Shown: positions 1 through 44,742 of the stretch, one piece after another
How the letters are laid out: every line of letters starts with the position of its first letter
Position numbering within the stretch: the stretch's first letter is position 1
From: Flavobacteriales bacterium
GTDB taxonomy: Bacteria; Bacteroidota; Bacteroidia; Flavobacteriales; TMED113
Length of the DNA stretch: 44,742 nt
Direction of reading: 5' to 3'
Assembly: GCA_002722215.1 (NCBI GenBank)
Contig: PBKX01000016.1
Coordinates: forward strand, 16,927-61,668
Made by a program: the position numbers and the translations under genes
The notes under the pieces: generated by a model
Databases searched by the model: none
Told to the model about the DNA's origin: nothing
What the model saw: only the letters and a program-made list of their open reading frames with translations

Positions 1-3000
1 GATTCTGGGGAGAACAATTGCCCTAATTCTACACTAGCCGTTAAATTATATCTTCTAGAGTCTTCTAGATTTCTTTCAGAAATATTTTTTTCTAAACTAC
101 CAAAACCAACTGTGCTAATAGATCCAGCAAAAGCAATATTTGCAAAATCTGCTAATCGTAATCTAACTTGTGTTCTTGCGGCCCACCCCCCCTTTTCATT
201 AAAACCAGTTAATCTCAATTCATTAACCCAAATTTCGCCTGATTGCGACTCTCCATTTTGTGAATTTGTTTCTATAGGATTTCTAACTCCTAACATAATG
301 GTTTTTATATTCCCTAAATTTGGATTACCAACAATAGAAACTGCCCTGCCACTATTTTCCAAATAAGTATATACTGAATCAAATGGGAAATCAAGGTTAT
401 TTCTTTCTTGCTTCACTGACTGAAGTAAAGTTAATGGCAAGTCTATTCTATTTTCAATGGGCCAAATAGCTTCACGATTCTCTTTACTAACATACCAATC
501 TGTTGTTTTTAGCGGTATCGAGTATTCATAATAATTGTTAATATAATCACTTCCCACACGAAGAAAAAGATGTAGTGAGTCGTTTAATAAACCATATTCT
601 TCAATTGATTCAGCATGAGCATACATTTCAATTTTTTCATAATTCCTCATGTCCATGGTCACATTTTTAAATGCTGCCCTAGCATCTCCATCTTCTAAAT
701 CACGAATTTTTAAAACCATTGCTTGTTCATTTTGTTGCGTGAAGCTAGTTGCACCATACATGGTTTCACGTTCTATCCCTGGAGGTAAATTATATGGGAC
801 AGGTGATCTGTGAGCATTCTCTTCATAATTTACAACTGATATATCAAATTGAGTAACATTATTTACAAATGATTGCTCAGTGCCCGTTGACAAATCATTT
901 AAATATCTACGCCATTCTCCTCTAACTAATTCAAAACTTGCAAATCGACAAACAATAGGATCTTCAAATCCTGTCAAAAATGTTCGCAAAAACCTTATAG
1001 ACTTGAAATCTTCAATGGTGCCAACTTTTTCACTATAATTTTGTATTGGAATTTTAAACTGAATCCATCTTGTTCCAAAACTTGGACCTTGTGTACTATC
1101 AACATAAATATCATTAATATAATTTAAACCTTGCTGTATCTCAGATGGATTTAACTCTATTTTATATTGATAATAACCTTCCGCCTCACTTAAAGTTTGA
1201 TCATTGTTTATATCTTCAACATCTGGCAAATTAGTTGCTGAAGTGGGAAAATCTTCTGTAGATTGTGCAGATGTTGGAGAATTACCCTGAATACCGTTGT
1301 AATCTTTATATCTTTTCAAGATACTTGTTTCCTGGCTATCAAATTCCGTGCCCCTGAAATACTTAAAGTTATCGGCTGCCGGGTCTAATTGTGCCTTTAT
1401 GTATACAGAGTCATTCAAATTTGCAAAATTACTTTCTATTCTAGAGATATAATCATTGAAAATTAATTCCGAAGCATCATCCAATCCATCATAGCCTAAA
1501 TCCTGATTTTCCCTAGCACCTTCATCATTATCAAAAGCATTTACTAAAGATTGAATTGACGGGACTCTACCCCATATGGTAGTATCTATATTTGTGTCCG
1601 AACCATCTATCGGCAAGCCATTCTCAAAACTCTTACGTGAATCTTTTAAGATGTCTTCGGAAATATTACCTAAATTAATAAATAACTCTCCCCCAGCATG
1701 ATCACTATTATATAAAAAGGGGTCCATCATCCAAAATTCAATAAACTCAATATTGGCCGCTTCAAAATCATTTGTTTCAATTTTTCTAGTCATCCCCCCC
1801 CATCTACTTTTAGGCTCTTTTAAATATCCATTAGCATCTATACCAGCAGAATGATCTGAAGGCTCAACATCAAAATTATACGGCCCTCTCTCCTCTGGGT
1901 AAAAGGCAATATCTAAAGTTCTTAGTCTAGAGGGTTGTCCTGTTTGTTGATCTTTATTGGGAAAAACTTCATTAATAAAAACTTCTCTCACATAATGATT
2001 TGCTTGCTGATCTGGATCATTGACTATATGTTCTGGAGTAATAGTAGAATTCCTTTGAAATAATGGATCAATAACATACCATGCGATTTTTGCTCTATTA
2101 TATCCATATTGAAGGTCATTACTATAAGTTGCTTCAGGGAAATACCCATCACCTGAACCGATATTTCCTGTAGGGGTGGAAGAAAGTGACCAAGCAGACA
2201 CATTTCTTATATCAATACCTGATTGACTATTCTCAAAATCATCTATATAGGATGTGCCCGTTTCGTCAATATTGATTGATTTAGGATGGCCTGGTATGAA
2301 ATATGCAAATTCTGAATTAATCGCAATATTTGAAATTGCTTTTGTTTCTATTAATGGTAATTTATCAATGATCTTAGTCAAAAAGCGGGAATCTTTTGAA
2401 TAGGAACTATTTAATCCAACAATTGTATTCGATATTGGTTCATCTCCAATATTAATTTTCTGTGTTAGTGGTTTTTCGGTTAAATTTAATGCACTTGCAC
2501 CTATAATAAAATCTTTATTAAACTTATAGTCTACATGTGCACCCACAAATCGTTTCGACTGAAAATTAAAAAGTGAATTATTCTCTAATGTGATTCTTAT
2601 TGGCTCAGATGCACTTAATACTCCCTCATCTATAATCCGAACACGCCCCATTGTATAATCTACAGTATAATGTATATTTTCTTCCAATAATCTACCCCCA
2701 GAACTTACTTTAACAGACCCATCAGGTATGTTCATGGCATTCAATGAAATCTCAGAACCTACTGAAGATTTATATTGACCTCGCAATAAAAATTTATTCA
2801 ATTCTGCTATTTGTTGAGCAGCAGCTTGCGTAGAGTCATATAAGGCATCGAAACAATATAAGTTAGCAACTGAAAAAAATGGGTCTGAAGAATTTGGATT
2901 TTCACAATCCACATTTATACCACTAAACTTTTTTCTTAGCGCACAACCAAATGGCTTAGTAGTAGGAAAATAAATACGTCCATTTGAAGAATTAATCAGG

Positions 3001-4676
3001 ACACCATCAATAAAATCAAACACACCATCTGAACCAGGGTCATTATTAGAATTTAAATTATCAACACCAAAGATTTGAAGTAATGGTGTTTCTTTCAACC
3101 CAGAAGGTCCCTGTGTTAAAAAGTTTACAGGAGCTCCTAAAGAATCATTTTGATGCAGTATTTCTAATATAAAATCATCTCTATTTATTTGATATGCCCC
3201 TAGAGAATAAACATTTTTCATTAATAAATTCCAATTTGCCTGCGACACATCTGTCATGGTAGATTTTAATAATTTTAGAATTAATGTGCTTGGGGAGGTA
3301 ACATCAGTAGAAAACTCACCTACTTGATGAGTTTCTCCCATGTAGGTATATTGAAAAGCAACTGCAAGAATTTCATCCGATGCTAATGCCTGATTAAGTG
3401 AAATAAATCCTAATTGTGAGTTTACAGAGTACTCAGACGTAGATAATCTTCGTGCATTCTCAATTTTTTCATAATCTAACCCTTGATTAAACCCATCGTA
3501 TAGTGGATTATTAAAGGCTGATGTGATCTCAGATATATTACGTATTGAATCTGAAGTGTTATCCGCTACTTCAGCAACAAAATCAAATGGGTTCAAGGAA
3601 TTATTTAAATTATCTGGGACATATGGAAAAGGTGTATTATTATCTTCCAATAATCCATTAATTGGATTAATCGCACTGTGCTCACCTAGATCTTGTAGAG
3701 CCAAAATATTTCGAGTATTAACCGTAGTGGAGTTTTTATTAGTTACATATACTTCTATCTTGGTAATATTAATTCCTGAGCTAATAATAGGCAATAAATC
3801 TGGATTCATAGCTTGATCATAGGACTCATAAAAATATTGTGATAAAAAAAAGTGTTTATTTTCTTCATAGTCATCAATAGACAATTCAAATTCTGTCATT
3901 TGAGCGCCTCCTTGAATTTCAATTGAAGATGTTTCGCTTTTTTGTTCAGAAAATACAGTCGTAACAGTTGTTTTTCCAAACTGTAGCTTACTTTTTATTC
4001 CGAACAAACTTTGAGCGCCGGTAATTAATGATCCAGACAAGGGTAAGCTGACATTTCCTAATTCAATCTTTTTAACAATATCATCCTCATCTCCAGCATA
4101 TTCTAGTTTAATCTCGTTTTCAAATTCAAAAGTTGCTTCTGTATCATAGTTCGCTTGTAATTGTAATTTATTCCCAATTCGACCGATAACATTCATCTGG
4201 ATACGCTCATCAAAATTAAAAGAGGTTGTTTTCCTCTGTTCTTCCGGCAATGCCGGATTATCAATTTTATTAATAACACCTGAAAATATTAATTCTGCTG
4301 AACCCTGTGGTCTTATATCAACAATTGATCCACCAAAAATTCTGTTAGTAAGTTGATCTGAAAATCCGATCTTACCAGACTCTGCATTATCGCCAGCGAT
4401 TTGTATCCTATCTTTCCAATAATTATAAAAGTTTTTATTAAACAAATAATTTTCGTACTCCGAATGAGAAAAATAAGCAGGGACACTTAAAGGATATCCG
4501 CCGACATAATTAGTGATGAAAATAGTCTGTGTTTGATAATCATACTCTGTACTATCTACAATATTTGAAGGAGTGTTTAGCCAATTATCTGGATTAGCAT
4601 GCTGTCCTCGAACCATAAACAAACATGAAAATACTAAAACTAGTATGTATATTTTATTTTTTAAATAATAAATCAA
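1..4676 (-). CDS. sprA: SprA, T9SS outer membrane translocon (partial, C-terminus beyond window)
   Basis: SprA is the giant outer membrane beta-barrel that forms the protein-conducting channel of the type IX secretion system and is needed for gliding in Flavobacteria. The frame stays open on the minus strand from 4676 to the window edge, giving about 1,558 residues of a family that is usually about 2,300-2,500 long. Recognisable SprA segments include GGWAARTQVRLRLADFANIA near the truncated end and MYGATSFTQQNEQAM further in, plus many short beta-rich stretches and long polar loops. I place the start at a TTG 4 bp after the ruvA stop. It gives a signal peptide (MIYYLKNKIYILVLVFSCLF, then VRGQ). 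The first in-frame ATG lies inside that hydrophobic segment, so it is less likely. Gene order maeB-ruvA-sprA is common in Flavobacteriales. The product call is secure; the start codon is inferred. Confidence 0.93.
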   Translation of the reverse strand, partial: MIYYLKNKIYILVLVFSCLFMVRGQHANPDNWLNTPSNIVDSTEYDYQTQTIFITNYVGGYPLSVPAYFSHSEYENYLFNKNFYNYWKDRIQIAGDNAESGKIGFSDQLTNRIFGGSIVDIRPQGSAELIFSGVINKIDNPALPEEQRKTTSFNFDERIQMNVIGRIGNKLQLQANYDTEATFEFENEIKLEYAGDEDDIVKKIELGNVSLPLSGSLITGAQSLFGIKSKLQFGKTTVTTVFSEQKSETSSIEIQGGAQMTEFELSIDDYEENKHFFLSQYFYESYDQAMNPDLLPIISSGINITKIEVYVTNKNSTTVNTRNILALQDLGEHSAINPINGLLEDNNTPFPYVPDNLNNSLNPFDFVAEVADNTSDSIRNISEITSAFNNPLYDGFNQGLDYEKIENARRLSTSEYSVNSQLGFISLNQALASDEILAVAFQYTYMGETHQVGEFSTDVTSPSTLILKLLKSTMTDVSQANWNLLMKNVYSLGAYQINRDDFILEILHQNDSLGAPVNFLTQGPSGLKETPLLQIFGVDNLNSNNDPGSDGVFDFIDGVLINSSNGRIYFPTTKPFGCALRKKFSGINVDCENPNSSDPFFSVANLYCFDALYDSTQAAAQQIAELNKFLLRGQYKSSVGSEISLNAMNIPDGSVKVSSGGRLLEENIHYTVDYTMGRVRIIDEGVLSASEPIRITLENNSLFNFQSKRFVGAHVDYKFNKDFIIGASALNLTEKPLTQKINIGDEPISNTIVGLNSSYSKDSRFLTKIIDKLPLIETKAISNIAINSEFAYFIPGHPKSINIDETGTSYIDDFENSQSGIDIRNVSAWSLSSTPTGNIGSGDGYFPEATYSNDLQYGYNRAKIAWYVIDPLFQRNSTITPEHIVNDPDQQANHYVREVFINEVFPNKDQQTGQPSRLRTLDIAFYPEERGPYNFDVEPSDHSAGIDANGYLKEPKSRWGGMTRKIETNDFEAANIEFIEFWMMDPFLYNSDHAGGELFINLGNISEDILKDSRKSFENGLPIDGSDTNIDTTIWGRVPSIQSLVNAFDNDEGARENQDLGYDGLDDASELIFNDYISRIESNFANLNDSVYIKAQLDPAADNFKYFRGTEFDSQETSILKRYKDYNGIQGNSPTSAQSTEDFPTSATNLPDVEDINNDQTLSEAEGYYQYKIELNPSEIQQGLNYINDIYVDSTQGPSFGTRWIQFKIPIQNYSEKVGTIEDFKSIRFLRTFLTGFEDPIVCRFASFELVRGEWRRYLNDLSTGTEQSFVNNVTQFDISVVNYEENAHRSPVPYNLPPGIERETMYGATSFTQQNEQAMVLKIRDLEDGDARAAFKNVTMDMRNYEKIEMYAHAESIEEYGLLNDSLHLFLRVGSDYINNYYEYSIPLKTTDWYVSKENREAIWPIENRIDLPLTLLQSVKQERNNLDFPFDSVYTYLENSGRAVSIVGNPNLGNIKTIMLGVRNPIETNSQNGESQSGEIWVNELRLTGFNEKGGWAARTQVRLRLADFANIAFAGSISTVGFGSLEKNISERNLEDSRRYNLTASVELGQLFSPE

Positions 4677-4680
4677 AACT

Positions 4681-5268
4681 CTATACCGTTTTTAAAGCTA
4701 CTTTAATTAATTCTTCAACGGACAAATTATCATTTTCATATATAATTTTATCTAAAATTGGATGCATTTTCTTAGTAGAAAAACCTAACTTTTCCAATGC
4801 ATATAGAGCTTCTTGTTTGACACTATTGTTTTTACCTTCGAAATCCATACTCACAGATGTGCCCAGGGCTATTTTGTCTTTTAGATCTATTATAATTCTT
4901 TGAGCTGACTTCAAGCCTATTCCTTTTACACTTTTTAATGCATTTACATCTTCATTAACAATGACTCTTTGCAGTTCATTTGGGCTTAAAGAGGACAAAA
5001 TCATTCGTGCAGTAGATGCCCCAACACCAGATACTGACAATAATAAACAGAAACAATCTCTCTCTATTTTATCAAAAAAAGCATACAAAGTATGTGAATC
5101 CTCTTTAACAGATAAATAAGTGAAAAATTTATTTATCTTTTGTTTTGTGTTTTCAAATTTCGAAAAAGTATATAAAGAAATATGTAAATAATATCCAACA
5201 CCATTGCACTCAATAACTGCGTGAGTAGGTGACAATTCAATCATATTTCCTTTCAAAAAAGTAATCAT
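4681..5268 (-). CDS. ruvA: Holliday junction branch migration protein RuvA
   Basis: RuvA binds the four-way DNA junction as a tetramer and loads the RuvB motor during recombinational repair. The 195-residue product has the family length and layout: an N-terminal OB-fold (about 1-63), two helix-hairpin-helix motifs (GVGASTARMILSSLS around residue 82 and VKGIGLKSAQRIIIDLKDK around 114), and a C-terminal RuvB-contacting three-helix domain (about 150-195). It lies 3 bp after maeB and 4 bp before the proposed sprA start, so these three are probably cotranscribed. The partner gene ruvB is also in this window (13408-14424), but in a separate operon behind the oxidase genes. Confidence 0.96.
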   Translation of the reverse strand: MITFLKGNMIELSPTHAVIECNGVGYYLHISLYTFSKFENTKQKINKFFTYLSVKEDSHTLYAFFDKIERDCFCLLLSVSGVGASTARMILSSLSPNELQRVIVNEDVNALKSVKGIGLKSAQRIIIDLKDKIALGTSVSMDFEGKNNSVKQEALYALEKLGFSTKKMHPILDKIIYENDNLSVEELIKVALKTV

Positions 5269-5271
5269 AAG

Positions 5272-7533
5272 TTATTTTCTTTCATGTGCATCAACCGATG
5301 CAATAGTTGCCATATGTATAATTTCATTAACACTGCTTTCTAGTTGTAATATGTGTACTGATTTATTCATCCCCAATAACACTGGCCCCATGGTTTCAAC
5401 ATTTGACAGTTCTTGTAAAATTTTATATGATATATTTCCTGAAACTAAATTTGGAAAAATTAAAGTATTAACTTTTTTGTCTGCAAGTTTAGAAAATGGG
5501 AATAATCCTATTCGTTTATTTTTATTAAGCGCAAAATTTGCCTGCATTTCACCATCAATAAGTAATGATGGATAATCCTTTTGTAATTGTTTAACCACAT
5601 GATTAATCTTAATAGTATCTTTATCTTTAGAAGATCCGAAATTAGAATATGATAACATAGAAATAATAGGCTTAATGCCAAATCTTTTCACAGCCTGCAT
5701 TGTCAATGAAGTGATCTCTAACAAATCCTCCTTAGATGGATTTTTGTTAATCGTTGTGTCTGCAAAAAAGATTGGGCCCTTCTTTGTAACTACAATATAA
5801 AGACCTGCTAATAGATTAGATTGTTTTCCTATAATTTCCAAGGGGGGCCTTAATGCTTCGGGGTAACTTCTTGTGACCCCAGATAAAAACACATCTGCCT
5901 CATTGTTTAATAGCATCATAGATCCAAAATATGCTCTATCTCTCATTCTTCTTCTAGCCTGATTTTTAGTTACGCCATTTCGTTCATGCATTTTCCAATA
6001 AATATCTGCATATTCATGTCTTTTATCTCTAAGCTCCGTGTTTTTAACATCTATAATTTCAATCCCTGAAAGATCCATCCCGTTCTCATCAGCAAGCTTA
6101 TCAATAAAAGAGCGATTACCTAACAATACTGGCTCACAAATTTGGTCTAAACTAAGTATCTCAGCTGCCTTTAAAACATTATAATTATCTGCCTCAATAA
6201 ATAAAACACGCTTTTTATTTTCTTTTGCTATTCTATTAAAGCCCCTAATCAATTGATTATCTAAACCAAGTCTATCTATTAAAAACTCTTCATATTTTTC
6301 CCAATTTGTTATTTCTTTTTTTGCTACGCCAGATTTGATAGCGGCTTTTGCTACCGCAATTGAAACGCGAGTAATTAATCTTGGGTCATTTGGTTTAGGG
6401 ATAATATAATCTCTCCCAAAAGATAAATTTTTACCATGATACGCTAAATTGACATCCTCTGGAACAGCTTCTTTAGCAAGAGCTGCAATCGCACGAACTG
6501 CGGCAACCTTCATGGATTCATTGATAATACTTGCACGAACATCCAATGCTCCCCTAAATATATATGGAAAACCCAAAACATTATTCACTTGATTAGGAAA
6601 ATCTGATCTACCAGTTGCTATAATTATATCACTCCTGCTATTTTTAGCATCCAAATATGGAATTTCTGGATCTGGATTCGCCATAGCAAATACAATGGGA
6701 TTTTTATTCATTGTTTTTAACATCTTTGGAGTAACTGTATTTCCAACAGATAAGCCTATAAAAACATCTGCTTTCTTCATTGCATCGGATAACGTAGATA
6801 GTCTTCTATTAGTTGCAAACTTTTTTTTCTCCTTTGATAAATCAGCGGCACCTTTTCTCACTACTCCTTTACTATCACAAAGGATAATATTTTTTCTTTT
6901 AACTCCTAGACGGATATATAATTTTAAACAAGAAATAGCGGCTGCTCCAGCACCATTCACAACCATCTTAATTTTATCAATTTTTTTACCAACCAAATCA
7001 AGAGCATTTAATAATGCAGCAGATGAAATAATTGCAGTGCCATGTTGATCATCATGCATCACGGGAATGCTTAATTCTTCAATTAATCTCTTTTCTATCT
7101 CAAAACATTCTGGAGCCTTGATATCTTCTAAATTAATACCCCCAAAAGTAGGTGCCATTGCTTTTACAGTTTCAACAAATGAGTCGACATTCTTCACATC
7201 TAATTCAATATCAAAAACATCTATGTCAGCATAAATTTTAAATAACAGCCCCTTGCCCTCCATTACAGGCTTAGCTGCCTCTGGCCCAATATTACCTAAT
7301 CCAAGAACCGCGGAACCGTTTGTAACAACAGCTACCAAATTACTTTTAGCAGTATACTTATAAACATCTGTTTTTCGTTTTGCTATACTTTTACAGGGCT
7401 CTGCCACACCTGGAGAATAAGCCAAGGCTAAATCTCTCTGAGAACGATATCGTTTAGTAGGAACAACCTCTATTTTGCCTGGTCTTTTTTTTGAATGAAA
7501 ATCTAAGGCTTCTCTTCTATTTATATCACTCAT
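5272..7533 (-). CDS. maeB: NADP-dependent malic enzyme with C-terminal phosphotransacetylase-like domain (MaeB type)
   Basis: This enzyme oxidatively decarboxylates malate to pyruvate, reducing NADP, and links the TCA cycle to gluconeogenesis and NADPH supply. The 753-residue length matches MaeB hybrids (E. coli about 759). The malic enzyme half (about 1-420) contains [27 protein letters not shown], the acidic metal-site stretch [22 protein letters not shown] and a dinucleotide-binding [12 protein letters not shown]. The second half (about 425-750) is the PTA_PTB-like domain, which in this enzyme class is regulatory (acetyl-CoA sensing) rather than catalytic. That role is family knowledge, not visible here. 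It lies 31 bp downstream of the lipoprotein gene and 3 bp upstream of ruvA. No clear promoter appears in the short upstream gap, so transcription may come from the lipoprotein promoter. Confidence 0.96.
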
Positions 7534-7564
7534 AATATGCTTTTAAAGTATTAAAAACAATGAC

Positions 7565-8161
7565 TTAATTAACTTCGTAATCAATCACTACCTCTGTCGA
7601 TTCAGATGGATTATCTTGTATATAAAAACGATATGTAACTGAATATATACCGGGAACATCTGAAGTTAAATATCCTTTAAAATAATCATCTTCTTCAAAA
7701 GGCCCTAGATTTAGAGGGTTTGGAGATGTTATCGTTTCAGAGGTAAAACAAATACCATTGAAACAGAAATATGCAGATGCATTATTGTCATTAAAAATCT
7801 TTCGCACTACTAGATTGTTCATGTTCTCACAAGATGCATTTCTAACATGTATATGTGATACGAGCAAACTATCAACCTCTCCGACAACATATTCTTCAAC
7901 ATGTGTAATCTCTATCGGATTTGGTAGTGCATCCGCTTCATATAAACATGAACCATCATCACAGATAGATGAAGCATTATAATTACAAGCTAATACATCC
8001 ATGCATCCATCAGGTAAATTACAAGAGTCATCATCATCGGTTGCATTAGGGTTATAATTACATGCTAAAGAGTCTGTGCAACCAGAAATCATATCCGGGG
8101 GACAGCCAATAAATAATAACAAACCACTAAGCAGTGAAATTTTTAAATAAAGTGTTTTCAT
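7565..8161 (-). CDS. Lipoprotein with Cys-rich GCxD...DDGSC-type repeats, unknown function
   Basis: This is a 198-residue predicted outer membrane or surface lipoprotein. The signal peptide MKTLYLKISLLSGLLLFIG is followed by Cys20 in a lipobox-like context. Two copies of a short Cys-rich repeat follow (about residues 27-66): GCTDSLACNYNPNATDDDD-SC and GCMDVLACNYNASSICDDG-SC. This unit is common in secreted proteins of marine Bacteroidota, with Asp/Asn-rich turns that suggest calcium binding (inference). The remaining ~120 residues look like a beta-sandwich resembling CARDB-like domains (VEEYVVGEVDSLLVSHIHVR onward). I chose the ATG at 8161 over one 30 bp upstream because it gives a clean lipobox signal peptide and because a TAnnTTTG element at 8189-8196 would place the transcript start inside the longer version. 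No function can be assigned. Confidence 0.72.
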   Translation of the reverse strand: MKTLYLKISLLSGLLLFIGCPPDMISGCTDSLACNYNPNATDDDDSCNLPDGCMDVLACNYNASSICDDGSCLYEADALPNPIEITHVEEYVVGEVDSLLVSHIHVRNASCENMNNLVVRKIFNDNNASAYFCFNGICFTSETITSPNPLNLGPFEEDDYFKGYLTSDVPGIYSVTYRFYIQDNPSESTEVVIDYEVN

Positions 8162-8188
8162 AAAAATCAAATTTAAATTGATCTTATA

Positions 8189-8196
8189 CAAATTTA
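8189..8196 (-). promoter_or_regulatory. Bacteroidota -7 promoter element upstream of the lipoprotein gene
   Basis: The minus strand reads TAAATTTG, an exact match to the Bacteroidota consensus TAnnTTTG. It sits about 28 bp upstream of the chosen ATG at 8161. I see no TTG at the usual -33 distance. A second TAAATTTG (8168-8175) is too close to the start codon to be the main promoter. Confidence 0.45.
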
Positions 8197-8294
8197 ATCA
8201 TAATTAGACCATTTAGTATTAAATTAACATAATATCTGTTATAATTTTATTATATTAGTAAACTGATTATTAACGTACTTTTAAACAAAAAATT

Positions 8295-9716
8295 ATGAAA
8301 AAACTATTACTATTTGCTATATGTTCAATTTTTTATTGCTCATATGCTCAATTACCTCCTAATAGCTTTGGTGAAGACTTTACATTAACTGATATTAATG
8401 GAAATGAATTTAATCTACACTCTACTCTAGATGAAGGGAAAACAGTTATATTAGATTTATTTGCTACTTGGTGTGGTCCATGTTGGAGTTATGCAGAGAC
8501 GGGCGTCTTAGAAGAGCTCCAAGAAGCATATCCAGATGATGTAGTTTGTGTTGCTGTAGAAGCAGATCCAAGTACCCTGGAATCAACACTGACAAATAGT
8601 GACCTAGGTGACTGGACGAGTGTTATTAATTATTTACTAATGGATGATCCAAGTGGCGATGTTGCGGACGACTACGCATTAGCATACTATCCAACAATAT
8701 ATAAAATTTGTCCAGATAGAATGGTAACAGAAGTCGGCCAATTAACTAGCGTGAGTGCTTTTATGGGCGAAATTGGCTCATGTACTAGCGCGCAATATAG
8801 TAAAGACGCAAAAATACTATCTTATAATGGAGATCCTACTTATTGTGGCGGCAGCTTAGAATCAGCATCTGTTACAATTCAAAACTATAGTATAGGAGCA
8901 ACATTAAGTGCATGTGATATATTAACAAAGATTAATGGATCTACAGTAGATACTTATCCTTGGTCAGGGTCGTTAAGCACTTATCAGACAGCTACAGTTG
9001 ATCTAGGATCAATTTCTAATATTCCAGATGGCGCAAATATAAGTTTTGAAATAGACTATAGCGGAGATATGGACGAAAGTAATAATACGTTAAACACATC
9101 AATTGAAGGGTCTGTGTCAAGCTCTAATTATGTTTCTTTGTATATAATGACAGATAATTGGGGATATGAAACATCTTGGGAACTATTGAATGAATGGGGC
9201 GTGATTGCATCTGGATCCGGTTATGGAAATTATGAGATCATTGAAGAAAGCTGGGAGTTAGATGCTGGATGTTATACATTCCATGTATATGATGAATATG
9301 GTGATGGTGTGGAAGCTTCAATGTGGGGAGCATATGATGATGGTGTAGTGACACTTACCGATAATGGTGGAAATAGCACCCTTTTAGATGTAGTTCAATT
9401 TGAATCTCAGGCGACAGTAGCATTTGAAATAACAGAATCATTAGGAATTGAAGATGCTGAAGAAATTGAAGTGAACGTGTTTCCGAATCCGTTTAAAGAA
9501 TATACAAATCTTGCTATATACTCTCCGAATTCTGAGGAAATATCTGTAGAAATATATAATAACCTTGGGAAGGTAGTATATAACAATGAGGTCATGTTAA
9601 TTCCAGGCTCAAATAATATTAAAATAGAATCTAATAAATTATTCCCTGGATTATATTATATGAATGTAATGATTGATGGTAAAAACATCTTAAAGCCATT
9701 AACCATACTAAAATAG
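8295..9716 (+). CDS. Secreted thioredoxin-fold (redoxin/TlpA-like) protein with T9SS C-terminal sorting domain
   Basis: This 473-residue extracellular or surface protein is predicted to carry out thiol-disulfide chemistry outside the cell. Domains in order: signal peptide (MKKLLLFAICSIFYCSYA, cut before Gln19); thioredoxin-like domain (about 22-165) with active site W-C60-G-P-C63 and a YYPTIYKI segment that may hold the cis-Pro; a CARDB-like beta domain (about 175-270, ending in DESNNT); a beta domain (about 277-375) with the GCYTFHVYDEYGDGVE pattern seen in secreted Bacteroidota proteins; and a type A T9SS sorting domain (about 393-473) that begins near VFPNPF and ends LKPLTILK. It is followed directly by a strong terminator. 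Export through the T9SS fits with sprA in the same window. The redox substrate is unknown. Confidence 0.85.
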   Translation: MKKLLLFAICSIFYCSYAQLPPNSFGEDFTLTDINGNEFNLHSTLDEGKTVILDLFATWCGPCWSYAETGVLEELQEAYPDDVVCVAVEADPSTLESTLTNSDLGDWTSVINYLLMDDPSGDVADDYALAYYPTIYKICPDRMVTEVGQLTSVSAFMGEIGSCTSAQYSKDAKILSYNGDPTYCGGSLESASVTIQNYSIGATLSACDILTKINGSTVDTYPWSGSLSTYQTATVDLGSISNIPDGANISFEIDYSGDMDESNNTLNTSIEGSVSSSNYVSLYIMTDNWGYETSWELLNEWGVIASGSGYGNYEIIEESWELDAGCYTFHVYDEYGDGVEASMWGAYDDGVVTLTDNGGNSTLLDVVQFESQATVAFEITESLGIEDAEEIEVNVFPNPFKEYTNLAIYSPNSEEISVEIYNNLGKVVYNNEVMLIPGSNNIKIESNKLFPGLYYMNVMIDGKNILKPLTILK

Positions 9717-9732
9717 TATATTATGTTATGCT

Positions 9733-9767
9733 AAAAAAAAAGCCACTTCGAATGTGGCTTTTTTTTT
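9733..9767 (+). terminator. Intrinsic (probably bidirectional) terminator after the T9SS redoxin gene
   Basis: An A-tract is followed by AGCCAC, a 7-nt loop TTCGAAT, GTGGCT and a T-tract. The core stem is 6 bp and extends through A/T pairs to about 14 bp. It begins 16 bp after the stop codon at 9716 and separates the gene at 8295 from the downstream tlpA-like operon. Confidence 0.9.
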
Positions 9768-9774
9768 AACTTTG
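9767..9774 (+). promoter_or_regulatory. -7 promoter element of the tlpA-DUF6029-omp28 operon
   Basis: TAACTTTG matches TAnnTTTG exactly and lies 15 bp before the tlpA-like ATG at 9790. It touches the end of the T-tract of the preceding terminator, so terminator and promoter share sequence. No TTG is found at the usual -33 distance. The implied leader is only about 10 nt. Confidence 0.5.
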
Positions 9775-9789
9775 AATTTTAAAATAAAA

Positions 9790-10266
9790 ATGAAAAGATA
9801 TTATTATTTACTGTTCCTGATGAGTGCTATTTGTTTATCTCAAATACCATCAGTGGATATTAAAACGCTAGAAAATACTATTATTAACACTTCTGAATTT
9901 GAAAATAATGGTAACCCAATAGTAATTAGCTTTTGGGCAACATGGTGCAAACCATGTAAACAAGAATTAGAAAATATTCATGAAGTATATAGCGATTGGC
10001 AAGAAGAAACAAATGTAAAATTAATTGCAATCAGTATTGATGATGCAAGAAACACCTCCAAAATAAAACCTTTAGTAAATGCTAAAGGATGGGAATATGA
10101 AATATACCAAGACAGCAATCGCGAATTTGCAACTAAAATGGGCGTTAATATGATTCCACATACTTTCCTATTAAATAAGGAAAAAGAAATTGTTTGGGAC
10201 CACGTTACATATACTGATGGAGATGAAGAAGATCTCTATGAAAAAATTCTTGAATTAATTGACTAG
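9790..10266 (+). CDS. TlpA-like periplasmic thioredoxin
   Basis: This 158-residue exported thiol-disulfide oxidoreductase has a signal peptide MKRYYYLLFLMSAICLSQ and then a compact TlpA/redoxin domain with active site W52-C53-K-P-C56. A cis-Pro motif follows (VNMIPHTFLL), and the KLIAISIDD strand is typical of the family. An ATG at 9754 in the same frame would add 12 residues. I rejected it because it sits inside the terminator hairpin and would bury the signal peptide. The stop codon precedes the DUF6029 start at 10271 by 4 bp, which indicates cotranslation. The likely role is to keep cysteines of the neighbouring envelope proteins reduced or correctly paired. Location after cleavage is periplasm; no lipobox is seen. 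Confidence 0.86.
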   Translation: MKRYYYLLFLMSAICLSQIPSVDIKTLENTIINTSEFENNGNPIVISFWATWCKPCKQELENIHEVYSDWQEETNVKLIAISIDDARNTSKIKPLVNAKGWEYEIYQDSNREFATKMGVNMIPHTFLLNKEKEIVWDHVTYTDGDEEDLYEKILELID

Positions 10267-10270
10267 TCGA

Positions 10271-11932
10271 ATGTGCAAAAAAATTAGTGTCATTATTTTA
10301 TTGCTTTCTTGCAATCTCTTGAGTCAAGATTATGGAAGCCACAATATAAGTGGTAATAGCCAGCTGAATTATCAAACATTTCAGGAAGACAATACCATTA
10401 ACGCTGACAAAAGAAAACCATACACATCAGGATATACTAATTTACTATACAATTACAACCAACTGAGTATCGGGACAAGATTAGAATTATATAATAACCC
10501 TATTCCCGGCCTTACAGAATACCAGGGATATGGAATAGCAAATAAGTTTATTCAATATAATAACCGAAATATTGATGTTACAATTGGAAATTTTTATGAA
10601 GAATTTGGAAGTGGGTTAATTCTTCGAAGCTACTTTGATCCTAATTTAGGTATAGACAACTCTATTAACGGATTCCGATTAAAGATTACATCTCCAAAAC
10701 ATGGAATATATTGCACCACATTAATTGGGCATCAAAAATCATACTGGGAATATAGCAAAAGTTTGATTCGAGCAATAAATTTAGACATAGGGTTAAATGA
10801 TTTTTTATTAAAGGATTGGGAATCTATAATTAATCTAGGGGGTAGTTTTGTAACAAAAAAAGAAGTTGATAATGACCCTATATATATATTGCCTGCAAAT
10901 ATTGGAGCGTTTAATGGGCGCATTAGCATAACTAAAAAAAACACTTCCGTAAATTTAGATTATGCATATAAAATTAATGACCCAAATGCTGAGAATAATT
11001 ATATCTATAAAAATGGGAATGCTGTGATTCTAACTACTAATTATTCTAAAAAAGGGCTTGGGGTTTCATTTGGCGCAAAGAGAATTCAAAATATGAGTTT
11101 TCGGAGTGAAAGAAATGCTATTTTACAAGATTTAAATATTAACTACATTACTCCATTTACTAAACAACAAGCCTATTCTTTAGCAACAATATACCCATAT
11201 TCTAGTCAGGCAAATGGAGAAATGGGTCTGCAATTTGATTTTTATTATACAGTTCCTAAAAAATCGAAAATTGGGGGGAAATACGGCACCCAAATTAATA
11301 TCAATTTTTCTAATATGTTTAGTATTAACAAAACCCTCGCTAGCGATGCTGAAGTACTAAATCAAAGTGGAACAGTTGGTTATGATTCTAATTTTTGGCA
11401 ATTAGGAGAAGATCAATTATTTCAAGAATTTAATATTGAAGTCAGTAAAAAAATTAATAGAAATCTAAAATTAATAGGAACATATATTGATCTAATCAAT
11501 AATGATAAAATTCTTAAATCCCAATCGATACCTGAAAACAAACAACACGAAATCATAAAGGCAAAAATTGTCATATTAGAGTCAATCATAAAGACAGGCT
11601 CTATAAAATTTCCATTATTCAACAAACCTGCTAGAACATCTATCAGAACTGAAATACAACACCTATATACTGAACAACATTTTGGAAATTGGGCAATGGG
11701 CCTAATAGAGTATAAAATTTCAAAATTATTTTTCTCTGTACAAGACTTATATAATTACGGCTATAGCGAAAAACCTCATTATTATTCTACATCCATTGGT
11801 TATAATCAGGGAGCACATAGAATAGCAATAACTTACGGAAAACAAAGACAAGGATTATTTTGTGTCGGGGGAGTGTGTAGAGAAGTGCCTGCATCAAATG
11901 GGTTTTTAATTAGTTTAACGAGTTCATTTTAA
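10271..11932 (+). CDS. DUF6029-type predicted outer membrane beta-barrel protein
   Basis: This 553-residue exported protein has a signal peptide (MCKKISVIILLLSCNLLSQ). The rest is almost entirely alternating beta segments with aromatic girdle residues, ending in a C-terminal strand GFLISLTSSF typical of an outer membrane barrel. It resembles the DUF6029 family, which in Bacteroidota is often found next to Omp28-type genes (recalled, not searched). The N-terminal region (LYNNPIPGLTEYQGYGIANK and then VTIGNFYEEFGSGLILRSYF) is the most family-like part. A Cys pair, C531-V-G-G-V-C536, sits in the last hairpin. A TTG 12 bp upstream is in frame, but the ATG starts exactly at the signal peptide. It is in one operon with the TlpA-like gene (4-bp gap) and the Omp28 gene (3-bp gap). 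Function is unknown. Confidence 0.75.
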   Translation: MCKKISVIILLLSCNLLSQDYGSHNISGNSQLNYQTFQEDNTINADKRKPYTSGYTNLLYNYNQLSIGTRLELYNNPIPGLTEYQGYGIANKFIQYNNRNIDVTIGNFYEEFGSGLILRSYFDPNLGIDNSINGFRLKITSPKHGIYCTTLIGHQKSYWEYSKSLIRAINLDIGLNDFLLKDWESIINLGGSFVTKKEVDNDPIYILPANIGAFNGRISITKKNTSVNLDYAYKINDPNAENNYIYKNGNAVILTTNYSKKGLGVSFGAKRIQNMSFRSERNAILQDLNINYITPFTKQQAYSLATIYPYSSQANGEMGLQFDFYYTVPKKSKIGGKYGTQININFSNMFSINKTLASDAEVLNQSGTVGYDSNFWQLGEDQLFQEFNIEVSKKINRNLKLIGTYIDLINNDKILKSQSIPENKQHEIIKAKIVILESIIKTGSIKFPLFNKPARTSIRTEIQHLYTEQHFGNWAMGLIEYKISKLFFSVQDLYNYGYSEKPHYYSTSIGYNQGAHRIAITYGKQRQGLFCVGGVCREVPASNGFLISLTSSF

Positions 11933-11935
11933 ATT

Positions 11936-12811
11936 ATGAAAAAAAGAATACCTGCAATTTTGTTAATTATTTTATTATGCTGGATATCATGTGATAAAAT
12001 AGAGCCACCATATATAGAAGCCGGAAATCAGAGCGCGGAAAAAACTATATTAATTGAAAAGTTTACTGGGCATAAATGTAGTAATTGTCCAGAAGCAAGC
12101 AGAAAAGTAGATGAATTAAAGGATTTTTATAAAGACAATTTAATTTCTATTGCCATACATCCTGGGGCATTAACAGAATTCACTGGCATTGATGAAAATT
12201 ATCCGTATGATTTCACAACTAATGCTAGTGATTTAATTGCAACTGATATGGGAGCTAGTTTCCTCCCTCTTGGAACTGTAAATAGAGTGGCCGGTGGAAT
12301 TTCTAATAGATGTTTTACAAAAGATGAATGGGCACAAGAAATAGATAATTTATTATATGATGATGATGGGAACCCCTTGGAAAAAAACATCGATTTTAGC
12401 ATAAACACCTCATTAAATGAGTTAAATAAAGAACTTACTATTCAAACTAATATTATCCTACTAAACAATCTAGAAACTAATTATAATTTATGTCTTGTAA
12501 TAATAGAAGATGGAATTATTTCTCCACAAGATGATGGAAGTGAAACAATTCAAGATTATGAACATAATGATATTTATAGATCTGCTGTAAATGGGGCATA
12601 TGGAGAAAATATAACCAAATTTGCTTTTGTTAGCCTAGAAGGACAATCCGGATATCAAGCAACACACACCTTAATATTTAATGAAGATGCTAATGTTAAT
12701 TGGACAAATGATTGGAATAATATAAATAATTGTGCTGTATTAGCATATGTTTATAATACGGAGACCTTGGTTATTGAGCATGTTCAAAAACATCATATTA
12801 TTCATGAATAA
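11936..12811 (+). CDS. Omp28-type outer membrane lipoprotein with thioredoxin-like CxxC
   Basis: This 291-residue predicted lipoprotein has the signal MKKRIPAILLIILLCWIS followed by Cys19. The mature part starts with a thioredoxin-like stretch, ILIEKFTGHKCSNCPEA, where C48-S-N-C51 is the redox-type motif. ISIAIHPGALTEF and FLPLGTVNR follow (the latter is the cis-Pro region). This layout is characteristic of Omp28 proteins of Bacteroidota, first described as an outer membrane antigen of Porphyromonas gingivalis. The C-terminal half (about 155-291) is a beta-rich domain with LCLVIIEDGIISPQ and a HNDIYRSAVNG segment. It is the third gene of the tlpA-like operon, and its stop codon overlaps the start of the next gene. 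The substrate is unknown; disulfide handling for the adjacent barrel is inference. Confidence 0.83.
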   Translation: MKKRIPAILLIILLCWISCDKIEPPYIEAGNQSAEKTILIEKFTGHKCSNCPEASRKVDELKDFYKDNLISIAIHPGALTEFTGIDENYPYDFTTNASDLIATDMGASFLPLGTVNRVAGGISNRCFTKDEWAQEIDNLLYDDDGNPLEKNIDFSINTSLNELNKELTIQTNIILLNNLETNYNLCLVIIEDGIISPQDDGSETIQDYEHNDIYRSAVNGAYGENITKFAFVSLEGQSGYQATHTLIFNEDANVNWTNDWNNINNCAVLAYVYNTETLVIEHVQKHHIIHE

Positions 12812-13418
12812 AATTGTTGTCTTTTTTTTTATTTTGGCATCAAATTTTTGCTATAGTCAAGACTTCAATGCAGGCACTATTATTGGGATAAACACCAGTC
12901 AAGTATCAGGTGATAATTTATCCGGATTCAATAAATTGGGGCTTAGAATCGGTGGATTTGTAAATCGGAAATTCCGACATTTTGATGGACAAATAGAATT
13001 ACAATACATAAACAAAGGTAGTCGAGAACTAATTGAACAAAACACATATAACGAAGGCTATAAGTTTCAAGTCAATTATATAGAAATACCTATTTCAATG
13101 AAAAAAAACATATATAAAAACAGTCATGTTGAATTAGGATTTTCCATAGGACATCTACTCAATTGGATTGAAGAATACGATGGAATTGATAATTATGGAA
13201 TTGATATAAAAAAAATTGAATATAGTTGTCATATAGGATTTCAATATAAAATTAATCCGAATCTATATTTTAACAGCAGACTCTCTAATTCCCTTTCCCC
13301 GATAAGACCACACTCTTTGAATCAACATAATTCAGATTCTAATGTATATCAATGGAATAGAGGACAGTATAATACATCTATATCTTTTGTAATAAAGTAT
13401 TATTTTCTTAAAAAATAG
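12804..13418 (+). CDS. PorT-like outer membrane beta-barrel protein
   Basis: This 204-residue exported protein has a signal peptide [19 protein letters not shown] followed by a short 8-10-strand barrel of the outer-membrane-protein beta-barrel type often annotated as PorT family ([17 protein letters not shown] at the start, then [20 protein letters not shown], and a final [11 protein letters not shown] strand). The start chosen is the ATG at 12804, which overlaps the Omp28 stop by 8 bp. An upstream in-frame ATG at 12747 would put 19 residues of Omp28-overlapping sequence ahead of the signal peptide. The 3' end overlaps the convergent ruvB 3' end by 11 bp. PorT proper is a T9SS component, but this broad family includes many unrelated barrels, so no T9SS role is claimed. 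Confidence 0.75.
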
Positions 13419-14424
13419 TTTGCTGATTACCGGGTCGTATTTTTCCTAAAAAATCATACGCACTTTGTGTCACTTGTCGCCCCCTTGGTGTCCTTTCTAA
13501 ATAACCCTGTTTAATTAAAAACGGCTCATATAATTCTTCAATCGTATTTGCTTCTTCTCCAACAGCGGTTGAAATTGTTGTTAATCCAACAGGTCCACCT
13601 TTAAATTTTTCAATCATACAGTTAAGTATTTTCTTATCCATTTGATTAAGCCCATTTTTATCCACATTAAGAGAGTTTAGGGCCATGTCTGTAATGGCCA
13701 TATCAATATCACCATTACCTTTTACGAGAGCAAAGTCTCTAATCCGACGAAGTAGTGCATTGGCAATTCGTGGGGTACCTCTACTTCTACTAGCTATTTC
13801 TGAAGCAGCCTCCTTACTTATTCCAACTTCTAAAATACTTGAAGACCTTAGGATAATAGAACTTAAAACATCTGAGTCGTAATACTCTAACCTAGAGGTG
13901 ATCCCAAATCGATCTCGAAGTGGAGATGATAAAAGTCCCGCCCTAGTGGTTGCGCCAATTAAAGTGAAATGATTTAAATTAATTTGTACTGAGCGAGCGC
14001 TCGGACCACTCTCAATCATAACATCAATTCGAAAATCTTCCATTGCAGAGTATAAATACTCCTCGATGACCGTACTCAATCGATGTATTTCATCAATAAA
14101 TAGGACATCTCTATCTTCTAAGCTTGTCAATAATCCAGCTAAATCACCCGGTTTATCTAGCACTGGACCAGATGTTATTTTTAAATTAGACCCTAGTTCA
14201 TTTGCTATAATATTTGCTAATGTTGTTTTTCCAAGTCCAGGTGGACCATATAATAACACATGATCCATACCCTCACCTCTCCTATTAGCTGCTTCAACAA
14301 AGATTTCTAAATTAGAAATAACATTTTTTTGCCCAGCAAAATCTAAAAATTGACTAGGCCTTAATTTATTTTCAAATTCTTTATCTAATGAATTATACTG
14401 ATTTGGTTTTTCTTTCTCCTCCAT
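13408..14424 (-). CDS. ruvB: Holliday junction DNA helicase RuvB
   Basis: RuvB is the hexameric AAA+ motor that drives branch migration with RuvA. The 338-residue length is typical. Walker A GPPGLGKT is at 60-67, Walker B LFIDEIH near 108-114, sensor-1 GATTRAG and the arginine-finger region LRDRFGI follow, and the C-terminal winged-helix domain includes [16 protein letters not shown] and [12 protein letters not shown]. It lies 56 bp downstream of coxA and is probably the last gene of the respiratory operon, an arrangement I recall from other Flavobacteriales. Its last 11 bp overlap the convergent PorT-like gene. Confidence 0.97.
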
Positions 14425-14480
14425 ATAATTTGATGTACATAAACAAGTTATGAATTAATTAAAAGAAAAACTATAAATTA

Positions 14481-16238
14481 TTAGTGATGTTCTTCCTCGC
14501 CTTTCTTTAAGGGGACTGTTTGAGGCACAAAATCATCATCCATTCCTGGCTTAGAATAATCATATGCCCATCTGTGAACAGCTGGTATTTCACCTGACCA
14601 ATTACCATGAATTCTCTCAACTGGAGCAGTCCACTCTAGAGTGTTAGATTTCCAAGGATTTTGTGGTGATGGTGTTCCTCTAAAAATACTATAAAAGAAA
14701 TTAAAAAAGAATACGACTTGTATTAATGCTCCAGCTATAGCAAAAAAACTAACTATTTCATTAATATCAACTAAATTATCAAACATCGGGAATGCACTAT
14801 TCGAATAATAACGCCTTGGCAGTCCTGCCATCCCTAAAAAGTGCATGGGAAAAAATGTTCCATAAGCACAAATGAATGTACCCCAAAAATGGATATAGCC
14901 TAATTTTAAATTCATTAACCTGCCATACATTCTAGGGAACCAATGATAAACACCAGCAAGCATCCCAAAAATAGCAGACAATCCCATTACAATATGAAAA
15001 TGTGCAACAACAAAATAGGTGTCATGAACATTAATATCTAATGCACTATCACCTAAAATTAAACCTGTTAAACCTCCAGTAATAAAGGTAGATACTAGTC
15101 CTATTGAAAATAACATGGCTGGAGTAAATTGCAAATTGCCTCGCCATAAAGTGGCTATATAGTTAAACACTTTAATAGCAGAGGGAATAGCAATTAATAA
15201 TGTTGTAAAAACAAAGACTGAACCCAAAAATGGATTCATCCCAGTAATAAACATATGATGTCCCCAAACAATAAATGATAAAAATGCAATTGCTAATATA
15301 GAGCCTATCATTGCTCGATAACCAAAAATAGGCTTTCTTGAATTCGTTGCAATAATTTCAGAAGTTAAACCCAATGCTGGTAATAAAACAATATAAACTT
15401 CTGGGTGGCCTAAAAACCAAAATAAATGCTGAAACAAAATAGGGTTACCTCCTGCATGAGATAATACTTCTCCTTGGACAAGTATATCAGACAAATAAAA
15501 ACTTGTTCCAAAACTTCGATCAAAAATTAATAATAATGCTGCTGATAATAATACAGGAAACGATAAAACACCTAAAATTGCTGTCACAAGCAATGCCCAG
15601 ACAGTCAGAGGAAGTCTTGTCATAGACATGCCTGTTGTCCTTAAATTTAACACAGTAACAATATAATTTAATCCACCCAATAAAGAGGACACAATAAATA
15701 AAGTCATACTAACCAACCATAAGGTCATACCAAGACCTGACCCAGAAATAGTTTCTGGCACAGCGCTCAAAGGAGGATATATTGTCCAGCCTGCAGATGC
15801 TGGTCCAGATTGAACAAACAAAGAAATAATCATTACAACACAAGATGCAAAAAAGAACCAGTATGAAAGCATGTTTAAAAAGCCAGAAGCCATATCACGA
15901 GCACCTACTTGAAAAGGCAATAATAAGTTTGCAAATGTACCACTTAAACCTCCTGTTAATACAAAAAAGACCATTATGGTCCCATGTATGGTAACTAACG
16001 ACAAATAAATGTCTGGACTCATCACTCCTCCTTCAGCCCATCTACCTAAAAAAGTGCTTAATATACTGTTTGATTCACCTGGATTAGCAAGTTGTATTCT
16101 AAATAATGCCGACATAACCATTGCAATAACACCCATGACCATACCAGTAATCAAAAATTGTTTTGATATCATTTTATGATCCAAACTAAAAACATATTTT
16201 GAGAAAAAATTTTCTTTGTGATGTCCGTGTTCACTCAT
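14481..16238 (-). CDS. coxA: Cytochrome c oxidase subunit I (aa3-type, A1-like)
   Basis: This is the catalytic subunit of the haem-copper oxidase that reduces O2 to water and pumps protons. It has 585 residues with about 12 membrane helices and no fused subunit III. Visible ligands and channel motifs: the low-spin haem His in TIHGTIMVFF; the CuB/cross-link region HLFWFLGHPEVYIVLLP, where the Glu in HPEVY marks an A1-type enzyme with the Glu-ended D-channel; the two CuB histidines in WGHHMF; and HDTYFVVAHFHIVMG holding the haem a and a3 ligands. The D-channel Asp/Asn region is GARDMASGFLNMLSYW. It is the last cox gene after coxB (20-bp gap). Subunits III and IV are not in this window. Confidence 0.97.
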   Translation of the reverse strand: MSEHGHHKENFFSKYVFSLDHKMISKQFLITGMVMGVIAMVMSALFRIQLANPGESNSILSTFLGRWAEGGVMSPDIYLSLVTIHGTIMVFFVLTGGLSGTFANLLLPFQVGARDMASGFLNMLSYWFFFASCVVMIISLFVQSGPASAGWTIYPPLSAVPETISGSGLGMTLWLVSMTLFIVSSLLGGLNYIVTVLNLRTTGMSMTRLPLTVWALLVTAILGVLSFPVLLSAALLLIFDRSFGTSFYLSDILVQGEVLSHAGGNPILFQHLFWFLGHPEVYIVLLPALGLTSEIIATNSRKPIFGYRAMIGSILAIAFLSFIVWGHHMFITGMNPFLGSVFVFTTLLIAIPSAIKVFNYIATLWRGNLQFTPAMLFSIGLVSTFITGGLTGLILGDSALDINVHDTYFVVAHFHIVMGLSAIFGMLAGVYHWFPRMYGRLMNLKLGYIHFWGTFICAYGTFFPMHFLGMAGLPRRYYSNSAFPMFDNLVDINEIVSFFAIAGALIQVVFFFNFFYSIFRGTPSPQNPWKSNTLEWTAPVERIHGNWSGEIPAVHRWAYDYSKPGMDDDFVPQTVPLKKGEEEHH

Positions 16239-16258
16239 AATTATTTGGTTTTTTTTAA

Positions 16259-17392
16259 TTATAAATTTGAAATTCTAGTATTATTTTGAGTTTCCATCCA
16301 TGCATTATATTCTTCTTCTGTTTCGACTATCACTTTCATTTGCATATTATAATGAGCATTTCCACAAATCTTATTACATAACATAACATATTCAAATGAT
16401 TCATCATTCAATTCTTTTTTCATATCAACAGTTGTAATTGTTGGTGTAAAAGCAAATTGTGTTGTTGTGCCTGGGACACAGTTCATCTGAACTCTAAAAT
16501 GAGGAAGATACGCAGAATGAATCACATCTTGTGATCTAAACTTAAATAAAACTTTTTTACCTACTGGAAGATGAAGCTCTTTTGTGACAACATCATCTTC
16601 TGCTGACAATAATTTATCCATTGGTGTGGTGATAAAATATGTAATCAGTGTTTTTTTCTGTTTTTCTAATTTATCAATTTTTTTAGTGATTAATTTTTTC
16701 TCAGCAGGATTTTCACTACTCTTCAAATCTAAATTTAAATTGATGATTTTTTTTTCAATCGCTGAAATTTGATTTTCTTTAGTTTTCTGAGAAATAACCC
16801 CCAGTTCATTTTTACCCCCAACAAATCGTACATCAGCTCGACCTAACTTATTATCATCACCCGCATATCTTGCTGTCCAACTAAATTGCTTAGCATAAAT
16901 TTCGATAACCATTGCATCTGATATATCTTGATTTACGATTTTACCCCAAACTACCAATCCATAACTTATCAATGCCATTAGGACAACAGCTGGGATTGCT
17001 GTCCAGAAAAATTCTAGCTTATTATTATGTGTAATATAACTTGCTTTTTTATCTTCTTTTCCTCTATAAAAAAATGCTATCCCAAATAACATGGGTGTCA
17101 AGATTAAAAAAACAACAATAATTAATCCCATCGTTGTATCCCATAAATTATCTATAATGGGACCATGTTCCGAAGCGGCAACTTGTAGTGTTTCATCCAT
17201 CCACTCTGCTCTTTGCCAAAAGAAAAATGCTAATAGCCCTATACCACTCAATAATAATAGTACACCATTAATATGGTTAGATCTATCACTAACTTCATTT
17301 TTTGTTTTTGTAATCAGATTAGAAAGCTCGAAAATTCTAACAACTTGAGCAACAAAAACAATAGCAACTAAAACAATTAATACTTTTATCAT
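16259..17392 (-). CDS. coxB: Cytochrome c oxidase subunit II with a coiled-coil insertion
   Basis: This is the electron-entry subunit of the oxidase, carrying the CuA site. The 377-residue protein starts with extra hydrophobic helices (about 1-23, 42-61 and 90-110) before the usual second helix of the family (about 128-150, FFWTAIPAVVLMALISYGLV). The cupredoxin domain holds HSAYLPHFRVQMNCVPG and the CuA ligands in CNKICGNAHYNMQM near residues 343-356. Residues about 198-251 form a Lys/Glu-rich, coiled-coil-like insertion (EKKIINLNLDLKSS then KKIDKLEKQKKTL) between the early cupredoxin strands. I do not recall this from standard subunit II sequences. No C-terminal cytochrome c domain is present. 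It is flanked by actF (14-bp gap) and coxA (20-bp gap). Confidence 0.96.
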   Translation of the reverse strand: MIKVLIVLVAIVFVAQVVRIFELSNLITKTKNEVSDRSNHINGVLLLLSGIGLLAFFFWQRAEWMDETLQVAASEHGPIIDNLWDTTMGLIIVVFLILTPMLFGIAFFYRGKEDKKASYITHNNKLEFFWTAIPAVVLMALISYGLVVWGKIVNQDISDAMVIEIYAKQFSWTARYAGDDNKLGRADVRFVGGKNELGVISQKTKENQISAIEKKIINLNLDLKSSENPAEKKLITKKIDKLEKQKKTLITYFITTPMDKLLSAEDDVVTKELHLPVGKKVLFKFRSQDVIHSAYLPHFRVQMNCVPGTTTQFAFTPTITTVDMKKELNDESFEYVMLCNKICGNAHYNMQMKVIVETEEEYNAWMETQNNTRISNL

Positions 17393-17406
17393 TTTTTCAA
17401 TTATTA

Positions 17407-18894
17407 TTAAATATGATGATGTTTGCTTTCTATTAACATTGGATGATTTTTTTGATCAAGTGGAACTTTACTTAAAGCACGTAGAACCACAAATGTAAAA
17501 AAGCCAACATAGCCCAAAAAGGTTCCGATTTCTACAAACCCTAAATGCCAATGTGTTCCAACTGTACCAGGCATAATCATAACAAAAACGTCAATAAAAT
17601 GACCAATTAAAATTAATATCGCAACAAATAAGACCTGCCCTTTTAATCTTTTTGCTGCTCTATCCTGTATTAACAACATTGGTGTCATAAAATTCAAAAT
17701 TAATGCTACTATGATTAGAATATGATATGACTCAAACCTAATTAAGTAATATGTAACTTCCTCTGGGATATTAGAATACCAAATCAACATATATTGAGCA
17801 AACCATAAATAAGTCCAGAAAATACTAAATGCTAATAAATATCTTCCAAAGTCATGCATATGATTCTCATTTACATTTTCCAAATAACCACTATATTTTA
17901 AATGAATAGTAATGATAGCAATCACTGCACATGCCGAGACAAAAAATGATGCAAAACTATACCATCCAAAAAGAGTACTAAACCAATGAGTATCTATTGA
18001 CATAATCCAGTCCCATGCTCCTGTTGAAGTCGTTATAGCCGCAAAGACAATAAACATGGCCGAGAGTGCAAACATTTTATTATGCCACTTCAATCCTCCT
18101 TCTTTATCTTCATTTAATGAATATCTTCGTAATAAGAAAGCTACTAAACACCAACCCAATAAATAGATAATAGCTCTAATAATGAAAAAAGGAATATTTA
18201 AATATGCGGTTTTTCCATCTATGATATAATCATATTTTTTATTTTTTACAACTCCAGCAACCTTTTCATCTGTGTACTGAGGATGATCTGTGCCGATTGT
18301 ATTCTCGTATACATACTCATATGTTAAAGATGAATCCATCCAATGATAAGTGTGATGCCAATGTAAAGCGCCTGTTATTATGATAAATAACATAATTGCC
18401 CCACCAAAAGGTAAAAACGAACTTACAGCCTGAGGAATACGAAGCAATGAGGCTGACCAGCCAGATTGAGAAATATATTGAACTGCTAACCAAACTAAAC
18501 CGCCCAACGAAATCATTAAGAAAAATAAATTACTCACAAATAAACTAGACCAAGGTCTTTGTTTTTTAGCATGAAAATAATGCTTAGTTCTGTAAATCAC
18601 ATCATCTATTGATTGAGCATTTGCAATTTCTTCTTCAGAAAAATGACAATGGAATTCTTTTTCTATTGCATGAAATAAATGTGAAAATTTATACACTGAA
18701 GAAGCATGATGTTTATCTTTTTTTATCTTATTTTTATTAGATAAACCTTTGTATAATTCTTTTACTTTTACTTTAATTTCCGCATCTGAATAATGTGTCT
18801 TTGATGCAGAATAAAATCCGTAGCCTATCGCAACAATGCCAATCGCAATTAACGCAAAACAGATTGATTTAGTATTTTGTGTAAATGTGTACAT
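17407..18894 (-). CDS. actF: Alternative complex III membrane subunit ActF
   Basis: ActF is an integral membrane subunit of alternative complex III, the quinol:cytochrome c or oxidase oxidoreductase that replaces the bc1 complex. It has 495 residues. A first helix lies near 10-30, then a soluble His/Lys-rich segment (about 40-115, with KHHASSVYKFSHLFHAIEKE), then about nine more helices. Its ActC/NrfD-like fold includes WHHTYHWMDSS, IDTHWFSTLFGWYSFASFF and a C-terminal GHFIDVFVMIMPG. The start codon follows the actE stop with no gap. It ends KHHHI just before coxB, consistent with a physically coupled ACIII-aa3 supercomplex as known from Flavobacterium. Confidence 0.93.
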   Translation of the reverse strand: MYTFTQNTKSICFALIAIGIVAIGYGFYSASKTHYSDAEIKVKVKELYKGLSNKNKIKKDKHHASSVYKFSHLFHAIEKEFHCHFSEEEIANAQSIDDVIYRTKHYFHAKKQRPWSSLFVSNLFFLMISLGGLVWLAVQYISQSGWSASLLRIPQAVSSFLPFGGAIMLFIIITGALHWHHTYHWMDSSLTYEYVYENTIGTDHPQYTDEKVAGVVKNKKYDYIIDGKTAYLNIPFFIIRAIIYLLGWCLVAFLLRRYSLNEDKEGGLKWHNKMFALSAMFIVFAAITTSTGAWDWIMSIDTHWFSTLFGWYSFASFFVSACAVIAIITIHLKYSGYLENVNENHMHDFGRYLLAFSIFWTYLWFAQYMLIWYSNIPEEVTYYLIRFESYHILIIVALILNFMTPMLLIQDRAAKRLKGQVLFVAILILIGHFIDVFVMIMPGTVGTHWHLGFVEIGTFLGYVGFFTFVVLRALSKVPLDQKNHPMLIESKHHHI

Positions 18895-19494
18895 TTAATT
18901 ATTCTCTTTTTGTAATTCGTTAACATACATTATAATTTGCCACCTTTCTTCCGGACTAATTTGCGATGCATGCCCCCCCATAGCATTAAAACCATAGGTA
19001 ATAGCATGGTACATATGTCCATCTGACAATTCTTTCATAGTGGTGCCTGATCTCCTCAACAATACATCATCCAAGTAACTTGGGACAGCGCCATAAAGCG
19101 GATGTTGAATAGACCCTTTACCATCTCCATTTTTACCATGACAATGTGCACAGAACATAACATATAGCGCCTCTCCTTCTTCGATGTTACTTAAATTGTT
19201 TTTTAGTGGATTTATTAAATTTTCACCTGCTTGTAAGTATTCATCTAATGTGTTGTCATACTCAAATGGAACAAAACCTCTAGGAATTGTACCCTTTACT
19301 GGCTGTCTAGCAGTAGAATTATTTGGGAATAAGGGGTTCTCTGAATAAGTTTCATAAGACGGGGATCTATACATGTCTGGCATATATTCATATCCCGGAT
19401 GTTTAGTTAATTTTCTTCCATCAGAAGCGGAATCACCACAACCTATTGTAAGAATTAATATAAATACTAATATATAAGCTATCTTATTTGACAT
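18895..19494 (-). CDS. actE: Alternative complex III monohaem cytochrome c subunit ActE
   Basis: ActE is the lipid-anchored monohaem cytochrome c that passes electrons from ACIII toward the oxidase. It has 199 residues. The signal MSNKIAYILVFILILTIG is followed by Cys19 in a lipobox (TIGC). A long linker (about 25-100) precedes the cytochrome domain with haem-binding CAHCHGKNGDG near residue 115 and a probable distal Met in YGFNAMGGHASQI. EERWQIIMYVNELQ closes the domain. It abuts actF directly and is 1 bp from actD. Confidence 0.95.
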   Translation of the reverse strand: MSNKIAYILVFILILTIGCGDSASDGRKLTKHPGYEYMPDMYRSPSYETYSENPLFPNNSTARQPVKGTIPRGFVPFEYDNTLDEYLQAGENLINPLKNNLSNIEEGEALYVMFCAHCHGKNGDGKGSIQHPLYGAVPSYLDDVLLRRSGTTMKELSDGHMYHAITYGFNAMGGHASQISPEERWQIIMYVNELQKENN

Positions 19495-19495
19495 A

Positions 19496-20026
19496 TTATT
19501 CTTTTTCTTTTATTTCCTCAGCTCCTGTTTTTTTCATCAAATCTTTTATTTCTTTTATCTTCTTAGCATCTCCATTTGTATGTATTTCCATTAAAAATTT
19601 ATCATCTGTTGTTCTCGGATCTGGACTTTTTGACGAAGAACCTGGATATAAACCACATCTAATTAAAAATGTTATTACCATCAAATGAGCTCCAAAAAAA
19701 ACTGTCATTTCAAATGTCACAGGAATAAATGCAGGTAAATTTTCATTTAATGTAAAACTCGGTTTTCCCCCAATATTCATAGGCCAATCATGTATCATAA
19801 TATACCAAAACATAAACAGTGCACAAGAAGCTCCTATGCAACCATAAATAAAGGAACAAATTGCAATACGAGAGTATTTTAAACCCATAGCAGTATCGAG
19901 TCCATGTATAGGAAAAGGAGTATAAACCTCATCAATATGATGTCCTTTTTCTCGAATGGCTTTGACCGCATCTAGAATAACATCATCATCTCCATATACA
20001 CCATATATAATTTTTTCTTTACTCAT
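19496..20026 (-). CDS. actD: Alternative complex III subunit ActD (DUF3341)
   Basis: ActD is a small membrane subunit of alternative complex III, known as DUF3341. It has 176 residues. A cytoplasmic ferredoxin-like N-terminal part (IIYGVYGDDDVILDAVKAIR, then VYTPFPIHGLDTAMGL, which is the family hallmark) is followed by two membrane helices (about 57-80 and 105-125) and a charged C-terminal tail that ends in KEKE. It packs against ActC in known structures. Its start codon abuts the actC stop, and it is followed 1 bp later by actE. Confidence 0.95.
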   Translation of the reverse strand: MSKEKIIYGVYGDDDVILDAVKAIREKGHHIDEVYTPFPIHGLDTAMGLKYSRIAICSFIYGCIGASCALFMFWYIMIHDWPMNIGGKPSFTLNENLPAFIPVTFEMTVFFGAHLMVITFLIRCGLYPGSSSKSPDPRTTDDKFLMEIHTNGDAKKIKEIKDLMKKTGAEEIKEKE

Positions 20027-21454
20027 TTATCCTTTTTTATAATTATCTCCCGATGATTTCAATATCGTTTTTAATTCTGCCTGAGCAATTACAGGGAACG
20101 TCCTTGAGTATAATAAAAATAATACCATAAAAAAGCCCATTGTACCTATAAAAATACCTATATCAACAAATGTGGGAGAAAACATCGACCAACTTGATGG
20201 TAAAAAATCACGATGTAATGATGTAACTATAATTACAAAACGTTCAAACCACATCCCAATATTAACAAATATTGATAATATAAAGGTAAACACAATACTT
20301 GTTCTTAATTTTTTAAACCACATTAGTTGAGGGGATACTACGTTACAAGTCATCATCGCCCAATATGCCCACCAATAAGGTCCTGTTGCCCTATTTAAAA
20401 ATGCATATTGCTCATATTCAACCCCCGAATACCAGGCAATAAATAATTCCGTAATATATGCTATCCCAACTATTGAGCCCGTAACCATAATGATAATATT
20501 CATCATTTCAATATGCTGCATAGTAATATAGGATTCCATGTTGACCACTTTTCTCATAACCAATAATAAAGTTTGAACCATAGCAAATCCCGAAAAGATA
20601 GCGCCAGCAACAAAATAGGGTGGAAAAATAGTAGTATGCCATCCCGGTATAACTGAAGTGGCAAAATCCATACTAACAATTGAATGTACAGATAATACTA
20701 ATGGAGTTGCTAGGCCCGCTAAAACAAGAGACATTACCTCATGTCGTTGCCAATGTTTTGCTCGGCCTGACCAACCAAAAGATAAAATACTATATATATT
20801 ATAACTAGATGTTTGTTCTTTAAAGAAATTAGATATTTTTTCTTTGAAGTTTTTTGCCTTTTTAAATACTGGTTTTACTGCTCTATCTCGAATCATAGCA
20901 AAATCAGGTATTAAACCCATATACCAAAATACTAGAGAAACAGTAAAATATGTGGAAATAGCAAACACATCCCATAAAAGAGGAGAGTTGAAATTTACCC
21001 ATAAAGAACCAAATTGGTTAGGCAAAGGAAAAACAAAATATGCAACCCAAATTCGACCCATATGAATACCTGGGAAAATAGCTGCCTGTATAACAGCAAA
21101 AATTGTCATTGCTTCAGAAGAACGATTAATAGATAATCTCCATTTTTGTCTAAATAATAACAATACAGCGGAAATTAAAGTCCCCGCATGACCAATACCA
21201 ACCCACCAAACAAAATTAGTAATATCCCAAGCCCAACCAACCGTATTATTTAAACCCCAAACACCTATTCCCGTGCCTATAGTATAAAAAATACAACCAA
21301 ATCCCCACAGCATAGTGATGACTGATAATATAAATAATGACCACCACCATTTATTTGCACTAGTTTCTATTGGTTTGGCAATATCTTCACTAATATCATG
21401 AAGAGATTTATTCCCAATAATTAACGGTTCCCTAATTGATGCTTCATGCTTCAT
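20027..21454 (-). CDS. actC: Alternative complex III quinol-binding membrane subunit ActC (NrfD-like)
   Basis: ActC is the polytopic NrfD/PsrC-family subunit that forms the quinol oxidation site beside ActB. It has 475 residues and about ten membrane helices. Recognisable parts: TNFVWWVGIGHAGTLISAVL (the core motif of the family), FPGIHMGRIWVAYFVFPLP, VHSIVSMDFATSVIPGWHTT and FERFVIIVTSLHRDFLPSSW. It lies between actB (4-bp gap) and actD (no gap). Quinone type is not visible from the sequence; menaquinone is usual in Bacteroidota. Confidence 0.96.
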   Translation of the reverse strand: MKHEASIREPLIIGNKSLHDISEDIAKPIETSANKWWWSLFILSVITMLWGFGCIFYTIGTGIGVWGLNNTVGWAWDITNFVWWVGIGHAGTLISAVLLLFRQKWRLSINRSSEAMTIFAVIQAAIFPGIHMGRIWVAYFVFPLPNQFGSLWVNFNSPLLWDVFAISTYFTVSLVFWYMGLIPDFAMIRDRAVKPVFKKAKNFKEKISNFFKEQTSSYNIYSILSFGWSGRAKHWQRHEVMSLVLAGLATPLVLSVHSIVSMDFATSVIPGWHTTIFPPYFVAGAIFSGFAMVQTLLLVMRKVVNMESYITMQHIEMMNIIIMVTGSIVGIAYITELFIAWYSGVEYEQYAFLNRATGPYWWAYWAMMTCNVVSPQLMWFKKLRTSIVFTFILSIFVNIGMWFERFVIIVTSLHRDFLPSSWSMFSPTFVDIGIFIGTMGFFMVLFLLYSRTFPVIAQAELKTILKSSGDNYKKG

Positions 21455-21458
21455 TAAT

Positions 21459-24400
21459 TTATACTTTTTTATTTCTTACTTTAGTTTTATAAAAAACCGA
21501 AGGTTGTGTATTTAATTCTTCTATTAGATAATATGATCTCGGATTTTTTTTCTCTTGACTAACTCGACTATCCTTGTCTAATACATCCCCAAACGTAATA
21601 GCCCCAGTGTCACAAGCTTTCTCACAAGCACACGCAATTTCTCCGTCTTTGATTTTGCGTCTTTCTTTCTTGGCATCCAATTTGGACTTCTGAATATTTT
21701 GTATACACATAGTACATTTTTCCATCACACCTCTTCCTCTAACCGTAACATCTGGATTCAAAACCATTTTTCCTAAATCATCGTTCATATTATAATCAAA
21801 CTGTTCATTCCCTGCATAATTGAACCAATTAAATCTTCGCACTTTATATGGGCAATTATTCATACAATATCTTGTCCCTATACATCTATTATAAGTCATA
21901 TGATTCAATCCTTCTCTAGAGTGTGTAGTAGCAGCAACAGGGCAAACCGTTTCACAAGGAGCATGATTACAATGCTGACACATGACCGGCTGAAACACAA
22001 CCTCTAAATTTTCAGACGATGCTGGTTCCTCCATTTTTTTATACATCTCAATAGCACCCACGCCCTCTTCTTTTGCTCTCTCCTTAGTCATATCACTCGA
22101 ATAATACCTGTCTATTCTCAGCCAATGCATATCTCGATTTTTTCTAACCTCTTCCTTACCAACAACAGGGACATTATTTTCTGCATGACATGCAACTACA
22201 CAAGCTCCGCAACCAGTACATGAATTTAGATCTATGGACATATTCCAAAAATGAACATCTTTCTCATGTTCATCCCATAGTGTTAATTCACTTGGCTTTA
22301 CATTACCTTTGTGAGAATGTAATAAGAATTGCTTATTACCTGATTTTGGATCCTTGAGATAATCAGAAAAATTTGTTTCTTTGACAATATTTCGTCCCAT
22401 CATCGTATGACTGTTTTGAGTACAGGCGAATTCATGTACACCTGATATTTTTTCAATCGAGACTTTAGCTATCTGGTTTCTGTTAAATTTTTCATATAAA
22501 CTGAATGCATTTACACCCACATTACTCCCCGATTTACCAGCATTTTCTCTGCCATATCCAAATGCCAACCCTAGCACACCATGTGTTTGGCCTGGTTGTA
22601 CATATATCGGACATTTTAAATGTTTGTCCCCAACTGATAATTTGACCATATCCCCATCTAATGCACCATTAGACACATGCCAATTTTTAAGACCTAATTC
22701 CTGTGCATGAGAAGGTGAAATAGTTAAGTAATTATCCCAAGTTACTTTTGAAATAGGGTCTGGCAATTCTTGTAACCAAGGATTATTAGCATGAATTCCT
22801 GTCCCAATAGATGATTTTAAATATAATTGGATTTCTATTTGTGATTTTGTAGCCTGAGATCTTGTTGACATCACTTCTGAAAAATTATAATCCTCAGGAG
22901 CATTCTTCTTGTCTGAAATTTTATTTAAAAAACCATCATGTAAAACCTGATTCCAGTTATTGGATATATTTTTTTTGAAAAAAGTTTTTAAATAATCATA
23001 GTATTTTACTGTATTCCCCATCCAAGTCAACAAACTATCTTGTACTTGTCTAGAGTTAAACAATGGAGATATTGTGGGCTGCTGCAATGCATAAAATCCT
23101 GTATATGGATTCAGGTCCCCCCAACTTTCAAGGTAGTTTGTATCTGGACAAACATAATCACAAAACATAGAAGTTTCATCCAGAGATTCTGAAAAAGATA
23201 TTTTAGTTTTAACTTTTTCCAATGCATTCTTAAATCGGTCTGAATCTGAAAGAGTATATATTGGATTGGTATTTAAAAACATAAGAACACCAATCTTATT
23301 ATCATTCATATCAGTAATTAAACTATCTATATCTTCATTTTTAGAAGAGTATAACTTCGATTTAATTGTGGTCGATAAAGTTTTTTCGTAATTACCTAAT
23401 AACATATTCATTGCGTTAATTACAACTTGAACATCTGTATTATCACTACCCGAGACAATTAACGACTTACCTTTATTTGACCATAGTTCTTTTGCTATTT
23501 GATTAATTAGGTTGTCGTGCTTTGTTTTAGTAGATTTTATAGACTGGTTATTTGTAAGAGCCAATAAAGCATCATATAATCGAAGAACATATGCTTGTTG
23601 ACTGCTTGGTTTTATAGGGACTCGTTTATCTGCATTAGCTCCGGTCACAGAAAGTAAACTTTCAAATTGATAATGTCGTGACATTTTGCCATTCTCCGGC
23701 TTTCTATTGGCGGTATATTGTTTAGCGTGTGCAGGGTCAAGCCATTCAGACAAAAAGTCTGCGTCAAAAGAAACTATTACTTCTGCTTTTTGAAAATCAT
23801 ATGTTGGAAGAAATCTAGAGCCAAAAGATTTTTGGTTAGCAGACAACATGGCGTCTTTTGAAATTGTATCATAAACAATAGTCTCGAAATTAGAATAAGT
23901 CTTTTTAAACAATTCCAATAAAGATCTTGTAGATGGACTAATAATAGTAGACGTTAATAAAACTATTTTCTTAGACGTATTCTTCAGTTGATTAATAATT
24001 TCAGCGTCTATATGCTTCCAAGAATATTCCGATGAATCTCTCATTGGATTCTTTAACCTATTTGAATCATATAATGATAATACTGATGCCTGACATCTAG
24101 CATTAACCCCCCCTCCAAATTTAGGATTATGACTCGAATTTAAGAGTATTGGCCGACCTTCTCGTGTCTTGACTAACAGACTACCAAATACATTTTCAGA
24201 GAAATAACTGCTTGCGTAATATACAGGATTCCCTGGTGTAATTTCTTCTGGTTTATTTAAATATGGAATAGATTTGACAACAGGTGCTTCACAAGATGCT
24301 AAAGTAGCTGCAACCGAACTAAAACCTAAGAATTTTAAAAAATCTCTTCTAGTTGTTGAAGATGCCGACAAGGTATCTGCATTCTCCATCATTGCTTCTA

Positions 24401-24488
24401 CTGATAATTTTTCATCAAATTCATTAGCACCATTGACGTGATCTGTATCATGGTTTAAACTATTAAAATATTTTTTCTCTTCTTTCAT
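21459..24488 (-). CDS. actB: Alternative complex III iron-sulfur subunit ActB
   Basis: ActB is the large periplasmic subunit, a fusion of a molybdopterin-oxidoreductase-like domain (without the cofactor in this family) and a four-cluster ferredoxin domain. It has 1,009 residues. The N-terminus carries a twin-arginine-like signal TRRDFLKFLGFSSVAATLAS followed by a lipobox Cys. The MopB-like domain spans roughly 60-700. The ferredoxin part (about 760-980) shows CTGCGACVVACHAENNVP, CQHCNHAPCETVCPVAA, CIGTRYCMNNCPYKVRRFNW and CTMCIQNIQ with CACEKACDTGA, where Asp replaces the more usual Pro after the last Cys. I start at the ATG at 24488, 7 bp after actA. An ATG at 24530 would overlap actA and add 14 residues before the charged N-terminus. 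Confidence 0.96.
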   Translation of the reverse strand: MKEEKKYFNSLNHDTDHVNGANEFDEKLSVEAMMENADTLSASSTTRRDFLKFLGFSSVAATLASCEAPVVKSIPYLNKPEEITPGNPVYYASSYFSENVFGSLLVKTREGRPILLNSSHNPKFGGGVNARCQASVLSLYDSNRLKNPMRDSSEYSWKHIDAEIINQLKNTSKKIVLLTSTIISPSTRSLLELFKKTYSNFETIVYDTISKDAMLSANQKSFGSRFLPTYDFQKAEVIVSFDADFLSEWLDPAHAKQYTANRKPENGKMSRHYQFESLLSVTGANADKRVPIKPSSQQAYVLRLYDALLALTNNQSIKSTKTKHDNLINQIAKELWSNKGKSLIVSGSDNTDVQVVINAMNMLLGNYEKTLSTTIKSKLYSSKNEDIDSLITDMNDNKIGVLMFLNTNPIYTLSDSDRFKNALEKVKTKISFSESLDETSMFCDYVCPDTNYLESWGDLNPYTGFYALQQPTISPLFNSRQVQDSLLTWMGNTVKYYDYLKTFFKKNISNNWNQVLHDGFLNKISDKKNAPEDYNFSEVMSTRSQATKSQIEIQLYLKSSIGTGIHANNPWLQELPDPISKVTWDNYLTISPSHAQELGLKNWHVSNGALDGDMVKLSVGDKHLKCPIYVQPGQTHGVLGLAFGYGRENAGKSGSNVGVNAFSLYEKFNRNQIAKVSIEKISGVHEFACTQNSHTMMGRNIVKETNFSDYLKDPKSGNKQFLLHSHKGNVKPSELTLWDEHEKDVHFWNMSIDLNSCTGCGACVVACHAENNVPVVGKEEVRKNRDMHWLRIDRYYSSDMTKERAKEEGVGAIEMYKKMEEPASSENLEVVFQPVMCQHCNHAPCETVCPVAATTHSREGLNHMTYNRCIGTRYCMNNCPYKVRRFNWFNYAGNEQFDYNMNDDLGKMVLNPDVTVRGRGVMEKCTMCIQNIQKSKLDAKKERRKIKDGEIACACEKACDTGAITFGDVLDKDSRVSQEKKNPRSYYLIEELNTQPSVFYKTKVRNKKV

Positions 24489-24495
24489 AAATTTT

Positions 24496-25710
24496 TTAAT
24501 AATGACATTTTGCACACTCCATACCTCCAATCATATCAACAGTAACCTCTTCTCCATGATATTTATCAATCCAATTTTTATGTAAATCATGGTAATATGG
24601 GTTTTCAGTATCAATCTCTGTCTCTCGATGACAATTTATACACCAACCCATCGTTAATTTCGAGTATTGATATACCTCTTCCATTTCTTCAATAGGGCCA
24701 TGACAAGTTTGACATTCTACTCCTGCTACATTTACATGCTGAGAATGATCAAAATACGCTAAATCTGGTAAATTATGTATTCTTACCCATTCAATCGGCT
24801 GTTCTTCATAATCAGGTATATACGTTCTCGTATTAGGATCAAAGCCAACCGCTGCATAAATCTTATTAATCTCATCCTTTCCCGTAATAGTTCCTTCGTT
24901 AATATAAGTGTGGCAATTCATGCACACATTTGCAGAAGGTATACCTGCATGTTTACTAGATCGAGCAGTGTGGTGACAATAATTACAATCTATACCATTA
25001 TCCCCTGCATGAATCTTATGAGAAAATGCAATCGGCTGTTCCGGTTGATAATTTTGAGCAACACCTACAGTAGACAAAGTATTCCAACAGCCTTTCATAC
25101 CAGAAAACACAATTAAAATTGCCCCAAAAACAATGACGGAGGGATTGAGTTGCACCCAAGCCAAACTACTTTGAAGCAAACTTTCTTTTTGTATCCCCGC
25201 CGCTGTCTTTAATGTGTTTTTCACATATACCAACAAACTGATATTAAAAATGATAATAATAAGGATGATATACAAAAGAGTACTTGATTCATCTGAGCTA
25301 TTAACACCAACTGATTCCGAAGAATCTACAACAACTTCTGATGGGCCTTCTTTAATGTAAGCCAATATATTACTAATGTCTTCATCTGAAAAATGCGGAA
25401 AAGCAGTCATGACAGCCTTATTGTACTCCTCATATAGCTCATTAGCAACCTTATCTCCACTTTCAATAAGTTCAGCCGAGTTTCGAATCCATTTATACAG
25501 CCATTCTTCTGTATGCTCCTCGAATATTTCAGAATCTAAACCTGGACCAATTAATTTTTTTTCTTCAGGACCTAAATAATGACAAGAACTACAGTTTGTC
25601 TTAAATAAACTTTCCCCAACTATCGCATCCTGAGCAGAGCAAAAAATAGAAAAAGCTATACTCAAAAAGAATAAAAAGATAAACCTAAAAGATGATAAAG
25701 GGGTGCTCAT
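24496..25710 (-). CDS. actA: Alternative complex III multihaem cytochrome c subunit ActA, with N-terminal monohaem domain
   Basis: ActA is the multihaem cytochrome that carries electrons from the ActB clusters. The 404-residue protein has six CxxCH motifs: CSSCH at 40-44 in an N-terminal monohaem cytochrome domain (about 28-125, ending DISNILAYI), then CNYCH, CMNCH, CQTCH, CINCH and CAKCH between about 240 and 403 in the pentahaem part. The last motif is followed by a single Tyr at the C-terminus. Two hydrophobic segments (about 145-165 and 190-212) separate the two parts. The signal peptide is about 1-26 (ends CSAQ). It is the first gene of the act-cox operon, with a -7 promoter element about 50 bp upstream. 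Confidence 0.95.
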   Translation of the reverse strand: MSTPLSSFRFIFLFFLSIAFSIFCSAQDAIVGESLFKTNCSSCHYLGPEEKKLIGPGLDSEIFEEHTEEWLYKWIRNSAELIESGDKVANELYEEYNKAVMTAFPHFSDEDISNILAYIKEGPSEVVVDSSESVGVNSSDESSTLLYIILIIIIFNISLLVYVKNTLKTAAGIQKESLLQSSLAWVQLNPSVIVFGAILIVFSGMKGCWNTLSTVGVAQNYQPEQPIAFSHKIHAGDNGIDCNYCHHTARSSKHAGIPSANVCMNCHTYINEGTITGKDEINKIYAAVGFDPNTRTYIPDYEEQPIEWVRIHNLPDLAYFDHSQHVNVAGVECQTCHGPIEEMEEVYQYSKLTMGWCINCHRETEIDTENPYYHDLHKNWIDKYHGEEVTVDMIGGMECAKCHY

Positions 25711-25760
25711 CGATTCTATATTAAGAATAATTATAATTAATCTGCATTTTTTACTTGAGG

Positions 25761-25768
25761 CAAATATA
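25761..25768 (-). promoter_or_regulatory. -7 promoter element of the act-cox operon
   Basis: The minus strand reads TATATTTG, an exact TAnnTTTG match 50 bp upstream of the actA start at 25710. The -33 region is AT-rich without a clear TTG. It would drive the eight act/cox genes and probably ruvB. Confidence 0.5.
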
Positions 25769-25844
25769 TGATTTATTTAGTATGATGATAAAGATTTTTC
25801 TCATAATTAATTCACAAAATGTTAATTTAGAATTAGTCAAAATA

Positions 25845-25907
25845 ACAAGCCCCGACTACAATTAATATACAAGCCCCGACTACAATTAATATACAAGCCC
25901 TGATTAT
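25845..25907. repeat. 24-bp tandem direct repeat, about 2.6 copies, in the actA/SPOR-gene intergenic region
   Basis: Two identical 24-bp units (25845-25868 and 25869-25892) begin ACAAGCCCCGAC and end ACAATTAATAT. A third, partial and slightly diverged unit (ACAAGCCCTGATTAT) follows at 25893-25907. The GC-rich half stands out in an AT-rich region. The copies are back to back with no spacers, so this is not CRISPR. It lies about 80-140 bp upstream of both divergent genes. The 25711-25986 intergenic region otherwise shows only the actA -7 element and a weak TACATTTA (25952-25959) upstream of the SPOR gene. Confidence 0.9.
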
Positions 25908-25986
25908 CAGAATGTTATAGGAATATTGACATATAATTGAATAATTTATTTTACATTTATTCCATGTTTTTTTTATGTAAATTATT

Positions 25987-26388
25987 ATGCGCACAATACA
26001 CACACTAACAATCTGTTATTTTTTAAGCTTTTTATTAACGGGTCAAGAAAATATACGCATCAAACACATCTCCCCAAAGATAAACGATATAATTAAACTA
26101 AATCAAGCAAAACAAGCAAACAAAAAAATAGAGGTCTACAGCATCCAATTAAAATCTAGTGAACTCCCGGAAACTATCAAAAAAATAAAAAACAAATACT
26201 CTAATTTATTCCCAGCAGAATTAATAAACGAAGTCTTTGAGCCACCATACTTTAAAATCATCACAGGCGCATACCTAGATTCAAAAATAGCTGAAAAAAA
26301 ATTACAAGAAATTCAAAAAAAATTCAAGTCTGCTTTCATTTTAAAAAGAGAGCTTACTATCGATGAATTTAAACGACATTTAGAATAA
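25987..26388 (+). CDS. Small exported SPOR-domain protein
   Basis: This 133-residue protein has a signal peptide MRTIHTLTICYFLSFLLTG and a C-terminal SPOR-like domain (about 47-122): IEVYSIQLKSSELPETIKKI, then PPYFKIITGAYLDSKIAEKK, then KFKSAFILKREL. SPOR domains bind denuded glycan strands of peptidoglycan at division sites in characterised proteins. Whether this one does is inference. It is Lys-rich and has no membrane anchor after cleavage. It is convergent with infB, and a SPOR gene beside infB is a neighbourhood I recall from other Flavobacteriales. No good terminator hairpin lies in the 32 bp between them. Confidence 0.78.
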   Translation: MRTIHTLTICYFLSFLLTGQENIRIKHISPKINDIIKLNQAKQANKKIEVYSIQLKSSELPETIKKIKNKYSNLFPAELINEVFEPPYFKIITGAYLDSKIAEKKLQEIQKKFKSAFILKRELTIDEFKRHLE

Positions 26389-26420
26389 ATGGCACCCTAA
26401 CAAATATATTTAGCTGAACG

Positions 26421-29072
26421 TTATTCCTTATTTTGCTCCTCAAAAACCTCAACCATATCACCCACTTTAATGTCATTAAAGTTATGAATCGTTAAGCCAC
26501 ACTCATATCCCTTTTGAACATCCTTAACATCTTCTTTGAATCGCTTTAAGGAATCTAAAACGCCAGAATAAATAACAATCCCATCTCTAATTAACCTTAC
26601 TTTAGCATTACGAACTACCGTTCCATCTAACACATAACAACCCGCGACTATACCAGCTTTGGTTAATTTAAATACATTTCGAATCTCTACATTGCCTAAT
26701 ATTTTTTCTACCAACTCTGGCTCATGCATACCCTCTATAGCATCTTTAATAGAATTAATTGTGTCGTAAATAATAGAGTATAATCTAATGTCTATTTTTT
26801 CTTTCTCAGCTAATTTTCGAGCAGTTAGAGAAGGTCTAACTTGGAAACCAATAATTATAGCATCTGATGCGGATGCTAACAAGACATCTGACTCTGTAAT
26901 TTGCCCTACTCCCTTATGCAAAACATTAATTTGAATTTTTTCTGTTGATAACTTTAATAAAGAATCTGATAAGGCTTCAATAGAACCATCAACATCTCCC
27001 TTTAAAATAATATTCAATTCCTTAAAATCTCCTATTGCCAATCTTCTTCCTATTTCATCTAGAGTAATGTGTTTTTGTGTCCTAACACTTTGCTCTCTCT
27101 GTAACTGATCCCTTTTTGCCGCAATTCCTTTTGCCTCCTTTTCATCTTTTCTAACATAGAAAATATCTCCTGCTTGCGGAGCGCCATTTAATCCTAATAG
27201 AATCGCAGGTGTAGATGGAGGGACATTATTCACCTTATGATCTCGTTCATTAAAAAGAGCTTTTACTTTGCCCGTAAATCTACCTGCCAACATAAAATCC
27301 CCAACTTTTAGCGTTCCCTCTTGCACCAAAACCGTGGTAACATACCCCTTCCCTTTATCTAAAGATGCTTCAAGCACTGTTCCTTTGGCAGACTTGTCAG
27401 GGTCAGCAGACAAATCAAGTAAATCTGACTCTAATAAAACTTTTTCCAATAATTGATCTATACCCTCGCCTGTTTTAGCAGACACATCTTGGCTCTGATA
27501 CTTACCGCCCCAGTCTTCTACAAGAAAGTTCATCGCTGACAATTGTTCTTTAATTTTATCTGGGTTAGCACCTGGCTTATCAATTTTATTAAACGCAAAA
27601 ATAATAGGAACATTTGCGGCTTGCGCATGGGCAATGGCTTCCTTTGTTTGAGGCATAACATCATCGTCAACAGCAATTACAATAATTACAGCATCTGTTA
27701 CTTGCGCACCTCTAGCCCGCATCGCAGTAAAAGCCTCATGCCCGGGTGTGTCAATAAAAGTTATTTTTCTCTTATTCGATAATGTTACCTCATAGGCGGC
27801 AATATGCTGAGTAATACCACCAGCCTCACCCGCAATAACATTTGATTCTCTAATATAATCTAATAAAGATGTTTTTCCATGATCTACATGTCCCATCACA
27901 GTAATAATTGGAGATCTTGGCTGCAACTCTCCAACAACATCCTCTTCGTCAATAAATTCTTCCAATTCTGAACTAACAAACTCCACTTTATATCCAAACT
28001 CTTCTGCCACTATAGTTAACGTCTCAGCATCTAGCCTTTGATTCATGGTCACCATAATGCCTAGTTGCATGCAACTAGATATAACTTCATTAACACTAAC
28101 ACTCATCATATTAGCAAATTCACTAACTGTAACAAATTCTGTGACTTTAATTATCGATGATTCTTCGTCTTTTTTTATTTGATCCTCTATAGCTTTCTCT
28201 TTCCTTTCTTCTCGCTTCAATCTTCTTATTTTAGCACTTTTTGATTTTCCTTTTGCGGTTAACTGCTCTAATGTTTCCGCGATTTTTTGCTGTACCTCCT
28301 GTTCATCAGGAGCATTTTTTTGTTGTTTGCTTTTTTTAAATTGATTTTTTTCTCCAGAAATTCGTTTTCTTTTTTTCTTTTTTGAGTCTATATTTGAGGA
28401 AGAGGCAACTTTTTTCGCAGGTTTTTTTTCAGGCAACTTAATAGTGCCAAGTTTTGTTAATTTAATTTTGACATCTTTGTCCGAAACACTGTCAGCAACA
28501 ATAACCTCGGGATCTGAAACAACATTAGATGCTGAGGCCACCAACTCATTTGCATCACTAGGATCATCTGTAACAACAGGATCATCTGTAACAACAGAAT
28601 CATCTGCAATAACGGTCTCGTCTTCAACAACAGGATCATCTGTAACAACAGAATCATCTGTAACAACAGAATCATCTGCAACAACAGAATCATCTGCAAC
28701 AACAGAATCATCTGCAACAACAGAATCATCTAAAGCAACTTCCTCATTTGTGACAACAGAATCATCTGCAACAATAGAGTCATCTACAACAGATTCGGAA
28801 TCGGCAACAATTACCGATTCCGAAATAGCTTCTGATTCTAAAGATTGAATCATTGATTCCCTCTTTTGTCTTTTTGCCTCCAAAACCTCATCCGATTTTT
28901 GCTTTTGACTAACATCGGATTGAAATTCATTAATCAACAAACTGTGTTGCGCATCATTGATACGAGCATTCGGAGTAACAGCACCCTCAATAGGAGCCCC
29001 TACTTCTTCTAGAAATTCTGAAACTCTTTGCCAGGTAATATTTAATTCGGATGCTACTTTACTTAATCTCAT
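26421..29072 (-). CDS. infB: Translation initiation factor IF-2
   Basis: IF-2 is the GTPase that brings initiator tRNA to the ribosome. The 883-residue protein starts with an IF2_N domain ([20 protein letters not shown]) and a long low-complexity region with DDSVVA-type repeats (about 93-170). A Lys-rich stretch follows ([20 protein letters not shown]), then a second IF2_N domain (about 295-350, [20 protein letters not shown]). The G domain has GHVDHGKTS (about 391-399), DTPGHEAF and NKIDKPGAN, and the C-terminal domains II-IV include [18 protein letters not shown] and [18 protein letters not shown]. It lies 9 bp downstream of nusA in the classic nusA-infB order. The repeat tract is the only odd feature. 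Confidence 0.97.
28561..28792 (-). repeat. 18-bp repeat tract inside infB encoding DDSVV(A/T) hexapeptides
   Basis: About a dozen 18-bp units read TCATCTGCAACAACAGAA or close variants on the plus strand. They encode Asp-Asp-Ser-Val-Val-Ala/Thr on the minus strand. The most central copies are nearly identical, while outer copies have diverged (DDPVVT, DETVIA, NEEVAL). The regular unit keeps long open frames on other frames of both strands (a TTESSA repeat on plus, an ILLLQM repeat on minus), which are artefacts. The unit length is a multiple of three, so copy-number changes keep the reading frame. Confidence 0.92.
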
Positions 29073-29081
29073 AAATTATAA

Positions 29082-30314
29082 TTATTCAAATTCTAATCTT
29101 AGAATATTCTGAACCTCCGTAATAGTTTCTTCTTCAAGATCAGTTCTCTTACTTAATTCCTCTACCCCCAGCTCTAAGACTGATTTTGCGGTATCACAAC
29201 CAATCGACTTAAAGACATCTATAATCCAATCATCTATTTCATCGGAAAATTCTGATAATGCAACATCTTCATCTTCATCAATATCGCGATAAACATCAAT
29301 CTCATATCCTGTTAATTGACCAGCCAACCTAATATTATAGCCACCCTTTCCTATCGCTAATGAAACTTGATCTAATTTTAAATAAACATCTGCCTTTTTA
29401 TTTTCATCATCTATTTGAATAGAAGTTATTTTAGCAGGGCTCAATGCTCTTGTAATAAATAATTTTAAATTCTCCGTATAGTTTATAACGTCTATATTCT
29501 CATTTCCTAATTCTCTGACTATACTATGTATCCTAGATCCCTTCATTCCAACACAAGCTCCAACTGGATCAATACGCTCATCATAAGACTCCACAGAAAC
29601 TTTAGCTTTTTCACCCGGAATTCTTTTGACATTTCGAATAACTATTAAACCATCTGCTATTTCCGGTATTTCTAATTCAAACAATCTCTCTAAAAACGCA
29701 GGAGATGTTCTTGAAATAACAATCCGCGGCTTTCCTTTATTAAATAGAACATCCTTAATTACTGCACGAACAGTATCTCCTTTTCTGAAAAAATCAGATG
29801 GAACTTGCTCATCTCTAGGCAAAATGAGTTCATTGTCATTTTCATCCATCAAAATAATTTCTCTATGCCTAATGTGGTGAACATCTCCCGATATAATTTC
29901 ATTTATTCTATCTTTATAAGACTTGTGAATTATTTCATAATCATGTTCTAACACTTTAGAAATTAAATTTTGTTTTAGTGTTTGTATTGCTCTTCTTCCA
30001 AAATCTTGAATTTTTTTCTCAATAGCACAAACCTCTCCTATCTCAAAGTCCGATTCAACTTGCAATGCATCAGAAAGAGAAATCTCAGTATGATCATCTT
30101 CCACTTTACCGTCCTGTACAATTAATTTATTATGAAAAATCTGAATATCTCCTTTATTTGCATTAACTACAATGTCAAAATTTTCATCAGAACCATATTG
30201 TTTGATTAATAACGACCTAAAAGCCTGCTCTAACAAGCCCATTAAAGTTATTCTATCAATATTCTTATCATCTTTAAATTCTAAAAAAGATTCAATAATC
30301 GCAGCTGTATCCAT
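29082..30314 (-). CDS. nusA: Transcription termination/antitermination factor NusA
   Basis: NusA binds RNA polymerase and nascent RNA and modulates pausing, termination and antitermination. The 410-residue form has an N-terminal polymerase-binding domain (about 1-125), an S1 domain (about 135-205, with LILPRDEQVPSDFFRKGD) and two KH domains (GACVGMKGSRIHSIVRELGN near 252 and SLAIGKGGYNIRLAGQLTGY near 313). A short acidic tail (about 345-410) contains IDDWIIDVFKSIGCDTAKSV. It lacks the long repeated C-terminal domains of E. coli NusA, as is normal outside the Gammaproteobacteria. rimP, which usually precedes nusA, is not here; a tRNA-Gln gene occupies that place. Confidence 0.96.
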   Translation of the reverse strand: MDTAAIIESFLEFKDDKNIDRITLMGLLEQAFRSLLIKQYGSDENFDIVVNANKGDIQIFHNKLIVQDGKVEDDHTEISLSDALQVESDFEIGEVCAIEKKIQDFGRRAIQTLKQNLISKVLEHDYEIIHKSYKDRINEIISGDVHHIRHREIILMDENDNELILPRDEQVPSDFFRKGDTVRAVIKDVLFNKGKPRIVISRTSPAFLERLFELEIPEIADGLIVIRNVKRIPGEKAKVSVESYDERIDPVGACVGMKGSRIHSIVRELGNENIDVINYTENLKLFITRALSPAKITSIQIDDENKKADVYLKLDQVSLAIGKGGYNIRLAGQLTGYEIDVYRDIDEDEDVALSEFSDEIDDWIIDVFKSIGCDTAKSVLELGVEELSKRTDLEEETITEVQNILRLEFE

Positions 30315-30330
30315 ATTAAGTAAATTTTAG

Positions 30331-30357
30331 ATAAAAAATAAAGGCCCTAGGGCCCTC
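30331..30357 (-). terminator. Terminator-like hairpin between tRNA-Gln and nusA
   Basis: The minus strand reads GAGGGCCCTAGGGCCTTT, a GGCC/GGCC stem extended by G-T and A-T pairs around a CTAG loop, followed by ATTTTTTAT. It could end the tRNA-Gln transcript. It also lies downstream of the probable nusA promoter, so it would be transcribed in the nusA leader and might act as an attenuator. The perfect palindrome GGGCCCTAGGGCCC also makes a symmetric protein site possible. Confidence 0.55.
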
Positions 30358-30387
30358 AATAATATATTTATAATTCAAAAGTCATGG

Positions 30388-30419
30388 CAAATTTAATTAA
30401 AATTCCGAAAAGAACCCAA
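30388..30419 (-). promoter_or_regulatory. Probable promoter of nusA-infB
   Basis: The minus strand has TAAATTTG (30388-30395), an exact -7 element, and a TTG at 30417-30419 with 21 bp between them, inside the accepted 17-23 bp range. The implied transcript start is near 30381, leaving a leader of about 65 nt that includes the hairpin at 30331-30357. Confidence 0.5.
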
Positions 30420-30437
30420 CTGTTTGAAAAAAAACTG

Positions 30438-30510
30438 TTGTCCGACTAGGGCTCGAACCTAGACTCTTCTGGACCAAAACCAGACGTGTTGCCAGTTACA
30501 CCATCGGACA
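30438..30510 (-). tRNA. tRNA-Gln (anticodon UUG)
   Basis: The minus strand folds into a complete cloverleaf. Acceptor stem TGTCCGA/TCGGACA has 7 pairs with discriminator A. The D stem is GTGT/ACAC. The anticodon stem is TCTGG/CCAGA with loop TTTTGGT, giving anticodon TTG at 30475-30477 for CAA (Gln). The T arm is CTAGG-TTCGAGC-CCTAG. The CCA end is not encoded. A TAATTTTG -7 element at 30517-30524 sits just upstream, so the transcript may begin at or very near the mature 5' end. Confidence 0.96.
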
Positions 30511-30516
30511 AAAGCG

Positions 30517-30524
30517 CAAAATTA
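30517..30524 (-). promoter_or_regulatory. -7 promoter element of tRNA-Gln
   Basis: The minus strand reads TAATTTTG, an exact TAnnTTTG match ending 7 bp before the tRNA 5' end at 30510. No TTG lies at the usual -33 spacing. The rest of 30525-30639, between the tRNA gene and the DUF2723 gene, is AT-rich and shows no clear signal. Confidence 0.4.
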
Positions 30525-30639
30525 AATATTCCAACTATAAAATAAAAGAAATATCCATTTAAAAACAGGAAATTGTTATTCGAAAAAACATAATTAATTT
30601 TAATGCTTATTTTAGCAAAAAAAAAATCTAACTAAAACA

Positions 30640-33600
30640 GTGTATACAAAACTATTTGAAAAACTTGCTGGATGGATTGTGTTTTTGGTCGCCCTTACCA
30701 CATATACCCTAACTGTTGAACCAACAAATAGTTGGTGGGATTGTGGAGAATACATTGCAACTGCGTATAAATTGCAGGTTGGACACCCCCCAGGAGCACC
30801 ATTATTTCTTTTATTAGCTAATTTATTTTCCCAATTTGCATTTGGCGATGTCACAAAAGTTGCACTAATGATAAATTGGATGTCTGTCTTATGTAGCGCT
30901 CTCACAATTCTCTTGCTTTTTTTAACCACAAAAAGTATTATTGAAAAATTTATTCCTAAGGATAATTATCCCATTGCAACACTAGCTTCATTAGTGGGGG
31001 CGTTAGTATATACATTTTCAGATTCATTTTGGTTCTCTGCAGTAGAGGGAGAAGTATACGCGATGTCTTCACTATTTACTGCGCTAGTATTTTGGGCAAT
31101 TATTAAATGGGAAAAGGAGGTGGACACCAGCCCAAGAGCAAATCGTTGGTTAATTTTGATTGCATATTTAATTGGCCTTTCAATTGGCGTACATCTATTA
31201 AGTCTATTAGTAATCCCTGCAATGGTATTAATCTATTACTTTAAAAAATATCCTTTTTCAATAAAAGGATTTATTGGAGCAAATATAATTGCTGTTTTAT
31301 TACTAGGATTAATTTATGAATTTATTATCCCCCAGTTTGTAAATTTTTCCGGCAAATTTGAAATATTTTTTGTCAATGAACTTTCACTGCCCTTTAACTC
31401 TGGAACAATATTCTTTTTTATAAGCACGATCAGCATTATAGCTATAAGCCTATATTTATCTAATAAACATGGACATTATAATATAAATACGGGCATCCTT
31501 TCTTTTACATTTCTACTAATTGGATATATGTCATTTTTTACTCTAATTATCCATTCAAATGCTAATACTCCAATAGATGAAAATAGCCCAGAAGATGCAG
31601 TAAGTTTACTATCATACTTAAACCGAGAACAATATGGGTCAACCCCGCTATTCTATGGGCAGTATTTTAATGCAGAGGCGGAAGAATATGCTAATGGGAA
31701 ACCTGTCTTTGTAAAGGACAAAAAAAGAAAAAAATATATTATTTCTGATGACAGGAAAAATTCCATACCCATTTATGAAAAAGAAAAAAGTGGTCTTTTT
31801 CCAAGAATGTGGAGCAGAGATCAAAGACATATAGAGGCCTATAAGGAATGGGCCGGTTTAAAAAATCTAAATCGAAAACCTTCATTCATAAACAATTTGA
31901 AATTTTTCTTATCATATCAAATTAACCATATGTATTTCCGCTACTTCATGTGGAATTTCAGTGGAAAACAAAATGACAAACAAGGTCATGGAGAATTAAA
32001 TAATGGAAACTGGATTAGTGGAATTAATTTTATTGATGAAATTAGGCTAGGGCCACAGAAATCGGAACCTGATCATTTAAAAAATAATCCAGGGAAAAAC
32101 AAGTATTACTTTCTGCCATTCATTTTAGGCCTTTTAGGTTTATTATTTCATTACCAAAAATCCCCCAAAGACACCTGGGTAATCTTCTTGTTTTTTTTCT
32201 TTACTGGGCTAGCGATCGTAATTGAGCTAAACCAAACCCCATATCAACCAAGAGAACGAGATTACGCCTATGCTGGTTCTTTTTATGCTTTTTCTATTTG
32301 GATTGGTATCGGAGTTGTTGCAATTTATAATGCATTAAAAATATATATTCAAAATCGCAAATTAATTACTACTATTAGCTCACTTACACTATGTGTTCCA
32401 ATACTAATGGCGTCTCAGGGATGGGATGATCATGATCGATCTAACAGATATACTGCCAGGGAATTTGCAAAAAATTACTTAAAGTCTTGTGAGCCAAACT
32501 CTATACTTTTTACTATGGGTGATAATGATACTTTCCCTCTATGGTACGTGCAAGAAGTGGAGGGATACCGAACAGATGTGAGAATTGTTAATCTTAGCCT
32601 ATTAAATACCGATTGGTATATAGACCAAATGAAACGTGATGCTTACAATGGGAAAGGGGTCCCCTTTAGCTTGAGTCGAGAAAAATACAAACAAGGGACA
32701 AGAGATGTAGCAGTTTTTATTGACAAAGGGGTTAAAAAAAGTCTTAGCTTACATGATTTTAATAGATGGCTTCACAGTGACCGAAGTGAAACAAAAATTA
32801 ATCTCGGAAAAGACTATGACTACTTTTATACAAAAGACATTAAAATTCCGGTAAATAAAAATAATGTCTTAAAAAACAACATTGTCAAAACAAAAGATGA
32901 ACACCTCATCTTAGATTCATTAAGCTTGAATATTGGAGCTAATCAATTAGAGAAAAAAGATATTATGATCTTAGATTTAATTGAAACTAATAATTGGGAG
33001 AGGCCAATTTATTTTGCTATCACAATAGGAAGCAGTGGTCGATCATTTTTATATTTAGACAAATACTTTCAACTAGATGGAATGGCTTATAAATTAGTTC
33101 CACTAAAAAAGAAACAACAAAAAACTGAGGATATAGGAAGAATCGATACCGATATTTTATTTTCTATGTTAATGGAAAAATATGAGTGGGGTAATCTTAA
33201 TGATAAAATTTATCTAGATGAAACAAACCTTCGAATGACCATGAATTTTCGAAATAATTTTAGTCGTTTAGCAGAAGAATTAATCATCGAAAATAAACCC
33301 GAAAAAGCTAAAAAAGTACTTGACCGATGCATGGAACTCATGCCTAAAGAGAAAGTCCCTTTAAATTATTTTGTCCACCCTATAATTGAAAGTTATTATC
33401 AAATAAATTCAACTGAAATTGCAAACCAACTTGTTTCAGATTTATATAAAATATACAAGTCTGAACTGAATTATTTTTTCAGCTTCCCTTCGAACAAAAT
33501 AAGTGGAGTTCATTTGGAAATTTTAAAAAACTTGCAATTTTATAATAGCCTGATTGAAATAGCTGTTGAAAACCATCATCCGGAAAAAGTCCAAATTCAA

Positions 33601-33642
33601 ACAGATTTTCAAAAGTTCTACCAAAATTTTCTAATGCTATAA
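30640..33642 (+). CDS. DUF2723 membrane protein, GT-C glycosyltransferase-like
   Basis: This large integral membrane protein has 1,000 residues. The N-terminal part has about ten or more helices and the DUF2723 hallmark WWDCGEYIATAYKLQVGHPP (32-51), whose acidic residues after the first helix resemble the catalytic loop of GT-C fold transferases such as protein O-mannosyltransferases. A second hallmark, YQPRERDYAYAGSFYAFSIW, lies near 532-552. The soluble C-terminal half begins around 620 (FTMGDNDTFPLWYVQEVEGY) and ends in helical TPR-like segments (about 860-1000). The family has been treated as glycosyltransferase family 117 in annotation; donor and acceptor are unknown. The start is GTG at 30640; its N-terminus aligns with remembered family members. 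The stop abuts the convergent polyprenyl synthase stop with no gap. Confidence 0.87.
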   Translation: MYTKLFEKLAGWIVFLVALTTYTLTVEPTNSWWDCGEYIATAYKLQVGHPPGAPLFLLLANLFSQFAFGDVTKVALMINWMSVLCSALTILLLFLTTKSIIEKFIPKDNYPIATLASLVGALVYTFSDSFWFSAVEGEVYAMSSLFTALVFWAIIKWEKEVDTSPRANRWLILIAYLIGLSIGVHLLSLLVIPAMVLIYYFKKYPFSIKGFIGANIIAVLLLGLIYEFIIPQFVNFSGKFEIFFVNELSLPFNSGTIFFFISTISIIAISLYLSNKHGHYNINTGILSFTFLLIGYMSFFTLIIHSNANTPIDENSPEDAVSLLSYLNREQYGSTPLFYGQYFNAEAEEYANGKPVFVKDKKRKKYIISDDRKNSIPIYEKEKSGLFPRMWSRDQRHIEAYKEWAGLKNLNRKPSFINNLKFFLSYQINHMYFRYFMWNFSGKQNDKQGHGELNNGNWISGINFIDEIRLGPQKSEPDHLKNNPGKNKYYFLPFILGLLGLLFHYQKSPKDTWVIFLFFFFTGLAIVIELNQTPYQPRERDYAYAGSFYAFSIWIGIGVVAIYNALKIYIQNRKLITTISSLTLCVPILMASQGWDDHDRSNRYTAREFAKNYLKSCEPNSILFTMGDNDTFPLWYVQEVEGYRTDVRIVNLSLLNTDWYIDQMKRDAYNGKGVPFSLSREKYKQGTRDVAVFIDKGVKKSLSLHDFNRWLHSDRSETKINLGKDYDYFYTKDIKIPVNKNNVLKNNIVKTKDEHLILDSLSLNIGANQLEKKDIMILDLIETNNWERPIYFAITIGSSGRSFLYLDKYFQLDGMAYKLVPLKKKQQKTEDIGRIDTDILFSMLMEKYEWGNLNDKIYLDETNLRMTMNFRNNFSRLAEELIIENKPEKAKKVLDRCMELMPKEKVPLNYFVHPIIESYYQINSTEIANQLVSDLYKIYKSELNYFFSFPSNKISGVHLEILKNLQFYNSLIEIAVENHHPEKVQIQTDFQKFYQNFLML

Positions 33643-34620
33643 CTAGGAATTTCTATTTAAAATAATATCTAAAAACTCTAAAAAAGTACTCTTGTTTTTT
33701 TCTGGCACTCCTATCTGTGATATTAAAGACAATATATCTTGATACAAGGCTCGAATTAGATCTTCAGTGTACTCTTTAACTTGAAATTGAGCATATATTT
33801 GATTAATGACTTCCAATTTATGCGGATCATTAGAATTATAGATGGCTTTTAGCCTTTTTCTGTCTTGTTCATTTGCACAGACAAGAGCCCGTACATATAA
33901 AGCTGTTTTTTTTTTCTCATAAACATCCCTACCTATAGATTTTCCAAAATCTAATTCATGTCCATATAAATCTAAATAATCATCCTGTATTTGAAATAAT
34001 CTCCCTAATAACAGACCGATCCTGCTCATCAAATCAACATTTTTATTTTTTAAATTAGAATTTAATAAAGTAGGAACAACTAACGCTAGCTGAATCAATG
34101 CCGAAGTTTTTAACTCGATCATTCCAAAATACTCATCTAAACTAATTTCTTCTTGATCTGAAAAATCTAAATCTAGTTGTTGGCCTTCACAAACTTTAAT
34201 AGCCGTATCAGTAAAAGATTGTAGAATTAATTTATTTGTTAGTTTCCACAGACACAAATACTCATATGATTTGACTAATAAAGCATCTCCGGACAATATA
34301 GATTGATTATTGGACCATTTTTTATTAACTGACTGAACCCCCCTTCGAATATTGGCATTATCCATAACATCATCATGCATCAAAGTAAATGTATGAAGAG
34401 ACTCTATTGACAAAATAAATTCTTTGAAATCATGAATATTCCCTCCAAACATGTCGTGTGACAACAAGGAAAAAACTGATCTTATTTGCTTTCCTCGATA
34501 AGTAAACATATAGTTAATCGGATCATATAATTTTTGTGGATGGCGAGTTATAGAAGCTTCACCTAAGATCTCATCAGAAAAATCAATAATACGAGATAAG
34601 TTTTTTGAATAATTACTCAT
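33643..34620 (-). CDS. Polyprenyl (trans-isoprenyl) diphosphate synthase
   Basis: This cytosolic prenyltransferase condenses isopentenyl diphosphate with allylic diphosphates. It has 325 residues and an all-helical fold with both Asp-rich motifs: DDVMD at 83-87 (in LMHDDVMDNANIRRG) and DDYLD near 212 (in RLFQIQDDYLDLYG). GKQIRS at 43-48 is the IPP-binding region, and GKSIGRDVYEKKKTALYVRA is the C-terminal Lys-rich segment. Chain length cannot be fixed by eye; a product for menaquinone side chains (octaprenyl or heptaprenyl type) is the usual assignment in this clade. The start overlaps the rfbA-like 3' end by 8 bp, so the two are translationally coupled. Confidence 0.9.
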   Translation of the reverse strand: MSNYSKNLSRIIDFSDEILGEASITRHPQKLYDPINYMFTYRGKQIRSVFSLLSHDMFGGNIHDFKEFILSIESLHTFTLMHDDVMDNANIRRGVQSVNKKWSNNQSILSGDALLVKSYEYLCLWKLTNKLILQSFTDTAIKVCEGQQLDLDFSDQEEISLDEYFGMIELKTSALIQLALVVPTLLNSNLKNKNVDLMSRIGLLLGRLFQIQDDYLDLYGHELDFGKSIGRDVYEKKKTALYVRALVCANEQDRKRLKAIYNSNDPHKLEVINQIYAQFQVKEYTEDLIRALYQDILSLISQIGVPEKNKSTFLEFLDIILNRNS

Positions 34621-35473
34621 CTAATAGTGAACTAAGATATTTCCCATATGAATTATTAAATTGGCTGGCCAATTTCTCTAACTGAACTTTATCAATATAC
34701 TTACGCAAATATGCCTGCTCCTCAACACAACCAACTTTTAAACCCTGTCTTTTTTCTAACACCTGAACAAAATGGCCAGCCTCCATAAGAGAGCTAACAG
34801 TGCCTGTATCTAACCATGCTGTCCCTCTATCCATTTTAATCACGTTTAATAAATTCAAAGCATAATACTTGGAAATAATATCTGTAATCTCTAATTCGCC
34901 TCGCGTACTGGGAGTTAATTCTTTAGCATATTGAATAACATGATTGTCAAAAAAATAAAAACCAGGAATAGCATAATTTGATTTAGGCAATTTTGGTTTT
35001 TCTTCTATCGAAAGTATTTCATTTGTCGATGTAAATTCCACAACCCCATACCTTGAAGGGTCAGATACATGATAAGCAAATATTGATGCTCCAGTTACTT
35101 GAATATTATTGTCAACAACACGTTTTAAGGATGGAAAATAAAAAATATTATCCCCTAATATTAAAACGACATTATCTGAACCTATAAAATCTTCTGCTAT
35201 AATAAATGCCTCCGCAATACCATTAGGCTGATCCTGTACAGCATAAGTAATATTACATCCCCACTGTGAACCATCAGATAATAAAGATTGAAATAATTTT
35301 AAATCTTTAGGCGATGTGATTAATAAAATTTCATTAATACCTGATGCTATTAAGGTGGACAAAGGGTAATAGATCATGGGCTTGTCATAAACAGGTATAA
35401 TTTGTTTGCTAATTGGGATAGTAATTGGATAAAGTCTTGTCCCAGCACCACCAGCTAAAAGAATACCTTTCAT
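34613..35473 (-). CDS. rfbA: Glucose-1-phosphate thymidylyltransferase (RfbA/RmlA type)
   Basis: This enzyme makes dTDP-glucose from dTTP and glucose-1-phosphate, the first step to dTDP-rhamnose and related sugars. It has 286 residues, the family length. Signatures are the N-terminal nucleotide-binding loop GILLAGGAGTRLYPITIPIS (3-22), KQIIPVYDKPMIYYPLSTL, VLILGDNIFY, SIEEKPKLPKSNYAIPGFYF and RGTAWLDTGT. No rfbB, rfbC or rfbD is nearby. It lies 9 bp after frr and overlaps the polyprenyl synthase by 8 bp, so a sugar-nucleotide gene is embedded in a translation/nucleotide operon. The exact sugar substrate is inferred from family similarity. Confidence 0.93.
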   Translation of the reverse strand: MKGILLAGGAGTRLYPITIPISKQIIPVYDKPMIYYPLSTLIASGINEILLITSPKDLKLFQSLLSDGSQWGCNITYAVQDQPNGIAEAFIIAEDFIGSDNVVLILGDNIFYFPSLKRVVDNNIQVTGASIFAYHVSDPSRYGVVEFTSTNEILSIEEKPKLPKSNYAIPGFYFFDNHVIQYAKELTPSTRGELEITDIISKYYALNLLNVIKMDRGTAWLDTGTVSSLMEAGHFVQVLEKRQGLKVGCVEEQAYLRKYIDKVQLEKLASQFNNSYGKYLSSLLDE

Positions 35474-35482
35474 AATATGAAT

Positions 35483-36046
35483 TTAAACAGTTAGGATATC
35501 TTTTTCTTTAAGATCAAGAATCGCATCAGCTTTACTAATAAACTTGTCGGTTAAAGTTTGGATGTTCACTTCCGCTATTTTGCAAGCATCATCGGATAAA
35601 CCATCTTTATTTAATTTCTTTATATCTTCATTTCCCTCTCTTCGGGCATTTCTTATACTTACCTTACAACTTTCCATTTCTGCTTTTGCCTGTCTCACTA
35701 ACTCCTTTCTCCTTTCTTCTGTAAGAATTGGTATATTAATAATAATTTTATCGCCTGTATCTTGTGCCACAAAACCTAAATTAGAGCTATTAATAGCATT
35801 AACTATATCTGGAACTGAATTCTTTTCCCAAGGCTGAATAATAATAGTTCTTGCATCTGGAGTACTAAGACTAGCCATATTATGAATTGGGGTAGGAGTC
35901 CCATAATAATCTAAAACAACACCATCTAAAACCGATGTACTAGCTCTGCCTGCCCTAATTTTAGATAACTCTAGTTGTAGATGAGTAATTGCTTCACTCA
36001 TCTTTTCAGTTATCAAATCTATACAGAAATTAACTTGATCCTCCAT
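35483..36046 (-). CDS. frr: Ribosome recycling factor
   Basis: Frr splits the post-termination ribosome together with EF-G. The 187-residue length is standard. The family core is clear: LSKIRAGRASTSVLDGVVLD, NMASLSTPDARTIIIQPWEK, GDKIIINIPILTEERRKELV and VSIRNARREGNEDIKKL. It follows pyrH by 19 bp, the usual pyrH-frr order in bacteria. Confidence 0.97.
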   Translation of the reverse strand: MEDQVNFCIDLITEKMSEAITHLQLELSKIRAGRASTSVLDGVVLDYYGTPTPIHNMASLSTPDARTIIIQPWEKNSVPDIVNAINSSNLGFVAQDTGDKIIINIPILTEERRKELVRQAKAEMESCKVSIRNARREGNEDIKKLNKDGLSDDACKIAEVNIQTLTDKFISKADAILDLKEKDILTV

Positions 36047-36065
36047 AATTCACCTTTATTGTAAT

Positions 36066-36776
36066 TTAAATATGAACGACTGTCCCAATATTGTCGCCAT
36101 TAACTAATTTAAGTAAATTCCCTGATTTATTAACATTAAAGATCTGAATTGGTAATTTATTTTCTTTACATAGAGTAAATGCCGTCATATCCATAACAGA
36201 TAATTGTTGACTATAAACTTGGTCAAAAGAAATTTTATCAAATTTTTTGGCATTTTTATTTTTTTCAGGATCAGCAGAAAATACACCGTCCACTCTAGTT
36301 CCCTTAACAATTAAATCCGCATTAATTTCAATTGCTCGTAATACCGCAGCAGTATCTGTAGTAAAGTAGGGGCGACCAGTACCAGCAACAAAAATAACAA
36401 CTCTACCCTTCTCCATGTGTCTAATAGCTCTTCTTCGAATAAATGGTTCTGCTATTTCATCAATTTTTAATGCTGACATGAGCCGTGTTTTTATGTGCAT
36501 TTTTTCTAAAGCTGATTGCAATGCTAAGCCATTAATAACTGTGGCCAACATACCCATGTGATCTCCCTGAACTTTTTCAATCACATTTGGTGTATTTTTT
36601 GTACCCCTAAAGATATTCCCCCCACCTATAACCAAAGCTATTTGAACCCCCTGTTTCACTATCGATTGGATTTCATTACAGTAATGCAAAATCTTATCAT
36701 TACATATTCCAAGTTCATTCTCCCCTGCTAACGATTCTCCACTTAGTTTTAATAAAATTCTTTTGTAATTGTTCAT
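36066..36776 (-). CDS. pyrH: UMP kinase
   Basis: PyrH phosphorylates UMP to UDP and is a hexameric amino-acid-kinase-fold enzyme. It has 236 residues. Motifs: [13 protein letters not shown] at the N-terminus, [10 protein letters not shown] (phosphate-binding loop), and [20 protein letters not shown] near the nucleotide site. The start is taken at the ATG at 36776 ([14 protein letters not shown]). An in-frame ATG 12 bp upstream adds only MFFY and reaches toward the terminator. It is separated from tsf by that terminator and followed by frr. Confidence 0.96.
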
Positions 36777-36784
36777 ATAAAAAA

Positions 36785-36815
36785 ACAAAAAAAGACGTGA
36801 ATAGTCTTTTTTTTT
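36785..36815 (-). terminator. Intrinsic terminator between tsf and pyrH
   Basis: A run of A, then GAC, a 7-nt loop, GTC and a run of T form a symmetric hairpin whose outer pairs are all A-T. The GC core is short, so termination may be partial and allow readthrough into pyrH-frr. The T-tract works on both strands. Confidence 0.7.
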
Positions 36816-36819
36816 GATT

Positions 36820-37653
36820 TTATCCTAATTGGACTCTCTTGAAATCAGTGACACTTAAATCAGTATTTACGGTTTTTAAATAAGCGGAAACTATTAATTT
36901 AGAATCTTTAATATAGACCTGATGTAGTAATGTATTCTCTTTAAAAAACTTTTTCAATCTACCTTGTGCTATCCTGTCTAACATCTCTTCTGGCTTACCC
37001 TCTTTCCTCGCGAGGTCTTTACCTATTTCCATTTCTTTATCAATAATGGATTGGGAAACACCAGACTCATCTATACCCAAAGGGTTCATGGCTGCTATTT
37101 GCATTGCAATATTCTTACTAAGATCTTCAATCCCATCAAATGAATTGTTAAATCCAACTAGAGATGCCAACTTATTCCCAGGGTGTATGTAAGATCCAAC
37201 ATAACCTCCTTTAATAATAGAGTAATTACTTAATTCTATCTTTTCACCTATAACACCTGTCTGCTCAACTAATTTATCATTGACAGACATATTATTATCA
37301 AATGACAAACCCTTCACAGAGTCAAGATCCTCGCATTCAGAGTTCAATGCTAAAGTTAAGATAGTATGAGCTAACTCTACAAAGCTGTCATTTTTAGCTA
37401 CAAAGTCTGTTTCACAATTTAAAGATATTATGACACCTGCATTATGACTAGAATTAGTCAAAGCAAGCACTACCCCTTCTGTTGCTTCCCTATCAGCTCG
37501 TTTTGCAGCGATCTTCTGACCTTTTTTTCTTAAAACATCAATAGCTTGTTCAATATTTCCATTTGTTTCAACAAGAGCTTTTTTGCAATCCATCATACCA
37601 GCACCTGTTTGTTTTCTTAGTTGATTTACCTGTGAAGCTGTTATTTGTGTCAT
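36820..37653 (-). CDS. tsf: Elongation factor Ts
   Basis: EF-Ts recycles GDP from EF-Tu. It has 277 residues. The N-terminal UBA-like domain has the signature [20 protein letters not shown], and the second hallmark is [20 protein letters not shown]. The conserved C-terminal segment includes [20 protein letters not shown] and LLHQVYIKD. It is 20 bp downstream of rpsB in the standard rpsB-tsf pair. Confidence 0.97.
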
Positions 37654-37673
37654 TGTTTTTAAATTAAATGTAA

Positions 37674-38423
37674 TTAGTTGTCCGGTGTATTTTTTTTAGA
37701 CCGTTTTTTAGCATCTACATCTTTAGACTTTTTCTCAACCTCTCTTTCACTTAACGCTGATTTAATTGTGTTCGCAACACAGGATAAAATTATATCAATG
37801 CTTTTGGATGCATCGTCATTAGAAGGGATGGGGAAATCAACTAAATTAGGATCTGAGTTAGTATCAACCATCGCAAAAATAGGGATACCAAGCTTTTTTG
37901 CCTCCGAAACAGCTATTTTTTCTTTGACTATATCTACTATGAAAATTGCGCCTGGCAACCTATTCATTTCTGATATGCTTCCCAAATCCTTCTCCAATTT
38001 AGCTCGCTTTCTATCTAATTGTAATCTTTCTCTCTTAGATAATGTAGATATTGTACCATCTTCTTTCATTTTATCAATAGCTGTCATTTTTTTTACAGCT
38101 TTTCTAATGGTTACAAAATTAGTCAACATACCACCCGGCCACCTCTCAGTAATGTATGGCATTTTTAATGGCTTGATATGCTTTACAAGAATATCTTTAG
38201 CTTGCTTTTTCGTAGCAACAAATAAAATTCTTCTCCCAGTTTTTGCGATCTTACTCAACGCTTTTAAGCTTATATCAAGTTTATCAACTGTCTGATTTAA
38301 ATCTAATATATGTGTTCCATTTTTTTCCATAAAAATATATGGAGTCATATTAGGATGTCTTTTACGAGTTAAATGTCCAAAATGGACACCCGCATTTAAT
38401 AATGTTTTTACATCTACTGTCAT
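37674..38423 (-). CDS. rpsB: 30S ribosomal protein S2
   Basis: S2 binds the small subunit between head and body. The 249-residue protein starts at the ATG at 38423 (MTVDVKTLLNAGVHFGHLTR), 7 bp after rpsI. An open frame extends 23 residues further upstream into rpsI, but those residues (Lys/Gln-rich) are not S2-like. Signatures include WNP-region equivalents HPNMTPYIFMEKNGTHILDL, TERWPGGMLTNFVTIRKAV and IPIFAMVDTNSDPNLVDFPI. A Lys-rich, disordered tail ends the protein. Confidence 0.96.
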   Translation of the reverse strand: MTVDVKTLLNAGVHFGHLTRKRHPNMTPYIFMEKNGTHILDLNQTVDKLDISLKALSKIAKTGRRILFVATKKQAKDILVKHIKPLKMPYITERWPGGMLTNFVTIRKAVKKMTAIDKMKEDGTISTLSKRERLQLDRKRAKLEKDLGSISEMNRLPGAIFIVDIVKEKIAVSEAKKLGIPIFAMVDTNSDPNLVDFPIPSNDDASKSIDIILSCVANTIKSALSEREVEKKSKDVDAKKRSKKNTPDN

Positions 38424-38430
38424 ATAGGTT

Positions 38431-38817
38431 CTATCGTTTTGAGAATTGTGTTTTTTTCCTTGCTTTTCTTTGTCCTGGTTTTTTTCTTTCAACCATTCTA
38501 GGATCTCGAGTAATTAATCCCTCTTTCCTCAATATGCTTTTGTGAGTTTCATCTAATTTAACTACTGCTCTAGCGATAGCTAGGCGTATTGCCTCAGCCT
38601 GACCATTTAATCCTCCTCCGAAAACATTAACATCAATATCAAAATCATTTGACATCGAAACTAATTTCTGCGCCTGCTCAAGCTTGTATTGTAACAAATT
38701 TGTGGGGAAATATTCTTTATAATTTTTTTTATTAACTTTTATATTTCCTTTGCCAGACTTTAGATATACCCTAGCAACTGATGTTTTTCTTCTTCCTATT
38801 GCGTGTGTCATTTCCAT
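38431..38817 (-). CDS. rpsI: 30S ribosomal protein S9
   Basis: S9 has a basic C-terminal tail that reaches the P-site tRNA. It has 128 residues, with IGRRKTSVARVYLKSGKGNI at the start, VFGGGLNGQAEAIRLAIARA in the middle, and the tail DPRMVERKKPGQRKARKKTQ followed by FSKR. It lies 3 bp after rplM, the universal rplM-rpsI pair, and 7 bp before rpsB. Confidence 0.98.
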   Translation of the reverse strand: MEMTHAIGRRKTSVARVYLKSGKGNIKVNKKNYKEYFPTNLLQYKLEQAQKLVSMSNDFDIDVNVFGGGLNGQAEAIRLAIARAVVKLDETHKSILRKEGLITRDPRMVERKKPGQRKARKKTQFSKR

Positions 38818-38820
38818 GAT

Positions 38821-39282
38821 TTATTTAATATCATCTAAATTAATTAATTTGGGTTTTTGAGCGACTTGATTATGATTTTCACCAGAATACGCATACAGAT
38901 TTTTGCTTATTAGTCTGCCTAATTTATTTTTAGGCAACATGCCCTTTACGGCCTTTTCAACTAATCTGACAGGATACTTTTGAATTAAATCCTTTGCTAA
39001 GGCTACTTTTCTTCCACCTGGATAACCAGTATGTCGAACATATTCTTTCTGATCTAATTTATTGCCCGTCAATTTAATCTTTTCAGCATTAATAACTACA
39101 ACATTATCACCACAGTCCATATGAGGTGTATAATTTGCTTTATGCTTACCTCTAATTATTTTTGCAATCTTTGACGCCATTCTTCCTAGTACAACGCCAT
39201 CAGCATCAATTAGAAACCATTCTTTGCTAATATCTGACAATTTTGCCGAACTTGTAATATATTTATTTTTATACTTTATCAT
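38821..39282 (-). CDS. rplM: 50S ribosomal protein L13
   Basis: L13 is an early-assembly large-subunit protein. It has 153 residues, with EWFLIDADGVVLGRMASKIA, HMDCGDNVVVINAEKIKLTG, HTGYPGGRK and VKGMLPKNKLGR as family signatures. It is the first gene of rplM-rpsI-rpsB-tsf. A consensus promoter lies about 80 bp upstream, leaving a leader of roughly 70 nt in which an L13 autoregulatory structure could lie. I did not identify one. Confidence 0.98.
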   Translation of the reverse strand: MIKYKNKYITSSAKLSDISKEWFLIDADGVVLGRMASKIAKIIRGKHKANYTPHMDCGDNVVVINAEKIKLTGNKLDQKEYVRHTGYPGGRKVALAKDLIQKYPVRLVEKAVKGMLPKNKLGRLISKNLYAYSGENHNQVAQKPKLINLDDIK

Positions 39283-39361
39283 TCTTATTATTAAATATAA
39301 ATTTTATATAATATCCACTCAACACTTACGTTTATCAGGTTTAATAAGTGAAAATGGTTTG

Positions 39362-39391
39362 CAAATGTAACATTTTTTCAATTAGAATCAA
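39362..39391 (-). promoter_or_regulatory. Promoter of the rplM-rpsI-rpsB-tsf operon
   Basis: The minus strand has TTG (39389-39391), exactly 19 bp, then TACATTTG (39362-39369). This is a full match to the Bacteroidota -33/-7 consensus and the best promoter in the window. The implied transcript start is near 39355. Confidence 0.8.
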
Positions 39392-39421
39392 TAAAGTATC
39401 TGTTTTTTTTAAGAGGTAATC

Positions 39422-40609
39422 CTAAATAATTTTCAAATCTTTGCCGACCTCTTCAAAAGCATTTAATGCGAAGTCTAGCTGATCAAGACTATGTGATGCT
39501 GATAATTGCACTCTAATGCGAGCAAGTTTTTTAGGAACCACAGGGTAAAAAAACCCAACTACATACACACCCTTGCTTAATAGACTCCTTGCCATTTCTT
39601 GAGCCAGTTTTGCATCATATAGCATTACTGGAACAATAGGATGTCCAGCACCCTGAGTATCAAAACCTAATTCTATTATTCTTCTTCTAAAGTATTGTGT
39701 GTTTTTATCTAGTTGATCACGTAAATGAGTACTTTTAGATAGCAAACTTATAACCTTCGTGGCTGCCCCAACAATAGATGGCGACAGTGAATTGGAGAAT
39801 AAATAAGGTCGAGATCTTTGTCGTAACATATCAATGATTTCTTTCTTCCCAGAAGTAAAGCCTCCCATAGCACCACCTAACGCCTTACCTAAAGTAGAGG
39901 TAATAATATCAACCCTATCCATAACAGCATGATATTCATGTGTGCCTCTACCCTGTTTGCCTACAAAACCTGTCGCATGTGAATCGTCGACCATAACAAG
40001 GGCATTATATTCATCAGCTAAATCACAAATTTTATCTAATTGAGCAATATGTCCATCCATAGAAAACACCCCATCGGTAACAATAATTCTATTTCTTTCC
40101 CCTTTAGACAACTCCAATTGTTTACGTAAACTGGCCATATCATTATTTAAATAACGATATCGTTGGGCTTCACATAATCTTACCCCATCAATAATAGAGG
40201 CATGATTAAGTGAATCAGATATAATAGCATCTTCTTCAGTAAAGAGAGGTTCAAAAACACCGCCATTAGCGTCAAACGCCGCTGCATATAATATTGTGTC
40301 TTCTGTACCTAAGAATTTAGACAATGCCGCTTCTAGATTTTTATGAATATCTTGTGTGCCACAAATAAACCTTACTGAAGATAGGCCATAACCATGAGTA
40401 TCTAGAGTTTTCTTGGCTGCCGCTATAACTTCAGGATGAGACGACAAACCTAAATAATTATTTGAACAAAAATTAAGAACTTCCTCTCCTGTACTAACCC
40501 TTATTAAAACCCCCTGGGGATTCATAATGACTCGCTCTTCTTTGTATAATCCAGCCTCTTTAATTTTAGACAATTCAGCCCTTAATCGATGCTTAAAATT
40601 TATTGACAT
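39422..40609 (-). CDS. kbl: Glycine C-acetyltransferase (2-amino-3-ketobutyrate CoA ligase)
   Basis: Kbl is a PLP enzyme that cleaves 2-amino-3-ketobutyrate with CoA to glycine and acetyl-CoA in threonine breakdown. It has 395 residues, the length of Kbl. Visible features: [59 protein letters not shown] with the cofactor-binding Asp/His, and the PLP lysine Lys242 in [33 protein letters not shown] is near the C-terminus. The alpha-oxoamine synthase family also includes serine palmitoyltransferase and BioF; the N-terminal [18 protein letters not shown] and [10 protein letters not shown] favour Kbl. No threonine dehydrogenase gene is in the window. It follows gdhA by 21 bp. Confidence 0.92.
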
Positions 40610-40630
40610 AATTTAGATATAAATAATAAT

Positions 40631-41980
<1,350 letters not shown>

Positions 41981-42003
41981 TTACATATCATTATATAATC
42001 CAA

Positions 42004-42011
42004 CAAATCTA
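42004..42011 (-). promoter_or_regulatory. -7 promoter element of gdhA-kbl
   Basis: The minus strand reads TAGATTTG, an exact TAnnTTTG match upstream of gdhA (start 41968). No TTG is seen at the usual spacing. It faces away from the TonB receptor promoter about 52 bp away. Confidence 0.45.
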
Positions 42012-42062
42012 ATTATAATTTTTGAAAAGATTTATTGAAATTTATAAAGTTTAAAATATGAT

Positions 42063-42070
42063 TATATTTG
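42063..42070 (+). promoter_or_regulatory. -7 promoter element of the TonB-dependent receptor gene
   Basis: TATATTTG matches TAnnTTTG exactly and lies 26 bp before the ATG at 42097. The nearest TTG (42035-42037) is 25 bp upstream, slightly beyond the usual range. Confidence 0.5.
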
Positions 42071-42096
42071 CCTAATTAAAACCATGCATTTTCAAG

Positions 42097-44619
42097 ATGA
42101 GAAAGATAATTTTAGCTGTGAGTATTCTTGCGTCCTTTATAAGTTTTTCGCAAACCGGATCTTTAGTCGGAAAGATACTAGACAATAATGATAAAAACCC
42201 ACTCATTGGAGTCAATCTAATTTTAGAATACAAGATATCCTCATCCAATGATATCTCCGTAGCGAAATTAACACCAGAACAAAGCGGAACCGCAACAGAC
42301 TTAGATGGCGATTTTGCATTTAGCAATTTAGAGGATGGAGAATACAAATTGACCATTTCATATATAGGATACGAACAAAAAACCCTTGACATCATTATTC
42401 TAAACAAAGAACAAGTGTCTAGAAGAATATACTTAGAGGAGGCTGTAACTAAAATGGATAATATCGTTATTTCTGCTGGTAAATTTGAACAGAAATTAGA
42501 AGAGGTGACTGTTTCAATGGATATAATTAAGCCTAATTTAATAGAAAGTAAAAACAGTACTGATCTAGAGGTTTTAATGAACCAAAGCCCAGGAGTTCAA
42601 GTGGTGGATGGTCAAGCCAATATTAGAGGGGGGAGTGGATGGAGCTATAATACCGGAAGCCGAGTTTTAGTGATGGTTGATGACATGCCTATCCTCAGTG
42701 GAGATAGAGGTACTGTTGAATGGAACATGATCCCCATGGAAAATATTTCCCAAATAGAAGTTATAAAAGGAGCTTCTTCTGTATTATTTGGATCATCAGC
42801 AATGAATGGTGTAATTAATGTCAGAACAGAATATCCTAAAGATAAGCCAGAGGCAAAAGTTTCATTTTTCTCAGGTTATTACGATACCCCTCCTAGAGAG
42901 GGTCTCCACTGGTGGGGTGATAATACACGACGATTTCAGGGACTATCTTTTAGTTATGCAGAATATAAAAATAATACTGGATTAGTTATAGGGGCGAATG
43001 TATATGCAAACGATGGATATAAAGGGGGTTATATTATTGATCCAAACGGAGATGGAACTATAAATCATGAAGACTCAATTGCCTCCAATTTTGGAGAGGA
43101 GTTGCCTGTAAGCGAAAAATGGGGCAGATTTAACTTCAGCACGGAACACAAATCCAAGAACTTTCCAGGTCTATCATATGGAATTAATGGTAACTTTATG
43201 TACTTAAGTCAATATCAATCATTAATTTTTGCACATGACTCAATTGCCTATACGCCAATTAATGTTCCGGAAGGAAGTACACCAACACATTTCACTCAGA
43301 TGATGTTTAACATAGACCCACATGTTAAATATATAACTTCTAGTAAAAAGAATCCAAAAAACCAAATTCGACACACATATAAATCTAGATTATTTAGGGA
43401 TGACTACCAACCCCTAGATGAAGAGAGAGGGTTTTCAAATGTTTTTTATCAAGAGTATCAATTTCAAAAAACTTTTAACAAAGATGATGGTCATATTGTT
43501 TCAACATCTGGACTAACCTCAAACTATATAAAAGGAGATTACGACGAAATTTATGGGGAAGGTGGGATTTCGAGAACAAAACAAATGTTTAATTATAGTA
43601 TGTATTCCCAGTTTGACTGGAAATATAAAAGATTAAACTTGTCATTTGGAGCAAGATTAGAACATTTTCTATTCCAAGAAGAATCTCTATTGGTTCCTGT
43701 ATTAAGGACTGGATTAAATTACAAATTGTTCAAAGGCACATTCTTGAGAAGTTCTTTCGGCCAGGGGTATCGCTACCCCACAATTATGGAATCATTTGTA
43801 AAAACCTCATTCCATCCAGTATATGTCTATCCAAACCCTGACCTAAAACCCGAACATGGATGGAGCTCAGAAATAGGATTAAAACAATTATTTAAAATAG
43901 GTGAATGGAAAGGTGTATTAGATCTAGCTGGATTTATCATGCACTATAATGACATGATCGAATTTACCTTTGGACAATGGGCCCTTCCCGCCCTAAATCC
44001 TATAGATAATTTTTACGGCATTGGCTTTAAGTGCGTGAACATAGGAGAAACTCAAATTAATGGCGGGGAAATCTCTTTAATGGGCGAAGGTAAGATTGGC
44101 GATGTAAATGTCTCAATTTTAGGCAGTTACACTAGGGCAAATCCAATTATTTTAAACCCAGATAGCACATATTATGAATACATCAATGCCGTTGGGGAAA
44201 CCGCTGAAATAACTTATAACAATGCTAGTCATGATACGGTTGGGAACATTTTAAAATATAGGCATGAGCATTTATTGAAATTTGATGTTAATTTAGAATT
44301 TAATAGATTTAATAGTGGACTTAGTTTAAGGTATAATTCTTTAATGAGAAATATGGACAGGATTTTCGGCTCTGGCCTATTTAATGACGGTGGAGGAACA
44401 GATGGCACTCCTACCGTACTAGATATAAGTATACTAAAGTCTAGAGAAAGAATGTTAAACGGTGACTTTATTATAGATTGGCGAGTTGGAGTTCAAGTTA
44501 ATCAAAATGTAACTTTGTCACTCATTATTGACAATGTACTAAATAGAGAATATCAAAACCGGCCTGCAGATTTAGGGGCACCAAGAACAATTACCTTGAA
44601 GCTAAGTGCAAAAATGTGA
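42097..44619 (+). CDS. TonB-dependent outer membrane receptor with carboxypeptidase-regulatory-like N-terminal domain
   Basis: This 840-residue outer membrane transporter has a signal peptide MRKIILAVSILASFISFSQ, a carboxypeptidase-D regulatory-like beta-sandwich (about 21-105, GSLVGKILDNNDKNPLIGVN through YKLTISYIGYEQKT), and a plug domain (about 118-245) with LEVLMNQSPGVQVVDGQANI, RVLVMVDDMPI and ENISQIEVIKGASSVLFGSS. A 22-strand barrel follows. An EF-hand-like acidic loop, DPNGDGTINHED, is at 315-326 in the barrel region. The C-terminus ends TITLKLSAKM rather than in the usual aromatic residue. There is no SusD partner, so it resembles siderophore/cobalamin-type receptors more than SusC. 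The ligand is unknown. It ends 1 bp before the kdsB-like gene. Confidence 0.92.
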   Translation: MRKIILAVSILASFISFSQTGSLVGKILDNNDKNPLIGVNLILEYKISSSNDISVAKLTPEQSGTATDLDGDFAFSNLEDGEYKLTISYIGYEQKTLDIIILNKEQVSRRIYLEEAVTKMDNIVISAGKFEQKLEEVTVSMDIIKPNLIESKNSTDLEVLMNQSPGVQVVDGQANIRGGSGWSYNTGSRVLVMVDDMPILSGDRGTVEWNMIPMENISQIEVIKGASSVLFGSSAMNGVINVRTEYPKDKPEAKVSFFSGYYDTPPREGLHWWGDNTRRFQGLSFSYAEYKNNTGLVIGANVYANDGYKGGYIIDPNGDGTINHEDSIASNFGEELPVSEKWGRFNFSTEHKSKNFPGLSYGINGNFMYLSQYQSLIFAHDSIAYTPINVPEGSTPTHFTQMMFNIDPHVKYITSSKKNPKNQIRHTYKSRLFRDDYQPLDEERGFSNVFYQEYQFQKTFNKDDGHIVSTSGLTSNYIKGDYDEIYGEGGISRTKQMFNYSMYSQFDWKYKRLNLSFGARLEHFLFQEESLLVPVLRTGLNYKLFKGTFLRSSFGQGYRYPTIMESFVKTSFHPVYVYPNPDLKPEHGWSSEIGLKQLFKIGEWKGVLDLAGFIMHYNDMIEFTFGQWALPALNPIDNFYGIGFKCVNIGETQINGGEISLMGEGKIGDVNVSILGSYTRANPIILNPDSTYYEYINAVGETAEITYNNASHDTVGNILKYRHEHLLKFDVNLEFNRFNSGLSLRYNSLMRNMDRIFGSGLFNDGGGTDGTPTVLDISILKSRERMLNGDFIIDWRVGVQVNQNVTLSLIIDNVLNREYQNRPADLGAPRTITLKLSAKM

Positions 44620-44620
44620 T

Positions 44621-44742
44621 ATGAAAATTATTGCCATTATTCCCGCAAGACATGGTTCTAAACGATTATTTGGGAAACCATTAATCGAAATTCATGGAAA
44701 ACCATTAATGCAGCTAACTTATGAAGCTGTATTGCAATCCAA
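44621..44742 (+). CDS. kdsB: KdsB-like CMP-KDO synthetase (partial, N-terminal 40 residues)
   Basis: The frame opens at ATG 44621 and runs off the right edge. The visible residues begin MKIIAIIPARHGSKRLFGKP, then LIEIHGKPLMQLTYEAVLQS. This is the nucleotide-binding start of 3-deoxy-manno-octulosonate cytidylyltransferases (IIAIIPAR...GKPL...GKPM pattern), which activate KDO for lipopolysaccharide. Other sugar cytidylyltransferases (NeuA type) share the IIAIIPAR start, so the call rests on the spacing of the two GKP motifs. It starts 1 bp after the receptor stop, so it may be cotranscribed. Confidence 0.75.
   Translation, partial: MKIIAIIPARHGSKRLFGKPLIEIHGKPLMQLTYEAVLQS

Follow-up and report, generated by a model that had tools for sequence, protein, structure and literature searches.

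An invariant cysteine pair in the last hairpin of DUF6029 outer-membrane barrels co-occurs with a TlpA-like thioredoxin-fold protein in Bacteroidota

The window, i.e. the whole analyzed stretch of 44,742 nucleotides from a Flavobacteriales bacterium (contig PBKX01000016.1), harbors a gene cluster around an outer-membrane barrel of the DUF6029 family (Table 1). The family match (PF19494, cut-off 27 bits) spans residues 3-553 of 553 and was the sole Pfam match of this protein at E<=0.01; no match to the Wzi family and, by sequence, no solved homologue was found for it. Residues are numbered from the ATG at 10271, as the start set by the ORF tool (TTG 10259) lies within the TlpA gene. The protein carries a signal peptide, alternating amphipathic strands and a C-terminal aromatic residue, which are marks of outer-membrane barrels. 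The TlpA-like protein encoded upstream scores below the NCBIfam cut-offs for ResA (71.4/170 bits), DsbE (56.4/123.15 bits) and TlpA (37.1/230 bits). Judged by its sequence, it probably resembles ResA, DsbE and TlpA in its mode of working (CxPC, exported), yet belongs to none of these named types. The Omp28 lipoprotein passes the cut-offs of its families (NF033782, 151.2 versus 150 bits; PF11551, 74 versus 34.9 bits), whereas the divergent ORF at the other end of the cluster showed no Pfam match at E<=0.01. Close relatives contain similar T9SS-tailed genes at the place of the 8295-9716 gene. An earlier note on this DNA had counted two thiol oxidoreductases co-encoded with the barrel. Their co-encoding holds, but the number was too low, because the T9SS-tailed thioredoxin-domain protein, the TlpA-like protein and the Omp28 lipoprotein with its CSNC motif all flank the barrel gene.

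Table 1. Features of the DUF6029 gene cluster, with positions counted from the first letter of the window
Feature	Position	Strand	Basis
Divergent Cys-rich lipoprotein-like ORF, CFNGIC	7565..8191	-	member of second family with invariant Cys pair
Thioredoxin-domain protein, WCGPC, T9SS C-terminal sorting domain, probably cell-surface	8295..9716	+	PF00578/PF00085 N-terminal, PF18962 C-terminal
TlpA/ResA-like periplasmic thioredoxin-fold protein, 159 aa, WCKPC active site	9787..10266	+	PF00578 73.7 bits, PF08534 56.2 bits
DUF6029 outer-membrane barrel, 553 aa from ATG	10271..11932	+	PF19494, 515.1 bits, residues 3-553
Last hairpin and closing strand, G528-F553	11852..11929	+	column counts, model strands, hydrophobic alternation
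CVGGVC, residues 531-536, invariant C-x-x-G-x-C	11861..11878	+	codons TGT GTC GGG GGA GTG TGT
Omp28-family lipoprotein, CSNC (CxxC) near N-terminus, lipobox-like WISC	11936..12811	+	PF11551; NF033782; lipobox from sequence
Small OMP_b-brl_2 barrel, last cluster gene	12804..13418	+	PF13568 38.7 bits

The window DUF6029 protein contains five cysteines. Two of them (C2, C14) lie in the signal peptide; the others are C148, C531 and C536. The last two belong to a CVGGVC motif that is directly followed by REVP, and the codons translate as the earlier note had read them. For comparison, 120 loci of ~11 kb were fetched from the sampled genomes in which the family was detected, and their DUF6029 ORFs were identified by iterated profile search and aligned with the window protein, to which they show 13.8% to 74.5% identity. 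Counts refer to 118 rows, from which L097 (barrel ending at about profile position 355), L095 (main ORF frameshifted; its 65-aa tail was also left out), the non-member L158, the second partial copy of L164, and L032-L034 (same contigs as L159, L166 and L160) were omitted. Cysteines occupy the columns of C531 and C536 in 118/118 rows; in the columns of C2, C14 and C148 only the window protein itself has one. The C-x-x-G-x-C spacing is likewise constant in 118/118 rows, in the forms CVGGVC (41), CTSGIC (21), CVGGIC (14), CIGGVC (13) and twelve others, and 17 residues (112 rows) or 18 residues (6 rows) separate it from the C-terminus. Only eight columns of the family are invariant, two Cys and six Gly (G106, G115, G134, G190, G528, C531, G534 and C536), and the motif cysteines are the sole ones past residue 25 in 87/118 rows. 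The column of residue 553 holds Phe in 90/118 rows and a hydrophobic residue in all rows with a letter. The motif was also present in 28/28 DUF6029 proteins from outside the sample. The similar pair that the earlier note ascribed to other family members is thus confirmed for both cysteines. A lack of conservation, which that note would have taken as refutation, does not apply, and on these alignments the invariant Cys pair is a hallmark of the DUF6029 family.

DUF6029 was found in 98 of 395 sampled genomes of the Bacteroidota phylum, a figure that includes one weak match (G227, locus L158; 19.1 bits) which fell below the cut-off and was rejected as a member and removed from the counts. In the order to which the window belongs, 138 of 296 genomes contain the family. 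No DUF6029 sequence appeared in a scan of viral contigs or in PHROGs. A profile covering the final 50 residues matched in 81/296 genomes and, outside DUF6029 genes, yielded five weak scraps with E values of 6.9e-4 or worse, of which one is a decayed DUF6029 gene of genome G140. The possibility that Bacteroidota barrels in general bear this motif was therefore rejected. The scrap in G226 at 3451249 (7.7 bits) is most likely a chance match.

The position of the pair was assessed with AlphaFold2 models, each based on four sequences. The full-length model (pLDDT 41) served for strand assignment only, and the usable model covers residues 382-553 only, with a mean pLDDT of 79 and block means of 80 and 69 in the hairpin; its numbers 147-151, 154-158 and 161-170 correspond to residues 528-532, 535-539 and 542-551. 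In this partial model ten strands precede the closing strand at 542-551, and strands 528-532 and 535-539 pair around G533-G534, so that a turn of two residues places the two cysteines opposite one another. The turn residues found across the 118 rows (GG, SG, NG or AG) are compatible with such a turn. Hydrophobic residues alternate in the last two strands at 545, 547, 549, 553 and at 518, 520, 522, and this in/out pattern agrees with the modeled strands in placing the pair in the last hairpin, as the earlier note had proposed. A Foldseek search of the C-terminal model against the PDB gave general porin matches; the 50 best were outer-membrane barrels, all with E>0.01.

Two-residue turns alternate with longer loops in the modeled connections, and the Cys hairpin lies on the longer-loop side. 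The C-terminal strand of outer-membrane barrels generally ends in the periplasm, and the hairpin is therefore predicted to be extracellular. From the hydrophobic alternation of the last strands, both cysteines would face the lumen if the register holds beyond the membrane. Given the two-residue turn, residues 532 and 535 would form a hydrogen-bonded pair and residues 531 and 536 the next, non-hydrogen-bonded pair. Cross-strand disulfides in hairpins with a two-residue turn occupy non-hydrogen-bonded pairs, so the modeled placement of 531 and 536 would correspond to the usual geometry of a cross-strand disulfide. Gly528 (118/118) and Gly544 (117/118) flank the last hairpin and may permit it to bend.

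The barrel gene is closely linked to the gene of the TlpA-like protein. With a profile built from adjacent TlpA proteins, which favors these, a TlpA-like ORF was located directly upstream (same strand, -150 to 400 bases from the barrel start) in 98/120 loci, mostly with a 4-base overlap or a few bases off; another search was seeded with the window TlpA. The remaining loci comprise five with a divergent TlpA gene, two at contig ends and 15 outside the rule. Under a looser rule that admits divergent or fused genes and one intervening gene, TlpA was present in 105/120 loci. Mere abundance of TlpA genes does not explain the adjacency, as only 9/567 control ORFs of at least 250 aa in the same loci have a TlpA-like ORF upstream. 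The CxxC active site is retained in 102/103 adjacent copies, the exception being cut by a contig end. In one genus TlpA and DUF6029 are fused in a single ORF (G292/L071 3939-5942, 667 aa; G659/L203 1492-3528, 678 aa). The barrel's own signal peptide is gone in these fusions, and the TlpA domain sits after a signal peptide, which places it in the periplasm. At L097 4628-5746, next to an intact TlpA gene, the barrel breaks off after roughly two thirds of its length, and L164 1980-4977 harbors tandem partial and complete copies of both genes.

The association extends beyond adjacent genes. A subfamily profile was made from 18 adjacent TlpA proteins and first run on 64 genomes, of which the 30 with DUF6029 scored 159-215 bits and the 34 without it reached at most 99.7 bits. 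Eight DUF6029 genomes (families f34 and f29) lack an adjacent TlpA gene but contain the subfamily elsewhere, at 193-215 bits; the profile included no f34 protein. In the phylum sample of 395 genomes, the subfamily was detected in 97/97 genomes with DUF6029 and 0/298 without it (E<=2e-36), although the genomes are related and a Fisher value overstates their independence. This boundary was chosen after a gap from 1.1e-36 to 1.4e-32, free of best hits, had been seen; five of the 298 genomes without DUF6029 have TlpA hits between 1.5e-32 and 7.8e-31. The best TlpA lies away from the barrel gene in 12/97 genomes, in one of which (G216) both genes are at contig ends. G140, where only a decayed C-terminal barrel remnant with stop codons persists (L212 5119-5307), has no cognate TlpA, and G226 has kept TlpA with a shortened barrel. 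Gene linkage, fusion and co-occurrence lend strong support to the connection with a co-encoded thiol oxidoreductase that the earlier note suggested. The interpretation given there is partly borne out, while the redox-controlled folding or gating that it proposed would be a further, conjectural step. At most, the data permit the conclusion that the DUF6029 barrel, with its invariant hairpin cysteines, constitutes a functional unit together with one subfamily of TlpA.

Further candidate thiol proteins surround this pair. An Omp28-type or other thioredoxin-fold ORF, recognized with a profile that had widened to the thioredoxin fold, lies directly downstream of the barrel in 87/120 loci, and 86 of these 87 ORFs contain a CxxC within their first 110 residues. 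Only L069, L096 and L110, the last a contig end, have neither TlpA nor a downstream partner. The C-terminal domain of the 7565-8191 ORF belongs to a second family, in which two Cys and one Asn are invariant (59/59 rows). Its members are often T9SS-tailed, as are all four examples scanned with Pfam. This family occurs in 50/120 loci, and it also lies beside 5/6 of the unlinked TlpA genes examined, where DUF6029 is elsewhere. At L119 3398-7527 the order CcdA-TlpA-DUF6029-Omp28 is found on one strand, and another locus has DsbD directly after the barrel gene. Past Omp28, L119 encodes a 930-aa protein that matches multihaem cytochrome and cytochrome b561 families, as well as a protein with a DGC domain; the genome of this locus (G180) harbors a second DUF6029 copy.

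The genomes were also analyzed for redox enzymes. DsbD_TM was detected in 65/66 genomes examined, including that of the window. Among 45 DUF6029 genomes, VKOR occurred in 4 and DSBA in 24, an upper figure for periplasmic DsbA because PF01323 includes cytoplasmic relatives; 21 had neither. In the window's genome, which is 81% complete, neither the DSBA nor the VKOR family was found. These distributions favor, without proving, a TlpA that reduces or exchanges disulfides rather than one that acts as a simple oxidase.

Taken as a whole, the evidence makes it probable that DUF6029 forms the outer-membrane component of a dedicated thiol-disulfide module, in which the cognate TlpA handles the disulfide of the hairpin. 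Based on the model and on known hairpin geometry, a Cys531-Cys536 disulfide would act as a clasp for this hairpin, facing the lumen at the barrel's outer mouth. The genetic evidence suggests that the cognate TlpA makes, breaks or corrects this disulfide, with electrons presumably supplied by DsbD/CcdA, and its action on the hairpin would be the simplest mechanism. In the folded barrel the hairpin would be outside and TlpA inside, so direct contact requires either an unfolded stage or the lumen. TlpA could thus act during barrel assembly, while the C-terminal strands are still periplasmic, or through the barrel lumen. The Omp28 CxxC lipoprotein and the T9SS-tailed thioredoxin proteins would be the surface partners. 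The hairpin disulfide may serve as a structural clasp, a gate or a relay to the surface. That TlpA relatives are mostly reductases fits poorly with simple disulfide formation and counts against this reading.

The pair is expected to change its redox state rather than to act as a passive staple, since a staple would hardly require its own TlpA in every genome. A disulfide that forms by itself and never cycles could nevertheless stiffen the last extracellular hairpin, shaping the barrel mouth or helping the closing strand to zip up, while TlpA serves other proteins. The predicted ideal hairpin geometry agrees with this, as does the retention of the motif where TlpA is not adjacent (12 loci). So do the 21/45 genomes in which neither a DSBA-family nor a VKOR-family gene was found, which imply that persistence of the motif requires no classical oxidase. 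However, such a clasp leaves the fusions and the co-occurrence of 97/97 versus 0/298 unexplained, and according to PMC8655018 the extracellular-loop Cys pair of E. coli BamA is dispensable, whereas the DUF6029 pair never varies. We therefore regard a purely passive clasp as a minority prospect, well behind a disulfide handled by TlpA. About as tentative is an extension of the latter, a thiol relay across the outer membrane from DsbD/CcdA via the cognate TlpA and a hinged DUF6029 Cys hairpin to surface CxxC proteins (Omp28 and T9SS-tailed thioredoxins) and the second Cys-pair family, by which the cell might set its own surface thiol state.

Linkage and co-occurrence leave the substrate open to another reading, as the barrel could serve its CxxC partners. 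It would then be an export or display channel for the neighboring CxxC proteins (Omp28-type lipoproteins, the second Cys-pair family and T9SS-tailed thioredoxins), with TlpA keeping the cargo reduced in the periplasm and the hairpin cysteines taking the thiols of the emerging cargo. The CxxC partner downstream in 87/120 loci speaks for this, and so does the distribution of the second family, in 50/120 loci and beside 5/6 unlinked TlpA genes. On the other hand, 33/120 loci lack such a downstream gene, many neighbors are T9SS-tailed and hence have a known export route, and the barrel showed no domain for cargo binding; we regard this function as unlikely. Still less credible is a Wzi-like polysaccharide porin in which the Cys pair is incidental. 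It was proposed in print, where PMC9603273 reports HHpred similarity of some Wzi barrel homologues to DUF6029 and suggests polysaccharide secretion. Against it, no Wzi model is among the Pfam matches of the window protein, and no polysaccharide-export family is among the 25 commonest of 116 matched families (from scans of 93 other neighboring ORFs out of 106 selected); what is found in its place is a thiol cassette. A metal or attachment site in place of a disulfide is the least plausible alternative: Cys pairs can bind metals and TlpA-type proteins can act in copper-site assembly, but no other conserved Cys or His lies near the motif, and the spacing over a two-residue turn suits a disulfide.

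DUF6029, a family of unknown function, gains a mark in the invariant cysteines of its hairpin and an enzyme as its dedicated partner. The invariant pair together with the paired thioredoxin-like enzyme points to an undescribed disulfide-handling system in many Bacteroidota, which may reach the cell surface. If TlpA acts on the hairpin, Bacteroidota would possess their own disulfide handling in outer-membrane barrels, also where DsbA-family and VKOR-family genes were not found. Should thiols be transferred onward to CxxC proteins of the surface, they would follow a redox route through the outer membrane without a precedent known to us. Among the papers searched, a single one contains the term DUF6029. 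No account of a DUF6029-TlpA module was found in the literature on Omp28/thioredoxin, barrels with loop disulfides, surface thiol relays and Bacteroides periplasmic thioredoxins, which is weak evidence of absence because few subscription journals were covered.

Several known systems share parts of this arrangement. An exported CxPC thioredoxin-fold protein fed by a DsbD-type membrane protein is also found in TlpA, ResA and CcmG with CcdA or DsbD. These are known to act on apocytochrome c or on proteins with copper centres, whereas the tight partner here is an outer-membrane barrel. BamA of E. coli has one disulfide in a barrel (Cys690-Cys700), as is predicted for DUF6029; that of BamA is located in extracellular loop 6. 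To our knowledge, no gene-linked oxidoreductase accompanies BamA. Its cysteines are separated by nine residues, those of DUF6029 by four, and BamA without cysteines reportedly behaves as the wild type does (PMC8655018), whereas the DUF6029 pair is invariant. LptD is another outer-membrane barrel, whose disulfides control its activation and depend on periplasmic thiol enzymes, as described in PMC10567701. By analogy with LptD maturation, enzyme action before the barrel closes would be one proposed route for DUF6029. LptD contains two disulfides that are formed by DsbA and corrected by DsbC, whereas DUF6029 has one tight pair in its last hairpin and its own TlpA-like protein; Pfam matches of the window protein revealed no sequence relation between them. 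On the surface side, HBP35 of Porphyromonas gingivalis is a surface protein with a thioredoxin motif and a T9SS C-terminal domain, and its thioredoxin activity is lost once the two active-site cysteines are replaced, according to PMC2907840. With its thioredoxin motif and T9SS C-terminal domain, HBP35 resembles the protein encoded at 8295-9716 of the window.
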